Positions 1 through 64,000 of a DNA stretch of 64,000 nt are shown here, piece by piece. A model generated the notes under the pieces. It searched no databases. It saw nothing but the letters and a program-made list of their open reading frames with translations, and was not told the DNA's origin. The stretch is from Pleurocapsa minor GSE-CHR-MK 17-07R (GTDB taxonomy: Bacteria; Chloroflexota; Anaerolineae; Aggregatilineales; Phototrophicaceae): NCBI GenBank assembly GCA_019359125.1, contig JAHHHY010000001.1, positions 558,001-622,000 of the forward strand. Direction: 5' to 3'. The position numbers and the translations under genes are program-made. Numbering within the stretch: position 1 is the first letter of the stretch; every line of letters starts with the position of its first letter.

Positions 1-324
1 CAGCAGCGCTTGTTTGCCTACGAAAACGGCCAGCTTGTACATTCACACCTGGTCAGCACCGGCCTGCCTGAAACGCCAACGCTCCTGGGCGACTACGCCG
101 TATATGTGAAATATGCCGCGACCGATATGAGCGGTCCTGGCTACTATCTGCCCCAGGTTCCCTGGACGATGTATTACTATCAGGGCTATGGCATCCACGG
201 CACCTACTGGCACAACAATTTTGGGCGGCCGATGAGCCACGGATGCGTGAATCTGCCCACAGACCAGGCGCAGTGGTTCTTCAATTTTGCCTCAGTGGGC
301 ACGCCCGTACGCGTGGTCGCCTGA
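1..324 (+). CDS. L,D-transpeptidase (YkuD domain), 5' end outside window
   Basis: The last 107 residues of a YkuD-type L,D-transpeptidase are visible; the start lies before the window. The catalytic signature is present: a His-Gly (GIHGTYWH) followed by FGRPMSHGCVNLP, whose Cys is the acyl-enzyme nucleophile in this family. Such enzymes make 3-3 crosslinks in peptidoglycan or attach proteins to it, and act outside the cytoplasmic membrane. The catalytic domain sits at the very C-terminus, so any signal peptide, LysM or substrate-binding part must be upstream. The family call is firm; the exact substrate cannot be judged. Confidence 0.9.
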   Translation, partial: QQRLFAYENGQLVHSHLVSTGLPETPTLLGDYAVYVKYAATDMSGPGYYLPQVPWTMYYYQGYGIHGTYWHNNFGRPMSHGCVNLPTDQAQWFFNFASVGTPVRVVA

Positions 325-363
325 TGGTGATGCTGGCATGGCGCGGGTCGCTTCGCTAAGATA

Positions 364-385
364 GGGACAGGTTCAGATTTGTCCC
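364..385 (+). terminator. Short stem-loop followed by T-run
   Basis: GGGACA (364-369) and TGTCCC (380-385) form a 6-bp perfect stem with a 10-nt loop, followed by ATTTTGG. It lies between the L,D-transpeptidase stop and the Shine-Dalgarno sequence of the next gene. It is short, so this is at best a weak terminator. Confidence 0.3.
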
Positions 386-400
386 ATTTTGGAGCAGCCC

Positions 401-952
401 ATGCAGCCCACCGCGCCCCATATTCGTCCTGTATCCGGCATTGACGGAGCCTGGTTAGCAGATATCAGGGCCTTCGCTGACGACCGGGGCGCATTTATGG
501 AAAGCTTCCATCGCGACTGGTTCCCATGGATCAACTGGGACAACATGCAGGCGAACTGTTCGCGCAGCAAAGCCAACGTGTTGCGCGGCCTGCACTTTCA
601 TCACCGCCAGATAGACTACTGGTTTGTGGTCTCAGGGGAAATGCGTGTGGGTATGGCAGACCTGCGTCCGTCCTCGCCGACTTTCAAGCAATCCGTCGCG
701 CTGTCGCTCTCAGCAGACAAGCCGACCGGCCTGTTCATCCCTGTCGGTGTCGCTCACGGCTTCGTCGCACTCACCGATGTCACGCTGACCTATCTGGTCA
801 ACAACTACTACGATGGCACCGACGAGCATGGCGTGGCCTGGAATGACCCGGAGCTGGCCGTCCCCTGGAATGTGAGTAACCCACTGATTTCCGGCCGCGA
901 CGCCGCAAACCCCGTATTCAGCGCACTGCCAGAGGTATCGCGCCCACGCTAG
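401..952 (+). CDS. dTDP-4-dehydrorhamnose 3,5-epimerase-like (RmlC family) cupin protein
   Basis: The 183-residue product is the length of RmlC proteins. Family motifs run in order: an FADDRGAFMESF segment near the N-terminus, NCSRSKANVLRGLHFH (with the His that serves as catalytic base), a Gly-rich cupin strand and IPVGVAHGFVAL. RmlC epimerises C3 and C5 of dTDP-4-keto-6-deoxyglucose on the way to dTDP-rhamnose for cell-surface polysaccharide. No rmlA, B or D is adjacent, so a related 3- or 5-epimerase acting on another dTDP-sugar is equally possible. The ATG at 401 is chosen over an in-frame TTG at 389 because GGAG (391-394) lies six bases before it. The stop shares the bases CTAG with the convergent gene. 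Confidence 0.8.
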   Translation: MQPTAPHIRPVSGIDGAWLADIRAFADDRGAFMESFHRDWFPWINWDNMQANCSRSKANVLRGLHFHHRQIDYWFVVSGEMRVGMADLRPSSPTFKQSVALSLSADKPTGLFIPVGVAHGFVALTDVTLTYLVNNYYDGTDEHGVAWNDPELAVPWNVSNPLISGRDAANPVFSALPEVSRPR

Positions 953-1890
953 GTTGCCTTATCGGTTTTGTTCTGTTTGCTCAGGGCATCAAACGCAGCG
1001 TTGATGTCTGCCATCCGGCGCGTATATTTCTCTTTCTCGTTCGGGTGCATATCAGGATGATTTTCGCGTGCCATACGTTTGTAGGCGCGGCGCACCTCAT
1101 CCGGGCTGGCTTCCTTACCCAGTCCCAGCGTCGCGTAATGCTTCAACAGTAATGACTGCACACGTCTCGGCGCCCCTCGTGATTGCTGCTGGCTGTGATA
1201 TCCCTGCCGGTACTGCTGCTGTTCCTTGGCGCCCATGTCCCCGTAATGACGTTCAAATTCTTCCCACGGGTTACTACTCGCAGGCGTCTCGTAGTCGGTC
1301 TGGCTCTGTGTCCGCCGGCGCCCGCCAAACGACCAGTTGCGCCAGTTGTTCTGATATTCGGCCTCCTGCATCGGGCTGGTCTGCTTCCAGAACTGCCCTT
1401 CCCCGAAGAAGCCCGCTGCATAGCGGCCCGTCAGCAGCTTGGACGTGTAAGACGAAGTCTCCACGTTCAGCTTAGCGACATCCACTGCGTCCCCATAGGA
1501 CACGCCATACTCGCTGCCGCCCCAGCGCCAGTGCAGATGGACCGGCCGGATTGTCGTGTGCGAGCCAGAGCACCAGTAGCCATACAGGCGGCCATGTGCC
1601 AGCGCATGCAGCGTCGACATCCACGGCGCGGGTACGATATCCTGCTCGTCTCCGGGCATCATGCGGCCGTCGAGGATATACAGTGTCCCAATATGCTGGC
1701 GCGTGTTACGTTCAATCTGTGCGCTGATTTCTGGCACACGAATGGCCCGATTCACCACGTAAATGGCCACACGCCTGCCGCCTGGCACCTCCAGGAGCAA
1801 ATCAGCGGCAGTTGTTTCACGGGAAACCACACTCACACGGGTGGTATTTCGTGACTGTTGTTCAAGATGATCGAGGACAAACTGCTTCAA
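949..1890 (-). CDS. C-terminal J-domain protein
   Basis: A 313-residue protein whose last 60 or so residues form a J domain: YATLGLGKEASPDEVRRAYK, then the HPD tripeptide in ARENHPDMHPNEKEK. J domains stimulate the ATPase of DnaK-type Hsp70 proteins. The first 190 residues are unlike the Gly/Phe, zinc-finger and C-terminal domains of DnaJ, so this is a type C (class III) co-chaperone with an unknown targeting part; a Gln/Arg-rich linker (QQQYRQGYHSQQQSRG) separates the two. The start is TTG at 1890 behind GAGGG five bases upstream. It is convergent with the RmlC-like gene with a 4-base overlap. Confidence 0.8.
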   Translation of the reverse strand: MKQFVLDHLEQQSRNTTRVSVVSRETTAADLLLEVPGGRRVAIYVVNRAIRVPEISAQIERNTRQHIGTLYILDGRMMPGDEQDIVPAPWMSTLHALAHGRLYGYWCSGSHTTIRPVHLHWRWGGSEYGVSYGDAVDVAKLNVETSSYTSKLLTGRYAAGFFGEGQFWKQTSPMQEAEYQNNWRNWSFGGRRRTQSQTDYETPASSNPWEEFERHYGDMGAKEQQQYRQGYHSQQQSRGAPRRVQSLLLKHYATLGLGKEASPDEVRRAYKRMARENHPDMHPNEKEKYTRRMADINAAFDALSKQNKTDKAT

Positions 1891-1932
1891 ACGAACCCTC
1901 GCTGAATGATCTAGGAATACAAGCGCTGACGG

Positions 1933-3123
1933 TTACGGTCTTTCAGCGGCACGCTTCAGCAGTGTGACCGCCGCATCTGCCAGCAGAGCTGTGCCCATCG
2001 GCAGCACATCTTCGCTGATGTCAAACACAGGATTGTGATGCGCGCGCTGCACGTGATCCAGTTTTGCGCCCAGCATGAACATTGCCCCGGGCGCTTTGCT
2101 CGTCATAAAGCTAAAGTCTTCGCCGCCCATGCTGACATCATGCGGGATAATCGCGTTCTCGCCAAGTAAGACTTTCACCCGTTCGGAGAGCACTTCCGCC
2201 ACGTCAGGGTCATTATAGGTTGAGGGGCATCCGCGCACGATTTCCAGGACATAATCGCCACCCAGGGCCCGCGCCACACTGACGGCACGCTCCAGCTCGG
2301 TAATCAGGTTTTCGCGCGTCTCGCTGTCATAGCTGCGCATGGTGCCCGTCAGGCGTGCCTCAGCCGGGATGACGTTCTCTCCGCCTTCCAACCCCGCTTT
2401 CACCGTCCCTATCGTCAGCACAGCCGGCTTAATCGGGTCAATACGGCGTGCCACCACCCCCTGAATCGCGCTGATCACCTGCCCCAGCAGGAAGATGGGA
2501 TCTACACCCTGGTCTGGATGCGCGCCATGCACCCCCTTGCCGATGATAGTGGCGTAGAAATTATCGACATTTGCGGTCATATAGCCCTTGGAGGCGACCA
2601 CTTTGCCAACTTCCATTTCGCTGTCCACGTGCAGCGCGAAGACGTGATCGACGCCATCCAGCACGCCTTCCTCCACCATCCGCTGGGCGCCGCTTTTTCC
2701 TTCCTCGTCGTGTGTCTCTTCACACGGCTGAAACAGGAAGCGAATCTCACCCGCCGGGCGATCTTTCATATTCGCCAGCACGCGTGCTGCACCCAGCAGC
2801 ATCGCTGTGTGCGCGTCGTGGCCGCAGGCATGCATCACGCCCGGCGTTTGCGAGGCATACGTCACATGATTAGCCTCCTGAAGCGGCAGGGCGTCCATAT
2901 CTGCACGCAAAGCCACCACTGGAGAGCCCTCTCCCAGCACCGCAACCACGCCGGTTTTGGCACTGCCCGTCATCACTTCCAGACCCAGTGCCTGTAATTC
3001 CCGTGCCACCAAGGCGGCAGTACGCGTCTCCCGAAACCCCAGTTCAGGGTGCTGATGGATATCGCGACGCCACGTGACCAACTGCTGGCGCAGGGCATTC
3101 GCTTCGTTCAGGAGTACAGACAT
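1933..3123 (-). CDS. M20-family amidohydrolase (hippurate hydrolase / N-acyl-amino-acid hydrolase type)
   Basis: A 396-residue M20D-type metallohydrolase. Metal-binding motifs are clear: ADMDALP (residues 74-80) and [13 protein letters not shown] from residue 98, with Cys100 and His102 as expected ligands, plus a Glu pair in [12 protein letters not shown] and a His near the C-terminus (HHNPVFD). Relatives cleave N-acyl amino acids, hippurate or indole-acetyl amino acids in the cytoplasm. An in-frame start 44 codons upstream exists but gives an unlikely basic N-terminus; the ATG at 3123 has GAGGGA at a suitable distance and begins where the family begins. It is transcribed divergently from the flavoenzyme at 3247, with 123 bases between. 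Confidence 0.87.
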
Positions 3124-3246
3124 GGTAACGTCCCTCATTTTCAAGTGAATCATTCGCGCCGGAGTTCGCGCACCGGAGCCCCGGCGCGTTACAATCGTGA
3201 CCGACACAAATTGTGCCCCATTATAGTCAATACGGTGACCTGAAAC

Positions 3247-4389
3247 ATGCCTCATTATGACTTACTCATCATCGGCGCTGGCGCGCACGGCAGCGCCGCG
3301 GCATACCATGCAGCCCGCCGTGGGCTAAAGGTTCTGCTGCTCGAACAATTCGGTTTTGACCACGGGAATGGCAGCTCTTATGGCGCTTCTCGCATCATCC
3401 GCTACGCCTACGATCACCCCGTCTACATCGATATGGCGCGGCTGGCATTTGCCGAATGGGAAGCAGTTCAGCAGACCGTGGGCGAACAGCTCATGTTTAA
3501 GACCGGCGGGCTGGATTTTGGCCCGCGCGGCGAACCTGTGCTGGAAAACATGATTGACAGCCTGACCAAACAGGACATCCCGTTCGAGCTGCTGGATACC
3601 AAAGAAGCAGCCAAATGGTTCCCGCAGTTCCGTTTCGATGACGCCTTCGCGGTGCTCTATCAGGCAGATGCCAGCCTGCTGGCCGCATCGCGCTGCGTGC
3701 TGGCGCATCTGCATCTGGCACGTCAGCACGGCGCTGTGCTCATGGCAAATGTCCGCGTCCAGCGGCTTCAGGTGGCCGGGGCGAGCTGGCAGGTCCATAC
3801 CGAACAGGAAATATTCACCGCAGATCGGGTGATCATAGCCGCCGGCGCATGGGCCAATGACCTGCTTGCGCCGTTGGATTTTGAACAGCCGCTGAGACCC
3901 GTCGCCTGCCAGGAAAACTACTATGAACTGGCGGATATGCGGCCCTATCAGGTCGGGCAGTGTCCTGTCTTTATCGCCCATCTGACGCAGGACTACGGTT
4001 TCCCCTTTATGCCTTATGGACTGCCCAGTGTGAATGGTTCCGGCTTCAAGATCGCGCTCCATGGCGGTCCAGACTTTGATCCGCATGTGGCTGAACGTGA
4101 CGTAGACCGTGGTGTTGCAGCCCAGATGGTGGAATTTGCGTCTCGTTATCTGGCTCAGCCGGTAACTGCCCATCAGTCTTCGCGCGTTTGCCTGTATACG
4201 ATGACGCCAGATGAACATTTCATACTTGGGTCTCATCATGACTATGCGAATCTTGTCGTGGGCGCTGCCTGCTCCGGCCACGGCTTCAAATTCAGCAATA
4301 TCATTGGTCAGGCCCTGGTGGATATAGCCTTCGGAGAACAAACCCGCTTTGATATCTCCATGTTTGCGCCTGGCCGCTTTGCTCCCTGA
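3247..4389 (+). CDS. Monomeric sarcosine oxidase / N-methyltryptophan oxidase-like flavoenzyme
   Basis: A 380-residue FAD-dependent amine oxidase of the DAO superfamily, close to the usual length of monomeric sarcosine oxidase. The N-terminus carries the dinucleotide-binding GAGAHG (residues 10-15) ending at LLLEQ, followed by [13 protein letters not shown], a family segment near the flavin. Cys315 in [15 protein letters not shown] matches the residue that binds FAD covalently (8-alpha-S-cysteinyl) in sarcosine oxidases. It oxidises a secondary N-methyl amine to give H2O2 and an aldehyde; sarcosine, N-methyltryptophan or pipecolate are candidates. The PLP enzyme gene starts 12 bases downstream, so the two probably form an operon acting on amino compounds. 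Confidence 0.85.
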
Positions 4390-4401
4390 AGGAAGACTTT
4401 T

Positions 4402-5532
4402 GTGAGAGAACACTTTCTGCTCGACCCGTCCGTCAATTTTCTGAACCACGGCTCATTTGGCGCCTGCCCCGCCGACGTATTCGCTGTCTATCAGCGCTGG
4501 CAGCGTGAGCTGGAATTTCAGCCTGTCGAGTTTATCGGACGTCGGCTGGAAGGCCTGCTGCGTGAGGCCATGGCCCCCCTCGCCCGCTATATCAACGCGC
4601 CGCACGATGCGTGCGTTTTTGTTTCAAATGCTACCGCGGGTGTCAATGTGGTCGCGCGTTCGCTCAAGCTGCAGCCAGGGGACGAAGTCCTGGCTACCGA
4701 TCATGAATATGGCGCATGCAGCTTCACCTGGACGCATGTCTGCAATCAGGCGGGTGCCAGCTATATTCTGCAACCGATCAGCGTGCCCATCCTCAGCGAG
4801 GACGCATTCATTAAAGAATTTTGGGCGGGCGTGACGCCGCGCACCAAAGTCATCTTCATCAGCCATATCACATCTGCCACCGGGCTGATCTTCCCGATCG
4901 CGAGACTGATTCAGCGCGCACGCGCCGCCGGCATCCTGACCGTCATCGATGGCGCCCATGTGCCATCACACATCCCGCTGGATCTCACCGCCCTGGATCC
5001 CGATTTCTACACGGGCAACTTCCACAAATGGATGTGTGCCCCCAAGTCGAGCGCGTTCCTGTATGCGCGTCCAGACAAACAGCATCTGCTCACCCCGCTG
5101 ACGATTAGCTGGGGCTACGGGGACCCCGCGTTTACGGTGCAGCACGAGCGCCAGCCCACGCGTGACCCTTCGGCCTATCTGGCCACACCAGACGCCCTGG
5201 CATGGCTTCAGGCACATGATTGGGATACGCACGCCGCGCGCTGCCATGAAATGATCCTCCAGGCACGCGAGCGCATCAGCCAGATTGGCGGGCAGGCACC
5301 GCTGGCGCCACCAGACTGGTACGGTCAGATGGTAGCCTGTCCCCTGCCCCCGTGCGATGTCGCGGCGGTCAAAACGCTGCTCTACGACAAGTACCGGATC
5401 GAGATACCCGTATTCCTGTGGAATAACATGCCGATCATTCGCATTTCGGTGCAGGCCTATAACACCCAGGCGGATCTGGATGCGTTCTATTCCGCGCTCG
5501 GAGAGGTGCTGAAGATTGCCGCAATTCCTTGA
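4402..5532 (+). CDS. Class V aminotransferase fold enzyme, isopenicillin-N-epimerase (CefD)-like
   Basis: A 376-residue PLP enzyme of fold type I, class V. The N-terminus FLNHGSFGACP is characteristic of the CefD-like subgroup; VIDGAH contains the Asp (183) that holds the PLP pyridine nitrogen, and Lys209 in NFHKW forms the Schiff base. CefD-like proteins include epimerases, cysteine desulfurase-like lyases and uncharacterised enzymes, so the reaction cannot be named; no beta-lactam genes are near. The start is GTG at 4402 with GAAGGAAG upstream. It follows the sarcosine oxidase-like gene closely and overlaps the next gene by 17 bases, indicating co-transcription. Confidence 0.8.
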   Translation: MREHFLLDPSVNFLNHGSFGACPADVFAVYQRWQRELEFQPVEFIGRRLEGLLREAMAPLARYINAPHDACVFVSNATAGVNVVARSLKLQPGDEVLATDHEYGACSFTWTHVCNQAGASYILQPISVPILSEDAFIKEFWAGVTPRTKVIFISHITSATGLIFPIARLIQRARAAGILTVIDGAHVPSHIPLDLTALDPDFYTGNFHKWMCAPKSSAFLYARPDKQHLLTPLTISWGYGDPAFTVQHERQPTRDPSAYLATPDALAWLQAHDWDTHAARCHEMILQARERISQIGGQAPLAPPDWYGQMVACPLPPCDVAAVKTLLYDKYRIEIPVFLWNNMPIIRISVQAYNTQADLDAFYSALGEVLKIAAIP

Positions 5533-6589
5533 CGGAATCGCCCGTGTTGCCGTTTTCCTGGTCGGGGCCTGGATCGTCTATGGCACGGTGCTGTCGGCCA
5601 TCAAGACCTTCGTGCTGCCACGCAGCGTCAACACCCGCATCACCAATGCGGTCTTTTCAGGCATACGATGGCTGTTTGACCTGCGCCAGCGAAAAATGAC
5701 GACGTATGAGCAGCGCGACCAGCACATGGCTCTATATGCGCCTGTTGCGCTGCTGGCACTGCCAGTCGCCTGGCTGACGCTGGTCGTGCTCGGCTACACG
5801 CTCATCTACTGGTCGGTCGGCGTCGGAACCATCCTCGATGCTTTTCGCATCAGCGGCTCGTCACTGTTCACACTCGGCTTTGCGATGGATGCGCGCACGC
5901 AGCTCCTGGTCATTGAGTTTACGGAAGCCGGGCTGGGCATGATTCTCATCGCCCTGCTCATCGCATACCTGCCCACCATGTACAGCGCCTTTGCCAAACG
6001 GGAAACACTGGTCAATCTGCTGGATGTGCGCGCGGGCAGCCCGCCCAGCCCGGTTACCCTCATCGTGCGCCTGCATGACATCAGTGGTCTGGAACGGTTG
6101 ACCGAGTTGTGGCGCAATTGGGAACTATGGTTTGTCGATCTTGAGGAAAGTCATACCACCTTCATGCCGCTCGTCTTTTTTCGGTCGCCCAATGGGAATC
6201 GGTCGTGGATCACCTCCGCAGGCGCTATCCTCGATACCGCTTCGCTGGCCAATGCCGTACTCGATATCCCGCATGAGCCGCAGGCAGACCTGACCATCCG
6301 GGCGGGGTTTCTGGCGCTGCGCCAGATCGCAGATTATTTCGGTTTTGCCTATAACCCGGATCCCAAACCAACCGATCCCATCAGCATCACGAAAGAGGAA
6401 TTCCTTGCAGTCGTGGAAGAACTGCGCGCTGCAAATGTGCCCCTCAAACCCGACCTCGAGCAAGCCTGGCGCGATTATGCCGGCTGGCGCGTCAATTATG
6501 ACTCTGTGCTGCTGGACCTGGCGCGCCTGACGATGGCCCCATACGCACAATGGATCAGCGACCGCAGCATGCCCAGAAAGAAACGCTAG
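5516..6589 (+). CDS. Membrane protein resembling a two-pass ion channel
   Basis: A 357-residue protein starting at TTG 5516, with GAGG about ten bases upstream. Hydrophobic segments lie around residues 7-25, 78-105 and 132-155. Between the last two is a short hydrophobic re-entrant-like stretch, ISGSSLFTLGFA, similar in position and sequence to the pore loop of two-transmembrane ion channels, although the K+ filter TVGYG is absent. The remaining 190 residues appear cytoplasmic (RLHDISGLERLTELWRNWE and onwards). Function and ion specificity are unknown; channel is a structural inference. It overlaps the upstream gene, and its TAG shares CTAG with the convergent gene. Confidence 0.5.
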   Translation: MPQFLDGIARVAVFLVGAWIVYGTVLSAIKTFVLPRSVNTRITNAVFSGIRWLFDLRQRKMTTYEQRDQHMALYAPVALLALPVAWLTLVVLGYTLIYWSVGVGTILDAFRISGSSLFTLGFAMDARTQLLVIEFTEAGLGMILIALLIAYLPTMYSAFAKRETLVNLLDVRAGSPPSPVTLIVRLHDISGLERLTELWRNWELWFVDLEESHTTFMPLVFFRSPNGNRSWITSAGAILDTASLANAVLDIPHEPQADLTIRAGFLALRQIADYFGFAYNPDPKPTDPISITKEEFLAVVEELRAANVPLKPDLEQAWRDYAGWRVNYDSVLLDLARLTMAPYAQWISDRSMPRKKR

Positions 6590-7164
6590 GCGGACTGCTG
6601 AGCCATCTGGCGTACAATGTCGCGCAGGACTGGCTCAAAATCATCGCCCACGGCAGCACGATAATCCTCCGGTCTGATCAACGTGTAGGTCCTGCTGTCA
6701 GTCATCAGGCCGGGGAAACCGGTTTCGGTGTCCTGCACATGCAGCGGATGCACGCCTGACGCTAAGAATGCGGCATCATCACACTCTGGTGTGACCGTCA
6801 CGGCATCTACATTCAGCGCCAGCGGGCCGCACGCGATTGCATAGGCGCCGCTGGCAAACGGCACATGCAGAATCGCGACGACCGCTTCAAAGCCGCGTGC
6901 ATAGGCGATTGAGCGCTCCAGCGCGACAATGCCCGCCGCGCCCAGCGCAAAATACGCCGCCAAATCAAACACATAGCCGCACACGAACGGGTGCGTCACA
7001 TTAATGACCGCTTTCCCAAACGGCAGAAACGGATCATCGAACCGGGCAATGGGCAGCGGCATCATCGGAATTGTTGGCCGAAGCTCCAGCAACGCCAGTG
7101 TTCCGCAACGCGCTGATGCGGCGGCCAGCCTGCGCGAAAAGGCGCCTTCTCTCAGCTCAGGCAT
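6586..7164 (-). CDS. Conserved-looking hypothetical protein, co-transcribed with cinA
   Basis: A 192-residue protein that I do not recognise. It is Ala-rich with no signal peptide or clear transmembrane segment; a central stretch (AYFALGAAGIVALERSIAYA) may be a buried helix. Its ATG overlaps the end of cinA by 8 bases on the same strand, so it is probably translated by coupling. The acidic segment TVTPECDD and C-terminal GDDFEPVLRDIVRQM suggest a folded cytoplasmic protein. No catalytic motif was identified. Confidence 0.6.
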   Translation of the reverse strand: MPELREGAFSRRLAAASARCGTLALLELRPTIPMMPLPIARFDDPFLPFGKAVINVTHPFVCGYVFDLAAYFALGAAGIVALERSIAYARGFEAVVAILHVPFASGAYAIACGPLALNVDAVTVTPECDDAAFLASGVHPLHVQDTETGFPGLMTDSRTYTLIRPEDYRAAVGDDFEPVLRDIVRQMAQQSA

Positions 7165-8371
7165 GATTATTCTTCAGCAAGCGCCACAGCATCGACAATG
7201 ACCAGGTGCCCATAAACTGGCGCGCCATATCGCTTGCGCCCGAAAAGCCATAACTGCGCGAGACCACACTTTCGCCCAGCACCACCGCCAGCGCGCTCAG
7301 CTCATCGGCATCGGAATGATCCTCACCGCTGGCATCGGTGCTCGTCACTGCGATGACCGACGTGCCCGGCTGCGCGGCCTGGCTGGCCGCCTGCTCCACG
7401 GCATCGCGGATACGCATCCCGTCTGCCAGCACTTCCGGAGACGGACGGGTCACGACGGTGACATCACCCGCCTCCACTGCCGCCTTCAGGCGACCGCTCA
7501 CCAGCGGCGGCACGCCCGTCTCGATAATGTGAAGTTTCAGCCCCTGCGCGCGCAACAGCGTCAGCACAGCATCTTCCAGCGCATCCTCATTTGTGCCGAA
7601 GATGTGCTCGCCCACCCGCTGGCGCACGAGCGTCTCGGTTGTGGCGATCATCGCATCCGCCAGGTCACGCGTGTCTGCCTTGGCCGTAATTCGAATATCT
7701 ACCTGACCGCTGTGTGCGGCCAGCCCAATCGTTGGGTTAGAACCTTCTAACAAATCCTTGCCAAGTGCATCATCAAGCATGCTCTCGCCGATGCCCGCCG
7801 CCTTCAGTACCAGCGCCCGAATGACGGTACCACCCAGCTGGAACTTCTCGCGCAGATATGGGATGATTTTCTCGCTGAACAGGAATTTCATCTCGCGTGG
7901 CACACCAGGCAATGCCAGCACCACTTTGTCGCCGTCGGCAATCTCAACAATGAAGCTGGGCGCGGTGCCAACCGGATTTTCGACGATAAGGGCATCCTGC
8001 GGCACAAACGCCTGGCGCCGGTTATTCTCGGTCATGCGCGAGCGAAAGCCCTCGAAGCGCGCAGCGATGCTGTCCAGCAGATGCTGCTGAAATTCCAGCG
8101 GACGATCCGTCGCCAGGGCCACGCCGTCGCGCGTCATATCGTCCACGGTTGGCCCCAGCCCACCACACATAATGACCAGGTCCGCCCTCGATAGCGCAAT
8201 GCGGACGGCGTCTGCAATCCGGCCGGTGTTATCCCCGACAGAGGTCATGAAGTACAGATTGATCCCCAGGTCACGAAGCTGGCGGGCCAACCAGACCGAA
8301 TTGGTATCAGTGATTTCCCCTAAAAGGATCTCGGTTCCAACGGCGATGATTTCTGCGTTAACATTTCTCAT
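7157..8371 (-). CDS. CinA-family protein with intact MoaB-like N-terminus and degenerate C-terminal domain
   Basis: A 404-residue protein. Residues 1-165 are a typical MoaB/Mog-like domain: AEIIAVGTEILLGEITDTN at the start, then GGLGPTVDDMTRDGVA and ALPGVPREMKFLF, as in CinA proteins that hydrolyse ADP-ribose. In family members the C-terminal domain is a nicotinamide-nucleotide amidase (PncC) with an ESCTGG motif; here that place reads IIETGVPPLVSGRLKAA and neither the Ser nor the Gly pair is present, so deamidase activity is doubtful. The protein may recycle pyridine nucleotides only through the N-terminal domain. An unknown gene overlaps its 3' end. Confidence 0.8.
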   Translation of the reverse strand: MRNVNAEIIAVGTEILLGEITDTNSVWLARQLRDLGINLYFMTSVGDNTGRIADAVRIALSRADLVIMCGGLGPTVDDMTRDGVALATDRPLEFQQHLLDSIAARFEGFRSRMTENNRRQAFVPQDALIVENPVGTAPSFIVEIADGDKVVLALPGVPREMKFLFSEKIIPYLREKFQLGGTVIRALVLKAAGIGESMLDDALGKDLLEGSNPTIGLAAHSGQVDIRITAKADTRDLADAMIATTETLVRQRVGEHIFGTNEDALEDAVLTLLRAQGLKLHIIETGVPPLVSGRLKAAVEAGDVTVVTRPSPEVLADGMRIRDAVEQAASQAAQPGTSVIAVTSTDASGEDHSDADELSALAVVLGESVVSRSYGFSGASDMARQFMGTWSLSMLWRLLKNNHA

Positions 8372-8389
8372 TATTCATCCTGAGAATAC

Positions 8390-8417
8390 TTGCAATTCCA
8401 GTTCGGGATACTATAAT
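8390..8417 (+). promoter_or_regulatory. Candidate sigma-70-type promoter for the ABC ATPase gene
   Basis: TTGCAA (8390-8395) and a perfect TATAAT (8412-8417) are separated by 16 bases in the 152-base divergent gap between cinA and the ABC ATPase gene. The predicted transcript would carry a leader of about 100 nt. Confidence 0.55.
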
Positions 8418-8523
8418 CACGTGTAGACAGGCACTCATTTGCGCCTGCAACAAGTTTGTACATTTTCCACAATATGTGTATAGAGTGGGTATATCCACTA
8501 TTTTCTAACGGGAGGTTATTGTC

Positions 8524-9672
8524 GTGGCAAGCATCTCTTTTAAGCATGTTTGGAAGCGCTACGCCGGAAATACGGTCGCGGTTAAAGATCTTAATATTGA
8601 AGTCGCTGATAAAGAATTTTTGGTGCTTGTAGGGCCTTCCGGCTGTGGCAAATCAACAACCCTGCGTATGCTCGCTGGTCTGGAAGAAATTTCCGACGGT
8701 GAAATCTGGATCGGTGACCGCGTCGTCAACAACGTCGCCCCGAAAGACCGCGACATCGCCATGGTGTTCCAGAGCTACGCGCTCTACCCGCACATGACCG
8801 TGTTCGATAATATGGCATTCGGCCTGCGTTTGCGCAAGACCCCGAAGCAGGTCATCGAGCAGCGCGTACGTGAAGCTGCCGAAAACCTGGGCATTTCGCA
8901 CCTGCTGGACCGCCGCCCCCGTCAGCTTTCGGGTGGTCAGCGCCAGCGCGTCGCAGTAGGCCGCGCCATCGTGCGCGACCCGGCCGTATTCCTCATGGAC
9001 GAGCCGCTGTCGAACCTGGACGCCAAGCTGCGCGTGGAAGCCCGTTCGTTCATCAGCAAGCTGCATCAGCGCCTGGGCACCACGTTCGTCTATGTGACGC
9101 ACGACCAGGTAGAAGCCATGACGATGGGCACCCGCATCGCCGTCATGAGTGCCGGTGAGCTGCAGCAGATCGACACCCCCTTCAACCTGTACCACAACCC
9201 GCGCAACCTGTTCGTGGCCGGATTCATCGGCAGCCCGTCGATGAACTTCTTCGATGCCAAGGTTGTCCAGCAGGACGGTGGTCGCATCTCCCTCGAAATC
9301 GTCGGCCATATGCTGCCGATCCCGGCCGCAATCGCTGAGCCGTTCAAGAGCCATATTGGCAAGCGCGTCACCTTCGGCATCCGCCCTGAAGACATCCATG
9401 ACCAGTCGTATCTGCCCGGCGGCATTACCCCCTCGATGATCGAAGCCAATGTCGACGTCGTCGAGCAGATGGGTAACGAAATGATTCTGTATCTGGAAGA
9501 AAACGGCAAGACGTTCGTGGCCCGCACCGACCCGCGCACCAGTGCGGCCATCGGTCACCGCCTCGGCCTGGCCTTCAACATGGACAACATCCACGTCTTT
9601 GACGTCGACACCGAGCTGTCGCTGGCCTACGAATACAAGCAGAACAAGGCCCAGAAAGCCGTCACCGCCTAG
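8524..9672 (+). CDS. ABC transporter ATP-binding protein, UgpC/MsmX/MalK type
   Basis: A 382-residue ATPase of the CUT1 sugar-import type. Walker A is GPSGCGKST (residues 37-45), the signature is LSGGQRQR, Walker B with D-loop reads FLMDEPLSNLDAK, and the switch His is in VTHDQVEA. About 140 residues follow that form the OB/TOBE-like regulatory domain of MalK homologues. It energises uptake of carbohydrates or glycerol-3-phosphate from the inner face of the membrane. No permease or binding-protein gene is next to it, so it is probably a shared ATPase serving several importers, as MsmX does in Bacillus. The start is GTG at 8524 behind GGGAGG. A terminator follows. Confidence 0.93.
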   Translation: MASISFKHVWKRYAGNTVAVKDLNIEVADKEFLVLVGPSGCGKSTTLRMLAGLEEISDGEIWIGDRVVNNVAPKDRDIAMVFQSYALYPHMTVFDNMAFGLRLRKTPKQVIEQRVREAAENLGISHLLDRRPRQLSGGQRQRVAVGRAIVRDPAVFLMDEPLSNLDAKLRVEARSFISKLHQRLGTTFVYVTHDQVEAMTMGTRIAVMSAGELQQIDTPFNLYHNPRNLFVAGFIGSPSMNFFDAKVVQQDGGRISLEIVGHMLPIPAAIAEPFKSHIGKRVTFGIRPEDIHDQSYLPGGITPSMIEANVDVVEQMGNEMILYLEENGKTFVARTDPRTSAAIGHRLGLAFNMDNIHVFDVDTELSLAYEYKQNKAQKAVTA

Positions 9673-9708
9673 TCAGTCCGGTTTCTGGTGTAAGAATTCA
9701 GGCACACG

Positions 9709-9741
9709 AGGCCGTCTGTGCATCAGCGCAGGCGGCCTTTT
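9709..9741 (+). terminator. Rho-independent terminator after the ABC ATPase gene
   Basis: AGGCCGTCTG (9709-9718) pairs with CAGGCGGCCT (9729-9738) through 10 base pairs including one G-U, with a 10-nt loop and a four-T tail. Confidence 0.8.
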
Positions 9742-9817
9742 CATGCCGCACTCACATGCGCATGGCATACTCAATTCGTTAATCCCCTACACAAATACGC
9801 AGGCAAGGACGGCACGG

Positions 9818-10834
9818 GTGAAAGTTGTTGCACACACACAGGCGACGCTGTTTGAGGCGCTGCGGCCAGAGTGGAATTCGCTGCTAGAGCGCAGCGCGGC
9901 AAATCTGATCTTCCTGACCTGGGAATGGCAGTCTACGTGGTGGCATGCGTATGAGGCCGGCGACCTGTGGGTGCTGGCGGTTCACGCAGATGATGACAGA
10001 CTGGTCGGCATTGCGCCCTGGTTTATCCAGATCAAGCCCGATGGTGAGCGCGTGGTGCGCACTATCGGCTGCGTGGATGTCACCGATTACATGGACATTA
10101 TTGCGGAGCAGGATCATGTCGATGCCATCCAGCAGGCGCTGGCTGACTACGTCGCGCAGAACACAGCGCACTTTGACCGCATGAACCTGTGTAATGTCCC
10201 CGAAGATTCGCAGACATACGCCACATTTCCGGATCATCTGCGCCAGGCTGGCATGGATGCCAAACTGGTGCTCCAGGAAGTCTGCCCCATCATCCGGCTG
10301 CCCGACAGCTTCGAGGGATATCTGGAAAGTCTGGATAAAAAGCAGCGTCACGAACTGCGGCGCAAGATGCGGCGCGCAGAAAACGAAGGCGAAGTCGAGT
10401 ACTACACAGTCGATTCATCCCACAATTTTGAGCAGGAAATCGAGACATTCTTCCGCCTGATGGCGTCCAGCCAGCCCAGCAAGGCGGAATTCCTGGCGGA
10501 CCCGCGCAACAACCGTTTCTTCCGCGACATCCTGCATGTCACTTTTGCCTGCGGCTGGCTGCGTTTGACCTTCCTCAAGGTCGACGGCCACCATGCCGCC
10601 TGTTATTGCGATTTCGACTATAACGGGCATGTGCTGGTCTACAACTCCGGCCTCAGCCTGGACCACGCCCCGCACCTCAGCACCGGCATTGTGCTGCTCA
10701 CGTACAATATTCGCCACGCCATAGAAACGGGACACCTCGTGTACGATTTCCTACGCGGAAACGAAAGCTACAAGTACCGCATGGGTGCGGTGGACACGCG
10801 TGTCTTTATGCTGCTGGCGCGCAAACCTGACTGA
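9818..10834 (+). CDS. GNAT-superfamily acyltransferase, CelD/BcsL-like (FemAB-related fold)
   Basis: A 338-residue protein with the CelD-type acetyltransferase pattern: an N-terminal region ending in FLTWEWQSTWW, a central basic helix LDKKQRHELRRKMRRAE, and a C-terminal segment YDFLRGNESYKYR that ends the domain in relatives. Members transfer acyl or aminoacyl groups to polysaccharide or peptidoglycan precursors in the cytoplasm; the substrate here is unknown. The frame is open much further upstream, including an ATG at 9743, but that would place the start in the preceding terminator; GTG 9818 has AAGGAC at good spacing. A strong bidirectional terminator lies just after the stop. Confidence 0.75.
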   Translation: MKVVAHTQATLFEALRPEWNSLLERSAANLIFLTWEWQSTWWHAYEAGDLWVLAVHADDDRLVGIAPWFIQIKPDGERVVRTIGCVDVTDYMDIIAEQDHVDAIQQALADYVAQNTAHFDRMNLCNVPEDSQTYATFPDHLRQAGMDAKLVLQEVCPIIRLPDSFEGYLESLDKKQRHELRRKMRRAENEGEVEYYTVDSSHNFEQEIETFFRLMASSQPSKAEFLADPRNNRFFRDILHVTFACGWLRLTFLKVDGHHAACYCDFDYNGHVLVYNSGLSLDHAPHLSTGIVLLTYNIRHAIETGHLVYDFLRGNESYKYRMGAVDTRVFMLLARKPD

Positions 10835-10839
10835 ACATA

Positions 10840-10880
10840 AACAGAACGGGCCTTCCTGCGTGGGATGGCCCGTTCTGTTT
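10840..10880 (+). terminator. Strong, probably bidirectional terminator
   Basis: AACAGAACGGGCC (10840-10852) and GGCCCGTTCTGTT (10867-10879) form a perfect 13-bp stem with a 14-nt loop. T and A runs at the two ends allow termination in both directions, between the convergent genes ending at 10834 and 10904. Confidence 0.9.
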
Positions 10881-10903
10881 GACCACTGAAATGACTTAAG
10901 CGA

Positions 10904-11209
10904 TCAGCCGCCGTAAGCGTTCGGAATATCAGACACGGACACCGTGATATAGGGCTCCGATTCCATCACCTGCAAAGCAGTTTCCTCGGTAATGACGACC
11001 TGCCCCTTGTGGTACAGCACGTTATTGAAACCGTCGTACTTATAGCGGCGGTTTACGTAGCCGTATTCAGGGTGCTGAAACACCACGTTGAAAATCACCG
11101 CTTCGTCCACTTCGAGAATCTGATTGTTGACCAACCACAATGGGGCATACTGCTCCAAATGCTGTTTAACATGAAGGTCACGTTTCTTGAGCAGCGCTTC
11201 GCGTGTCAT
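10904..11209 (-). CDS. Small hypothetical protein
   Basis: A 101-residue protein that I cannot assign. It lacks a signal peptide and membrane segments. The N-terminus is basic and helical (TREALLKKRDLHVKQHLEQY), followed by aromatic-rich beta-like segments (FQHPEYGYVNRRYKYDGFNNV). The start is ATG at 11209 with AGGAG nine bases upstream. It stands alone, facing a terminator at its 3' end and divergent from purB. Confidence 0.6.
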   Translation of the reverse strand: MTREALLKKRDLHVKQHLEQYAPLWLVNNQILEVDEAVIFNVVFQHPEYGYVNRRYKYDGFNNVLYHKGQVVITEETALQVMESEPYITVSVSDIPNAYGG

Positions 11210-11353
11210 GCGCGGAATCTCCTACAAATCACCATGGCCCCTATTGTACCGACCAACCTGCCCATCTCACAAGTCAATCTTCCGGTGGTGAAAATTCCCC
11301 CGCGACTGGCTATACTCCCATTATTCGCGTCAGCATACACCCTCTGAGGCCAC

Positions 11354-12763
11354 ATGATGCAGCATGACCGCTTCCAGTCGCCCTTTTCGTGGCGCTACGG
11401 CAGCGAAGAATTACGCGCGCTCTGGAGCGAACAGCATAAACGCCGGTTGTGGCGGCAGATCTGGACAGCGATTGCGCGGGTGCAGGCTGAGGCAGGACTC
11501 GTGAAACCGGCGGAAGCAGATGACCTGGCCGCGCATATCGACAGCGTCGATGTGGCGCGTGCGCTGGAAATCGAAGCGGAGATTCACCACGACCTGATGG
11601 CGGAGGTCAAAGCCTATGCCGAGCAGTGTGTAATCGGTGGCGCGATCATCCACCTGGGTGCCACCAGCGCTGACATCGAAGATAACGCCGACGCCCTGCG
11701 CCTGCGTGACAGCATGCGCATCATCACGCGTCGCCTGCATGCGGTGCTGCTCAGGCTGGCTGACCTGATTGAGTCGTTCAGCACACATCCCGCGATGGCC
11801 TTCACGCACCTTCAGCCGGCGGAACCCACGACTGTGGGCTATCGCCTGGCTTTGTATGCCCAGGACATGCTGGAAGATTACCAGGCCTGCCACGCAGAAA
11901 TCGGGCGTATCCGTGGCAAAGGACTGAAAGGCGCCGTGGGGACGGGTGCCAGCTATACCGAGCTGCTGATCGGCACGCAGATGACAGCCGCCGACTTTGA
12001 GACGCGCGTCATGGCCCAGCTCGACCTGCCCGCCTACCCCATCACCCATCAGACCTACCCGCGCAAGCAGGACTATCGCATCCTGACGACGCTGGCCGGG
12101 CTGGCCGGCAGTATTTACAAGTTCGCCTTCGACCTGCGCATTTTGCAGTCACCCATGTTTGGCGAATGGCACGAGGGCTTCCAGAAAAAGCAGGTCGGGT
12201 CTTCGGCCATGCCATTCAAGCGCAATCCGATCAATGCCGAGAAAATCGACAGCCTAGGGCGCTTTGTCGCCGGACTGCCCGACACAGCGTGGCAAAATGC
12301 CGCTCATTCTTTGCTGGAGCGCACACTCGATGATTCGGCCAACCGGCGCGAGATTCTGCCTGTCGCGTTTCTGGCGGTCGAAGAGATGCTCATCACGCTT
12401 TCGCGCATCCTGGCGTCTTTCTCCGTCAACGAGACAGCCATCGCGGCCAATCTGGACAAATTTGGCGTCTTCTCCGCGACTGAACGCGTCCTCATGCGCC
12501 TCGGTCGCGCTGGCGCTGATCGCCAGGCCATGCATGAAATCCTGCGCGAAGTCAGCATGGAAGCATGGGACGCCGTCATGGAGGGCAAGCCTAACCCGCT
12601 GATCAGCCTGGTGACCACCCATCCAGCCTTGCTCCGGTATCTGTCTGCTCAGGAACTGAGCGACTTGATGGACGCGACCGCCCACGTTGGCGACGCACCG
12701 GCGCGCGCAGCAGATTTTGCCCGGCATGTTCGGACGACGCTGGGCGATTCCGCGCCAACTTAA
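11354..12763 (+). CDS. purB: Adenylosuccinate lyase
   Basis: A 469-residue member of the fumarase/aspartase superfamily. The signature loop GSSAMPFKRNPINAEKI contains the flexible catalytic Ser; GATSADIEDNADALRLRD and MAFTHLQPAEPTTVGYR are the other conserved regions, with the His of THLQPAEP acting in acid-base catalysis. PurB releases fumarate from SAICAR and from adenylosuccinate, so it serves both IMP and AMP synthesis. Two adjacent ATG codons (11354, 11357) are possible starts. A TATACT element at 11311-11316 may be its -10 box. purH follows after 46 bases, giving a purine operon. Confidence 0.93.
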   Translation: MMQHDRFQSPFSWRYGSEELRALWSEQHKRRLWRQIWTAIARVQAEAGLVKPAEADDLAAHIDSVDVARALEIEAEIHHDLMAEVKAYAEQCVIGGAIIHLGATSADIEDNADALRLRDSMRIITRRLHAVLLRLADLIESFSTHPAMAFTHLQPAEPTTVGYRLALYAQDMLEDYQACHAEIGRIRGKGLKGAVGTGASYTELLIGTQMTAADFETRVMAQLDLPAYPITHQTYPRKQDYRILTTLAGLAGSIYKFAFDLRILQSPMFGEWHEGFQKKQVGSSAMPFKRNPINAEKIDSLGRFVAGLPDTAWQNAAHSLLERTLDDSANRREILPVAFLAVEEMLITLSRILASFSVNETAIAANLDKFGVFSATERVLMRLGRAGADRQAMHEILREVSMEAWDAVMEGKPNPLISLVTTHPALLRYLSAQELSDLMDATAHVGDAPARAADFARHVRTTLGDSAPT

Positions 12764-12809
12764 GCCATAATAATTACCTGCCCCATAAGTTTCCAGAAGG
12801 AAGATAACA

Positions 12810-14348
12810 ATGCCCCGTGCGCTGCTCAGTGTGTATGACAAGACCGGCCTGATCGAATTTGCAGAGCGACTCGTCACGCTTGGCTGGGACCTGGTGGCCA
12901 GCGGTGGCACAGAGCGGGCGCTGCGTGATGCGAAACTGCCTGTGACCAGCGTGGAACAGGTCACTGGCTCGCCAGAAATGCTGGGCGGCCGCGTCAAGAC
13001 ACTGCATCCGGCCATTTTCGGGGCGATCCTCGCGCGCGACCACGCCGACGATAATGCCGAGCTGCAAGCGCACGGCTTCGCGCCCATCACGCTGGTGGTC
13101 TGCAATCTCTACCCGTTTCAGCAGACTGTAGCCGTACCGGGCACATCACTTCAGGATGCCATCGAGCAGATTGATATCGGCGGCGTGACGCTGCTGCGCG
13201 CCGCCGCCAAAAACTTCATGCGCACGACGGTCGTGTGCGACCCGGCGGACTATCCGCGCGTCGCGGCAGCGCTGGAAGGTGGCGCCTCGCACGATCTGGC
13301 CATGCATCGCGAGCTGGCGGTCAAGGCATTCGCACACACCCGCGACTATGACACGGCCATTCACGCCTATCTTGAAAGAGGCGTCTCGGCAACCACACAT
13401 CAGGACACCCTGCCAGAGCGCCTGTCCATTGGTCTCACCCGCGTCGACACCCTGCGTTACGGTGAAAATCCGCATCAGATCGCGGGCTACTATGCGCGTG
13501 GCACAGGCCACGGTCCGCTGGGCGGCACAGTGCTCGGCGGCAAACAGCTTTCGTACAACAATATTATGGACCTGGACGCAGCCTGGCGTGCCGCCTGTTC
13601 ATTCGGCACGCCAGCAGTGGTGATCGTCAAGCACATGAACCCGTGCGGTGTGGCGACTGCCGCCTCGGTTGCAGATGCCTTTCCCGCCGCGCTGGCGTCA
13701 GACCCGGTCTCGGCCTTCGGCGGCGTGGTTGCGGTCAATCGGCCCGTCGACGGAGACTTTGTCACTGTGCTCGGCAGCCTGTTTGTGGAAGCCATCGCAG
13801 CACCAGATTTCTCTCCTGAAGCAGTAGAAATGCTCGCACAGACCCGCAAAACCTGTCGCCTGCTCAAGGTGCCGTGGCAGGTAGATGGCTCCGAATGGGA
13901 AATTCGCAGCGTGCACCAGGGCTTCCTCGTGCAGCAGATGGACCTGGGCGATCCAGACTTCACCCAGTTTCAGACCGTCACTGAAAAACAGGCAACCCCT
14001 GAAATTATCGAGCGGCTCAAATTTGCCTGGAAAGTCGTGCAGCATGTCAAGTCGAACGCCATCGTGCTGGCACAGGAGCAGTGCACGGTCGGCGTGGGCG
14101 GCGGTCTGCCCAGCCGGGTGGACGCTGTGAAGATTGCCGTGGCCAAAGCAGGGGAAAAATCGCGCGGCTCTGTGCTCGCTTCCGACGCCTTCTTCCCCTT
14201 CGCAGACGGCTTGCAGGTGGCGGCAGAGGCGGGCATCACCGCCGTGATCCAGCCAGGGGGCTCCATCCGGGATGCCGAGGTCATTCGCGCGGCCAACGAG
14301 GCGGGCATTGTCATGATTTTCACCGGCGTGCGGCACTTTCGTCACTAG
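12810..14348 (+). CDS. purH: Bifunctional AICAR transformylase / IMP cyclohydrolase
   Basis: A 512-residue PurH of normal length. The N-terminal MGS-like cyclohydrolase domain opens with ALLSVYDKTGLIEFA and includes GGRVKTLHPAIFG; the transformylase domain follows with LRYGENPHQ, LSYNNIMDLDAA and VKHMNPCGVA, where the Lys-His pair is catalytic. It performs the last two steps of IMP synthesis with 10-formyl-tetrahydrofolate as donor. Translation starts at ATG 12810 behind AGAAGGAAG. It shares an operon with purB, and tRNA-Thr has its own promoter immediately downstream. Confidence 0.95.
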   Translation: MPRALLSVYDKTGLIEFAERLVTLGWDLVASGGTERALRDAKLPVTSVEQVTGSPEMLGGRVKTLHPAIFGAILARDHADDNAELQAHGFAPITLVVCNLYPFQQTVAVPGTSLQDAIEQIDIGGVTLLRAAAKNFMRTTVVCDPADYPRVAAALEGGASHDLAMHRELAVKAFAHTRDYDTAIHAYLERGVSATTHQDTLPERLSIGLTRVDTLRYGENPHQIAGYYARGTGHGPLGGTVLGGKQLSYNNIMDLDAAWRAACSFGTPAVVIVKHMNPCGVATAASVADAFPAALASDPVSAFGGVVAVNRPVDGDFVTVLGSLFVEAIAAPDFSPEAVEMLAQTRKTCRLLKVPWQVDGSEWEIRSVHQGFLVQQMDLGDPDFTQFQTVTEKQATPEIIERLKFAWKVVQHVKSNAIVLAQEQCTVGVGGGLPSRVDAVKIAVAKAGEKSRGSVLASDAFFPFADGLQVAAEAGITAVIQPGGSIRDAEVIRAANEAGIVMIFTGVRHFRH

Positions 14349-14394
14349 TCGTCACAGCCTGTCGCGGCTTTATCCCCTCACGGGAAGTTTACTC

Positions 14395-14424
14395 TTGTCA
14401 GCCAGAGGCGATATTTGCTATACT
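14395..14424 (+). promoter_or_regulatory. Promoter of tRNA-Thr
   Basis: TTGTCA (14395-14400) and TATACT (14419-14424) are separated by 18 bases, with a TG one base before the -10 box. The -10 ends ten bases before the first base of the mature tRNA. Confidence 0.75.
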
Positions 14425-14433
14425 TCTGGAAAT

Positions 14434-14505
14434 GCCACCTTAGCTCAACGGTAGAGCAAACGCTTCGTAAGCGTTAGGTTTTCGGTTCAAATCCGAAAGG
14501 TGGCT
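14434..14505 (+). tRNA. tRNA-Thr (anticodon CGT)
   Basis: The 72-nt cloverleaf folds fully: acceptor GCCACCT/AGGTGGC, D stem GCTC/GAGC, anticodon stem AACGC/GCGTT with loop TTCGTAA, T stem TTCGG/CCGAA with loop TTCAAAT, and T as discriminator base. The anticodon CGT (34-36) reads ACG, threonine. The CCA end is not encoded. Confidence 0.95.
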
Positions 14506-14514
14506 CTGACAATC

Positions 14515-14546
14515 GCCCGCCAGAATTTCTCGCGGGCTTTTCTTTT
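14515..14546 (+). terminator. Terminator after tRNA-Thr
   Basis: GCCCGC (14515-14520) pairs with GCGGGC (14532-14537) across an 11-nt loop and is followed by TTTTCTTTT. It ends the tRNA transcript just before the uridine kinase ribosome binding site. Confidence 0.8.
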
Positions 14547-14561
14547 GTGGAGGCTGTCCTC

Positions 14562-15233
14562 ATGATTCCTCGGCCAGTCACGATTGCTGTTGCGGGCGGC
14601 ACCGGTTCCGGCAAGACATCGATTTCCTCGGCCATTGTCGAGCGTGTGGGCAGCGATCACATCGCCTACATCCCCCATGACGCCTACTACAAAGACCTGC
14701 CCCAGATTCCTGTCATGGATCGCAATATCCTGAATTTCGATCACCCTGATGCGCTGGAAACGCCGCTCATGCGCGACCATATCCAGCAGCTGCAAAACTG
14801 GACATCGGTCGATATTCCTGTCTATGACTTCTCGAAATACGTGCGCACACAGCACAGCCAGCATGTCGAGCCGCACCCGATCATCCTGGTGGAAGGCATT
14901 CTTGTGCTGGCAGAGCCCACCCTGCGTCCGCTGTTTGATGTCAAGATCTTTGTGGATGCCGACGCGGACCTGCGCTTCATTCGCCGTCTGAAGCGCGATA
15001 TTGGCGAACGCGGCCGCACGCCAGAGTCGGTCATCAGCCAGTATCTGGCCACCGTCCGGCCCATGCATCTCGACTTCGTTGAGCCAAGCAAACGCTATGC
15101 CGACGTGATCATTCCCGAAGGCGGACACAACCTGGTGGCCATCGAAATGGTCGCGGATCGCGTGCGCAGCCTGCTGAAGATGCATCAAATGGCCACCTCG
15201 TCGTCGTCCGATCCTGGCGTGTACGGGGATTGA
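14562..15233 (+). CDS. udk: Uridine kinase
   Basis: A 223-residue P-loop kinase of the uridine kinase/phosphoribulokinase family. The P-loop is GGTGSGKT (residues 12-19); YIPHDAYYKDLP and LNFDHPDALE bind the nucleoside, and the lid region RRLKRDIGERGRTPESVI follows the family closely. It phosphorylates uridine and cytidine to UMP and CMP in pyrimidine salvage. ATG 14562 is preferred to an in-frame GTG at 14547 because TGGAGG lies eight bases before it. The promoter of the next transcript overlaps its stop codon. Confidence 0.9.
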   Translation: MIPRPVTIAVAGGTGSGKTSISSAIVERVGSDHIAYIPHDAYYKDLPQIPVMDRNILNFDHPDALETPLMRDHIQQLQNWTSVDIPVYDFSKYVRTQHSQHVEPHPIILVEGILVLAEPTLRPLFDVKIFVDADADLRFIRRLKRDIGERGRTPESVISQYLATVRPMHLDFVEPSKRYADVIIPEGGHNLVAIEMVADRVRSLLKMHQMATSSSSDPGVYGD

Positions 15234-15259
15234 CGCCATTTTGGATTGTGGACTATACT
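15230..15259 (+). promoter_or_regulatory. Promoter of the T-box/methyltransferase/valS transcript
   Basis: TTGACG (15230-15235) and TATACT (15254-15259) are separated by 18 bases; the -35 overlaps the udk stop codon. The expected start of transcription, near 15266, leaves about 45 nt before the T-box stem I. Confidence 0.75.
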
Positions 15260-15309
15260 CGCAGATAACAACCTCATATCTATCGGCTGTGATCGGGTAA
15301 AGTAGGCAT

Positions 15310-15535
15310 CGATCTGGTGTCAGAGAGTGTGGGCCATTGGCTGAAAGCCCACTCACACAGGCTGTGCTGAAAGTCCCCCGTGAGCCCTGCCTCAGAACTC
15401 ATAGTAAGAGGCAGCGGGTGCACCCGTTATCGTGCAGATGAGTGCCTCGGCAGTGTAACCTGCCGGGGAATCAAGGTGGTACCGCGAAGATCAGCCCTCT
15501 TTCGTCCTTGTTGATGAGAGAGGGCTGTTTGTTTT
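15310..15535 (+). ncRNA. T-box leader, valine (GUC) specifier, with terminator
   Basis: The conserved T-box core AAGGTGGTACCGCG is at 15473-15486. Stem I is recognisable: an AGAGAG element at 15322-15327 and a distal stem with the loop ATTGGCTGAAA. On the 3' side, the segment GAAAGTC-CCCCG-TGAGC aligns with the specifier region of known leaders (GAAA, codon, five bases, TGAGC), which makes GTC at 15373-15375 the specifier, a valine codon. The terminator stem is AGCCCTCT (15493-15500) with AGAGGGCT (15519-15526), then GTTTGTTTT. Uncharged tRNA-Val would stabilise the antiterminator and switch on the downstream genes. valS is the second gene, which supports the valine reading. Confidence 0.92.
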
Positions 15536-15553
15536 ACGGGAAAGGAAGCGTGC

Positions 15554-16369
15554 ATGCAGCGCCTGAATGACACCAACAGCTTCTACGACGCCATAGCTCA
15601 GTACTATCCGATGTTCTACAGAGACTACACGGTACAGATGGAGCGCGAGGGCCTCGGGCTGCGTTCTGTATTCCGAAATCGCGGCGTAGAACGGGTGCTG
15701 GATGCGTCCTGTGGGGCGGGTGCGCAGGCTATCCCTCTGGCAACCCTGGGCTACCGCGTGACCGCAGCCGACCCGAGCATGGGCATGTTGGCCAAAGCAC
15801 GTTCGATTGCTGCGAAAAACAATGTCAGCAGTGACAAGCTCAGCTTCGTGCAGGCATCATTTCAGACCCTGATGAACCACGTGAAGGGGCCGTTTGACGC
15901 CATCGTCACCAAAGGCAACTCCCTGCCCCACCTGCTGGAGGACAGCGAAATCGAGCTGGCTATCGCGACGTTTCATGAGCTGCTCAGGCCAGGCGGCACG
16001 CTCATCATCGGCATGCGTGATTTTGGCGCCTTCATGCAGGATCGTCCGCGCTTCATCCCCGGCCTGAATCATCAGGACGACGATGACAGCGAATTCATCA
16101 CCTTTGACCTGTGGGAATGGAACGACGGTCCGCCCGTCATCGCCACACAAAACCTGTACATCGTCAGCGGGAAAGACCCCGACTACACGACCCTCAGACG
16201 CCAGGTCGTTTACCGGCCGCTCTCGACCGACGAGGTAAAGGTAGTGCTGCTGGAAGCCGGCTTTGAAGAAGTTACCGATACGCCAGACCGCTCGGAACGC
16301 GTGCTGGTGGCCAAACGCTCAGATTCTGCAAAACGCTCGCCGCTGTGGGCGAAGCACACGGGAAGGTAA
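15554..16369 (+). CDS. Class I SAM-dependent methyltransferase in the valine T-box operon
   Basis: A 271-residue methyltransferase. SAM motif I is VLDASCGAGAQAIPLA, followed by the acidic VTAADPSMGMLAKA; motif IV reads FDAIVTKGNSLPHL and the post-I helix LLRPGGTLIIGMRD is intact. The substrate is unknown; the arrangement is like small-molecule methyltransferases (glycine/sarcosine type) but this is not enough to assign one. It is the first gene after the valine T-box terminator, and valS starts 12 bases after its stop, so its expression should follow valine limitation. Confidence 0.82.
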   Translation: MQRLNDTNSFYDAIAQYYPMFYRDYTVQMEREGLGLRSVFRNRGVERVLDASCGAGAQAIPLATLGYRVTAADPSMGMLAKARSIAAKNNVSSDKLSFVQASFQTLMNHVKGPFDAIVTKGNSLPHLLEDSEIELAIATFHELLRPGGTLIIGMRDFGAFMQDRPRFIPGLNHQDDDDSEFITFDLWEWNDGPPVIATQNLYIVSGKDPDYTTLRRQVVYRPLSTDEVKVVLLEAGFEEVTDTPDRSERVLVAKRSDSAKRSPLWAKHTGR

Positions 16370-16381
16370 AGAAGGTTCAAT

Positions 16382-18997
16382 ATGACGAAACAGATGCCCA
16401 AGAATTTCGACTTCGCAGAAGCCGAAGCCCGCATTTACGCCTGGTGGCAGGACAACGGCTGGTTCAAGCCTGAGTCCGCGCCAGCCGATGCCGAGCCGTT
16501 CGTGATCAGTATGCCGCCGCCGAACGTGACCGGGGCCCTGCACATCGGCCACGCGCTGTTCTCCACCCTGGAAGACCTGATGATTCGTTACGAACGCATG
16601 CGCGGAAAAGCCGCCCTGTGGGTGCCCGGCACCGACCATGCCGGCATAGCGACCCAGCTTCAGGTGGAAAAGCTGCTCCGCGATGAAGGCACCAGTCGCC
16701 AGGCCATCGGCCGTGATGCCTTCGTGAAACGCGTGTGGGAATGGAAAGACCTGTATGGCGGAACGATTATCCGCCAGCTGCGCCGACTCGGCGCAAGCTG
16801 CGACTGGGACCGCGAGCGCTTCACGATGGATGAAGGTCTGTCCAATGCCGTGCAGGACGTGTTCATCAGGCTGTACGAACAGGGCCTGATTTACCGTGGG
16901 CCGCGCCTGGTGAACTGGAGCCCCGGCTTGCAGACTGCCGTGTCGGACCTTGAGGTGGAGCGCGAGGAAGAAGACGGCAAGCTGTACCTGTTCCATTATC
17001 CGGTGGAAGGCGGCGGATCGCTGCCCGTGGCCACCACCCGTCCGGAGACGATCCTGGGCGACACTGCCGTGGCTGTGCATCCGGAGGACCCGCGCTATGC
17101 CGAATTCATCGGGCGCAAGGCGCTCGTGCCCATGCTCAACCGCGCCATCCCGATCATCGCCGATGAGTACGTCGACCGCGAGTTTGGCACCGGCGCGCTG
17201 AAAGTGACGCCTGGCCACGACTTTAACGACTATGAGCTGGCCCAGCGCCACAATCTGGCCATCATCAACATCATGAACAAAGACGCCACCATCAACACCA
17301 ACGGCGGCGACTATGCAGGCATGGACCGTTTCGCCTGCAGAGAGAAGCTGTGGGCGGACATGGCCGCAGCCGGCATGACCATCGAGGTGCGTCCGCACCG
17401 GATGGTGGTGCCCCGCAGCCAGCGCGGCGGAGAAGTGATCGAGCCGATGCTGAGCACGCAGTGGTACGTGAAGATTCAGCCGCTGGCTGAAAAAGCCATT
17501 GCCGCGGTGCGTGATGGCCGCATCATGATTGTGCCAGAACGCTTCGAGAAGATTTACTTCAACTGGCTGGAGAATATCCAGGACTGGTGCATCAGCCGCC
17601 AGCTCTGGTGGGGACATCGCATCCCCGTGTGGTACAGGGAAGACGGCAGTATGTTCGTCGGCCGGTCTGCGCCTGAGGGTGACGGCTGGACCGAAGGCGA
17701 AGACGTGCTCGATACCTGGTTCAGCAGCGGCCTGTGGCCTTTCAGCACACTGGGCTGGCCCGAGCAAACGGCTGACCTGGGCCGCTTCTATCCCACCCAC
17801 GTGATGGAAACCGGCTACGACATCCTGTTCTTCTGGGTGGCGCGCATGATTATGCTCGGCCTGTGGTTCACCGACGAAGCGCCGTTCAAAACGGTGTATC
17901 TGCATGGCCTGGTGCGCGACAAATTCGGCCGCAAGATCAGCAAGACGCTGGGCAACGTGATCGATCCGCTCATCCTGATCGACAAGTATGGCGCGGACCC
18001 GCTGCGCCTGGCGCTGGTCACCGGCAGCACGCCCGGCAACGATATCAATCTGGACGAGGCCCGTGTGGAGCGCAACTGGCGCTTCGTGAACAAAATCTGG
18101 CAGATGACCAATTTCGTCACCGCCGCGCTGGGCGATGCCCCGCTGACGGCAGTGCCCGCACGCGCGCAGCTTGACCTGCCCTCGCGCTGGATCATGAGCC
18201 GACTGAACAGGCTGGTGCAGTCGGTGCAGCGCACCTTCGACGCGCATCAGTATGGCGAGGCCGGCCGCCAGATTGACGACTTCATCTGGGGTGAATTTGC
18301 CGACTGGTATATCGAGATGAGCAAGCAGCCCCTGTATCAGGGCAGCGACGAAGAAAAGTCGGCCGCGCGCGCCGTGCTCGTGCACGTGCTGGAGACCTCG
18401 CTCAGGCTGATGCACCCGTACATGCCGTTCGTGACAGAAGAAGCGTGGAGCTATCTGCCCGGCGAAAACAAAACGCCACTGATTCGTTCGCAGTGGCCCA
18501 CCGCCGACGAGTCGTACTTCGATGATGAAGCCGAGCGCCAGATGACCACCCTGATCGAGCTGATCCGCGGCGTGCGCAACACACGGGAAGAATACAAAGT
18601 GGAGCCCTCGCGCAAGATCAGTGTGATCGCCACAGCGGGTGATGATTCTAGGGCGCTGCTGGGGCGTTATGGCTATCTGTTTGCGCGTCTGTGTAACGTG
18701 GGTGACCTGTCTGTGGATGCAGCGGCGCCGGAACAGGCCGCGTCGGTCATTTTCGGGGATATCACGCTGTCTTTGCCTTTGGCTGACTTCGTGGACGCGG
18801 CCGCAGAATGCGAACGCCTGGGCAAGGAACTGGAAAAGACCGAAGAAGCCGCCCGCCGCACCGAGACGATGCTGTCAAACGAACAGTTTATCAGCCGCGC
18901 ACGCCCCGATGTGGTCGAGCGTGAGCGCCAGAAGCTGGCTGACCTGACCGCCAGCAGCGAACAGCTCAGGGCGCGCATCGCCTCGCTTTGCGGGTGA
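16382..18997 (+). CDS. valS: Valine--tRNA ligase
   Basis: An 871-residue class I synthetase. The N-terminus MPPPNVTGALHIGHA holds the HIGH signature (residues 54-57); the editing domain includes VATTRPETILGDTAV; the KMSKS loop reads KISKT near residue 518 in RKISKTLGNVIDP. The C-terminal 70 residues form the ValS-specific coiled coil (ECERLGKELEKTEEAARR) that contacts tRNA. The length and order of domains are normal. It is controlled by the T-box leader upstream together with the methyltransferase gene. Confidence 0.97.
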   Translation: MTKQMPKNFDFAEAEARIYAWWQDNGWFKPESAPADAEPFVISMPPPNVTGALHIGHALFSTLEDLMIRYERMRGKAALWVPGTDHAGIATQLQVEKLLRDEGTSRQAIGRDAFVKRVWEWKDLYGGTIIRQLRRLGASCDWDRERFTMDEGLSNAVQDVFIRLYEQGLIYRGPRLVNWSPGLQTAVSDLEVEREEEDGKLYLFHYPVEGGGSLPVATTRPETILGDTAVAVHPEDPRYAEFIGRKALVPMLNRAIPIIADEYVDREFGTGALKVTPGHDFNDYELAQRHNLAIINIMNKDATINTNGGDYAGMDRFACREKLWADMAAAGMTIEVRPHRMVVPRSQRGGEVIEPMLSTQWYVKIQPLAEKAIAAVRDGRIMIVPERFEKIYFNWLENIQDWCISRQLWWGHRIPVWYREDGSMFVGRSAPEGDGWTEGEDVLDTWFSSGLWPFSTLGWPEQTADLGRFYPTHVMETGYDILFFWVARMIMLGLWFTDEAPFKTVYLHGLVRDKFGRKISKTLGNVIDPLILIDKYGADPLRLALVTGSTPGNDINLDEARVERNWRFVNKIWQMTNFVTAALGDAPLTAVPARAQLDLPSRWIMSRLNRLVQSVQRTFDAHQYGEAGRQIDDFIWGEFADWYIEMSKQPLYQGSDEEKSAARAVLVHVLETSLRLMHPYMPFVTEEAWSYLPGENKTPLIRSQWPTADESYFDDEAERQMTTLIELIRGVRNTREEYKVEPSRKISVIATAGDDSRALLGRYGYLFARLCNVGDLSVDAAAPEQAASVIFGDITLSLPLADFVDAAAECERLGKELEKTEEAARRTETMLSNEQFISRARPDVVERERQKLADLTASSEQLRARIASLCG

Positions 18998-19028
18998 CGC
19001 GGGCAGCACCGTCTGAATGAATAAATCA

Positions 19029-19063
19029 CAGCAACCGGATGTCTGTATCGCATCCGGTTGCTG
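19029..19063 (+). terminator. Stem-loop after valS
   Basis: CAGCAACCGGATG (19029-19041) and CATCCGGTTGCTG (19051-19063) form a perfect 13-bp stem with a 9-nt loop between convergent valS and the small gene at 19084. There is no T-run on the plus strand, so it may act as a transcript-end stabiliser or a weak terminator. Confidence 0.6.
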
Positions 19064-19083
19064 CGGTACCAGAGGCTGTCACA

Positions 19084-19299
19084 TCAGGGCTTATTTTTCT
19101 CAACAATCTTCACAGCCGCAGCCTGTGCTGCCTTGCGCACTTCCACCGGCGCATCAGACTGAAACACGACGCGCAGCGGGTCTAATGCTTCCGGGTCACC
19201 CAGCTCTGCCAGCTCACGAATGGCCTCAAGCTGCACGCCCGGGTTGCGATCTTTCAGCCTGAACACATGATACTGCAGCAGTTTCTTCCTGGTCTCCAT
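19084..19299 (-). CDS. Small HEAT-repeat-like protein
   Basis: A 71-residue protein resembling two HEAT-type helical repeats: LKDRNPGVQLEAIRELAELGDPEALDPLR and then SDAPVEVRKAAQAAAVKI fit the repeat spacing, with the usual Pro, Ala and Leu positions. Such short proteins are probably binding scaffolds. No partner is suggested by the neighbours: it is isolated between valS and the divergent LysM gene. Confidence 0.6.
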   Translation of the reverse strand: METRKKLLQYHVFRLKDRNPGVQLEAIRELAELGDPEALDPLRVVFQSDAPVEVRKAAQAAAVKIVEKNKP

Positions 19300-19421
19300 C
19301 TATACGCTACCCCTGTCGATCCGGCCACAACCATGCGACTAGTATACTACTTCCTGCATCCGCCCTCGTAATCTTGCCTGCACGGTCTATAATGACCGCC
19401 TGTTGACGTCCTAACGGGTAA

Positions 19422-20783
19422 GTGCCTTTGGCAGAGAAAATCTGTCCCATTTGTGGAACAACAGCGCATCCGAATGCGCAGGTCTGCGTCACATGTGGCA
19501 CATCGCTGGCCGGCGTACCGCTTGCATCGAAAGCGGCGCGTGCAGCATCCCGCCATATGGGCCCGGACGAATACGGGGAAACCGACCTGCTGGAAGGATC
19601 GCGCCGCACAGGTCGTGAAACCGTCTGGTTTGTCGGGCTGGTCACAGGCCTGCTGCTGACCTGCGGCGTGCTGATCTTCATCCCCGTGCTGCTCTCTCAG
19701 CGCACCCAATCCGAGGGCGAAACCCAATCCGCCGAGACCGCAGCACGGGCAAGCACGCTGTCCGTCACACCCAACCCGCTGGCATCCTCGCAGCCGATCC
19801 TGATCGCCACCAATACCCAGCGCCCGGAGCTGGTTTTGTCGACGGTGACGCCTGCACCGCCCACGCCAACGTTGTCACCGACGCCCGGACCCTGTGAAGT
19901 AACCGTGCAGGCAGGCGATGATCTGACATCGCTGGCATATGGCTGCGGACATCGCAGTCTGGATGTCATCCCGCTGATCTTACAGCTCAACAACATGGAC
20001 TCCGCTGATATGCTGCAGGCAGGGCAGTCATTAACGATCCCGTGGCCCACCCCTGAAGGTGGGCCTCCCCCCGAAGCCGTTGCCACCAGCGGCGCATCGT
20101 CTGGGGCGGACACATCGGTGCAGCTTGCATCTGCGCCGGAGAGCCTGGTCACCACGGCACCCACACTGTTCCCCACGGCGACGCTGCTTCCCGGCCTGAT
20201 GTGGTACGTGGTTCAGCCGAATGACAGCATGGTCGGGATCATGTATCAATACAACACATCCGCCGAAGTGCTGTCGCAGATCAACCCGGAAATTCCCTTC
20301 TCGCAATGCGACTTCTCTGAAGATACAGGCGGCCCGTCATGCACCGTGCTCTTGCAGCCTGGCCAGATGTTCCGTGTGCCAGCGCCCACACCGACGCCCA
20401 CCCTGTCGCCCACGCCCTCAGGCAGCGAAACAGCCACCCCCACCGCCACAGCCACTTTCAATGCCCCTGCGCTGATGAGCCCGAATAATCGTTCGCTGTT
20501 TGGCGTGGCCGATATCATCACGCTCCGCTGGGTCACATCCGGAGTGCTGGGCATAGGAGAAAGCTATCAGATTACCGTGCGCGACCTGACGAGCGGGGTC
20601 GAATACCGCGAGCTGACCACCGAGCAATTCTTCATCATTCCAGAGGCGTGGCAGGGCACCGACGACCGCCGCCATGACTTTGAATGGACCGTTGGCGTCG
20701 TCACCGAAAGCAATCCCAACAACGTGCTGTATCCAACCGAGCCGAGGCTTTTTACCTGGGAATCCCGCGGAGGCGCCCCATGA
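19422..20783 (+). CDS. Zinc-ribbon, single-pass membrane protein with two extracytoplasmic LysM domains
   Basis: A 453-residue protein. Residues 6-30 form a zinc ribbon (CPICG then CVTCG), inside the cell. One transmembrane helix follows around residues 68-90 (FVGLVTGLLLTCGVLIFIP). Outside are a Thr/Pro linker, LysM 1 (about 160-210, CEVTVQAGDDLTSLAYGCG), LysM 2 (about 255-325, MWYVVQPNDSMVGIMYQYN) and a beta-sandwich-like C-terminal domain (about 350-445). LysM binds GlcNAc glycans such as peptidoglycan. LysM 2 contains an unusual insertion with two cysteines (CDFSEDTGGPSC) that recurs in the next gene. The start is GTG at 19422. A TATAAT at 19388-19393 may be its -10 box. It overlaps the next gene by four bases. 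Confidence 0.8.
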   Translation: MPLAEKICPICGTTAHPNAQVCVTCGTSLAGVPLASKAARAASRHMGPDEYGETDLLEGSRRTGRETVWFVGLVTGLLLTCGVLIFIPVLLSQRTQSEGETQSAETAARASTLSVTPNPLASSQPILIATNTQRPELVLSTVTPAPPTPTLSPTPGPCEVTVQAGDDLTSLAYGCGHRSLDVIPLILQLNNMDSADMLQAGQSLTIPWPTPEGGPPPEAVATSGASSGADTSVQLASAPESLVTTAPTLFPTATLLPGLMWYVVQPNDSMVGIMYQYNTSAEVLSQINPEIPFSQCDFSEDTGGPSCTVLLQPGQMFRVPAPTPTPTLSPTPSGSETATPTATATFNAPALMSPNNRSLFGVADIITLRWVTSGVLGIGESYQITVRDLTSGVEYRELTTEQFFIIPEAWQGTDDRRHDFEWTVGVVTESNPNNVLYPTEPRLFTWESRGGAP

Positions 20784-21886
20784 GGCACTCAATCCTGCGC
20801 AGCTCACACCTGACTGTTTTTGCCCTGGGCGCTGCGCTGCTGCTGGCAGCCTGTGAGCTGGCACCACGCCCGGCCAGCCCGACGCCACCGACGGATGCCA
20901 CGCCAACACTAGAGGCCAGCCTGACGCTGGCGGTCACGACAGCTACACCCGCGCCTGCGACCAACACGCGCCCGCCTGCGCAGATCGAAAGCCCCTCCCC
21001 TACCTGGACGCCGGGGCCGCCGACGCAAACACTGACGCCGTCCAGCACCCCCGGACCGTTCGAATATGTCATTCAGCAAGGTGACACGCTGCTGTATATC
21101 ATCCGGCAGGCGCCGTTTAATTACCGCGACACCAACGTGCTGAACGAGATCCTGCAGTTAAATCCGCAGATCTCCAGCATCGACCTCCTGCCGCCGCCGG
21201 GATCAACCATTCTGATTCCGCGCCAGACCCTCACGCCCACTCCAGAGGGCTTCGAGGCGACGTTGCGTGTGCTGCCTCCGACCCAACCCGCCATTGATTA
21301 CACCAATCTGGTGGTGACCTACGTCATCAGCGAAGGCGAAACCATCCTCGGCGTGGCAGGCAGCAACTCGACCACATTGGGTGTGATGGCCACCCTCAAT
21401 CCCGACATTGCTTTCTTCGGCTGCGACTTCACCAACCCGATTGGCGGGCCAGATTGCAATGTATCGCTCATTGTCGGCCAGTCGGTCAACGTGCCGGCGC
21501 TGACACCCACGCCCACGCTTTCACCGACGTTCTCCGGCAGCGAGACGCCCACATCGACGCCCACCTTCCCGCCACCGCAGGCAGTTTTCCCGCCTGAAAA
21601 TGCGGCTGCATCGGCCCGCACCTTCCAGCTTCAGTGGCTGAGCGTCGGCATGCTCCAGGACGAGCAGGTGTATGTGGTGCAGATTGAGGATACGACCGCG
21701 GGCACGACGCATACCGGAGTGACGCGCAGCACATCGTATGAGCTGCCGCGTGACATGCTGCCCACTGATGGACAGGCACACACCATCCGCTGGCGCGTGA
21801 GCATCGGCACACCAAACGACCAGGGCGCGTATCGCCTGATCAGCGGCGAAGCCCCGTGGAATGTATTCCAGTGGCAAAGCCGTTAG
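20780..21886 (+). CDS. LysM-domain lipoprotein, paralogue of the upstream protein
   Basis: A 368-residue lipoprotein: basic N-terminus, hydrophobic stretch and the lipobox LLAAC, so Cys near residue 24 would be lipidated. A Thr/Pro linker leads to LysM 1 (FEYVIQQGDTLLYIIRQAP) and LysM 2 (YVISEGETILGVAGS) with the Cys-Cys insertion CDFTNPIGGPDC, then PTPTLSPTFSGSETPTSTP and a C-terminal beta-rich domain. The order matches the upstream gene from LysM 1 onwards, indicating duplication with a changed membrane anchor. ATG 20780 overlaps the previous stop as ATGA, so translation is coupled. It probably binds peptidoglycan on the cell surface. Confidence 0.82.
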   Translation: MRHSILRSSHLTVFALGAALLLAACELAPRPASPTPPTDATPTLEASLTLAVTTATPAPATNTRPPAQIESPSPTWTPGPPTQTLTPSSTPGPFEYVIQQGDTLLYIIRQAPFNYRDTNVLNEILQLNPQISSIDLLPPPGSTILIPRQTLTPTPEGFEATLRVLPPTQPAIDYTNLVVTYVISEGETILGVAGSNSTTLGVMATLNPDIAFFGCDFTNPIGGPDCNVSLIVGQSVNVPALTPTPTLSPTFSGSETPTSTPTFPPPQAVFPPENAAASARTFQLQWLSVGMLQDEQVYVVQIEDTTAGTTHTGVTRSTSYELPRDMLPTDGQAHTIRWRVSIGTPNDQGAYRLISGEAPWNVFQWQSR

Positions 21887-23671
21887 TCACGACCCCAGGC
21901 GGCCAAATTCACGGGCAAGCTGGTCCCCGCTGAGGTGAATCATCGTTGGCCTGCCGTGTGGGCAGGTCAGCGGTTGTTCGCATCGCTCCAGCTGGCGCAG
22001 AATAGACTGCATCTGATCCAGGCTGAGGATCTGCCCGGCCTTCACCGACGCACGCTTGCACACCCGCTTGATGATCTTGTCTTCAGCGGCGCGCTGGCCA
22101 GGTTGTAATCCCTGCGCCAGATCGCCCAGAATCTGACTGATGACGCTGGCAGGCTCTTCATCAGCCAGAATAGCCGGCACAGCGCGCACGGTGTAGGCAT
22201 TCGGGCCAAATTCCTCGACCACAAAACCCAGCGCTGAGAGGACTTCCAGATTGGCATCCAGCAAGCGTGCATCATCCGGCGAGAGTGTGAATGACTGCGC
22301 CTCAAGCGCAAGCTGGGTGATGGTCTCGCTGCGCTGATACGCGGCCCAGTAGGCCTCATACATCACGCGCTCATGGGCCGCGTGCTGGTCAATCAGATAC
22401 ATGCCCGCCGGGCCTTCCGCCACGATATAGCTGGCGCCCACCTGCCCGATAATCCGCAGCAGCGGCAGCGTACGCGGGCGATCCACCGGCTCACTGTCCT
22501 GCCCGGCGTGATGGTAGCCGATAACCGACGAAGCATCAGCACCCGGCCGCAGGTCCGCGTGGCGCGCATGCTGACCGGCGTCGGTCACGTCAAAGCCCAG
22601 CGCGCTTTGCCGCGAGAACGATTCTGTCGGCCACGGACGACCGCTGTCCTCGCTCGCGCTCATGGCACGGACGGGTGATGAGCCGTTAGCGGCAATTAAC
22701 GCCTGACGCACAGCACGCTGCACCGCCGAAAACACATGATCCGGCTCGCGGAACCGCACCTCGGCCTTAGTCGGATGCACATTCACATCGACATCTGCCG
22801 GAGGCACATCCACCATCAGCACAGCAATCGGATAGCGACCCGTCATCAACATCGTGTGGTACGCCTGCACAATCGCAAACGTCAGCGAGGTATCCTGCAC
22901 CCAGCGGCCGTTCACGAACAGCGTGATGCGGCTGCGGTCATTGCGATGCAGGCTGGGAGTCGAAACATAGCCCACCACCCGAACAGGCCCGTGGGCGTCA
23001 TCGATTTCAATCAGCTGGCGGATATTCTCCAGGCCCATCGCGCTCACCAGCACATCGATCAGCCTGCCGGTGCCATTGGAGCGGAAATTCTCGCGGCCGT
23101 CCTGCTCCAGCACGAACTTCACCTGTGGATAAGCCATTGCATAGCGGGTTATCAGCAGCGATATCTGGCGTTTCTCGGCCTGCTCGCCTTTCAGGAATTT
23201 CAGGCGCGCGGGTGTATTGAAGAACAGGTTCTCGACGATGATATGCGTGCCCTGGGGCACACCGACAGCCCGCCGCACCGTCTCAACGCCGCCTTCAATG
23301 CGCATATGGGTGCCCTGCGTTTCCGCGGCGGCGCGGGTCGTCAGCGTCACACGGCTGACTGCCGAGATGCTGGCCAGCGCTTCCCCGCGAAAGCCCAGCG
23401 TATGCAGGTCAAACAAGTCGTCCGCATTCGTCAGCTTGCTGGTGGCATGGCGCGCAAAAGCGAGATCGACTTCGTCCGCAGGGATGCCCTGCCCGTCGTC
23501 CGCAATCTCGATGCGCTGTCGGCCATCCCCAACCACGCTCACACGGATGAAGCGCGCGCCAGCATCGAGCGAGTTCTCGACCAGCTCTTTAATCACCGAT
23601 GCAGGGCGTTCGATAACCTCGCCGGCGGCAATTTTGACAACGACATCTTCGGTTAAACGATGAATGGTCAT
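21887..23671 (-). CDS. mutL: DNA mismatch repair protein MutL
   Basis: A 594-residue MutL. The N-terminal GHKL ATPase has KIAAGEVIERPASVIKELVE, NSLDAGA, DDGQGI and GFRGEALASI. The C-terminal dimerisation domain carries DQHAAHERVMYE, matching the endonuclease metal-binding motif DQHA(X)2E(X)4E, and ends with CPHGRPTMIHL. It should therefore nick DNA itself, as in bacteria without MutH. The two domains are joined by a variable linker around residues 330-400. It lies 20 bases after a histidine kinase gene on the same strand; no mutS is in the window. It abuts the convergent lipoprotein gene without any gap. Confidence 0.95.
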   Translation of the reverse strand: MTIHRLTEDVVVKIAAGEVIERPASVIKELVENSLDAGARFIRVSVVGDGRQRIEIADDGQGIPADEVDLAFARHATSKLTNADDLFDLHTLGFRGEALASISAVSRVTLTTRAAAETQGTHMRIEGGVETVRRAVGVPQGTHIIVENLFFNTPARLKFLKGEQAEKRQISLLITRYAMAYPQVKFVLEQDGRENFRSNGTGRLIDVLVSAMGLENIRQLIEIDDAHGPVRVVGYVSTPSLHRNDRSRITLFVNGRWVQDTSLTFAIVQAYHTMLMTGRYPIAVLMVDVPPADVDVNVHPTKAEVRFREPDHVFSAVQRAVRQALIAANGSSPVRAMSASEDSGRPWPTESFSRQSALGFDVTDAGQHARHADLRPGADASSVIGYHHAGQDSEPVDRPRTLPLLRIIGQVGASYIVAEGPAGMYLIDQHAAHERVMYEAYWAAYQRSETITQLALEAQSFTLSPDDARLLDANLEVLSALGFVVEEFGPNAYTVRAVPAILADEEPASVISQILGDLAQGLQPGQRAAEDKIIKRVCKRASVKAGQILSLDQMQSILRQLERCEQPLTCPHGRPTMIHLSGDQLAREFGRLGS

Positions 23672-23691
23672 AAACGGGTGAAAACCACGCC

Positions 23692-24744
23692 TTACGCTAG
23701 GCCGCCGACTTCGGCGCGAACAGGAAGTCGCATCACAAAGGCGCTACCCTTATTTTCCTCGCTGGAGACGGACACCTGTCCGCCGTGCTGCTGGGCAACC
23801 AGGCGCACGATATACAGGCCCAGGCCGCTGCCGCGCACATGTTTGGCGCGCGGATTCAACAAACGCGAATGCCGCTGAAACAGCCGTTCCTGATCTTCAG
23901 GACGAATGCCGATGCCGCTGTCACGCACAGTAAAGACGACCTGGCCCTCGCTCATCATCAGCGAGATGTGAATGCTGCCATCGCCAAACGTGTACTTGAT
24001 GGCATTGTCAATCAGATTCACAATCGCCCGTTCCAGCATATGCCGGTCACCGGTAATCAGGGGCACGTTATCCGCGCACTCCACTGTGATCTTCAGTGTG
24101 CGCTTGTCGGGCGGAATCACCGCATCGCGGACAGCCCTCGAAACCATATCGTTCAGGTCAATCAGCTCATACTGCACTTCATAGGTGCCGGTTTCGGGCT
24201 CATAGCGCCCGGCGTCATTCACATTCTCGACCTGGCTGGCGATATTCCGCAGGCTGGTCAGAATCAGATCAGCATATTCCCGCTGCACCGGGGACAGTGT
24301 TTCCCCGCCCTGCTCCATCAACCCCAGATAGCCCGTGGCCGCGCTCAGTGGCGAACGGATATCATGCAGAAACACGCTGATCGCGTCGAGTTCTTTGCGC
24401 TGCATCGCGCGCGACTCGGTCAGGTCGCGCAGAATCACCATCCAGTATTTACGCTGCGCGCCCGGCTCATGGGCGCTCATTCGCACGATGATATTTCCCG
24501 GCAGGCTCAGCTCACAGGTCAGCGTGCCTTCCAGAATCAGTTCCACCAGCGAATCCAGCAGGCTGCCAGAGGCATCATCCAGCAGCAGCATCTGGCTGGC
24601 ACGGGCATTGCTCTCGATCAGACGCAGCGCATCATCGAAGATGAGCATGCCATCTTCTGAAAGAGCCATCAGATTTTGAACCAGCAGCGGCGCGTCTTCC
24701 TGTGGAATCATGCGATCAGGCAGCACCTTCATGAAGAAATGCAT
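23692..24744 (-). CDS. PAS-type sensor histidine kinase
   Basis: A 350-residue soluble kinase. Residues 20-110 look like a PAS domain (LSEDGMLIFDDALRLIESN). The H box is FLHDIRSPLSAATGY with His127; the ATP-binding part has NLIDNAIKYTFGDG (N box), VRDSGIGI (G1) and RGSGLGLYIVR (G2). No transmembrane helix is seen, so it senses an internal signal or depends on a partner. The divergent neighbour, 136 bases away, encodes a receiver domain-ATPase that could be its phosphoacceptor. It may share a transcript with mutL. Confidence 0.88.
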   Translation of the reverse strand: MHFFMKVLPDRMIPQEDAPLLVQNLMALSEDGMLIFDDALRLIESNARASQMLLLDDASGSLLDSLVELILEGTLTCELSLPGNIIVRMSAHEPGAQRKYWMVILRDLTESRAMQRKELDAISVFLHDIRSPLSAATGYLGLMEQGGETLSPVQREYADLILTSLRNIASQVENVNDAGRYEPETGTYEVQYELIDLNDMVSRAVRDAVIPPDKRTLKITVECADNVPLITGDRHMLERAIVNLIDNAIKYTFGDGSIHISLMMSEGQVVFTVRDSGIGIRPEDQERLFQRHSRLLNPRAKHVRGSGLGLYIVRLVAQQHGGQVSVSSEENKGSAFVMRLPVRAEVGGLA

Positions 24745-24880
24745 TCAATAATTCCTGAATTATATCGCTGACAGGCCTAACCCGGCAACACTGCACAGGT
24801 ACGGCTACCTCATGTGCTATACACGACGAAATATGCTATAACATAAGCATTGGACTGGACTAACGCTCACTGGCGGCACA

Positions 24881-26050
24881 ATGGCTGAAAAAATCTTAGT
24901 TGTGGACGACGATCTGGATAGTCTCAAGCTCATCGGGCTGATGCTCCAGCGCAACGGCTATGAAGTCTCAGCCGCCAGCGCCGGAAGCCAGGCGCTCGCA
25001 AAAGCTTCGACTGAACGTCCTGATCTCATTATCCTTGATGTCATGATGCCTGACATGAGCGGTCTTGAGGTATGTCGTCGGCTTCGCAAAAACCCGGATA
25101 CCAAAGGTATTCCGATCATCATGTTTACCGCCAAAACGCTGATCGACGATAAGGTCGCAGGGTTTGAGGCGGGCGCCGATGATTATCTGACCAAGCCCAC
25201 CCATCCGGCCGAGCTGGCCTCACGCGTGAAGGCGATGCTTGCGCGCAATGTCACCCCGCCGGTTAAAGGTGGCGTTGGGTCTGGCGCGCGGGGTGCAACG
25301 ATCGGCGTGCTGGGCGCAAAAGGCGGCGTCGGCACCAGCACACTTGCGATGAATATCGCGGCTGCGCGTCACATGGCAGGCGACAACCCCATCCTGGCTG
25401 ACTTTCGTCCAGGGGTCGGCAGCACCGGGCTGTTCCTCGGCCTGGGGCGTTCCACCGGCATGATGAGCGTGCTCAGCAAGCCGCTGGACGAAATTCGACC
25501 GAAGCTGATCGAGTCGGAGCTGGCCGTGCACACCTCTGGCCTGCGCACCCTGCTCAGCTCTCCCCGCCCACGCGAGGCGGGCCAGAATTTTGCGCCGGAA
25601 GCCCCGGCAACTGTCCTCAAGGCGCTTCGCAGCATGGGCAAGCCGATCGTCATCGATCTGGGCGCAGGCATGTCCCCGGTTGCCGGTCGCCTGCAGGGCG
25701 AAATTGACCATCTGGTCATTGTAGTCGATCCGCTCTCGGTCACGCTCTCTATGGCGCGCGAACTGCTGCAGGAGCTCGACAGCGCTCGTCCAGACAGCAC
25801 CAAAACGCATGTTGTCGTGGTAAGCCGTGCTGCGTCCAGCAATCCGCCCACATGGAATGATATTGAACAGACAATCGGCCGCGAAATTCGGGCCATCATC
25901 GCGCTGGCATCAGAGCTGGCGCTGCATGCGCAGCAGTCCCAGGTGCCGATTGTGATGTACCAGCCTACGGCTATCGCGTCATCGCAGATGATCAAGCTTG
26001 CAGACGAAATTGCCACGCGCATTCGGAACGACGAGCATCCGGGCCGCTAG
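24881..26050 (+). CDS. Receiver domain fused to MinD/CpaE-like ATPase
   Basis: A 389-residue fusion. Residues 1-122 are a CheY-like receiver with Asp53 (LIILDVMMPDM) as phosphoacceptor, acidic DDD at 9-11 and Lys in LTKPTHP. Residues 138-385 form a ParA/MinD-type ATPase with deviant Walker A KGGVGTST (147-154) and IDLGAGMSP as switch region. CpaE proteins, which help place type IV tad pili, have this order, but no pilus gene is in view. It may be a localisation factor for a signalling complex. An extended -10-like element TG-C-TATAAC (24834-24842) precedes it. A strong terminator separates it from the kinase downstream. Confidence 0.82.
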   Translation: MAEKILVVDDDLDSLKLIGLMLQRNGYEVSAASAGSQALAKASTERPDLIILDVMMPDMSGLEVCRRLRKNPDTKGIPIIMFTAKTLIDDKVAGFEAGADDYLTKPTHPAELASRVKAMLARNVTPPVKGGVGSGARGATIGVLGAKGGVGTSTLAMNIAAARHMAGDNPILADFRPGVGSTGLFLGLGRSTGMMSVLSKPLDEIRPKLIESELAVHTSGLRTLLSSPRPREAGQNFAPEAPATVLKALRSMGKPIVIDLGAGMSPVAGRLQGEIDHLVIVVDPLSVTLSMARELLQELDSARPDSTKTHVVVVSRAASSNPPTWNDIEQTIGREIRAIIALASELALHAQQSQVPIVMYQPTAIASSQMIKLADEIATRIRNDEHPGR

Positions 26051-26055
26051 GAGTA

Positions 26056-26112
26056 ACGCTGTCCCAAACGCACTGTAAACACACAGCAACCGAGTTTGGG
26101 ACAGCGTATTTT
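26056..26112 (+). terminator. Long stem-loop between the receiver-ATPase and GAF kinase genes
   Basis: ACGCTGTCCCAAAC (26056-26069) and GTTTGGGACAGCGT (26094-26107) form a perfect 14-bp stem with a 24-nt loop, followed by ATTTTG. Strong stem, short T-run; partial readthrough into the kinase gene is possible. Confidence 0.7.
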
Positions 26113-26144
26113 GCCGACAGACACCGACTTTCTTCGGAGTGTAT

Positions 26145-27359
26145 ATGAGCGTTTCCTCGGATGCCATGCAGAAGCAGTTGGCGCGATACGAGCGCATCAT
26201 TGAGATTAGCCAGCAGCTGAATTCAACCCTGGATCTGGCTACCCTGCTGCGCCACATCGTATCCGCCGCCACCGAGCTCACGAACAGCGAGGGTGCGTCC
26301 ATTCTGCTGCTGGATGAAGCCACCGGTGAGCTGCGCTTTGAGCAGGCATCCAACCTGTCTGCCACCGAGCTGGAACGCATCATCGTCCCGATAGAAGGCA
26401 GCATCGCGGGCTGGGTCGTCAGCCATGGTGAGGCGCGTGTCATTCAGGATGTCGATCGCGAACCCAGCTTCTTCAAGAACGTTGACGAGGAACTGGAATT
26501 CCGCACGCGCAACATTCTGGCGGTGCCGATGAAAGCACGCAGTCGCGTCATTGGTGCGCTGGAATCCGTTAACAAAAACGGCGAAGAACGTTTCAACAGT
26601 GAAGACATCAAGACACTGACTATCCTCGCAGGACAGGCCGCCATCGCCATCGAAAATGCCAAGCTGTTCCAGCAAAGTGACTTCATGTCAGAGATGGTGC
26701 ACGAGCTGCGCACGCCGCTGATGGCCCTCAAGACGAGCACGGCGCTGCTGGTTCGGCCAGACCTGCCCCCGGAGAAGCATGGTTATATCGTCTCCACCAT
26801 GCAGGGGGAAACTGAGCGCCTGATCCGTCTCACAAGCGAATTCCTGGACCTTGCACGGCTGGAATCGGGCCGCGCAAGGCTGGAAATGAGCGATTTTGAA
26901 ATTACACGGCTGATCCATGAATGCGTCGATATCATCGACAGCCAGGCCGTCACGCGCGGCATCAGCGTCCAGATTCAGAGCGACGACCATATGGTGATGG
27001 GCGATCGCGGCAAGCTGAAACAGGTGCTGCTTAACCTGCTCACCAATGCGGTCAAATACAACCGTGAAGGCGGGTCCGTGCTGATTTCGACGTATCTGCA
27101 CCGCGCCAAAGCGAATCCACCCATGCTGGCAGTCGCCGTCAGCGACACCGGCTATGGCATATCCAAAGAAAATCAGCGATCGATGTTTCAGAAGTTCTTT
27201 CGGGGATCAGACACATCCGGCTTCACCGCTGGCACCGGCCTTGGCCTGGCCATCGCCAAGCAGATCGTACAGGGTCACGGCGGCGAAATCTGGCTGGACA
27301 GCGAAGTGGGACAGGGATCGACGTTCTATCTCACCCTGCCACTCGTCACCAGCAGCTAG
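26145..27359 (+). CDS. GAF-domain sensor histidine kinase
   Basis: A 404-residue soluble kinase. Residues 20-172 form a GAF domain (ASILLLDEATGELRFE to AGQAAIAIENAK). The H box is EMVHELRTPLMALKTS with His186; the catalytic domain has NLLTNAVKYNREGG, VSDTGYGI and GTGLGLAIAKQ. GAF domains bind cyclic nucleotides, haem or other small ligands; the ligand here cannot be read. ATG 26145 is taken rather than GTG 26139 because GGAG (26136-26139) precedes it. It lies downstream of the receiver-ATPase and near the PAS kinase, suggesting one network. Its stop shares CTAG with the convergent dehydrogenase gene. Confidence 0.88.
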   Translation: MSVSSDAMQKQLARYERIIEISQQLNSTLDLATLLRHIVSAATELTNSEGASILLLDEATGELRFEQASNLSATELERIIVPIEGSIAGWVVSHGEARVIQDVDREPSFFKNVDEELEFRTRNILAVPMKARSRVIGALESVNKNGEERFNSEDIKTLTILAGQAAIAIENAKLFQQSDFMSEMVHELRTPLMALKTSTALLVRPDLPPEKHGYIVSTMQGETERLIRLTSEFLDLARLESGRARLEMSDFEITRLIHECVDIIDSQAVTRGISVQIQSDDHMVMGDRGKLKQVLLNLLTNAVKYNREGGSVLISTYLHRAKANPPMLAVAVSDTGYGISKENQRSMFQKFFRGSDTSGFTAGTGLGLAIAKQIVQGHGGEIWLDSEVGQGSTFYLTLPLVTSS

Positions 27360-28312
27360 TCCGGCCGCACCAGCACCTTCAGCACGCCGGGCTGCCCGGC
27401 ATGCGCGATCGCATGCGTCATATCGCTGAGCGGGTAGCTGGCCTCGATCATTGAGGTCACATCCACCAGACGATTCTCCAGCACACGCAGCGCGGCGTCA
27501 AAGGGCCCACACCGGCTGCCCACCACCCGAATCTCACTCACAGCAATGCGAGACAAATCAGCCGCGGGCGTGCCCTCATACGTGCTCTTGAGCACAATCG
27601 TCCCGCGCGGCCTGACATACGTGAGCGCGGCTTCAAAGCCTTGAGCGTTACCCGTGCAGTCCACCACCACATCAAACGAGGCCGCAGCAATTTCCTCCGC
27701 TGCAACGACCGGAATACCCCATCGCTTCAGCAGTTCCAGGGGCCGACTGCGGCGTGCGATCACGCGCACATCCGCGCCGGTCAGGCGCAGCACCTGCGCA
27801 CACAACAGCCCCAGCTTGCCGGCACCAATCAGCAGCACGCGGTCCGAGGGACGAATATGCGCCAGATTGCAGATGCTCAGGGCCGCAGCCAGCGGCTCTA
27901 CAAAGACTGCATGTTCATCGTCGATAGTGTCCGGCACGACATGCAGGTTCTCACGGACCAGCGTCATGCGGTCGGCAAATGCGCCATCATGCCCGGTAAT
28001 GCCCACCGCACTGCGATAGCGGCACTGTGAAGGGATCCCGCGCAGGCACATGTCGCAGTGATGGCAGGACACATTAATCTCGCCGACCACCCGCTTGCCT
28101 TCAATGGACGGGTCAACAGCACATGACTCGACAGTCGCTACAAACTCGTGGCCCAGAATGCCTGAGAATCCCTTATATCCTTTCAGGATTTCCAGGTCCG
28201 TATTACAGATACCTGCCAGCCGGATCTGAAGCAGCGCCTCGTTCTGAGACGGTGCCGGATCAGGGACGACGGAGAGGCTGGAATGACCGGCATGAAGTAA
28301 AAAAGCGCGCAT
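27356..28312 (-). CDS. Zinc-dependent medium-chain dehydrogenase
   Basis: A 318-residue MDR-superfamily oxidoreductase. The catalytic zinc site is indicated by GICNTDLE and GHEFVATVE, and the structural zinc lobe by CHHCDMCLRGIPSQC. The Rossmann fold has VLLIGAGKLGLLCAQVLRLTG, and an Arg-rich segment after the second strand (ARRSRP) hints at NADP. Relatives include threonine, sorbitol and secondary alcohol dehydrogenases; the substrate is not known. It begins nine bases after secF on the same strand, so it is probably read from the Sec operon, a chance or lineage-specific addition. Confidence 0.85.
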   Translation of the reverse strand: MRAFLLHAGHSSLSVVPDPAPSQNEALLQIRLAGICNTDLEILKGYKGFSGILGHEFVATVESCAVDPSIEGKRVVGEINVSCHHCDMCLRGIPSQCRYRSAVGITGHDGAFADRMTLVRENLHVVPDTIDDEHAVFVEPLAAALSICNLAHIRPSDRVLLIGAGKLGLLCAQVLRLTGADVRVIARRSRPLELLKRWGIPVVAAEEIAAASFDVVVDCTGNAQGFEAALTYVRPRGTIVLKSTYEGTPAADLSRIAVSEIRVVGSRCGPFDAALRVLENRLVDVTSMIEASYPLSDMTHAIAHAGQPGVLKVLVRPD

Positions 28313-28321
28313 GGGTGCCCC

Positions 28322-29290
28322 TTACGTTTCGCTGGGCTGCACCACAGGCACAGCCGGACGCTTGCGGCTGATCAGAGGCAGCTCGCCCTTCTCCCACGAC
28401 GCCAGCAGGGGCACCGCGATGAACAGGGAGGAGTACGTGCCCGTCAGCAAGCCGATGAACAGAATAGCGATGAACTGCTTGATGGACTCGCCGCCGAACA
28501 GCAGAATAGCGATCATGATGAAAAATGCATTCAGCTGCGTCGCCAGAGAGCGGTGCATGGTCTCGAGCACGCTGCGGTTGACGATGGCATCATACGGCTC
28601 ACCGAGGAACTTCGGAATATTCTCGCGGATACGGTCGAACATCACGATCGTATCCTGTACCGAAAAGCCGACCACCGTCAGCACCGCCGTCAGAAACAGC
28701 GCGTCCACTTCCCAGCCCAGCAGTAAGCCAAATACCGAGGCGAAACCACACACGATCAGCACGTCATGGAACATCGCCAGAATCGCGCACACGCCGTAGC
28801 GCACGGCATTCGGCACAGAGCGGAACGCGACGACGATGAAGCCCGTCACGACCAGCGTGGCCACGAACACCGCGATCACGGCCGCACGCGAGGCTTCGGC
28901 CCCCACTGACGCAGAGATGGTTTCTGTCCGCGAACGCTCGCGATCAATCGGCACGATCGCATCCAGATCGTCCAGAATGCTCTCGATGGTCTGCACCGAC
29001 TGAAAACCAGACCGCACGGACCAGCGATACTCTTCCGGGGGGCCGATGCGCTGAATGCTCAGGCTGGTGATGCCTTCGGCCGCAAACACATCACGCAGGC
29101 CGGATTCCGTCATCCCGTCGGATTCAAAACGAATTTCAAAGATGGTGCCCCCGACGAAGTCGATACCCAGCGGAAACACCGAGCCTCGTGTGACGAGTGA
29201 ATAGCCCATGGACAGCAGTCCAATGCCAATCACCACGGCGGAGACGATGAAGTAGACACGCCTGAGCTGTACAAAGCGATAAATAAACAT
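28322..29290 (-). CDS. secF: Protein translocase subunit SecF
   Basis: A 322-residue SecF. The first transmembrane helix (YFIVSAVVIGIGLLSMGY) precedes the periplasmic-side domain with GIDFVGGTIFEIRF, and five more helices follow with the conserved VLTVVGFSVQDTIVMFDRIREN. With SecD it forms the RND-like complex that uses the proton gradient to pull proteins out of the SecYEG channel. It starts nine bases after secD. The C-terminal tail is short and ends in Pro and Val residues. Confidence 0.95.
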   Translation of the reverse strand: MFIYRFVQLRRVYFIVSAVVIGIGLLSMGYSLVTRGSVFPLGIDFVGGTIFEIRFESDGMTESGLRDVFAAEGITSLSIQRIGPPEEYRWSVRSGFQSVQTIESILDDLDAIVPIDRERSRTETISASVGAEASRAAVIAVFVATLVVTGFIVVAFRSVPNAVRYGVCAILAMFHDVLIVCGFASVFGLLLGWEVDALFLTAVLTVVGFSVQDTIVMFDRIRENIPKFLGEPYDAIVNRSVLETMHRSLATQLNAFFIMIAILLFGGESIKQFIAILFIGLLTGTYSSLFIAVPLLASWEKGELPLISRKRPAVPVVQPSET

Positions 29291-29299
29291 CGTGCTTTC

Positions 29300-30733
29300 C
29301 TATGCCCCCATCAGCCAGTTGCGCGTCTGCAATGACTTCTCGCCCAGCTTCACCAGCAGGCGCAGGATTGTGCCCGTCACAAATACTGCCGTGAACAGAT
29401 TGACCAGCAATCCCAGCGCCAGCGTGATGGCGAAGCCACTCACGACGCTCGCGCCGGGTGTCTGACCAAACAGAAACAAAATCGCGCAAATCAGAATCGT
29501 CGAGAAATTCGAGTCGCGGATGGAATTCCAGGCGCGGTCAAAACCAGCTTCGACGGCCTCGCTCAGCCGCTTGCCAGCGCGCAGTTCTTCCTTGATACGC
29601 TCGAAAATCAGGATATTGCCGTCCACAGCAGTGCCGATGCTGATGAGGAAGCCTGTTATGGCAGGCAGCGTCAGCGTCAGCGGAATCAGCTTGAACAGCG
29701 CCAGGTTGAGCAGGATGAACATGATCAGCGCGCCATCCGCCGCCACACCAGGCACGCGATAGTAGATCAGCATGAACATGAGCACGATCGCCACGCCGAT
29801 TACGCCGGCGCGGATGCTCAGGCTGACGGACTCCTGGCCAAGCGTCGCGCCGACCACGTCAGCCGAGTCGACACGAAGCGGAATGGGCAGCGCACCGCTG
29901 CGCAGTTGCAGGGCCAGTTGTCGCGCTTCAGCCTCGGTAAAATCGCCTTCAATGACGCCGCCAGTGGTTAACTGGGCCCGGATGACCGGCGAGGACAGCA
30001 CTACGCCGTCCAGCACAATCGCCATCGGCTGATTCACGTTGGCTGCCGTGTACGGCCCAAAAATCGCGGCCCCCTCTGGCGTCAGTTCAAAGCTGATGAA
30101 CCAGCCATTGTTTTCAAACTGGGCGGTGGCCGCCTGCAGGCCAGAGCCATCCATGACTGTCTCAAATGGCAGCCCCGTCAGCGGATTGACAGCGCCTTGC
30201 AGCGCAGGCGGTGCCTCCGAATCCGCATCCGGATTATCGGATTGCGCCTGAATGCGCTGGTTCTGAATGGCCACCTGCTGTGTCGTGATCACCTGCTGGC
30301 CTTCAAGTGTCTGCGCCTGTCCGCCCAGGCCCGAAAAATTCACGAATTCCAGCAGCGCTGTCTGCTGGATCGTATTCACGGCCTGCGCCTGATCGGTGAT
30401 GCCTGGAAGTTCCACCAGAATGCGGTTATTGCCCTGCACCTGCACCGTCGCCTCGGTGACGCCGAGGCCATTGACGCGGCGCGACACATTATTTGCAGCC
30501 TGCTGCAGTTCCTGCGGTGTAAACGCATCCGTTGGCAGCTCGGCCACCAGCAGCACGCGCAGCCCGCCCACCAGGTCGAGGCCAAGGCTTTGAGTGACAT
30601 TCAGCGTAAATTCGGGTTCAGCACTGCCGGTAACGTCAATCTCAAAGCCGGTGGTCTCTGGCAGCGATACCCACAGGCAAAATATGCCCAGCAGTAAAAT
30701 CAGGACAAAACGAAATACAAGTTTGCGCATCAT
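29300..30733 (-). CDS. secD: Protein translocase subunit SecD
   Basis: A 477-residue SecD. A first helix (FVLILLLGIFCLWVSL) is followed by GLDLVGGLRVLL, the large external domain with NRILVELPGI, and the C-terminal five-helix part containing IGTAVDGNILIFERIKEELRAG and GFDRAWNSIRDSN. The external domain carries a Gln-rich insertion (residues about 130-170: QQVAIQNQRIQAQSDN) that looks poorly ordered. It works with SecF and YajC in late protein export. The gene order yajC-secD-secF is the common bacterial one. Confidence 0.95.
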   Translation of the reverse strand: MMRKLVFRFVLILLLGIFCLWVSLPETTGFEIDVTGSAEPEFTLNVTQSLGLDLVGGLRVLLVAELPTDAFTPQELQQAANNVSRRVNGLGVTEATVQVQGNNRILVELPGITDQAQAVNTIQQTALLEFVNFSGLGGQAQTLEGQQVITTQQVAIQNQRIQAQSDNPDADSEAPPALQGAVNPLTGLPFETVMDGSGLQAATAQFENNGWFISFELTPEGAAIFGPYTAANVNQPMAIVLDGVVLSSPVIRAQLTTGGVIEGDFTEAEARQLALQLRSGALPIPLRVDSADVVGATLGQESVSLSIRAGVIGVAIVLMFMLIYYRVPGVAADGALIMFILLNLALFKLIPLTLTLPAITGFLISIGTAVDGNILIFERIKEELRAGKRLSEAVEAGFDRAWNSIRDSNFSTILICAILFLFGQTPGASVVSGFAITLALGLLVNLFTAVFVTGTILRLLVKLGEKSLQTRNWLMGA

Positions 30734-30792
30734 CGCTCGCTATCGCAATTCGGATACACCGCATCGCTCCCATGGGAGCTTACGCCGCGGGA

Positions 30793-31125
30793 TTAATTCT
30801 GCTGCTGCTGATCAGGCACAGTCCCTAACGCCCGACGAGCCGCCTCAGCCAACTCTTCTGGGTCATACGGACGCACAAGGGAGGCAGTAACAACGCGAAT
30901 AATAACACCGTCGGCAATCTCCAGATAGGCGATACCAGCGTCCGCATCGATCTCGATAACCTTCCCGATCATGCCCCCATAGGTGATCATCTCATCGCCC
31001 TTATGCAGTTCGCGCACGTAACGCTGCTGTTTGGAAAATTCACGCTGTCGCGGAAAGATGACCAGGGACCAATAGGCACCCAGTGCAAGCACCATCACCA
31101 CAGCCAGCACCACAAATTCGCTCAA
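30793..31125 (-). CDS. yajC: Preprotein translocase subunit YajC
   Basis: A 110-residue protein with one N-terminal transmembrane helix (VVLAVVMVLALGAYWSLVI), then FPRQREFSKQQRYVRELHKGDEMITYGGMIGKV, the family hallmark with the GD.V.T.GG.G pattern. YajC associates with SecDF. The tail is a little longer than usual and ends in QQQQ. It is the first gene of the yajC-secD-secF-dehydrogenase operon; 59 bases separate it from secD. Its own promoter must lie in the 140-base gap shared with the divergent gene at 31266. Confidence 0.93.
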   Translation of the reverse strand: MSEFVVLAVVMVLALGAYWSLVIFPRQREFSKQQRYVRELHKGDEMITYGGMIGKVIEIDADAGIAYLEIADGVIIRVVTASLVRPYDPEELAEAARRALGTVPDQQQQN

Positions 31126-31195
31126 TCTACTTCCTCCAGAGGGGCCAATTCCCCACCTGTTACCCTGCGAATGTCCACAAGTCCTGATCTGCTTG

Positions 31196-31224
31196 TTGAC
31201 CGTGCCGCGTATTGTACCTAAAAT
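31196..31224 (+). promoter_or_regulatory. Promoter of the secreted-protein / NERD / glycosyltransferase cluster
   Basis: TTGACC (31196-31201) and TAAAAT (31219-31224) are separated by 17 bases, about 40 bases before the ATG at 31266. Both hexamers match the sigma-70 consensus at five of six positions. Confidence 0.75.
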
Positions 31225-31265
31225 ACCCCAGTGTTAGGCAGGTTGCCGACACAGGAGTATAGACA

Positions 31266-32333
31266 ATGAAACGAAAGTTTCTCGCATTTGCACTTTTCTG
31301 CGTGCTGCTCGTCCCGATGGTAGCTTTTGCCGGTGACCGCACGCTGTCCGTCAATGGCAATGACCAGAACGATGTCTGGTTTATCACGGGTGAGCCGTCA
31401 CTGGTCATGAACGGGTTTGACCTGACCTCATTTGGTGTGACGCTGCCCGCAACCATTGACCGTGTGACCATTGGCGTAGACAGGCCGGTTCCCGGCCAGT
31501 TAATCGATGTCGTCATCTACCAGGATGCCAATGGCGGTTCCCCGGCAGACGCGACGGTCGCAGGCCGCACCCAGGTTGATATCACCGCCAACGGCACATT
31601 TGCTGTGAATTTCAGCCCGGCTGTGACGATCACTGCGCCGGCCGTCTGGGTCGGCTTTTATCTGCCGGTCGATTTCCGATTCCTGGCCGACACATCCGGC
31701 TCCTCTGTGCTCACCTACTGGGCATGGACGCCAGGCGGGCGTTTTGATGTCGCTAATCTGTCATCCGCGGGCGTGCTTGGCCCGGCCGATGGATCTGCCC
31801 CTGTGGGCATCAACCTGAATGGCAAGGCACGCATCAATCTGGAGCTGGTGACCGGCGCAGGCACGACGACAACGGTGTCTACGCCCGGCGCAGTCAGTAC
31901 ACCGCTGCCCCAGCAGACCGCCGGTGATCCAAATGCCAGCGCAGCATCACTGCGAGCCTATCCGGACTGCATCTCTGGCGCCCTGCTCTACGACACAGCC
32001 GATGAGGTCACCTCCCTGCGCGACACGGTCAATCTGCACTGCCGCGAAGTCATCGCGTGGCAGTCTCCAGCAGTGCCACAGGGTCTGGTACGTCGTGGCA
32101 ATCTGTACGACATCCAAATCTGGCGCGCGAACGGTGTGCAGGTCACGTCACGCCTGGATATCGCGGTGACACACTGCGTGCGCCCGGCGGCTGAAGACCT
32201 GAATACGGCGCTGTTTGGCCTGGCATACGGCTTCCCGCGCCGCTGGGTCATCCTGCCGACGCAGCGTTTTGGCGATCTCATCTGCGCTGAAGTCCGTCAT
32301 GGTGGCAATGTCTCTTACTTCGTAGCCGGCTAA
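31266..32333 (+). CDS. Secreted protein of unknown function
   Basis: A 355-residue exported protein. The N-terminus MKRKFLAFALFCVLLVPMVA is a signal peptide, with cleavage likely after AFA near residue 22. Residues 25-200 look beta-rich and may form a jelly-roll-like module; a Thr/Pro linker (about 200-225) joins a C-terminal domain with conserved-looking cysteines at intervals (YPDCISGALLYD, NLHCREVI, VTHCVRP, DLICAEV), which may form two disulfides. It has a strong promoter of its own and begins a plus-strand cluster with a NERD-like protein and a membrane glycosyltransferase. I do not recognise the family. Confidence 0.7.
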   Translation: MKRKFLAFALFCVLLVPMVAFAGDRTLSVNGNDQNDVWFITGEPSLVMNGFDLTSFGVTLPATIDRVTIGVDRPVPGQLIDVVIYQDANGGSPADATVAGRTQVDITANGTFAVNFSPAVTITAPAVWVGFYLPVDFRFLADTSGSSVLTYWAWTPGGRFDVANLSSAGVLGPADGSAPVGINLNGKARINLELVTGAGTTTTVSTPGAVSTPLPQQTAGDPNASAASLRAYPDCISGALLYDTADEVTSLRDTVNLHCREVIAWQSPAVPQGLVRRGNLYDIQIWRANGVQVTSRLDIAVTHCVRPAAEDLNTALFGLAYGFPRRWVILPTQRFGDLICAEVRHGGNVSYFVAG

Positions 32334-32358
32334 CACGGCAGGATTGGGTTTCAGGTTC

Positions 32359-33093
32359 ATGCGTACAGTCACCAATGCAAAGATTGCGCGGCGCAACAAA
32401 AGCATCGCGCAGTACGGGTTCTTTGCCAGCTTCATCGTGCCCCTGGCGGGTATCTTCCTGCTTAATCAGCAGACTATGACGCCCGCCACTGGAGACGTAC
32501 TCCTCAGCGTGGTGCTGCCGTTCATGGTACTGCCCATCGCCTACATCGTCATGATCTTCGCCATCCGCATGTCGAACCTGTGGGTGCGCCAGCCACGCCC
32601 TGAAAATGTCATCGAGGCGGGCGCAAAAGGCCTGGGCAACAAGGCCGTGCTGTACAACTATTTTCACTTCCCGGCGCGTCACGTCATCATCTCGCCACTC
32701 GGTGTGTTCGCCATCATCACGCGCTTTCAGGATGGCAGCTATTCGGTGGATGGGCGCAAGTGGACCACCAACAAGTCTGCCATGGGGCGCATCCTCAGCG
32801 TCTTTAGGATGGACGCCATGGGCGACCCGACCGCTGAAGCAGAGCGTGCTGCCGCGCATGTGAAATCACTGCTGGCCCCCATCGCACCCGATGTCCCCGT
32901 GCAGCCGCTGGTCATCTTCGTGGATCCGCGCGTGCAGCTTGAAGTAACCAACCCTGAAGTACCGGTGCTGTACGCCGACTCCAAAAATGAGCCGACGCTG
33001 AAGTCCTATTTCCGCGACATCACCAAAGAAAAGCGCCCCACCCTGACGCAAGAACAAATTGATGCGTTCGAAGAAAACAACCTCAAAGTTTAG
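32359..33093 (+). CDS. Membrane protein with NERD-like (nuclease-related) domain
   Basis: A 244-residue protein with two transmembrane helices at about residues 17-33 and 45-67, then a cytoplasmic region. Residues 80-190 resemble the NERD fold: an N-terminal EAGAKGLGN, FPARHVIISPLGVFAIITRF (the place where active nucleases have an Asp and E-x-K), and LVIFVDPRVQLEV. The catalytic E-x-K appears replaced by IITRF, so nuclease activity is doubtful. ATG 32359 is preferred over an upstream in-frame TTG at 32344. Its end overlaps the glycosyltransferase by 32 bases, implying coupled translation. Confidence 0.65.
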   Translation: MRTVTNAKIARRNKSIAQYGFFASFIVPLAGIFLLNQQTMTPATGDVLLSVVLPFMVLPIAYIVMIFAIRMSNLWVRQPRPENVIEAGAKGLGNKAVLYNYFHFPARHVIISPLGVFAIITRFQDGSYSVDGRKWTTNKSAMGRILSVFRMDAMGDPTAEAERAAAHVKSLLAPIAPDVPVQPLVIFVDPRVQLEVTNPEVPVLYADSKNEPTLKSYFRDITKEKRPTLTQEQIDAFEENNLKV

Positions 33094-34963
33094 CGCGCTC
33101 ACAGCATCCCCCCGCGGACGGCTGGCGCTGCTTGTGCTGGCCGTCCTGTTCGGATTCGCGCTCCGGCTGTTTCAACTGAATGAAATGTCCCTGCGGGGTG
33201 ATGAAACCTTCACAGTCATGCACTGGATGCGTGAGCCACTCTCTCAGACTTTGGCTGAAATCCGCACGATTGATCCACAGCCGCCGCTGGCCTATGCCAC
33301 CTATTTCGTATACGGCCAGATTATGGGGACGCAGGAGAACATCGTGCGCTTCCTGCCCGCCCTGCTGAACACGATCGGCATCGCGGCGGCCTACGGCGTG
33401 GGCAAACGCATCATGGGCGCTCGTGCTGGCCTGGCACTGGCGGTGATGGTCGCAGCGGCCCCACACATCTTGTGGCACGCGCAGGATGCGCGCAATTACA
33501 GCCTGTGGTCGGCGGCCTCACTGCTCAGCCTGTGGCTGGCGCTCCGCCTGATACAGCGCGGCAACCGCATTGACTTCATCATGTATATCATCGCCGCAGC
33601 CGCAGCCTGTTATCTGTACTACCTTGAGCTGTTCTTCGTCGCTGCACTGAATGTGCATGTCGTCTTTGCCTTCTGGAGACAGTGGCAGGTCTGGCGGCGC
33701 TGGTTTTCTGCGCAGATCATCCTTGGCGTGTTACTGGCAGTCTGGTTCCTTCAGCCGGACCTGCTAACCGGCGGTGGATACGGCGGCACAGCCGGCCAGC
33801 TCGATCCCGTGCGCTATATCACCTGGTTCCTGCCAGAGCTGCTGTTCGGCAATACGCTGCCGGCTTCACTCAGCCTCCTCGCCACCTTGTTCGCGCTTGC
33901 GGCAACCGTTGGCGGATTGGGGCTGCTCTGGCGCAGCAACTGGCGCAACGCCCTTCTGCTCACGGCAAGCATCGTGATTCCCGCGGCACTGCTGGGCATC
34001 GTCTCCACCCGTATCAACGTATTCGTGCCGCGCTATATCCTGGCCGCAGTCCCATTTTTGATGCTGTGCGTGATTGTGGTGGTCTCCTGGCTGTGGAATA
34101 AGCGTGGCGTCGTGCGGGCGCTCGGTGTATTAACAGCGGCAAGTTACATGGGCTTCGTCTGCGTATCACTCTTTGTTTATTATCTTGACTACACGAAGTC
34201 TCCCCTTTGGAGAGAACTTTCCAGCACCCTGGCGACCCTGCCCGGAGAGGATATCGTCATCGTCAACAGCTCGGCCGATGTCGCACTCAGCTTCTATCTG
34301 AACGAACAGCAAAGCCGCCACGAAGAGCTGTATCTGCCTGCCAACCCGCGCCAGCCCGCAGACGAAATCACCGCGATTCTGGCGGATCGTCTGGCTGACC
34401 ATCAGCGTCTGCTGCTGGTGACCAGCGCCAATCCTGACTGGCCCAATGCGGCAGTGCCAGACGCTTTCCTGTCTGAGTCCGCCGCATTGTTGTGGACGCG
34501 CCAGATCGCCGGCCAGCCTGCGCGCATGTATGCCCCGCTGCTCTCTGTGGATGCACAAACTCTGCCGCTGGCCAGTTTTGGAAATGTCGTCGCGCTCATG
34601 GAATACGACATCACCCCTCCCACAGCCAGCGATCCGTTCTACACAATCGTATCCGTGTGGCAGCCACTTCTGAACACCCAGCGCCCGCTGACCTATTTCG
34701 CCCATCTCACCGGAAGCACCAACCCCGCCACCGGAACGCCGCTGTGGGCGCAGGATGACGGCCCGCCAGCGGACGGCAGGTTGCTGTCGACCGCATGGGA
34801 GGACGCCGGCCTGTTCTACCAGGTGTTCGAGATTCCAAGCGCGGCGCTTCCATCCGGGACCTATCAGATCGTGGTCGGCCTGTATGATACCGAGACGGGC
34901 GAGCGCCTGACTACCGAGGGCGCGGATGCCCATCCATTAACCACCATTGACTTCACGCCATAA
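33062..34963 (+). CDS. Membrane glycosyltransferase, RgtA/ArnT-like (GT-C fold)
   Basis: A 633-residue protein. About eleven hydrophobic helices occupy residues 20-380, and the first external loop has RGDETFTVMHW, whose Asp-Glu pair is the catalytic signature of GT-C enzymes using polyprenyl-phosphate sugars. WHAQDARNYSLW is another family segment. The last 240 residues are an extracytoplasmic domain of unknown fold. It would move a sugar from a lipid carrier to a lipid or protein outside the membrane. The start is ATG 33062 (TTG 33059 precedes it), inside the end of the NERD-like gene. A terminator follows. Confidence 0.82.
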   Translation: MRSKKTTSKFSALTASPRGRLALLVLAVLFGFALRLFQLNEMSLRGDETFTVMHWMREPLSQTLAEIRTIDPQPPLAYATYFVYGQIMGTQENIVRFLPALLNTIGIAAAYGVGKRIMGARAGLALAVMVAAAPHILWHAQDARNYSLWSAASLLSLWLALRLIQRGNRIDFIMYIIAAAAACYLYYLELFFVAALNVHVVFAFWRQWQVWRRWFSAQIILGVLLAVWFLQPDLLTGGGYGGTAGQLDPVRYITWFLPELLFGNTLPASLSLLATLFALAATVGGLGLLWRSNWRNALLLTASIVIPAALLGIVSTRINVFVPRYILAAVPFLMLCVIVVVSWLWNKRGVVRALGVLTAASYMGFVCVSLFVYYLDYTKSPLWRELSSTLATLPGEDIVIVNSSADVALSFYLNEQQSRHEELYLPANPRQPADEITAILADRLADHQRLLLVTSANPDWPNAAVPDAFLSESAALLWTRQIAGQPARMYAPLLSVDAQTLPLASFGNVVALMEYDITPPTASDPFYTIVSVWQPLLNTQRPLTYFAHLTGSTNPATGTPLWAQDDGPPADGRLLSTAWEDAGLFYQVFEIPSAALPSGTYQIVVGLYDTETGERLTTEGADAHPLTTIDFTP

Positions 34964-34965
34964 CA

Positions 34966-35000
34966 CAAACGGGACTCCGTTTAAGGGAGCCCCGTTTGTT
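34966..35000 (+). terminator. Bidirectional terminator
   Basis: CAAACGGG-A-CTCC (34966-34978) pairs with GGAG-C-CCCGTTTG (34986-34998), 12 base pairs with one mismatch, between the convergent glycosyltransferase and SPFH genes. T/A-rich ends on both sides fit termination in both directions. Confidence 0.8.
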
Positions 35001-35030
35001 TGATCCGTCTCATGTGATGCAGCTGGCGAA

Positions 35031-36140
35031 TTAGCTCGTCAGTTCATTCATGCGCGCCGTCCACTTTTCCACCAGCCTGTTGTACACCGCTTCTGAGATC
35101 TCACCAGAAACCAGCTTGGCATCCAGCTGATCGAGGAGTACCTGGACTTCGGCCTTCGTCTGCGGATTCGGCGCAGCGGCGGGAGCTGCCGGCGCTGGCG
35201 CACTCGGCGCTGCGGCAGGCTGTCCAGCCTGTGCCTGCTGATTCATCATATTCATCATCATTTGCTGCATCATCTGCTGCTGCTGGGCCATCTGACGCTG
35301 CATTTCAGCCACATCCGGGTTCATGGTGGCGCCCATCTGCTGGCCCACACCAAAGCCGACACCGGCACTGGCCAGCGCACCGCCAGCCCCTGTATTCTCG
35401 GCGGCCTTCTGCGCGATATTCAGGCGCTGCAGGCGCTCATACGTCTCCAGGGTGACATAATTGCGCAGTTCATCCAGCGACACTTCCTTCGCCGTGAACG
35501 GATTCGACTCAAACGCCTTGATGCGCATGCCCAACGCAGCGAACTTGTCGTTCAGCTTCGCCAGCGCAGCGCCTTCCAGGTCGCTCAGTAGCTTGTTGGC
35601 ATCGGGCACACTCTGCGCGCCAGAGTTCGACAGCAGGTCGCTGATTTCGCCAATCAGCATGGCCTGAATGCGATCCTTGATGTCACGCAGGCGCAGCACC
35701 GGCTTGCCTACGCCGTACTGCTTCACGAAGCGCACCGGGTCATCGATGCCGATATCGATGACGCCGTGCGTAATCAGCAGCACCACGCCCACGCCGCGGC
35801 CGGGCGTCTCCAGCAGAATCGGCGGATTGGTGCCCCAGGGCACAGCCGGCATGTCTTTCAGGTTGACATAATACACGTCGGCGGTGAACGGCGTGCGGCC
35901 GCTGGTCGCCAGCCCGATCAGGCCGGAAATGAGCGGCAGGTTGGCCGTCGAAAGCGTGTGACGACCAGGCTTCAGTGCGTCCAGCGCCTCACCGCTGCGC
36001 ACAAATACCGCGGCCTGGCTCTCATTGACGATGCACTGCGACCCCATGCGGAAGTCACCGCCGCCTTCCTGCGGCACACGATAGACAAGCTCATCATCCG
36101 CAACGACGGTATGGTCAATGACATCGATAATTCTTGGCAT
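35031..36140 (-). CDS. SPFH-domain protein with C-terminal SHOCT-like motif
   Basis: A 369-residue protein of the YdjI/virion-core-like SPFH group. Residues 1-230 form the SPFH core: ELVYRVPQEGGGDFRMGSQ at the start, LKPGRHTLSTANLP, and IDDPVRFVKQYG. A Met/Gln-rich helix (residues 275-305, MQRQMAQQQQMMQQMM) and a Pro/Ala linker lead to a SHOCT-like end (LLDQLDAKLVSGEISEAVYN). SPFH proteins oligomerise on membranes and organise stress responses. No transmembrane helix is seen, so a partner probably anchors it. It is the last gene of a four-gene operon with a DUF2207 protein and a zinc-ribbon membrane protein. Confidence 0.82.
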   Translation of the reverse strand: MPRIIDVIDHTVVADDELVYRVPQEGGGDFRMGSQCIVNESQAAVFVRSGEALDALKPGRHTLSTANLPLISGLIGLATSGRTPFTADVYYVNLKDMPAVPWGTNPPILLETPGRGVGVVLLITHGVIDIGIDDPVRFVKQYGVGKPVLRLRDIKDRIQAMLIGEISDLLSNSGAQSVPDANKLLSDLEGAALAKLNDKFAALGMRIKAFESNPFTAKEVSLDELRNYVTLETYERLQRLNIAQKAAENTGAGGALASAGVGFGVGQQMGATMNPDVAEMQRQMAQQQQMMQQMMMNMMNQQAQAGQPAAAPSAPAPAAPAAAPNPQTKAEVQVLLDQLDAKLVSGEISEAVYNRLVEKWTARMNELTS

Positions 36141-36181
36141 TTGGCTTTCTCCTTAACGCGCAGTTCACGACTTCCCGAAAG

Positions 36182-36715
36182 TTATTCCAGCGACTTGCTC
36201 AGATTCGTCAGCACATCCTCGCGCAGCGAAAAGGCCTCGTTCGCCTCACGCGCTAGTCCATCCAGCGCACGCACCGCTTCAGCCACCCCGTCCCCACTGG
36301 AAATCGCCGCTTCCAGGTTATTCAGCAGTTCATCGATCTGGCTGGCATAGCGAATCTGCGCTTCGTCAAACGCATACAGCCGCTCCAGCGCCTCGGAATC
36401 CACCTTAACCGCTTCCATAAAGCCGGAATAGCCGGGAGCAGCAGCTTTCACGCGGTCACGGAACGTCTGCAGCTTTTCCTTCGCGCTGCGCGTCGCGCTC
36501 ATGTGCGACAGGCCGCCGTTCTCCAGCAGCTCCACTTCCAGCGAGGCCATCCGGTTGATGCGGGCAGTCAGTTCCGCTGAGATGTGGTCACGCAGCATAC
36601 GGTCTGACGTGCGACGGGTTGCCTTGTCGATGTACCCCCGAAAGCCTGGAATGCGCGCCAGCAGATTCTCAAACGAACCGCGCATCGACACGATCTGATC
36701 AAATAATTCAGACAT
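36182..36715 (-). CDS. Helical protein of unknown function in the SPFH/DUF2207 operon
   Basis: A 177-residue, mostly helical protein with charged heptad-like stretches. The N-terminal motif FENLLARIPGFRGYIDKATRR looks conserved in style: a membrane-proximal helix followed by basic residues. There is no signal peptide or transmembrane segment, so it is cytoplasmic. I do not recognise a named family. It lies between the SPFH gene (41 bases) and the zinc-ribbon membrane gene (33 bases), and could bridge them as a coiled-coil adaptor. Confidence 0.65.
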   Translation of the reverse strand: MSELFDQIVSMRGSFENLLARIPGFRGYIDKATRRTSDRMLRDHISAELTARINRMASLEVELLENGGLSHMSATRSAKEKLQTFRDRVKAAAPGYSGFMEAVKVDSEALERLYAFDEAQIRYASQIDELLNNLEAAISSGDGVAEAVRALDGLAREANEAFSLREDVLTNLSKSLE

Positions 36716-36748
36716 CTTGTTCTCCTTTTGTCCCCGCAGGGATCCGCA

Positions 36749-37264
36749 TCAGGTCAGGAAATATTCGGTGCCACAGAAACGGCACGTCACAGTGCCCTTC
36801 CCGGCCAGCGTGATCTCGCCCCCGCAATTCTTGCACTGCTTCATGTCACGCAGCTGGCTGGCATCTTCAGAATACAGAATGCCCTTGTCCCAGTTCACAA
36901 ATCCGCTGAAGACCTGCAAGCCCACCAGTTGATGCACAATATCCTGCACCCGTGAGACTGGAATCCCGATTTCCAGCGCGGCATCAGCGACATCGACCTG
37001 CCCGCGACTGCGCACGATATCGAGCAGTTTGCGCTGAAGCTGCATCTCACTGGTCTGGCGCTGCTCCTGCCCACCTTTGGCAATCAGATACAGGCCAAAT
37101 CCTTCAAGAATGGCAACCGGCACAAAAGCCAGCGCAGCGCCCAGCGTCGCCCCGCCGGCAGACAGTGCGCCAGAGCTCGTCTGCGTCGCCAGCCAGATGC
37201 CCGCCAGCAGCGCCAATGCCAGGCCGCTAACCGCCAGAATGATGCCTACCAAACGGCTGTTCAT
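36749..37264 (-). CDS. Two-helix membrane protein with winged-helix-like part and C-terminal zinc ribbon
   Basis: A 171-residue protein. Two hydrophobic helices lie at about residues 5-27 and 42-64. Residues 75-125 look like a small winged helix (LLDIVRSRGQVDVADAALEIG, VSRVQDIVHQLVG). The C-terminus is a zinc ribbon with two Cys pairs: CKNCGGEITL and CRFCGTEYF. It is probably membrane-anchored with the ribbon inside the cell. It sits in the same operon as the SPFH and DUF2207 proteins; YdjI-type SPFH proteins are often linked to zinc ribbons, so a direct interaction is plausible. Confidence 0.7.
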   Translation of the reverse strand: MNSRLVGIILAVSGLALALLAGIWLATQTSSGALSAGGATLGAALAFVPVAILEGFGLYLIAKGGQEQRQTSEMQLQRKLLDIVRSRGQVDVADAALEIGIPVSRVQDIVHQLVGLQVFSGFVNWDKGILYSEDASQLRDMKQCKNCGGEITLAGKGTVTCRFCGTEYFLT

Positions 37265-37292
37265 AGTTCACTCACTCCAATACAGGCCACGA

Positions 37293-39224
37293 TCAGCCGA
37301 ATCCACGGCTGCCACCGCCACCGCCGCCGCCAAAGCTGCCACCGCCACCGCTGAATCCGCCACGGCCGCCGCTGCTGCTGGAAGATGGACGAGAGGTCAT
37401 CGTCCGATTGGCAGACTCTAACATATTCGACAGGCCAGACGACAGATTCTCCAGCCCCTGGCTCATATTGCCAGACATATTGTCCAGCGAAAAGCCACCC
37501 GCACCACCGCCGCCCAGATTATCGTCAATAGGCGTACCTGCACGGTAGCCGCGGCTGTATGGCCCGCCCATGTACGTGGGGAAATACCAGCGTGGCAGCG
37601 GCACAAACACCATCGGAGACTGCTCAAACTGGCGCATCCACATCCGGTCGATGCCAAACGCCACCGCATACGGCAGGTACTCATCGAATTTCTGCGCCGC
37701 AACACCCACTCCGTCGTACTTTTGCAGGTTGCGCAGGTAACGCTCGAAAGCCTGCCACTTCATCTTTTCCTCGGCGCCCTTCTGCGTCTTGCGCGGCATT
37801 GCAGAGGAGAAGATCACCATGACGATGCCGACAAAGCCGATGGCGATAGGAATAGCGGCCAGCAGCGGCGGGATATTGGTTTCAATCTCGAAAATTGCCG
37901 GCGCGAACAGCAGGAAGCCGGCCACAAATATCAGGCCAAACCCGCCGCCCGCCCAGCGCCCACGCACAGCCTCAGGACTGCTGGACAACAGGCCTTCCTT
38001 CACCAGCTGCCCATCAATTTGCTTCTTCAGCGTCGGAATTGCGGTGTAGAACTTGTTGCGCAGCGAATCCATCGTGCGCTCAAGGCTGGACCCAAACAGC
38101 CGCTGCATCAGCGTCAGTTCGTAGTCGCGCAGGTCATTCAGCGGCTGTGGCGAGCGTTTGAAGGTGAATTCGCTACTGCTGCCGATGCCCAGCAGGCCAG
38201 CCGTGCGATTCTCCTCGAACACCAGATAACCGCGCCGCGCCAGGTCAATCAGGGTGGCCATGATGTCGCGCATGTCAACCGTCTCATCCACCAGCGCGCC
38301 CACCACGCCAGGCGGCAGGTCGCTCGGTGGAGACGTCAGGAATTCCGGTGCGACACCAATTTCCGGGTCACGCCCGCCGACCAGGTAGCGCGTGACGACA
38401 GCCAGTGACCCGCCAATGCCAATCACCCCCGCAAGCACCAGCACACCGATATTGATCCACGGCTCGGTCTGGCGGGCAAAATCATCACCGGACTGCCACG
38501 GAGGCGGCTGCACACCCGCAGTGTGCGGGAATTCCACACGAATCTCGAAATACTGGTCGCCCAGCAGTGGCTCCGTCGCGCGGGCACGAACGGTGCTGTT
38601 CTCGATATTCATCGTCGAAGCGACGCCGTAGGCCTCGGCATACAGATCGTCGAAATTCGACCCCAGCTCGGGTGGCAGCTTTACCGAAACTTCAGCCTGC
38701 AGGATGGGATAGCCGAAATGGTCGCTCGGGATGGCATTCCACCAGATCTGGTCGCCCCCCTCGTAGATGCGAATACCACCAATCACGTCATACTGCACCA
38801 CGACCGACGTGCGTCCATTGGTGATCGGTGTGCGGAAGTCGTAGACGATGTCCAGATTGCCATTGGCCCGGCGGGTACAGAATGTGCCCGGCGAACTGTT
38901 TCCGGAAGACGACCCGCACGTGCTTCCCGCCGCAAGGCGAGTGCCATCCTGCGTGATTATGATGTTGCGGATATCGATCACACGGTTCAGCGGAATGCTG
39001 ACAGTGCCAAAACGAAACGTGCCGGTGAAGGTCAGGTCATAGCTTTCGGTGACGGTGAAAAAGTTGTTCACCACGTCCACGTCTGAGATATCCACATCCC
39101 AGCGATCCCACTGCACCGTGCGGCTTTGCGCTGAAACCGGCACCACTGCCAGCAGAGCAAATACGATCACGCAAAACGCCAGCCCACCCAAACGTTTTGC
39201 ATTCTTTAATCCAGAAGCAGGCAC
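37293..39224 (-). CDS. DUF2207-family membrane protein with Gly-rich C-terminus
   Basis: A protein of about 643 residues. A signal peptide (LAFCVIVFALLAVVPVSAQS) is followed by an extracytoplasmic beta-rich DUF2207 domain, a helix near residue 270 (GVLVLAGVIGIGGSLAVV), a cytoplasmic winged-helix-like region (MATLIDLARRGYLVFEE), two more helices near 435-480, and a Gly/Ser-rich end (GGGGSFGGGGGGGSRGFG). The Gly-rich tail after a Ser-rich linker is typical of this family, whose function is unknown. The frame is open to 39278; GTG at 39224 is chosen because AAAAGGG lies seven bases before it. It is the first gene of the operon that ends with the SPFH gene. Confidence 0.82.
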   Translation of the reverse strand: MPASGLKNAKRLGGLAFCVIVFALLAVVPVSAQSRTVQWDRWDVDISDVDVVNNFFTVTESYDLTFTGTFRFGTVSIPLNRVIDIRNIIITQDGTRLAAGSTCGSSSGNSSPGTFCTRRANGNLDIVYDFRTPITNGRTSVVVQYDVIGGIRIYEGGDQIWWNAIPSDHFGYPILQAEVSVKLPPELGSNFDDLYAEAYGVASTMNIENSTVRARATEPLLGDQYFEIRVEFPHTAGVQPPPWQSGDDFARQTEPWINIGVLVLAGVIGIGGSLAVVTRYLVGGRDPEIGVAPEFLTSPPSDLPPGVVGALVDETVDMRDIMATLIDLARRGYLVFEENRTAGLLGIGSSSEFTFKRSPQPLNDLRDYELTLMQRLFGSSLERTMDSLRNKFYTAIPTLKKQIDGQLVKEGLLSSSPEAVRGRWAGGGFGLIFVAGFLLFAPAIFEIETNIPPLLAAIPIAIGFVGIVMVIFSSAMPRKTQKGAEEKMKWQAFERYLRNLQKYDGVGVAAQKFDEYLPYAVAFGIDRMWMRQFEQSPMVFVPLPRWYFPTYMGGPYSRGYRAGTPIDDNLGGGGAGGFSLDNMSGNMSQGLENLSSGLSNMLESANRTMTSRPSSSSSGGRGGFSGGGGSFGGGGGGGSRGFG

Positions 39225-39339
39225 AGGCACACCCTTTTCATGACAATGATGACAAAGCTGTGTACAACTATAGCCCAATACCCCAGAGCGTGCATGGCGA
39301 TCACGGCTGGAAAACCCCTGATATCTGGGTCAACTTTAT

Positions 39340-39368
39340 GGGACAATCTTCACCTTTGCAGTTATAGT
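39340..39368 (+). promoter_or_regulatory. Candidate promoter of the Ser/Thr kinase gene
   Basis: GGGACA (39340-39345) and TATAGT (39363-39368) are separated by 17 bases and lie about 40 bases before the ATG at 39409. The -35 match is moderate. Confidence 0.45.
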
Positions 39369-39408
39369 TTACAGTGGTAGTTCACGCTCGTTAGAAACCA
39401 AGGCATCC

Positions 39409-41142
39409 ATGGCAGAATTCGTTAATTCACGACTCGATCGTTACGAAATCCGCGAGCGCGTTGGCACGGGCGGTATGGCGCGCGTCTACAAGGCATGGGA
39501 CACCAAGCTCGAACGCCTTGTCGCGATCAAGATTCTGCACGAACATCTGGCGGATGAATCGAATTTTAAAGACCGCTTTGAACGGGAAGCGCGCACGGTC
39601 GCTGCCTTTGACCATCCCAATATCGTGCGCATTTTTGACTATAACGTCATGCCATTCGACGGCGTGCCGATTTACTACATGGTGATGTCCTACATCCCCG
39701 GTCAAACGCTGCGCCAGCTTCTGGAAGATGTCAATCGGGATGGCGGCAAGCTGCCCCACGAGCGCGTCGTGCGGTTAATCGACAACCTGACCGACGCGCT
39801 GGGCTATGCCCATGACCGGGGCATGGCGCACCGCGATGTAAAGCCCGGCAATATCCTGCTGGATGAACGGGGCAATGCCGTGCTGACGGACTTTGGCATC
39901 GCGCGCATGGTGCAAAGCACGCGCCTGACACAGGACGGCATTTCGTCCGGCACACCCGCGTATATGTCTCCCGAACAGGCGGCCGGGGATTCTGGCGATC
40001 AGCGCAGCGATCTGTATTCGCTGGCCGTCATCCTGTATGAGCTGCTGGCGGGAAAAACCCCCTTCCCTGATGAGGGCAGCCTGTCGGTGATGCTCAAACA
40101 CATCAATACACCCCCGCCTGTTATCTCGGAGGTGCTGAACACGCCGAACGCCAAGCTGGACCTGTTCATGTCCAAAGCGCTGGCAAAGATGCCCGATGAA
40201 CGGTTTCAGACGGCGCGCGAGTTCAATATGGCGTTCAAACGTATCTACCGGGAAGATGTGGTCACAGCGGAGATGCTCTCGCTGCCGATGCAGACTGAAC
40301 GTCCAACCACCGTGGTGCCCTCGCCACGCCTGCACAGCCACGTCACCGGCCAATTAACAGGGCCACAGCAGACCAGCATCTTTCGCACTATCTCTCAGAC
40401 GATTCAACAGAATCCGCGCGCCTCGACCGGCTTTTTTGTCCTCGTAGGTGTGATCGTGGTGCTGCTGATCGGCCTGCTCGTGCTTCAGCGTCCTCAGTCG
40501 GCAGCCCCTTCAGACAGTGCTGGCGCACAGCCAGAAGCAACCGCCATGAGCAGCGGCTTCTTTAGAACACGCTTCAATCCGGGAGAGGAATCGCTCATCT
40601 ACTGGCCCGTGGGAGATGTTGGCGCTCTGGAGACATCCATCAGCGACGGTCTGTATCGCGTCATCAACGAACGGCCTCAGCGCGCCGAAACCATCACTTT
40701 CGGTGGCGGCAACGACTACACCAATATCTCGATTACCATGGAATCGGTGCTCGATCCGGAGAGTGCCGAGGCAAGCGCCTATGGCATCGTGTGGCGCTAT
40801 CAGGATGCCGACAATTTCAACGTTTTCGCGGTGGATGGCCTGGGCCGGTTCAGCATCTGGACGCGGAACAACGGCTCATGGGTGGAACTACGTGCGCTGG
40901 ACGAGGACTGGACCGAAGCCGATGCGATCAACCCGCGTGGTGAGTCCAACCTGCTGGCTGTCGATGTCATCGGCAACACGTTCACAGCCTACGTGAACAA
41001 CACGCGCGTTGTGCGGCTGAGCGACGACACGTTTGCAAACGGCGCAGTCGGGATTTATATCGCCTCAGACGACGGCGCGGCCATCATCGATATCGACCGC
41101 TATCAGGTCTTTCAGAGCGTCCCCTCGATGACCGGCCAGTAA
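39409..41142 (+). CDS. PknB-type Ser/Thr kinase with transmembrane helix and external beta-domain
   Basis: A 577-residue receptor-like kinase. The Hanks domain (residues 10-275) is complete: GTGGMARVYKAW, Lys41 in VAIKIL, MAHRDVKPGNILL with Asp143 as catalytic base, DFGIARM and SPEQ in the activation segment, whose Thr residues are likely phosphorylation sites. A juxtamembrane linker leads to one helix at about 343-363 (FFVLVGVIVVLLIGLLVL). The external 200 residues are beta-rich and resemble concanavalin-type folds (ASAYGIVWRYQDADNFNVFA), which could bind glycans. It faces a second kinase gene tail to tail, four bases apart. Confidence 0.9.
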   Translation: MAEFVNSRLDRYEIRERVGTGGMARVYKAWDTKLERLVAIKILHEHLADESNFKDRFEREARTVAAFDHPNIVRIFDYNVMPFDGVPIYYMVMSYIPGQTLRQLLEDVNRDGGKLPHERVVRLIDNLTDALGYAHDRGMAHRDVKPGNILLDERGNAVLTDFGIARMVQSTRLTQDGISSGTPAYMSPEQAAGDSGDQRSDLYSLAVILYELLAGKTPFPDEGSLSVMLKHINTPPPVISEVLNTPNAKLDLFMSKALAKMPDERFQTAREFNMAFKRIYREDVVTAEMLSLPMQTERPTTVVPSPRLHSHVTGQLTGPQQTSIFRTISQTIQQNPRASTGFFVLVGVIVVLLIGLLVLQRPQSAAPSDSAGAQPEATAMSSGFFRTRFNPGEESLIYWPVGDVGALETSISDGLYRVINERPQRAETITFGGGNDYTNISITMESVLDPESAEASAYGIVWRYQDADNFNVFAVDGLGRFSIWTRNNGSWVELRALDEDWTEADAINPRGESNLLAVDVIGNTFTAYVNNTRVVRLSDDTFANGAVGIYIASDDGAAIIDIDRYQVFQSVPSMTGQ

Positions 41143-41146
41143 TCGA

Positions 41147-42451
41147 CTAGAAACGCGCCTGAAATACCGCCAGATACAACGGAATCAGGCAGGCCACCGA
41201 CATAAAGGCCAGCACCGCCAGCACAACGGTGGGAATGTCCAGCCCACCACGCGCCTGCGGTGGCATCTGCTGGGACGGGTACGACCCGGTATAGCCCGAC
41301 GGCCCCATGCCCGGCGGCATCTGGCGGCTGGGGCCAGCCATCGGGGCGCCATAGCCACCCTGCATCGGGGCACCGTAAGGCGTTGGCACAGGCGATGGCG
41401 CGTGCGGCGCCAGGTCCATGCGCTGCGTGGGCACCGGATCGGCTGGCCGAGGCATATACTGCGGCTGCTGCGGGGCCGGATTCGGCATCGTCGGCGGCTG
41501 CACTGGCACCGAGGGATTCTGCTGCCAGGCAGGCGGGCGCGACGAGGGCGCGTACTGCGCGGCCGGATTCTGCATCGTCGGAGCTGACGGCGCGGGCGCC
41601 ATCGGCGGCGGCGTGATGGTATAGGCTGCCCCACGATCCTTCAGCGACTTCAGCACATTTCCCAACAAATCCGCCATACGATAGCGCTGCAGCGGATCTT
41701 TATTCATCGTCTTCATGATGATCTGCGCCAGAGGTATTGGCACATTTGGATTCAGGTCGACCACGTTGGGCACGGGCGCCTGCAGGTGCGCCAATGCCAG
41801 CTCACGCTGGTCTTTTCCGGTGAACGGCGTGCTGCCGGTCAGCATCTCATACATCACGATGCCGATGGAATACACGTCGCTGGCCGTCGTCGGACGTTCG
41901 CCGCGTGCCTGTTCCGGCGAGAAATAATGCGGGCTGCCCCACACCACCGCCTGGCGCTCGCCTGACTGGGCCGTGTGCAGGGCCTGAGCGATGCCGAAGT
42001 CCGTCAGCTTGACGGTGTCGTCGCGGGTGACCAGCACGTTCTGCGGCTTGATATCGGCATGCACAATACCAGCCCGATGCGCAAAGCCAATCCCTGCGCA
42101 CAGCTGAATCGAAAATTCCAGCACGCGATCAAGCGCCAGCGGGGCCTCAGCCTTGATAATCTTCTTGAGGTCGTTTCCGTCGATGAACTCCATCACCAGG
42201 AACTGAATCTCATTGGCCGTGCCAAAGTCATACACGGTCACGATGTGCTGATGCTGCAAGTTGGCCACACTGCGCGCTTCATTCTTGAAACGGGCGGCAA
42301 AGGCGGGGTCTTTGGTCAGGCTGCTGCGCAGCACCTTCACCGCGACGGTGCGCCCCAGCAGCATGTCATGCGCCTTATAGATCACGGCCATGCCACCAGA
42401 ACCGATTTGCTGAAGCAGACGATAGCGTCCGTTTAAGACTTCACTACTCAT
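41147..42451 (-). CDS. PknB-type Ser/Thr kinase with Pro-rich linker and C-terminal membrane anchor
   Basis: A 434-residue kinase. The Hanks domain (8-270) has GSGGMAVIYKAHD, Lys39 in VAVKVL, IVHADIKPQNVLV (HAD in place of HRD; the catalytic Asp remains) and DFGIAQ. A Pro/Gln-rich linker of about 120 residues precedes one C-terminal helix (VVLAVLAFMSVACLIPLYL) with almost nothing outside, so the protein is tethered rather than a receptor. It is co-transcribed with dgt (18 bases upstream) and convergent with the other kinase, giving the pair a shared locus but different topology. Confidence 0.88.
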   Translation of the reverse strand: MSSEVLNGRYRLLQQIGSGGMAVIYKAHDMLLGRTVAVKVLRSSLTKDPAFAARFKNEARSVANLQHQHIVTVYDFGTANEIQFLVMEFIDGNDLKKIIKAEAPLALDRVLEFSIQLCAGIGFAHRAGIVHADIKPQNVLVTRDDTVKLTDFGIAQALHTAQSGERQAVVWGSPHYFSPEQARGERPTTASDVYSIGIVMYEMLTGSTPFTGKDQRELALAHLQAPVPNVVDLNPNVPIPLAQIIMKTMNKDPLQRYRMADLLGNVLKSLKDRGAAYTITPPPMAPAPSAPTMQNPAAQYAPSSRPPAWQQNPSVPVQPPTMPNPAPQQPQYMPRPADPVPTQRMDLAPHAPSPVPTPYGAPMQGGYGAPMAGPSRQMPPGMGPSGYTGSYPSQQMPPQARGGLDIPTVVLAVLAFMSVACLIPLYLAVFQARF

Positions 42452-42469
42452 GGTTCATCCTGGGTTCGA

Positions 42470-43624
42470 CTACGGCTTCATCAAGGGATCGAACAGCCTG
42501 CGGTATTCTAACAAGGCACTGCGATCCGTCATACAGGCAATATAGTCAGCGATCACCCGCTCAACCGAATCGGCCCCAATACGGGCCGTATAGTCTGCGG
42601 GCAATTGCCGCGGGTCATCCTGAAACACGGTGAAAATCTGCTCCACGAAGCGTTCGGCCCGGCGCTGCATACGCAGTACGCGATACGATCTGTACATGTG
42701 CTCAAACAGGAAGTCTTTCAATTCCCGCGCGCGCAGCTTCATGGCCTCAGTATACGACACAACCCGTGGAGCACGCTGTACAGCTTCTGCATTCGCAGGC
42801 GAAAGGGCGGTAATCCGTCGGTCAGTTTCCTGCGTCACATCGGTCACAAACATGCCCACCAGCTCGCGAATCAGCACATGGCGGTCCGTTTCCGTCACAT
42901 GCGCGGATTCATTCCAGTCGATGGCCGCCACAACATCGCGCCAGACGGGCAGGTCCTTCAACATCGGCACCGTAATCAGCCCGGCGTTGATGCCATCATC
43001 CAGGTCATGCGCGCTGTATGCCAGTTCGTCGGCAAAGTCGGCAATCTGCGCTTCCAGGCTGGGGCCCAGCGCCGGGTCGAATCCCACCAGTTCGCCCACA
43101 TCCACCGAGGTTTCATGGCGGGCAATGCCATGCAGGGTATCCAATGTGAGATTCAGCCCGCTGAACCCATAGTAGCGCTGCTCTAGCAGCGTCACCACGC
43201 GATACGTCTGCATGTTGTGATTAAAGCCGCCCACACCCTGCATCATCTTGTTCAGGGCATCCTCGCCGGCATGGCCAAACGGCGGATGTCCCAGATCGTG
43301 GGCCAGGCAAATGGCCTCCACCAGGTCTTCGTTGGCGGCCAGCGCGCGCGCAATCGTGCGGCCAATCTGCGCCACTTCCAGCGTGTGCGTCAGGCGCGTA
43401 CGATAGTAATCCCCCTCATCGTTTACAAACACCTGTGTCTTGTATTCCAGGCGTCGAAACGCTGCCGAATGCAGGATACGGTCGCGGTCACGCTGAAAGG
43501 CAGTGCGGTGGGCAGATTCAGTTTCCGGAAAGGTGCGTCCCTGGCTGCGGATACTGGCGACCGCATATGGGGCCAGCGCTGCGGCCTCGCGGGCAGCCAG
43601 CGCTTCTCTCGTTAAAATTACCAA
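42470..43624 (-). CDS. dgt: Deoxyguanosine triphosphate triphosphohydrolase-like HD protein
   Basis: A 384-residue dNTPase of the HD superfamily. The metal site is seen as RLTHTLEVAQIGRT (His80), CLAHDLGHPPFGHAGE (His109-Asp110) and a later Asp in SAHDLDDG. The N-terminal ESAHRTAFQRDRDRILHSAAFRRLE is the family hallmark. These enzymes cut dNTPs to a nucleoside and triphosphate, adjusting dNTP pools and sometimes limiting phage. The length fits the shorter, broad-specificity dgt subtype. It leads an operon with the Ser/Thr kinase gene and is divergent from the coiled-coil gene. Confidence 0.9.
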   Translation of the reverse strand: MVILTREALAAREAAALAPYAVASIRSQGRTFPETESAHRTAFQRDRDRILHSAAFRRLEYKTQVFVNDEGDYYRTRLTHTLEVAQIGRTIARALAANEDLVEAICLAHDLGHPPFGHAGEDALNKMMQGVGGFNHNMQTYRVVTLLEQRYYGFSGLNLTLDTLHGIARHETSVDVGELVGFDPALGPSLEAQIADFADELAYSAHDLDDGINAGLITVPMLKDLPVWRDVVAAIDWNESAHVTETDRHVLIRELVGMFVTDVTQETDRRITALSPANAEAVQRAPRVVSYTEAMKLRARELKDFLFEHMYRSYRVLRMQRRAERFVEQIFTVFQDDPRQLPADYTARIGADSVERVIADYIACMTDRSALLEYRRLFDPLMKP

Positions 43625-43657
43625 TTGCGTCTTCTTTCTTCTAGTCGGCTGAAGGCA

Positions 43658-43666
43658 TGTTATAAT
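43658..43666 (+). promoter_or_regulatory. Extended -10 promoter element of the coiled-coil gene
   Basis: TG-T-TATAAT at 43658-43666 is a perfect extended -10 element 38 bases before the ATG at 43704. No clear -35 is seen at the expected place (CTTCTA at 43638-43643). Confidence 0.5.
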
Positions 43667-43703
43667 TCTACCCAGAATTTGGAGATGGTATGGAGCAGAC
43701 GGA

Positions 43704-45023
43704 ATGGATACTCAACAAACCATCCGCATGATTGAATGGTTGGACGAGGAACGGCGCAAGGACAAATCGGTCATTGCGACCCTTCAGGAACGTCTGTCCC
43801 AGCAGCAGGATGTCATTGACACGCTGATGCGCCGCCTGAACGGCATTGAATCTGACCAGGCCAGCCTGCGCGGGCAGGTCACCCCTGGCGGCAAGGACAG
43901 CGACCTGATCGATCAGGTGCGCCGCGAGATGAATCAACTGATTGAAGGCGTGGAGACCAAGCGTCTGAATGCAGAGCGCGAGGCTGAACGCCGCGCCGAG
44001 CTGGCGCGCGAGGCTGCTACCCGCCCCCTGCGCGAAATCACCGAGAAGCTGTCGCGCGTGGAGCGGCAAACAACCGAGCTTCCGGCGATGAACGTCGAGA
44101 AAGATCGCCTGTCCACGACCGTATCGTCGCTGCAACAGCGCGTGGAAGACCTGTACAAGCGGCTGGAAGAGCCGGACCGCCGCCTGGCCTTCCTCGAAGA
44201 GCAGCGCCGCACAGACTCGCGTCGTCTGTCAGAGCTGGAATCTGACCTGCCTGAAGTGCGCAAGAGCATCGAGGGTGTGAAGCCAAAAGTGCAGCTCATT
44301 GAGGACCTGTCGCTGCGCAACGAACGCAAGGTGCAGGAAGTCCAGTCGGGCGACCGCGAGCGCCGTGAGCAGATTCAGCAGTTTATCGATCAGCAGACGC
44401 TCATGCTTCAGCAGCGCGACCAGCAGATTGCCGAAGTGCTGAAGCGTTCGACCGAGTTTGACGAGGCCATGAAGCGCAATATGGAGCGCTTCGAGACATG
44501 GGCCGAAATCTACCGCGAGATGAAGCGCATCGTCGACGACTTTGAACGCATCGGTGACCGCCTCGAACGCCGTATCGTGGAAGTGGCCGAAATGCAGCGT
44601 CTCAGCGAAGACCGCTTCCGCCAGGAATGGAACGACTGGCGCAACGAAGACACCAAACGCTGGAAGACATTCACCCTGTCCACCGACGAAATCTGGAAGA
44701 CGCACGACCGCGATTTCGACAAGTTCACGCTGCGCATCAACGAGATCGAAACCCTGCTGCCCAACCTTCAGGACAGCCTGAACCGTATGTGGAATCTCGA
44801 ACGCGAACGCGCCCAGATGTACCGTGACAAGTATCAAGCGCTGCTGCTGGCCCACGATACCGCGTCTTCAGCGACGCTGTCTGCGCCATCCAGCCCCGGC
44901 CTGTTGTCGGGCAGTGCATCGTCCAGCGCATCGGGCAGTAGCAGTGATTTGAATCCACGCTCAACTGGCACCATGCCCGCACTCTCGAATGGCACGCCGC
45001 GACCGGGTGGCATCTCCAGCTAG
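43704..45023 (+). CDS. Long coiled-coil protein of unknown function
   Basis: A 439-residue protein that is almost wholly coiled coil from residue 10 to about 385, rich in Glu, Arg, Gln and Leu in heptad spacing (ATLQERLSQQQDVIDTLMRR, then repeated RR/EE stretches). The last 50 residues are Ser-rich and disordered. There is no signal peptide or membrane helix, so it is a cytoplasmic scaffold or filament-like protein. No catalytic motif is visible. It lies between dgt and selB with no obvious link in function; a large hairpin separates it from selB. Confidence 0.7.
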   Translation: MDTQQTIRMIEWLDEERRKDKSVIATLQERLSQQQDVIDTLMRRLNGIESDQASLRGQVTPGGKDSDLIDQVRREMNQLIEGVETKRLNAEREAERRAELAREAATRPLREITEKLSRVERQTTELPAMNVEKDRLSTTVSSLQQRVEDLYKRLEEPDRRLAFLEEQRRTDSRRLSELESDLPEVRKSIEGVKPKVQLIEDLSLRNERKVQEVQSGDRERREQIQQFIDQQTLMLQQRDQQIAEVLKRSTEFDEAMKRNMERFETWAEIYREMKRIVDDFERIGDRLERRIVEVAEMQRLSEDRFRQEWNDWRNEDTKRWKTFTLSTDEIWKTHDRDFDKFTLRINEIETLLPNLQDSLNRMWNLERERAQMYRDKYQALLLAHDTASSATLSAPSSPGLLSGSASSSASGSSSDLNPRSTGTMPALSNGTPRPGGISS

Positions 45024-45033
45024 ACTTTCAACA

Positions 45034-45074
45034 CATCCTGCGCCCGCTGCGAACATCTCCGCAGGCGCAGGATG
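45034..45074 (+). other. Stem-loop between the coiled-coil gene and selB
   Basis: CATCCTGCGC (45034-45043) pairs with GCGCAGGATG (45065-45074); an inner helix CTGCG/CGCAG (45047-45051 with 45060-45064) continues it after a 3-nt bulge, with an 8-nt loop. It lacks a T-run, so it is either a weak terminator or part of the selB leader. Confidence 0.65.
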
Positions 45075-45120
45075 ACTTTCAGCATAGCCTCCCGCACAAA
45101 AAGTTCAGTGAGCTACCCCC

Positions 45121-47010
45121 ATGCGCGTTGTCGCCACAGCCGGTCACGTCGATCACGGAAAATCCAGCCTTGTCCAGCGTCTCACCGGCACCGACCCGGA
45201 TCGCCTGGCCGAGGAAAAAGCACGCGGCATGACCATCGACCTCGGCTTTGCGCTGTGGTCCCTGCCCGATGGCGAACATATCGGGCTGATTGACGTGCCC
45301 GGCCATCGCGACTTTATCGGCAACATGCTGGCTGGCGTGGGCGGCATCGACGCTGCCCTGCTGATCGTCGCGGCAGACGAAGGCGTCATGCCGCAAACGG
45401 CGGAGCACCTGGCCATTCTCGACCTGCTGGGCGTGGAGCACGGGATTGTCGTCATCACCAAATGCGACCTTGTGGATGATGAAATGGTCGCGCTGGTGAT
45501 GTCTGAAGTCCATGACAGGCTGGCGGGGACCGCGCTGAAGGATGCGCCGATGGTGGCGGTTTCTGCAAGAACGGGCATGGGCATCGACCACCTGAATCAG
45601 GAGATGATGACGCTGGTCAGCAGGCTGCCGACTGACCCGGCGGGTGCATCCGTCCGGCTTTCGGTCGACCGCGTCTTTACGCTGACCGGCTTTGGCACTG
45701 TGGTCACTGGCACGCTGCTCGGCGGCAGCCTGTCTGTTGGCGATCAAGTGACCGTGTATCCGGAAGGCCTGTCGGCGCGCATTCGCGGCCTGCACCATCA
45801 CGGACAGCCGGTGCAGACCGCCTCTCCAGGCCAGCGCACCGCGGTCAACCTGACAGGCGTGGAAAAAGCTCAGCTCCGTCGTGGCCAGACGATTGGCATG
45901 CCGAACACCTTCAGCCCGACCACCCGTCTCACGGCATGGCTGCGCTGCCTGCCGGATGCCCCGTTTCCCATCCGTCACAACGCGCAGGTGCGCCTGTTTC
46001 ATCATGCCGCGGATGTGCTGGGGCGGGTGCGGCTGGTCGAAGGCGAACGCCTGGAGCCAGACGCAGAAGCATGGGCGCAGATCGAGCTGGAGCAGCCGAT
46101 CGTTGCCACTTTTGGGGACCGTTTCGTCCTGCGCATGCCCTCTCCCGAATACACACTGGGCGGCGGCATACTTTACGAGGCGCAGTCCCCACGCAGAATA
46201 AAACGCGGCGATGTGAGCAAACTTCAGCAGTTGGACAGCTTGCGCACAGGCAGCGAGAATACCCGTCTGATTGAGGGGACCAACGGCACGCACCCCGTCA
46301 CGCTGGAGGCGCTGCGCAAAAGCCTCGGCATCGCGCCGGACAAGCTGAATGCTGAGCTGGATGCCGCATTGTCTGCTGGACGGGTGTATCAGATCGCGGG
46401 GGACCGTTTCTGGTCAGCCAATGCAGTCAACCAGCTTGTCGAACGGATGGTCACGCTGCTCACTGCCTTTCACCAGGCGAATCCGCTTCGGGCGAGCATC
46501 CCGCGCGAGGAACTGCGCCAGGCGCTGGGCATCGACAATGCGGTGCTGCTATGGGCCGTGGAGCATTTCGACCTGTTCACGCTCGCACCCGCACAGAAGA
46601 TTGCGCTGGCCAGCCACACCATTCAGTTTTCACATGAGCAGCAGGGCCGGGCCGACGCGCTGATGGCTGCCCTTCTGGAAGCGCCGTCTACGCCACCATC
46701 ACCGACGGAGTGTGCGCAGCGCTTTGGCGAAGACGTGCTGCTCGGCCTGACGGAACGCGGAGAGGTGACGCGCATTTCGCCAGAAGTGCTCTTTGCCACG
46801 CAGGCCTATGAGTCCTTCAGGGCAGAGGTCCTGCGGCTGCTCTTCGCTCAGGGCGAGCTGAGCACAGCGACGGTGCGCGACCTGCTGGGCACGTCGCGCA
46901 AATATGCCATCGCGCTGCTGGAACACATGGACGCGATCGGCCTGACCAGGCGCGCGGGTGACTTGCGTGTGGCAGGCCACCAGGCTACACAGGCAGCTCC
47001 CCCACGTTGA
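45121..47010 (+). CDS. selB: Selenocysteine-specific elongation factor SelB
   Basis: A 629-residue SelB of normal length. The GTPase part begins ATAGHVDHGKSSLVQRLTG (G1, residues 8-15), has GMTIDLGFA (G2), DVPGHRDFIGNML (G3) and TKCDL (G4), as in SelB rather than EF-Tu. Domains 2-3 follow to about residue 350, and the C-terminal 260 residues form winged helices that in SelB bind the SECIS hairpin of the mRNA. It delivers selenocysteyl-tRNA to UGA codons. selA, selD and tRNA-Sec are not in the window. The start is ATG 45121. Its last 26 bases overlap murA on the other strand. Confidence 0.93.
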   Translation: MRVVATAGHVDHGKSSLVQRLTGTDPDRLAEEKARGMTIDLGFALWSLPDGEHIGLIDVPGHRDFIGNMLAGVGGIDAALLIVAADEGVMPQTAEHLAILDLLGVEHGIVVITKCDLVDDEMVALVMSEVHDRLAGTALKDAPMVAVSARTGMGIDHLNQEMMTLVSRLPTDPAGASVRLSVDRVFTLTGFGTVVTGTLLGGSLSVGDQVTVYPEGLSARIRGLHHHGQPVQTASPGQRTAVNLTGVEKAQLRRGQTIGMPNTFSPTTRLTAWLRCLPDAPFPIRHNAQVRLFHHAADVLGRVRLVEGERLEPDAEAWAQIELEQPIVATFGDRFVLRMPSPEYTLGGGILYEAQSPRRIKRGDVSKLQQLDSLRTGSENTRLIEGTNGTHPVTLEALRKSLGIAPDKLNAELDAALSAGRVYQIAGDRFWSANAVNQLVERMVTLLTAFHQANPLRASIPREELRQALGIDNAVLLWAVEHFDLFTLAPAQKIALASHTIQFSHEQQGRADALMAALLEAPSTPPSPTECAQRFGEDVLLGLTERGEVTRISPEVLFATQAYESFRAEVLRLLFAQGELSTATVRDLLGTSRKYAIALLEHMDAIGLTRRAGDLRVAGHQATQAAPPR

Positions 47011-48286
47011 TGCGCACGATATTCGCGCCTACCGCATTCAGCTTTTCCTCGACGCGCTCATAGCCCTTGTCGATCTGCTGGATATTTGAGATGCGCGTTT
47101 CGCCTTTTGCGGCCAGCGCGGCCAGCAGCAGCGCCATACCTGCGCGGATATCCGGGCTGGAGATGTGCGCCGCCCCATGTAACTGCGCTGGCCCCTGCAC
47201 CAGCACCCGGTGCGGGTCGCATAAGGTGATGCGCGCGCCCAGCCGCACCAGCTTGTCGGTGAAGAAGAAGCGGCTTTCATACATCCAGTCGTGAAACAGC
47301 ACGGAGCCCGCGCTCACCGTGGCAATCACCAGCGCGATGCTCATCAGGTCTGGCGGAAAGGCCGGCCATGGCTGCGCCTTGATAATCGGAATACGATTCC
47401 CCAGGTCCGGCACAATCGTCATCGGCTGGTGGGCGGGCACATATACATCTTCACCGCGCGTCTCAAAGCTGACGCCGAGCCGCTCGAACACCAGCGCGAT
47501 CATCTCCAGGTGCTGCGGGTCAGCGTCTTTAATCAGCAGGTCACCGCCAGTGACAGCCGCCGCGCCAATATAGCTGCCCACCTCCATGAAGTCCGCGCCG
47601 ACGCGTGCCTCACATCCGTGCAGCCTGTCCACGCCCGTGATGATCAGCCGATTGGAGCCCACACCCTCGATCTGCGCGCCCATCTTGTTCAGCATCACGC
47701 ACAGGTCCTGCACGTGGGGCTCACTGGCCGCATTTTTGAGGATGGTGGTGCCTTTGGCCAGCACTGCGGCCAACAGCGCGTTTTCAGTCGCTGTCACGCT
47801 CGCTTCCGTCAGCAGGATATCGGCGCCCGTCAGCCCATGCGCAGACATATCGAACGCCGTGCCGTCATAGTCAACTACGGCGCCCATCTTGCGCAGCGCT
47901 GCGATATGCTGGTCCAGCCTGCGCTCGCCAATCGCGTCTCCGCCCGGCAGCGGCAGATACACCGCCCCGGCACGTGCCAGCATCGGCCCGGCCAGCACGA
48001 TACTCGCGCGCAGCTTCTGCGCCAGCGCCTTGTCCACCCGCGTGGACGTTATCTGACGGGCATGCACGCGCAGCGTCTTCGGCGCAGTCCACGTGACCTC
48101 CGCCCCCAATGACCGTAGAATATCGGCCAGCACGCGCACATCGCCAATGTCCGGCATATTGTGCAGCACGACAGGTTCTTCCGTCAGCAGGCACGCGGGC
48201 AGCATTTTGAGCGCCGCGTTTTTGTTTCCGCTTACGGAGATTTCCCCACTCAGGCGGTGTCCGCCTTCAATCACAAATTCCTGCAT
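46985..48286 (-). CDS. murA: UDP-N-acetylglucosamine 1-carboxyvinyltransferase (MurA), Asp at position 117
   Basis: A 433-residue MurA of normal length. SVSGNKNAALKMLPACLL holds the catalytic Lys22, and YESRFFFTDKLVRLGA is conserved near the C-terminus. The active-site loop reads LPLPGGDAIGERRLDQH: the Cys that most MurA proteins have (Cys115 in E. coli, in PGGC) is Asp117 here. MurA transfers enolpyruvate from PEP to UDP-GlcNAc, the first committed step of peptidoglycan synthesis. The Cys-to-Asp change keeps activity but prevents alkylation by fosfomycin in Mycobacterium and Chlamydia. It begins seven bases after the DUF62 gene. Confidence 0.95.
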   Translation of the reverse strand: MQEFVIEGGHRLSGEISVSGNKNAALKMLPACLLTEEPVVLHNMPDIGDVRVLADILRSLGAEVTWTAPKTLRVHARQITSTRVDKALAQKLRASIVLAGPMLARAGAVYLPLPGGDAIGERRLDQHIAALRKMGAVVDYDGTAFDMSAHGLTGADILLTEASVTATENALLAAVLAKGTTILKNAASEPHVQDLCVMLNKMGAQIEGVGSNRLIITGVDRLHGCEARVGADFMEVGSYIGAAAVTGGDLLIKDADPQHLEMIALVFERLGVSFETRGEDVYVPAHQPMTIVPDLGNRIPIIKAQPWPAFPPDLMSIALVIATVSAGSVLFHDWMYESRFFFTDKLVRLGARITLCDPHRVLVQGPAQLHGAAHISSPDIRAGMALLLAALAAKGETRISNIQQIDKGYERVEEKLNAVGANIVRINVGELPV

Positions 48287-48293
48287 TTCCCGC

Positions 48294-49145
48294 CTATCTG
48301 TTGAAGGAGAGCAGCACGGGGTCCCCTACCGAGATGCCAAGCGCCTCGGCCGCGCTGCCCTGACGAACCGCAATTTCGAGAAACCCATCACTGCTGATTA
48401 GCGCCAGCGGCTGATGCAGTGGCGCTGACGCATACGAACGTTCGATGCGCGGCATCACATGTTTACGCACTTCCACCGTGGCACTGGCCGGAATCTCCAG
48501 GTGCCTGCCGCGGTCGACACCAAACGCCAGCGTGATCGACAGGCTGTCATTGGCAGCCCACTCCACCCGCCCGATGCTGGTAATCAGATTGCCAAAGCGA
48601 TCGATGTGAATCACCTCGCCAATCAGCGAATCTTTCTTCATGCTCATGGTCGGCTGCGACAGCCGCACCATGTCGTGCACTGCCGGCCCCATGTCGTGCA
48701 GGCGCGCATGGTGCGCCAGATGCGCCGCTGCCGGGGCAAAAATATCGCGCCCATGAAAGGTGTTGCTCACATGCGCCAGCCGATACTGTGAGTTTACCAG
48801 CACAACCGCAGTGTAGTTATCCATGTCAGACAGCATATAGCTCAGCACGCCGTTATCCGGTGCGACAAACGTATACTCCCCGGCCTGAACCGCCAGCGCC
48901 CGCCGTGCCGAGCCGACCCCGGGGTCGACCACCACCAGGAACACCGTGCCCGGCGGAAAATAGCGATAGGCATTGGCGAGCAGGAAGGCCCCTTCACGGA
49001 CATTCTGCGGCTGCACCGCGTGCGTCAGGTCAATCAGGCGGGCCGTCGGGCAGATGTCGAGCAGCACCCCTTTCATCACCCCAACATAGGTATCGCTCGT
49101 CCCGAAATCCGTTAGCAGGGCGATGACAGGCGCTGAAGCGGTCAT
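48294..49145 (-). CDS. SAM hydroxide adenosyltransferase (DUF62 family)
   Basis: A 283-residue protein of the DUF62 family. Characteristic segments are ALLTDFGTSDTYVGVMKGV, DLTHAVQPQNVREGAFLL and VVVDPGVGSARRALA, followed by FVAPDNGVLSYML; the Asp of the first segment and DPGVG belong to the SAM-binding site. Characterised members split S-adenosylmethionine into adenosine and methionine with water, and the fluorinase/chlorinase enzymes are relatives. The ATG at 49145 is preferred to an in-frame TTG at 49187, which would overlap the his promoter. It is co-transcribed with murA and divergent from the his operon. Confidence 0.88.
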   Translation of the reverse strand: MTASAPVIALLTDFGTSDTYVGVMKGVLLDICPTARLIDLTHAVQPQNVREGAFLLANAYRYFPPGTVFLVVVDPGVGSARRALAVQAGEYTFVAPDNGVLSYMLSDMDNYTAVVLVNSQYRLAHVSNTFHGRDIFAPAAAHLAHHARLHDMGPAVHDMVRLSQPTMSMKKDSLIGEVIHIDRFGNLITSIGRVEWAANDSLSITLAFGVDRGRHLEIPASATVEVRKHVMPRIERSYASAPLHQPLALISSDGFLEIAVRQGSAAEALGISVGDPVLLSFNR

Positions 49146-49166
49146 AGTGGCTGCACTTTCTCGTGT

Positions 49167-49195
49167 TTGACAACCGAATATACCCAAATTATACT
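49167..49195 (+). promoter_or_regulatory. Promoter of the his operon
   Basis: TTGACA (49167-49172), a 17-base spacer and TATACT (49190-49195) form the best promoter match in the window. Transcription would begin near 49202, leaving about 14 nt before the leader-peptide Shine-Dalgarno AGGGA (49216-49220). Confidence 0.85.
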
Positions 49196-49225
49196 ACGCA
49201 CCATTGTCAGCGTGCAGGGACCATC

Positions 49226-49294
49226 ATGATCGGCTTGCATCATGCGCATCAGCATATGTCTCCCGCCCCACAGGTGTACGCCTCTGGAAGCTGA
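49226..49294 (+). CDS. His-operon leader peptide (histidine-rich, 22 codons)
   Basis: A short frame starting at ATG 49226, five bases after AGGGA, begins MIGLHHAHQHMS and ends at TGA 49292-49294. Four of six consecutive codons (49238-49255) are His, in a region with no other explanation. It lies in the mRNA leader between the his promoter and a strong terminator ahead of hisH. By analogy with hisL of enteric bacteria, slow decoding of the His codons when charged tRNA-His is scarce would let transcription continue. The sequence is not related to HisL; only the arrangement is shared. It is too short to be found by size-based gene callers. Confidence 0.85.
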   Translation: MIGLHHAHQHMSPAPQVYASGS

Positions 49295-49358
49295 TGCAAC
49301 ACGCGAATTCGCTGCTCAGTCGATCCCCGTCCATCTGTGACGGGGATTTTTGTTTTTC
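49246..49358 (+). promoter_or_regulatory. Transcription attenuator of the his operon
   Basis: Within the leader, GCATCAGC (49246-49253, inside the His codons) is perfectly complementary to GCTGATGC (49290-49297, over the leader stop codon), an 8-bp 1:2 pairing that a ribosome stalled at His would disrupt. The freed CTGA-T-GCA (49291-49298) can pair instead with TGCTCAG (49313-49319), next to the terminator. The terminator is ATCCCCGTC (49323-49331) with GACGGGGAT (49339-49347), followed by TTTTTGTTTTT. The alternative pairing does not overlap the terminator arm, so the exact antiterminator is unresolved. Confidence 0.75.
49323..49358 (+). terminator. Attenuator terminator ahead of hisH
   Basis: A perfect 9-bp GC-rich stem with a 7-nt loop and a ten-base T-rich tail, ending 26 bases before the hisH ATG. 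Its place inside the leader, not at a gene end, marks it as an attenuator. Confidence 0.92.
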
Positions 49359-49383
49359 TCTCAGGAAGGCGGTGCAATTTCTC

Positions 49384-49998
49384 ATGCTCGCAGTCATCGA
49401 TTACGGCGCAGGCAATCTGCGCAGTGTGCTGCATGCCCTCGGCCACCTGGGCGCAGAAAACCTGCGTCTGGTGCGCACCCCCCACGAAATGAAAGGGGCG
49501 ACGAAAGTTATCCTGCCCGGCGTCGGGGCGTTTGGCGCCGGCATGCAGCAGCTTCATGCGCAGGATCTGGTGGGCGCGCTGCGCGATGCCGTACATATTG
49601 GTATCCCTTTCCTGGGCATCTGTCTTGGCATGCAGTTCCTGTTTGAATACAGCGATGAAATGGGACAGCACGAAGGGCTTGGCCTGCTGAAAGGCCACGT
49701 CACGCGCTTCACTGGCATCGAGCCGCTGAAGGTGCCGCACATGGGCTGGAACCAGCTGGTGACCACCCGTCCCAGCCCGCTGCTGGCGGGCCTGCCGGAC
49801 GACGCGTATGCCTATTTCGTGCACAGCTACTACTGCGTGCCGTCGCAGCCCGAAGACGTGCTGGTCACCTGCGACTATGGCTTCCCATTCACAGCCGGGG
49901 TGCAGCGCGACAATATCTATGGCGTGCAGTTTCACCCTGAAAAGAGCCAGCGCACCGGCCTGCAAATCCTGAAGAATTTCCTGGAGATGCCAGAATGA
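49384..49998 (+). CDS. hisH: Imidazole glycerol phosphate synthase, glutaminase subunit HisH
   Basis: A 204-residue class I glutamine amidotransferase. It opens AVIDYGAGNLRSVLHAL, has the nucleophile loop FLGICLGMQFLFE (Cys of GICLG), and the His-Glu pair in GVQFHPEKSQ. HisH makes ammonia from glutamine and passes it through the HisF barrel. The ATG at 49384 fits the family N-terminus; an in-frame GTG at 49372 is a possible alternative closer to AGGAAGG. It is the first structural gene after the attenuator and overlaps hisA by four bases. Confidence 0.95.
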   Translation: MLAVIDYGAGNLRSVLHALGHLGAENLRLVRTPHEMKGATKVILPGVGAFGAGMQQLHAQDLVGALRDAVHIGIPFLGICLGMQFLFEYSDEMGQHEGLGLLKGHVTRFTGIEPLKVPHMGWNQLVTTRPSPLLAGLPDDAYAYFVHSYYCVPSQPEDVLVTCDYGFPFTAGVQRDNIYGVQFHPEKSQRTGLQILKNFLEMPE

Positions 49999-50717
49999 TC
50001 ATTTTCCCTGCTATTGACCTGCGCGGCGGCAAAGTCGTGCGCCTGAGAGAGGGCGATCCAGATCGCCAGAAAACCTTCAGCGATGACCCGGTAGCTGCCG
50101 CACAGCGCTGGATTGACGAAGGCGCGCAGTGGATTCACGTCGTCAATCTGGACGGCGCGTTTGGCGAGGCCAGCGACAACCTGAGCGTGATTGAACGCAT
50201 CGCCGGTCTGTCGGCACGGGTGCAGATGGGTGGCGGCCTGCGCGATGCGGCCAGCGTCGCCCACGTGCTTGACCTGGGCGTCTCACGCGCCATTATCGGC
50301 ACAGCGGCCGTGCAGAATCCAGCGATGCTGGGCCCGCTGGTGACACGTTTTGGCGTGCAGGCCATCGGCGTGGCGCTGGATATCCGCAAAGGCAGCGTGA
50401 CCACCCACGGCTGGCAGCAAAGCACCGGCCAATCCCCGGTTGCTATGGCCGAGACGATGCGTCAGCAGGGCGTGCAGTGGGTCCTGTTCACCGATGTCGA
50501 ACGCGACGGTGGACTGCAAGGCTCCAACGTCGAATCCACCATCGGGCTGGGCCGGGCCACTGGCATGAAAATTATCGCGTCGGGCGGCGTGACCACGCTG
50601 GACGAGATTGAAACCCTGGCCGCTTCAGGCGCAGTTGCCGGGGCTGTCATTGGCATGGCGCTGTACGAAAATCGTCTCTCGCTGGCAGACTGCATTAGCG
50701 CAGCACGAAAGGGTTAA
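49995..50717 (+). CDS. hisA: ProFAR isomerase HisA
   Basis: A 240-residue TIM barrel. [18 protein letters not shown] is the N-terminal hallmark with the first catalytic Asp; [11 protein letters not shown] and [12 protein letters not shown] are the two phosphate-binding loops, and the second catalytic Asp is in [10 protein letters not shown]. HisA opens the ribose of ProFAR by an Amadori rearrangement to PRFAR. In some lineages one enzyme (PriA) also does the TrpF step; this cannot be excluded from sequence alone. It overlaps hisH (ATGA) and is followed by hisF after four bases. Confidence 0.94.
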
Positions 50718-50721
50718 CCTC

Positions 50722-51495
50722 ATGCTGGCCAAACGCGTTATCCCCTGCCTTGACGTGCTCAACGGGCGCGTCGTCAAAGGCGTCAATTTTATCGACCTGC
50801 GCGATGCGGGTGATCCGGTGGAACAGGCCATCGTGTATGACCGCGAAGGTGCCGATGAGCTGGTGTTTCTCGACATCACCGCCTCACATGAGGAACGCAA
50901 CACCACGCTGGACATGGTGCGCCACGTCGCCGACAGCATCTTTATCCCCTTCTGCGTGGGCGGCGGCATCCGCACCATTGAGGATATCCGCGCCACGCTG
51001 CTGGCCGGGGCCGACAAGGTGAGCATCAACAGTTCAGCGGTCAAAACGCCGGACCTGATTAATCAGGGTGCCTGGGGCTTCGGCAGCCAGTGTATCGTCG
51101 TCGCCATCGACCCGAAATGGACAGGCGAACGCTGGGAAGTTTTCATCAATGGCGGTCGCGTGAACACGGGTCTGGATGCTGTCGCGTGGGCAAAAGAGGT
51201 AGAGTCACGCGGCGCGGGCGAAATTCTGCTGACCAGCATGGACCGCGACGGCACCAAAGCTGGCTACAACATCCCGCTCACGAAGGCGATTTCCGAGGCT
51301 GTGTCGATTCCTGTGATCGCATCGGGCGGAGCCGGCAAGCCGGAACATTTCTACGAGGCGCTGACCACAGGCGGCGCCGATGCTGCGCTGGCCGCCAGCC
51401 TGTTTCACTACAATGAATTGCGCGTCGGCGACCTGAAGCGCTATCTGGATGAGCGCGGCGTGGATGTGCGCCTGACCGGATGGGAGCGCCTGTGA
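50722..51495 (+). CDS. hisF: Imidazole glycerol phosphate synthase, cyclase subunit HisF
   Basis: A 257-residue TIM barrel. It starts [19 protein letters not shown], where the Asp is catalytic; [12 protein letters not shown] and [11 protein letters not shown] are the phosphate loops, and the second catalytic Asp is in [12 protein letters not shown]. It joins PRFAR with ammonia from HisH to form IGP and AICAR; the AICAR can return to purine synthesis through PurH, also in this window. ATG 50722 has GAAAGGG upstream; the open frame before it overlaps hisA and is not used. Confidence 0.96.
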
Positions 51496-51833
51496 ACGCC
51501 GAGTTATTGCAACAGCTCAAATTTGGCGCAGACGGCCTGATTACGGCCGTCGTGCAGGATGCAGCGACGCTTCAGGTGCTGACAGTCGCCTACATGAATG
51601 CCGAATCGCTGCGCAAAACACTGGAGATTGGTGAGACCGTCTTCTGGAGCCGCAGTCGTCAGGAGCTGTGGCATAAAGGGGAAACCAGCGGCAACACCCA
51701 GCGCGTCGTCGAGATCCGCGTGGACTGCGATGCGGACGCGCTGCTGCTGCTGGTAGCACCCGCCGGGCCGGCCTGCCACACCGGCGCAGTTTCTTGTTTC
51801 TTTCGCAGCCTCACTCAGGAGCAAGGCGCATGA
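51492..51833 (+). CDS. hisI: Phosphoribosyl-AMP cyclohydrolase HisI
   Basis: A 113-residue single-domain cyclohydrolase. The conserved segments are [35 protein letters not shown] and the zinc site [10 protein letters not shown] with [13 protein letters not shown]. It opens the adenine ring of PR-AMP. The start is GTG 51492, which overlaps the hisF stop (GTGA) and has GGGAG five bases before it. Separate hisI and hisE genes, as here, are found in many bacteria; enteric bacteria have them fused. Confidence 0.94.
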
Positions 51834-52117
51834 CCGACTTCCTTTATCGGCTGGAAGCCATCATTCAGGATCGCAAACAGAATCCCACTGGCAGCAGCTA
51901 TACCAACAAGCTGCTCAGTGAAGGCATGGCGCGCATGGCGCAAAAAGTGGGCGAAGAAGGCGTGGAAGTCGCCATCGCTGCTCTGGCCCAGGGGCGGACC
52001 GAACAGATCGGTGAAATCAGCGACCTGATGTATCACACGCTGGTGATGATGGCGGCGCTGGATATCACGCTCGACGACGTGTCGGCCGAGCTGGAACGCC
52101 GCCATTCGAAGCGTTAG
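51830..52117 (+). CDS. hisE: Phosphoribosyl-ATP diphosphatase HisE
   Basis: A 95-residue all-helical protein of the MazG-like fold. [20 protein letters not shown] and [10 protein letters not shown] with the acidic residues for magnesium, then [14 protein letters not shown], match HisE. It removes pyrophosphate from PR-ATP, the second step of histidine synthesis. The ATG at 51830 overlaps the hisI stop; an upstream in-frame ATG at 51794 lies inside hisI. It ends the operon; hisG, hisD, hisC and hisB are not in the window. The stop shares TTAG with the convergent TIR gene. Confidence 0.93.
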
Positions 52118-53304
52118 CCGGGCAGCACCGGGATGAGATAGTAGTCATCCGGCAGGGCGCCCTCGGCCGCCCACCCGCGCACGAATCCGTCGGCTGTTTC
52201 GATGAACCACCACAGGAATTGATTGCGGCACACAGGCGTCCCTTTGATGAAGATGGCGCTGTTCTCACGGATCTGGGCAATCACCAGCCCGGCCGGCTCG
52301 TTGCGGATATTCATGTCCAGCATGCTCTGGTCCGGGCTGGGCGCGATGACAGCCGCCATGCCATTATTCAGGCGGCTGACCGGCGCACCCGGACAGGCGA
52401 TACTCACCGGCGTGAGCGACGGAATCGGCGTCGGCGTCTGAGTCGCATTCTCCGTGGGCAGAATCGTCCCCAGCGCGATGGCGGTGGCCGTGGCCGCGCC
52501 AGACGTGCGCGTTGCGCGCAGGGTGTTCAGGCGATTCGGCGTCGGCGTCGGTGTGAAGGATTCCGCCGTCTCCGTCAACACGGCTGCGGTCGCGTTAATG
52601 GCATCGAAGGTGGGCGCAAATTCAGTCAGCGCCAGTTCGGTCTCAGCCAGGAAGATGGCCATTTGCTCGGTCGATGTCAGATCGGCATCCCCCACAAACG
52701 GGCGCGGCGTGCGCGTGCTGGTTGGGCCGCTGGCGACCCGCGTCTGTGTTTGTTGGAGGCCAGTCAGCGTCCCTGGCTGTGAGGCCAGAAGCAGCAGCAG
52801 CACGACCAGCGCGATGATGACCAGCCCGCCCCCAATCAGCCATGGCAGCGTGATTTGCTGGCGCAGGCGCTCCATCGAGGTAATGGCGACAGGCTGTTTC
52901 GGCGAAGGCTTGTCCAGCATGATCGATTTCAGTGCAAACTGATGCACCAGGTCGGCCAGCGCCTCATCAAACGGCCGGTTGTCGAATCGAATGTACTGCA
53001 CGCGGCTGAGCTGGAAATGTATTTTGGTCTGCTGCAGCAGAATCGGAATGAGCGGCTTTTTGTTGTCGAGGATATACTGCCATTCATCTTCCACATTGTG
53101 CGATGCCATCGATGTGGGCGTGATGATGACGATGCCCGCATCGCACACATCCAGCCCTTGCTGAATGGCGGTGCTCCATTTCATGCCAGCGGGGATATCA
53201 TCTACGTCGATCCATACGTCGGCCCCAAGGTCTGACAGGGATTTCGCAAGCTGACGAGCAAATTTCTCGTCTTTTCGGCTGTAACTGATGAAGATATTCG
53301 CCAT
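52114..53304 (-). CDS. TIR-domain, single-pass membrane protein with external SH3-like domain
   Basis: A 396-residue protein. Residues 1-135 are a TIR domain: NIFISYSRKDEKFARQLAKS, WIDVDDIPAGMKW and VEDEWQYILDNKKPLIPILL, with Glu74 in the place of the catalytic Glu of NAD-cleaving TIR domains. One transmembrane helix lies at about 158-181 (LIGGGLVIIALVVLLLLLAS). Outside is a long Thr/Ala-rich linker and a C-terminal SH3b-like domain (about 305-390) with two Cys. The topology is that of a receptor whose outside part could sense cell wall and whose inside part could degrade NAD or form a scaffold. It stands alone, convergent with hisE. Confidence 0.85.
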   Translation of the reverse strand: MANIFISYSRKDEKFARQLAKSLSDLGADVWIDVDDIPAGMKWSTAIQQGLDVCDAGIVIITPTSMASHNVEDEWQYILDNKKPLIPILLQQTKIHFQLSRVQYIRFDNRPFDEALADLVHQFALKSIMLDKPSPKQPVAITSMERLRQQITLPWLIGGGLVIIALVVLLLLLASQPGTLTGLQQTQTRVASGPTSTRTPRPFVGDADLTSTEQMAIFLAETELALTEFAPTFDAINATAAVLTETAESFTPTPTPNRLNTLRATRTSGAATATAIALGTILPTENATQTPTPIPSLTPVSIACPGAPVSRLNNGMAAVIAPSPDQSMLDMNIRNEPAGLVIAQIRENSAIFIKGTPVCRNQFLWWFIETADGFVRGWAAEGALPDDYYLIPVLPG

Positions 53305-53413
53305 AGCGGCCCTGGCCAGACTTGAGTTCTCAGGATAACGTATCGCACCAGTGTAGCATCATGACGCATTCTGTGCTGTAACAATCCGCATCCACAACCA
53401 AGGAATCCCGATT

Positions 53414-53827
53414 ATGCCCCCCAGTGACCGCTTCGTTGCAGAAACCCGATTTCATGTGCGCTACGCTGAAACCGATGCCATGGGCATCGTGCATCATGCC
53501 AGCTATATCGTCTATTTCGAGGAAGGCCGCAGCGCCTATGCGCGCGCCCGTGGCAGTTCATACGCTGAATTTGAGGCCACAGGGGTGGCGCTGGCCGTTA
53601 TCGAGGTCAATGCGCGCTATCTCAGGCCGATGCGCTACGACCAGGTCGTCGTGCTGCACACATGGCTGGAAGAAATCAGAAGCCGTGGCCTGACATTCGC
53701 CTACGAAATCACCGAAGAAGCCAGCGGCATCGTGTGCGTCAGTGGGCAGACGCGTCATGTGTGCATCAATGGTGAAGGCCGCGCCAGCATGCTGCCGGAA
53801 CAATGGCGCAAGTGGACATTGGCCTGA
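53414..53827 (+). CDS. YbgC-type acyl-CoA thioesterase
   Basis: A 137-residue hotdog-fold enzyme. The active-site segment RYAETDAMGIVHHASYIVYF carries the catalytic Asp21 and His27-28 of 4-hydroxybenzoyl-CoA thioesterase/YbgC proteins. It hydrolyses short or aromatic acyl-CoA in the cytoplasm. The gene lies 96 bases before an acyl-CoA ligase on the same strand, which makes a shared role in acyl-CoA turnover plausible. The start is ATG 53414, preceded by AAGGAA. Confidence 0.88.
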   Translation: MPPSDRFVAETRFHVRYAETDAMGIVHHASYIVYFEEGRSAYARARGSSYAEFEATGVALAVIEVNARYLRPMRYDQVVVLHTWLEEIRSRGLTFAYEITEEASGIVCVSGQTRHVCINGEGRASMLPEQWRKWTLA

Positions 53828-53923
53828 AAGAATTGGGCATCTTTGCCGAGTGTTTAGAGGCAGAAGCAGCAAAAGTCGATATACTTCAGGTAGTAGACAT
53901 TTATTTCTTAATGGAGATGCTTG

Positions 53924-55696
53924 ATGGTCACTTATGCAGAGAAACCCTGGCTTAAAGTATACGCAGATAAAGTCCCGCATTCCCTGGCGCCGTACCCCGA
54001 AACAACCCTGCATCAGATGCTGCGCGAAGCCGCGGCGAAACATCCCCAGTCACCCGCCCTGTATACCAGCGCCAGACTGCCCGTCGTCGGGCGTATCTCA
54101 AAAGTCATCACCTATGGCGAGCTGGACGACCTGACCGACCGGTTTGCGGCCGCGCTGCTGGCGATGGGGCTTCAGAAAGGCGACCGCGTCGCCCTGGTAA
54201 TGCCCAATATTGCTGGCTTTCTGATTGCCTATTACGGCGTGCTGAAAGCGGGCGGCGTGGTGGCAGCCACCAACCCCACCTACCCGTCCGAGCGCATGGC
54301 GCATCAGATCAACGACAGCGGCGCGCGCATCGTCGTGTGCATGTCGATGTATTACCGCATGGTCGATGGTTTCCGCAGCCAGACACAGATTCAGAAAGTC
54401 ATCGTCACCAATGTCAAAGACTGGCTGCCCACGCCAGCGCGCATCCTGTTTGGTATCGCCAAGGAAAAGAAAGGCGGCCATTTCGTCGAGGCGCTGTCAC
54501 CGGGGGACGAATGGATGCTCGATGTGCTGGAGCGTCATGCCGGGCAGAAGCCAAACGTTTCGGTGAGCCATAACGATCTGGCTATTTTCCAGTACACGGG
54601 TGGCACAACCGGCGTCGCCAAAGCAGCCGCATCAGCCCACAAAGCGCTGGTCGCCAATATGCTGCATTGTCGCGAATTCCTGAAAGCAGCCGACCTCACA
54701 TCTGGCAACCAGCAGGTGTTTCTTGGGGCCATCCCCATGTTTCATGCCTATGGCATCGTCACCGTGGTCAGCTTCGCCATCTCGATCGGCGGCTCGATCA
54801 CACTGGTGCCCAACGCGCGCGACATCCCCGATCTGCTCGATGTCATCAACACCTTCAAGCCGTCGATCTTCATGGGCGTGCCGGCGCTCTACAACGCCGT
54901 GAACAATCACCCGCTGGTGACCAGCGGCAAGGTGAGCCTGGGCTCGATTCGCGCCTGCATCAGCGGGTCAGCGCCGCTGTCCTCCACGACCAAGCAGGAA
55001 TTCGAGCGCCTCAGCGGCGGCAAGCTGCTGGAAGGCTACGGCATGAGCGAGATGCCCACGGCCAGCCATTCAAATCCGTTTTTCGGCGAGAATCGTGAAG
55101 GCTCGATCGGCATCCCCTTCCCCGATGTCGAATGCCGGATCGTCAGCCTGGAAGACCACACGGTGGAGGTTCCCCCCGGCGAAATTGGCGAACTGGTGAT
55201 GACCGGCCCGCATCTGATGGAAGGCTATCACAACCAGCCCGAAGAAACCGCCAACAGCATCCGCGTCGTGGACGGGAAACGCTGGCTGTACACGGGCGAT
55301 ATTGCGCGCATGGACGAGGATGGCTATTTCTATATCGTCGACCGCAAGAAGGACATGGCGCTGATTGGCGGCTACAACGTGTATCCGAACAACATCGACA
55401 AGGTGCTGCTCCAGCACCCGTCTGTGCTTGAGGCAGGCGTGGCCGCAGTGCCACACCCGTCAAAGACAGGCCAGGAGATGCTGAAGGCGTGGATCGTGCT
55501 CAAGCCGGGGCATTCGGCAACTGCCGAGGAGCTGATGGACTTTGCCAGCAAATATCTGGTGCGCTATGAAGTGCCCACGCGCTTTGAATTTATCGACAGC
55601 CTGCCTAAGACATCGGTGGGCAAGACGCTGCGTCGCGAGCTGGTGCGCATGGAGCGGGATGCACAAGCCAAAAATGCATCCTCTGCCAGTCGCTGA
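53924..55696 (+). CDS. Long-chain acyl-CoA ligase (FadD-like)
   Basis: A 590-residue adenylate-forming enzyme. The AMP-binding motif is IFQYTGGTTGVAKAA; further ANL-family motifs are GYGMSEMPTASH (A5), YTGDIARMDEDGYFYIVDR (A7 and A8) and the C-terminal Lys in PKTSVGKTLRREL, which acts in adenylation. It activates fatty acids with ATP and CoA for degradation or lipid synthesis. The chain-length preference is not readable. ATG 53924 follows GGAG; TTG 53921 is an alternative. It lies after the thioesterase gene. Confidence 0.92.
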   Translation: MVTYAEKPWLKVYADKVPHSLAPYPETTLHQMLREAAAKHPQSPALYTSARLPVVGRISKVITYGELDDLTDRFAAALLAMGLQKGDRVALVMPNIAGFLIAYYGVLKAGGVVAATNPTYPSERMAHQINDSGARIVVCMSMYYRMVDGFRSQTQIQKVIVTNVKDWLPTPARILFGIAKEKKGGHFVEALSPGDEWMLDVLERHAGQKPNVSVSHNDLAIFQYTGGTTGVAKAAASAHKALVANMLHCREFLKAADLTSGNQQVFLGAIPMFHAYGIVTVVSFAISIGGSITLVPNARDIPDLLDVINTFKPSIFMGVPALYNAVNNHPLVTSGKVSLGSIRACISGSAPLSSTTKQEFERLSGGKLLEGYGMSEMPTASHSNPFFGENREGSIGIPFPDVECRIVSLEDHTVEVPPGEIGELVMTGPHLMEGYHNQPEETANSIRVVDGKRWLYTGDIARMDEDGYFYIVDRKKDMALIGGYNVYPNNIDKVLLQHPSVLEAGVAAVPHPSKTGQEMLKAWIVLKPGHSATAEELMDFASKYLVRYEVPTRFEFIDSLPKTSVGKTLRRELVRMERDAQAKNASSASR

Positions 55697-55709
55697 GGTT
55701 TCGCATAGC

Positions 55710-56261
55710 TCAGGGCGCGGGCCTGTCAACGGGAGCTTCCCAGCCACCCCGGTAATAGGCCCGTGCCGGAGCGCGGCTCATATACCACACCACATACAAC
55801 GGCACCAGCACCTGCGCGCCGATCACCCCGCATGACAACTGGCGCGACAGATCAGCGCCAGAGTCGAGTGCTGCCGACTGGGCCGATACGATTGTGACGA
55901 CGAGGGAAATCAGGCTTAGCGTCAGCACAGCCAGCACAAAGGCCAGACGAACGCGTGGGCGGCGCACGCGCCATGCCAGCACGCACAGCACCAGAAAGCC
56001 CAGCGCCAGCGCGGCCTGGACGCCCGCAGAGACAGGGTTCACGCCCAGAAAGTCGCCCCCCACCTGAATGGCCGCCTGACCATTATCATCCTGCCCGGCA
56101 GGGAAATTCATCAGGCCGCTTTGCACGCGCGTCTGCACCAGCACGATCGCGCCGATCTGCATCAGCGGCAAAATCCCAAACAGCAGCGCGCTGGCCCCAA
56201 TGGCCAGCATCATCCCCAGCGTACGGGGCGGTTTATCAGCATTAAGTGCCATGTTTGTCAC
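55710..56261 (-). CDS. Four-helix membrane protein of unknown function
   Basis: A 183-residue protein with four predicted helices at about residues 15-40, 80-97, 105-127 and 140-162. An external loop of about 40 residues (FPAGQDDNGQAAIQVGG) lies between the first two. No conserved motif is recognised. It is divergent from the BTAD regulator and convergent with the acyl-CoA ligase gene, with short gaps, so it is probably transcribed alone from the 93-base gap upstream. Confidence 0.65.
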   Translation of the reverse strand: MTNMALNADKPPRTLGMMLAIGASALLFGILPLMQIGAIVLVQTRVQSGLMNFPAGQDDNGQAAIQVGGDFLGVNPVSAGVQAALALGFLVLCVLAWRVRRPRVRLAFVLAVLTLSLISLVVTIVSAQSAALDSGADLSRQLSCGVIGAQVLVPLYVVWYMSRAPARAYYRGGWEAPVDRPAP

Positions 56262-56271
56262 TTTACCTTTC

Positions 56272-56335
56272 GATAGTAAGTATTAGCTTGCGACATACTT
56301 ATCATCGGGTTACACTGAGGACATTGGATAGTAAG
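56272..56335 (+). repeat. Direct repeat flanking the BTAD regulator promoter
   Basis: GATAGTAAG occurs at 56272-56280 and again at 56327-56335, 55 bases apart (about five helical turns), on each side of the promoter. Such spacing is compatible with one dimeric or multimeric regulator binding both copies. Confidence 0.5.
56288..56316 (+). promoter_or_regulatory. Candidate promoter of the BTAD regulator gene
   Basis: TTGCGA (56288-56293), 17 bases and TACACT (56311-56316) precede the ATG at 56355 by 38 bases. Each box matches consensus at four of six positions. Confidence 0.5.
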
Positions 56336-56354
56336 GTAGCGTGAGGCCAAATCA

Positions 56355-57629
56355 ATGTCGCGATTGCTGGAACTATTAGAACCCGTTCAAGCCCAGTTTG
56401 ATCATTACCGGCAGCGCGGTGGATTCCTGTTGCTGCATCCGCGCAGCAAATACCGTTCCGTGCTGGTGGCAAATCTGCTGCGCGACCAGCCTTATCCTGT
56501 GTTTTATTATGCGCTGGGCACGGACGACGTGCACCTTTCTGCCCTGCTGCGCGGCATCACCCAGATTCTGAGCGCCCAGCATCCGCTGTTCGGACGTCAC
56601 ACACAGCTTCACGCGCTGGGCGCCAGCAATAACCTGCGCGAACTGGCCACCGCATTTTCCAATGATTTGAATGAATTGTGCGCGGAACCGTACGTGCTGA
56701 TTCTGGACGAATTCGACCGATGCGATGCCGCCGATGATATCCAGATCTTTCTCGAATATCTGGTGGACGTGCTTCCCAGCCAGTGCACTGTCGTCTTCAA
56801 CAGCCGCACCATTCCCAGAATTTCATGGATCTCCATCCTCGCCAAAAACCGTGCAGTCATGCTGGACGATGAAGCGCTGGTTCGCGAAAACTTCTATGAC
56901 AGCACGCCCAGGAACGAACCCGTGCTCAGCGTGAGCGCGTTTGGCCCGGGCTTTGTGCTGCTGGACGATGACCCGATCGAGTCCTGGGAAGGCCATCTGC
57001 CGCGCCTGCTGTTTTTCTTCTCGCTCGATCGCCCCGTCATCACCCGTTCCGAGATTTGCAGCGCCTTCTGGCCGGATCTGGCAGTGGACCAGGCCGTCAA
57101 CGTGTTTCACGTGACCAAGCGCCGCCTGCATAAGGCGCTCAACATGGACGTGCTGGTTCACGAAGACGGCTATTACCGCATGAACGGCGACATCCGCATG
57201 GACTATGATATCGCCAATTTTGTCAGCCGGCTGATCGATGCCCGCGAATCCACCGGCGCAGAACAATTTGAGCACTACAGCGCTGCTGCTGACCTGTATC
57301 AGTCACCCTACCTGCACGGCTATTCAGATCACTGGATCAAAATGCGCCGTGGGGACTTCAGCAAGGGCTATCTGGAAGCCCTGAAAAACCTGGCGGAGTA
57401 TCGCATCGGTGAGTCGCGGCTGGAAGTGGCGCTCAACCTGCTGCTGCGCGCCCTGCACGAAACCGAAGACGATGAATCGCTGCACCGCCAGGTCATGCGC
57501 CTGTACACGCAGCTGGGCCGCCGCAGCGAAGCAGTCACCCATTTCAAGACGCTGGAAGCCTCGCTGCACAAGCGTAACCAGCTGCCAGCCCGCGAGACCA
57601 TCGACCTGTATACAGAAATTATGGCCTGA
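56355..57629 (+). CDS. ATPase-like regulator with winged-helix and BTAD domains
   Basis: A 424-residue protein. Residues 1-205 resemble an AAA/STAND ATPase: Walker B reads VLILDEFDRCD, but the place of Walker A is LLLHPRSKYRSVLV, without GK(T/S), so nucleotide hydrolysis is doubtful. Residues 215-285 form an OmpR-like winged helix (LFFFSLDRPVITRSEICSAF and VFHVTKRRLHKALN), and 285-424 a bacterial transcription activation domain with tetratricopeptide-like helices. This is a SARP/MalT-like arrangement in reverse order. Such proteins activate transcription at direct repeats. Its promoter is flanked by a 9-bp direct repeat, suggesting control of its own gene. Confidence 0.75.
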   Translation: MSRLLELLEPVQAQFDHYRQRGGFLLLHPRSKYRSVLVANLLRDQPYPVFYYALGTDDVHLSALLRGITQILSAQHPLFGRHTQLHALGASNNLRELATAFSNDLNELCAEPYVLILDEFDRCDAADDIQIFLEYLVDVLPSQCTVVFNSRTIPRISWISILAKNRAVMLDDEALVRENFYDSTPRNEPVLSVSAFGPGFVLLDDDPIESWEGHLPRLLFFFSLDRPVITRSEICSAFWPDLAVDQAVNVFHVTKRRLHKALNMDVLVHEDGYYRMNGDIRMDYDIANFVSRLIDARESTGAEQFEHYSAAADLYQSPYLHGYSDHWIKMRRGDFSKGYLEALKNLAEYRIGESRLEVALNLLLRALHETEDDESLHRQVMRLYTQLGRRSEAVTHFKTLEASLHKRNQLPARETIDLYTEIMA

Positions 57630-59072
57630 TTAAGACGAGAACGAAATAATCGTCCACTCCATCGGATCTATCGGCGTGCCGTTCACCCACATCTCCCAGT
57701 GCAGATGTGGCCCGGACACACGACCGCTGGATCCGATGGTGCCGATCACCTGCCCTGTCTGAACCAGATCCCCCGGCCGCACATACTGTTCGGTTTGATG
57801 CCAGTAGCCGCTGTAGACGCCCCAACCATGATCGATGACCGTCGCCAGCCCGCGAATATTCAGCATATCGGCCAGCACCACACGCCCTGCCGCTGGCGCA
57901 AATACAGGCGTGCCCGGTGCGCCGCCAAAGTCCGTCCCCAGATGCACGCGAATCGTGCTGCCCGCATTGTAAGAACGCGAATTGCCAAATCCGCTGGTGA
58001 TGGTGGCGGCCGCTGGCAACCCAAACTGGCCCTCAAAATAGCGTTCCGGATTAAACTGGCTCATGAAAGCGCGTAGCGTATTTTCCTCAGCCTGCTCCAC
58101 GCCCGGATCGAGCAGGATATTGCTGTCGCCTGTCACCAGGATGTCTTCCGCCAGCACATAGCCCCCGGCAGCCACGCGCACGTTCGCGCTCATGGTATAG
58201 TTGTTTCCGGCGCTGTCCATGATTGAAAAGTCTGCTGGATAGATGCCGGGTTGGGTCCCAACCGGGACACCCATCAGCCCGATAAAGAGCAGATTATCGG
58301 CGGTACTGAAATTCAGCGTCTGACTGAGCATCGTGCCTGTCAAAGCAATGGGTTGGTTACTGACTACACGAAATCTCGCCGTCTGACCCTCGGTCAGCAC
58401 AATAGGCAAAATGTCAAACGAGGCTATCGGCGGCGGCAATCCGTCTACGATCTGCGGCGGTGTGACGCCTGGAATAATCAGCGTTTGGTTTGGGTAGATC
58501 ACCTGGGGATTTTCGAGGCTGTTGGCGCTGACAATGGTGGCCAGTTCCACGCCATAGGTCTGCGCAATACGAAAAAGCGTCTCACCCGGCACAACCGTAT
58601 GGGTCACAATCGACGTCACCTCAGGCGCGACGCTTTGGCCTGCGGCAGGCGCAGGCGTTGGCGCCAGGAGGCCCACGTTCAACACCAGCCCGATATAAAT
58701 GGTGGTATCTGGCAGGTTATTTAACTGCATGATCGCTTCGGGGGTAGTGCCGTAGGCAGACGCAATCGCTGCAAGTGACTCACCGGGACGCACAATATGC
58801 AGCCCGGAAGATGGGCCGGCGTCCACACCCGAAATAGGCACCAGCAGGCGCTGGCCCACCTCAAGGCTTGAGGGGTCGAGCAGGTTATTCAGCCGGGCGA
58901 TGACATCAGCGGTGGTGTCGTATAAGTCAGCAATCGCGGTCAGATACTCCCCGCGCTGCACCACGTGAATCGTCACCGTCAGTTGTGATTCAGAGTCCTG
59001 TGCCTGAATGGAAATACCTGCACAGCCCAGCAGGACGATGCAAAGCAGACAAATGCGCCTGACCACAGCCAT
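57630..59072 (-). CDS. LysM-domain M23 metallopeptidase (peptidoglycan endopeptidase)
   Basis: A 480-residue exported protein. A signal peptide (ICLLCIVLLGCAGISIQAQ) is followed by three LysM domains (about 35-80, 95-140 and 170-215), a beta-rich middle region and a C-terminal M23 domain with zinc-binding HLGTDFGG and HLHWEMW. The domain order and the metal ligands predict active cleavage of peptide crosslinks in peptidoglycan, on the outside of the membrane. ATG 59072 has GAAAAGG upstream; an in-frame start at 59189 lies inside the DUF192 gene. It is the last gene of a three-gene operon and abuts the convergent regulator gene. Confidence 0.9.
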   Translation of the reverse strand: MAVVRRICLLCIVLLGCAGISIQAQDSESQLTVTIHVVQRGEYLTAIADLYDTTADVIARLNNLLDPSSLEVGQRLLVPISGVDAGPSSGLHIVRPGESLAAIASAYGTTPEAIMQLNNLPDTTIYIGLVLNVGLLAPTPAPAAGQSVAPEVTSIVTHTVVPGETLFRIAQTYGVELATIVSANSLENPQVIYPNQTLIIPGVTPPQIVDGLPPPIASFDILPIVLTEGQTARFRVVSNQPIALTGTMLSQTLNFSTADNLLFIGLMGVPVGTQPGIYPADFSIMDSAGNNYTMSANVRVAAGGYVLAEDILVTGDSNILLDPGVEQAEENTLRAFMSQFNPERYFEGQFGLPAAATITSGFGNSRSYNAGSTIRVHLGTDFGGAPGTPVFAPAAGRVVLADMLNIRGLATVIDHGWGVYSGYWHQTEQYVRPGDLVQTGQVIGTIGSSGRVSGPHLHWEMWVNGTPIDPMEWTIISFSS

Positions 59073-59074
59073 GC

Positions 59075-59449
59075 TCAAGCCTTTTCTTGGAAAGTGAGCA
59101 CGTCCCCCACGTTCACCTGGTCCAGAATTTCGGGCAGTGCCTCGATAAAGTCGCGTGCAGGCGCCTTTGGTCCATAGAATGGACGCCACGGCCTGGCGAG
59201 TACTTTATCAACCACACGTCCCGACGCATCTACCCACAGCACCCCGATGCTGAAGAAGACGAAGAACATATGAATGGACGTATGAGAAGTTCCCTCGCGG
59301 CCTGTGATGAACCACAGCCCGCGTCCGCTGGGCAGGCCGCGCGAAAATTGCAGGCCTTTCAGGTGTGACCAGAAAGACCTGCACGCAACAGCCGGATCGA
59401 GCACTATCTGGTTTGTCGTCGTGTTGGTCACGACATAAGTTGCAGCCAT
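59075..59449 (-). CDS. DUF192 family protein
   Basis: A 124-residue protein of the DUF192 family: FWSHLKGLQFSRGLPSGRGL, then a conserved-type SIHMFFVFFSIGVLWVDASG, and VGDVLTFQ at the end. Most DUF192 proteins are exported; this one lacks a signal peptide, so it appears to be cytoplasmic or translated from a missed start. The function of the family is unknown. It lies between LysM genes, ten bases after the upstream stop and two bases before the M23 gene, so all three are read together. Confidence 0.8.
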   Translation of the reverse strand: MAATYVVTNTTTNQIVLDPAVACRSFWSHLKGLQFSRGLPSGRGLWFITGREGTSHTSIHMFFVFFSIGVLWVDASGRVVDKVLARPWRPFYGPKAPARDFIEALPEILDQVNVGDVLTFQEKA

Positions 59450-59459
59450 TGACAATCGC

Positions 59460-61424
59460 CTACGGAATGATCAGAACCTGCCCCACATAGATGCGATTGG
59501 CATTCAGGATTCCATTGGATTGAATCAGTGAAGCCAGCGGGATATTGAATCGCAGTGCAATATTATACAGGTTGTCACCCCGCTGCACACGATAGGTTGT
59601 CGGTTCCTGTGCCGCCTGTCCCTGCAGCTCGGTGATGGTGATTGGCGTCGGCACTGCGGCACCCTGATTCACCGGCACGATCAACAGCTGCCCCGGGTAA
59701 ATCAGGTTCGGATTGCTGATATTATTCAGGCGGGCCAGCGCGCGCACGGTCGTGCCAAAGCGGAACGCGATATAGGTCAGATTCTCACCATAACCCACGC
59801 GATACGTCCCGGTAGTCGGCGGCACAGGTGTGGGTGGCGGGGCTGTCGGCGCGGCAGGATCCACGGTCGGCGTCGGCGTAACCAGCAGCACATCCGTCGG
59901 CTGGACAAACGGCAGGTTCACCGGAATCGTGAGCTGCTGATTGACGTAAATAATCGATTCGACTGTCAGGCCATTGGCCGCCAGAATCGCCTCGACGCTG
60001 GTGTTAAACACCTGCGCAATCCGGCCGACATTATCGCCCGCCTGCACGGTGTAGAAGAACCGTCCGGGATATGCGGTCAGGTCCAGCGTAGGCACCGGGC
60101 TGGGCGTATTGCTGGCCGTGGGAACCAGCGTTTCGGTTGGAATCGCCGTCTGTGTGGGGACGGCGGTTTCGCTGGGCACAGCCGAAGGCTCAAAGAACTC
60201 CTGCGTCGGGAAGAAATCTGCCGTCGGCTGGGCGGCCACTGCTTCGGCGGTAGCTTCAAACACCGGAGCATCCGTCGTTGGCTGCACGACCACTGCTTCG
60301 GCGGTTGCTTCAAACACTGGAGCATCAGCGGTGGTCTCGCTGGTCACTTCAGGCAGCACGATTTCCGTGGACACTGGTGTGGCTTCGGCTGGCGTCACTT
60401 GTGGGATATCAGTTGCTGCTTCTGTAGCTTCTGCGCTCACTTCCTCAGTAGCCACCTCGGTCACTTCGATGGCGACAGCTTCAGTCGCGACTTCGGTCAC
60501 TGTGGGCGCGATTTCCTGCGTCGGAGCAATCACTGCCTCGGTCTCGGCCGGCACGACGACCGCCTCTGTGGCGTCAGGACCAGCGGTCACTTCACTCTCG
60601 GGCGAGGCTTCCGGCACAACGACTACTTCCGCGGATTCTTCGGTCGGCTCAGCCACGATCACGTCTTCAGTGGGCTCGGCCACAACGACAGACTCATCGG
60701 TGGCTTCGGCCTCCGTCGTCGCATCAGGAATCACGGCGGCTGAATCAACAGCGGCGGCAAGCTGGGCATCGTCCAGGAAGACGGCCGTATTCTTGACGGG
60801 TGTTTCCGTGAGCACGCGAATAAATGCAGTCAGGCTGTCGCCCTGGGCAGCAGCCGTCACGCTGTGCTGGGTATAGGCATCGAGGGTCGCCGGGCCTGCC
60901 TCGGACCACACTACCGAAGCAGCCGAAGGATCGACGCCTGCCAGCGGGTCAATGCCCACCTGGACGAACACCGCGCTGCCCTGTTCGCTCAGGTCGACAT
61001 TTTCCAGTGACGATGACCATGCGTAGCTATAGGCGCTGAATGCGTAGTCCTGGCCCGGCGTAACGCCAAAAACCGTCTGAAATACGCCACCTTCAAACGT
61101 GGCGTAAAATGACGCCAGGTGCTGGGCATCCGCCCCGCTGCGAATGCGCGCCACACCCAGCACATTCTCGACATCGCTGGCCGCATAGTATTCGGGCTGC
61201 ACCAGCTGAGACACAGGCGCGCCAGCAGGCGCCGGCATATACCATGCCGACCATCCCTGGGCCACCTGCCGCACGGCATCGTCCTGGATGAACGCGTAAG
61301 GGGCCTCAAACCCGGGATTCGTCAGCAGATTCTCGCCCTGGGCAGCAGCCCCGGTGAAAATCACGCCTGTTACTGCCGCAGTCATGGCCAGCAGGCCCCA
61401 CCAGCGATTTTTTGTCGCGTTCAT
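59460..61424 (-). CDS. Secreted LysM protein with Thr/Glu/Ala-rich stalk
   Basis: A 654-residue exported protein. After a signal peptide (LLAMTAAVTGVIFTGAAAQG), residues 30-230 form a beta-sandwich-like domain (LLTNPGFEAPYAF opening, as in carbohydrate-binding modules). Residues 235-445 are a low-complexity Thr/Val/Ala/Glu/Pro stalk that includes an exact-register tandem repeat. Three LysM domains follow (about 450-500, 525-570 and 600-654). The LysM part would anchor the protein in peptidoglycan, with the binding domain held outward. It is the first gene of the operon with DUF192 and the M23 endopeptidase. Confidence 0.85.
   Translation of the reverse strand: MNATKNRWWGLLAMTAAVTGVIFTGAAAQGENLLTNPGFEAPYAFIQDDAVRQVAQGWSAWYMPAPAGAPVSQLVQPEYYAASDVENVLGVARIRSGADAQHLASFYATFEGGVFQTVFGVTPGQDYAFSAYSYAWSSSLENVDLSEQGSAVFVQVGIDPLAGVDPSAASVVWSEAGPATLDAYTQHSVTAAAQGDSLTAFIRVLTETPVKNTAVFLDDAQLAAAVDSAAVIPDATTEAEATDESVVVAEPTEDVIVAEPTEESAEVVVVPEASPESEVTAGPDATEAVVVPAETEAVIAPTQEIAPTVTEVATEAVAIEVTEVATEEVSAEATEAATDIPQVTPAEATPVSTEIVLPEVTSETTADAPVFEATAEAVVVQPTTDAPVFEATAEAVAAQPTADFFPTQEFFEPSAVPSETAVPTQTAIPTETLVPTASNTPSPVPTLDLTAYPGRFFYTVQAGDNVGRIAQVFNTSVEAILAANGLTVESIIYVNQQLTIPVNLPFVQPTDVLLVTPTPTVDPAAPTAPPPTPVPPTTGTYRVGYGENLTYIAFRFGTTVRALARLNNISNPNLIYPGQLLIVPVNQGAAVPTPITITELQGQAAQEPTTYRVQRGDNLYNIALRFNIPLASLIQSNGILNANRIYVGQVLIIP
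60219..60326 (-). repeat. 54-bp tandem repeat in the stalk of the LysM protein
   Basis: Two units of 54 bases (60219-60272 and 60273-60326) encode APVFEATAEAVVVQPTTD and APVFEATAEAVAAQPTAD. They keep the reading frame and differ at a few positions, so the stalk length probably varies by unequal recombination. Confidence 0.85.
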
Positions 61425-61594
61425 GCATTCATTCCTTCACTGCGGAAGCAGGCGTTTGATCCGGAGAGGTTCGTTTGTTTCTCGTTAATTTACCACAAAT
61501 GATACGTGGAAAGTCTAATCTTTTCGCACGGGATACGCAACTCAATTAATATCTTCCCGCATGACACGGTGGTTGAACAGAGGATCAAAGCACT

Positions 61595-61888
61595 ATGTCC
61601 CGTCCGATTATTGGCCTGCTGACCCTGGAGCTGGATATTCCCGGCACAGCGTCATTGAAAGACAAACGCTCTATCCTGCAAGGCCTCATCCGCAGGCTGC
61701 GCGGCCAGTTCAACTGCGCCTGCGCTGAAACCGATTATCTCGATGAGTGGGAATCATCGGTGCTGGGCATCACGGTGGTCAGCAATGATGGCCGTCATTG
61801 CAACAGCATGCTGTCCCAGATTTCGCATTGGGTGGAGACCAATGCGCATGATGTCAGCGTGGTTTCGGAGACTATCGAGATTTTCTAA
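61595..61888 (+). CDS. DUF503 family protein (YlxP-like)
   Basis: A 97-residue protein with the DUF503 pattern: LTLELDIPGTASLKDKRSIL, then IRRLRGQFNCACAETDYLDEW and a C-terminal strand VVSETIEIF. The family is small, conserved near infB/rbfA in many bacteria and of unknown function, possibly RNA-related. Here it lies between a LysM operon (divergent) and sucC, in a 170-base gap from its divergent neighbour. The start is ATG 61595 after CAGAGGA. Confidence 0.82.
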   Translation: MSRPIIGLLTLELDIPGTASLKDKRSILQGLIRRLRGQFNCACAETDYLDEWESSVLGITVVSNDGRHCNSMLSQISHWVETNAHDVSVVSETIEIF

Positions 61889-62002
61889 ATGCCTTCGGCG
61901 CGCTATACTGGTAGGGTAAATTGACCATCAGAGTCTGTTACTCTCCAGTTTTTCATTTCATTCCGCAGCGTTCACCCCAGCAATCGTAATGGAGGCACAT
62001 CG

Positions 62003-63157
62003 GTGAATCTACACGAGTACCAAACGAAACAGCGATTCGCGTCTTATGGCATCCCCGTCGCCAACGGAAAAGTTGCCACTACCCCGGAAGAAGCGCGCGA
62101 TATCGCTGCTTCCCTCGGCGTCCCGGTTGTCGTGAAGGCCCAGGTTCTCACCGGTGGCCGCGGCAAGGCAGGCGGCGTCAAGCTGGCCGCAAACCCGGAA
62201 GAAGCCTTTGAGAAGGCCAGCAAGATCCTTGGCATGTCGATCAAGGATCACATTGTGCACCGCGTGCTGATCGACCCGGCCTCGACGATTTCCAAGGAAA
62301 TTTACCTCGGCATCACCAATGACCGTACAGTGGGCAAGCCGCTGCTCATGGCCTCGTCCGAAGGCGGCGTGGAAATCGAACAGGTCGCCGCCGAAAACCC
62401 GGACGCGATCAAGCGTGAGTGGATCAACCCGTCGCTGGGACTGCGCGATTATCAGGCGCGCAATATCGCCGAGGGCATCAACCTGCCCCGCGAACACTGG
62501 GGCACCTTTGTCAAAATTGCCAAGGCCCTGTATCGCTGCTACATCGAATCCGATGCGACACTGGCGGAAATCAACCCGCTGATCATCACCGAAGAAAACG
62601 TGCTGTTCGCGCTGGACGGCAAGATGAGCATCGACGACAACGCGCTGTATCGCCGCAAAGACCTGGCGGAAATGCGCGATATCTCCGCAGAGCCGGTGAC
62701 GGAAGTGCAGGCTCGTGAAGCCGGCCTGACCTACGTGAAGCTGAACGGACAGATCGGCTGCATGGTGAACGGCGCCGGCCTGGCCATGACCACCATGGAC
62801 ATGATCAAGCTGTACGGCGGTGAGGATGTCGGCCCGGCCAACTTCCTCGATATCGGCGGTGGCGCCCAGGCCGAACGCGTCGCGGCGGCACTGCGCATCA
62901 TCCTCTCTGACCCGGATGTGAAAGCCGTGCTGTTCAACATTTTCGGCGGCATCACCCGTGGCGACGAAGTGGCGCGCGGCATCATTCAGGCGCTCAACGA
63001 AGTCCCGACGACCATCCCGATGGTCATCCGCCTGGCAGGCACGAATTCAGAAGAAGGCCGCGCCATTATCGACGGCGCGAACCTGCCCAATATCCGGAGT
63101 GCATCTACTTTGACCGATGGTGCCAAGAAGGCCATCGAGGCAGCGCGGGGAGCGTAA
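62003..63157 (+). CDS. sucC: Succinate--CoA ligase [ADP-forming] subunit beta
   Basis: A 384-residue beta subunit. The ATP-grasp start [17 protein letters not shown], the segment [20 protein letters not shown] and the CoA-side [17 protein letters not shown] are all conserved. It binds the nucleotide and works with SucD to make succinate and ATP in the citric acid cycle, or the reverse in reductive pathways. The start is GTG 62003, seven bases after GGAGG. A TATACT at 61904-61909 may be the -10 box. sucD follows after five bases. Confidence 0.96.
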
Positions 63158-63162
63158 TCAAT

Positions 63163-64000
63163 ATGGCAATTCTGATCGACAGCAATTCACGCGTGGTGGT
63201 GCAGGGCATCACCGGACGCGAAGGTAATTTCCACAGCCTGAAGATGATCGAATACGGCACCAATGTCGTCGGTGGCGTGACCCCCGGCAAGGGCGGCGAA
63301 TGGGTGCATGGCAAGCCCGTCTTTGACACCGTGAAGGCCGCAGTGGATGCCACCGATGCCAACGTCAGCATGATTCTCGTGCCGGCGCCGTTTGCGGCAG
63401 ATGCCATCTATGAGGCCATCGACGCCGGTGTCGCGTTGATTGTCTGCCTCACCGAGGGCATTCCCATCCTCGACATGACCGGCGTGTACGAGTACCTCAA
63501 GAACAGCAACAGCCGCCTGATCGGCCCCAACTGCCCCGGCCTGATGACCCCTGGCCAGGCAAAAGTCGGCTTTATGCCCAATTACGTCGGCATGCCCGGC
63601 AACGTGGGCGTGGTCTCCAAGTCAGGCACGCTGACTTACGAGACCGTCGCCGCGATGAGCGCCGCCGGATTCGGCCAGTCGACCTGTGTCGGCATCGGCG
63701 GTGACCCGATCATCGGCACCACCTTCGTCGATGTGCTGGAGATGTTCGAGAACGATCCGCAGACCGAGAAGGTCGTGCTGATGGGCGAAATCGGCGGGCG
63801 CGCAGAAATCGACGCGGCCGAGTTCATCAAGGCGAAGATGACCAAGCCGGTCGTCGCCTTCATCGCGGGGCGCAGCGCCCCGCCGAACACGCGCATGGGC
63901 CATGCGGGCGCGATCGTCGAGGGCGGCCAGGGCACCGCTGAGCAGAAGATTGATGCCCTGCGCGCAGCTGGCGCACGCATCGCTGACAACCCGGAACACA
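63163..64000 (+). CDS. sucD: Succinate--CoA ligase subunit alpha, 3' end outside window
   Basis: The first 279 residues of SucD are visible, about nine-tenths of the usual length. CoA binding is indicated by [20 protein letters not shown] and [23 protein letters not shown] and the phosphorylated His in [11 protein letters not shown] (His247) are intact. Together with SucC it carries the phosphohistidine intermediate of the reaction. The ATG at 63163 starts five bases after the sucC stop, so the two are translated together. There is no frame disruption; the gene is cut only by the window edge. Confidence 0.95.

Follow-up and report, generated by a model that had tools for sequence, protein, structure and literature searches.

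The DNA upstream of hisH in this Chloroflexota genome raises the question of whether a histidine operon is controlled here by translation of a short, His-rich leader frame lying ahead of a transcription terminator. The locus was studied within a 64-kb stretch of DNA (the window) from a source genome of 4.85 Mb that is 98% complete. In the window, hisH (49384-49998, + strand; TIGR01855, 236.5 bits) is the first gene of the operon in question and is followed, on the same strand, by hisA (49995-50717; TIGR00007), hisF (50722-51495; TIGR00735), hisI (51480-51833; PRA-CH), and hisE (51833-52117; PRA-PH/TIGR03188). The operon is partial, as the preliminary description of this DNA had said in noting that hisG and hisD are missing from it, since hisZG and hisD are located at other sites and there is no hisB; a search for an attenuator leader before hisZG and hisD in five genomes found none. 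(Convergent with hisE, on the minus strand at 52114-53304, is a frame that starts MANIFISYSRKDEKFARQL and has, by eye, a TIR-like start.)

The individual parts of the leader, all on the + strand, can be read directly, and the promoter, the AGGGA sequence, the leader frame, and the His codons are present just where they had been described. A σ70-type promoter, TTGACA-17-TATACT (49167-49195), matches the consensus at 11 of 12 positions. Downstream of it, a Shine-Dalgarno-like AGGGA (49216-49220) serves the leader frame MIGLHHAHQHMSPAPQVYASGS, which runs from the ATG at 49226 to the TGA at 49292-49294 (49226-49294 including the stop) and ends 89 nt before the hisH start. Its putative translation places four His codons within six ahead of hisHAFIE; these regulatory codons, CAT CAT GCG CAT CAG CAT, occupy 49238-49255 (segment 1). 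The terminator, previously credited with 9 bp and a T tail, is an intrinsic hairpin at 49322-49348, counted here as 10 pairs and also recognised in relatives, with a T-rich tail that extends to about 49358. A His-rich short frame followed by a terminator occurs only this once in the 64-kb window.

Whether this arrangement is more than a coincidence was examined in the family of the source genome (labelled f1), which comprises 98 genomes in 24 genera, the largest being g36. HisH is present in 89 of the 98. (An in-frame TAG in the HisH matches of one genus proved, in the copies looked at, to be the gene's normal stop.) An automatic detector that calls for at least 3 His in 8 residues, a frame of 8-35 codons, and a hairpin with a T run is positive upstream of hisH in 73/88 family regions. 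The same detector is positive in 1/84 regions ahead of hisH taken from different families and phyla and in 0/84 from families elsewhere in the class and order; outside the family, across its sister families, further families of the class, and different phyla, the total is 1/168. When the regions are read by eye, with at least two His being accepted, the layout precedes hisH in 84 of the 87 readable family genomes; by the same inspection, the 15 detector-negative regions comprise 11 in which leader and terminator can still be recognised in weaker form, 1 that is masked, and 3 in which the layout is lost. (In L040, L042, and L083 the leader's His codons, or most of the leader, are gone, with the terminator retained in L040; regulation has possibly been lost in these three.)

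Nearly all family leaders also have a promoter-like TTGAC-N18-21-TAnnnT at a similar distance, and nearly all relatives have a GC-rich hairpin and T run at the equivalent position. The preliminary description had made its reading depend on conservation of the His codons in related genomes, and a His-rich leader with its terminator is indeed found family-wide. The putative attenuator apparently arose within one Chloroflexota family. That leader, hairpin, and promoter are instead a chance combination is scarcely credible: the fold of the whole leader is admittedly no better than that of shuffled sequences (z -0.94, a value that is uninformative alone), but the detector is positive in 0/1760 order-1 Markov resamples of the family hisH upstream regions, the layout is conserved over some 20 genera, and it contains pairings that covary, as described below. 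A second alternative holds that the terminator is run by a trans-acting factor, or by a T-box-like or other RNA sensor, and that the His codons are incidental. A T-box is in fact present in the same window, at 15280-15512. (This T-box leader, at 126 bits, lies before a methyltransferase-like frame at 15554 and a valyl-tRNA-synthetase-like frame at 16382, both named by eye.) However, the leader upstream of hisH matches no Rfam family at cut-off, and its His cluster persists in relatives, as HHH, HHHH, or HxHxH, while the rest of the peptide varies; such a mechanism is considered highly improbable.

For a ribosome on the His codons to affect the terminator, as attenuation would have it, an alternative RNA structure is needed, and the main one was missed in the preliminary description. 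It had proposed a possible alternative pairing between 49291-49298 and 49313-49319; this pairing is only the base of a longer antiterminator, 49269-49298/49313-49339. The 5' strand of this antiterminator (segment 2, 49269-49298) consists of the C-terminal codons of the leader, its stop, and the next bases, and the 3' strand (segment 3, 49313-49339) spans the 5' arm and loop of the terminator. In the window, the segment 2/segment 3 duplex has an energy of -24.4 kcal/mol (z -3.7, p 0.01), and the stretch 49262-49340 folds as the antiterminator at -26.5 kcal/mol, with 3/200 shuffles as good.

Comparison across species indicates that these two strands have changed together. Many relatives have leaders whose last codons resemble CCGGTGTTGG and pair with CCCCGCACCG; in g36 the pairing is between AGAGCGA and TCGCTCT, and a subgroup of that genus has AGGAGCGA pairing with TCGCTCCT. 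Swapping partners between species weakens the segment 2/3 pairing, such that the cognate value is reached in 0/5000 permutations overall, in 0/5000 outside g36, and in 9/5000 inside g36. Because relatedness affects swap tests of this type, a version using one genome per genus (20 genera) was added, and it gives a median p of 0.005. In the A3 columns, 83.5% of the cells are paired and 12 double changes are seen versus 5.8 expected (1/500 shuffles); in the A2 columns, 75% are paired versus 71% expected (0/500 shuffles). (In one relative, L080, at 2883-2978, a TAG codon follows the conserved AGAGCG, and what is conserved in this leader seems to be the RNA rather than the peptide, because the TAG shortens the peptide and yet the RNA pairing segment stays.)

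Covariation had been put forward earlier as a check on all of the helices, and it is seen for the antiterminator. The preliminary description had emphasised an 8-bp pairing between the His codons and the RNA over the leader stop. The segment GCATCAGC (49246-49253) is in fact the exact complement of GCTGATGC at 49290-49297, which makes it a candidate helix 1:2, but the pairing is no better than in shuffled sequence (z -1.0). Many relatives have His codons (CACCATC) that can pair with segment 2 (GGTGTTGG); across relatives, this helix has a mean z of -0.79 versus shuffles, with 14/85 below 0.05. As a key element the 8-bp helix was dropped, since it is not above shuffles and is differently placed in relatives; helix 1:2 may play a part in the switch, by competing with the antiterminator when no ribosome stalls. 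The terminator stem shows no compensatory changes within g36, though the hairpin is conserved. The U of a common U-G pair in this stem is the base that pairs with an A in the antiterminator, and the wobble may be kept owing to that second pairing.

Folding with the ribosome held at defined positions, and with a footprint assumed to cover 13 nt downstream of the codon in the A site, predicts a switch. Among the family leaders, the mean terminator probability at equilibrium is 0.49 when the A site is on the second His codon, 0.83 when there is no ribosome, and 0.95 when the ribosome is at the stop codon, a position in which segment 3 is free of the leader by construction of the test. When the stretch upstream of the terminator is shuffled, the terminator probability in the stalled state rises from 0.49 to 0.89 (Wilcoxon p 1e-9). 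In addition, before the 3' arm of the terminator has been made, segment 3 is held with a probability of 0.92, versus 0.48 in shuffles (p 2e-15). The window leader has a stalled-state terminator probability of 0.64 versus 1.00 when shuffled, and its segment 3 is held before the 3' arm with a probability of 0.999 versus 0.39. In the window leader the terminator is still favoured at equilibrium in the stalled state (0.64), which means that a switch would have to depend on the sequence in which the parts are transcribed.

Taken together, these computations make it very probable that hisHAFIE is controlled by a ribosome-mediated transcription attenuator, which would work as follows. Transcription would begin just past 49195, with a ribosome following the polymerase and translating the His-rich leader. 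A shortage of charged His-tRNA would stall this ribosome on the codons at 49238-49255, leaving segment 2 free to pair with segment 3 before the 3' arm of the terminator exists; with the antiterminator formed, there would be no terminator and the operon would be read. Given ample His-tRNA, the ribosome would instead reach the stop at 49292 and cover segment 2, segment 3 would then be free, and the terminator at 49322-49348 would form and end transcription. Histidine is the presumed signal, and the attenuator implies that transcription and translation would be coupled closely enough for the leader ribosome to steer termination. Alternatively, translation of the leader could expose or hide the ribosome site of hisH (translational attenuation) or help ribosomes to re-initiate at hisH, the terminator then having little weight. 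Some known His attenuators do target a ribosome site (PMC9413887), and there is an earlier proposal of re-initiation from leader genes (PMC4833913). Yet a hairpin with an immediate T run is found in nearly all relatives, the alternative helices do not include the ribosome site of hisH, and the leader stop falls well short of the hisH start by the distance given above, all of which leave control at the level of hisH translation very unlikely.

If transcription attenuation operates as predicted, what pathway does it serve? The classical IGP dehydratase hisB (PF00475) is found in 33/98 family genomes, all of them in g36, and it is absent from 23 of the 24 family genera although hisHAFIE is kept. 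Of the 63 genomes that reach 90% completeness with no more than 5% contamination, 34 have no PF00475; hisZG and hisD were found where they were sought. In several sister families, hisB is directly before hisH. Directly downstream of hisD in the source genome (G000) is a gene encoding an APH-fold protein (L103:2709-3944, + strand; G000:C22:471499-472734; PF01636, 3e-7), for which no NCBIfam or PDB match was found. The gene is immediately 3' of hisD in 7/7 genomes that have both in the fetched stretch, and the kinase-like motifs GHGDAHNGN and YFDPAFAG are invariant in nine APH-fold sequences. It is present in 52/98 family genomes, none of which has PF00475. In the order-wide sample, genomes of f4 and f7 carry it, likewise without PF00475; it is found in 0/10 genomes of f2, f3, f6, and f8, all of which have PF00475; and 4/41 genomes have neither. 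In the class sample, it occurs in five genomes only, all belonging to the source family or to f4.

This mutual exclusion is consistent with replacement of hisB, with the APH-fold gene as the candidate, and shared descent may explain part of the pattern, since the APH-fold gene may have been acquired a single time and dropped in g36. The attenuator would mark hisHAFIE as histidine-responsive in genomes that have no classical hisB, which argues that these genomes make histidine via another dehydratase. We put forward, as a tentative view that is rather less than probable as a whole, that His attenuation arose independently in one Chloroflexota family, in front of hisH, where sister families keep hisB, and that it controls a pathway whose IGP dehydratase, missing in those 23 of 24 genera, was replaced by another enzyme, the leading candidate being the hisD-adjacent APH-fold gene.

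The type of control is a known one that is absent from Rfam in this form and for which no earlier report was found in Chloroflexota. The enteric his attenuator (RF00514) has no match in the window at the gathering score, nor in 49100-49500 at E up to 10, and the T-box family (RF00230) has none at the leader. No description of attenuators in Chloroflexi, Chloroflexota, or Anaerolineae was found in the open-access literature, an absence that is weak evidence; five Chloroflexi genomes were among those covered by a survey from 2013, which proposed that gamma-proteobacteria may be where such motifs originated (PMC3766115). A T-box leader shares with the present one an amino-acid-responsive control of termination, but it senses uncharged tRNA directly. 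Also comparable are the His-leader attenuators predicted in Firmicutes, in the B. cereus group, Peptostreptococcaceae, and Erysipelotrichales (PMC9413887), in which a short frame likewise contains three to five His codons and is followed by alternative hairpins that end in a terminator, although they belong to another phylum and to operons of another order. The enteric system has in common with this one a leader with His codons, a competing antiterminator, an intrinsic terminator, and the histidine synthesis genes that follow. To this extent the enteric hisL layout ascribed to the locus in the preliminary description stands, as does the statement that the peptide is unlike HisL beyond its His codons. 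The layout here is, however, simpler: the strand that blocks the terminator lies mainly within the C-terminal codons of the leader frame itself, and the leader precedes hisH rather than hisG. A family-wide, covarying His attenuator in Chloroflexota suggests that such control evolves repeatedly.
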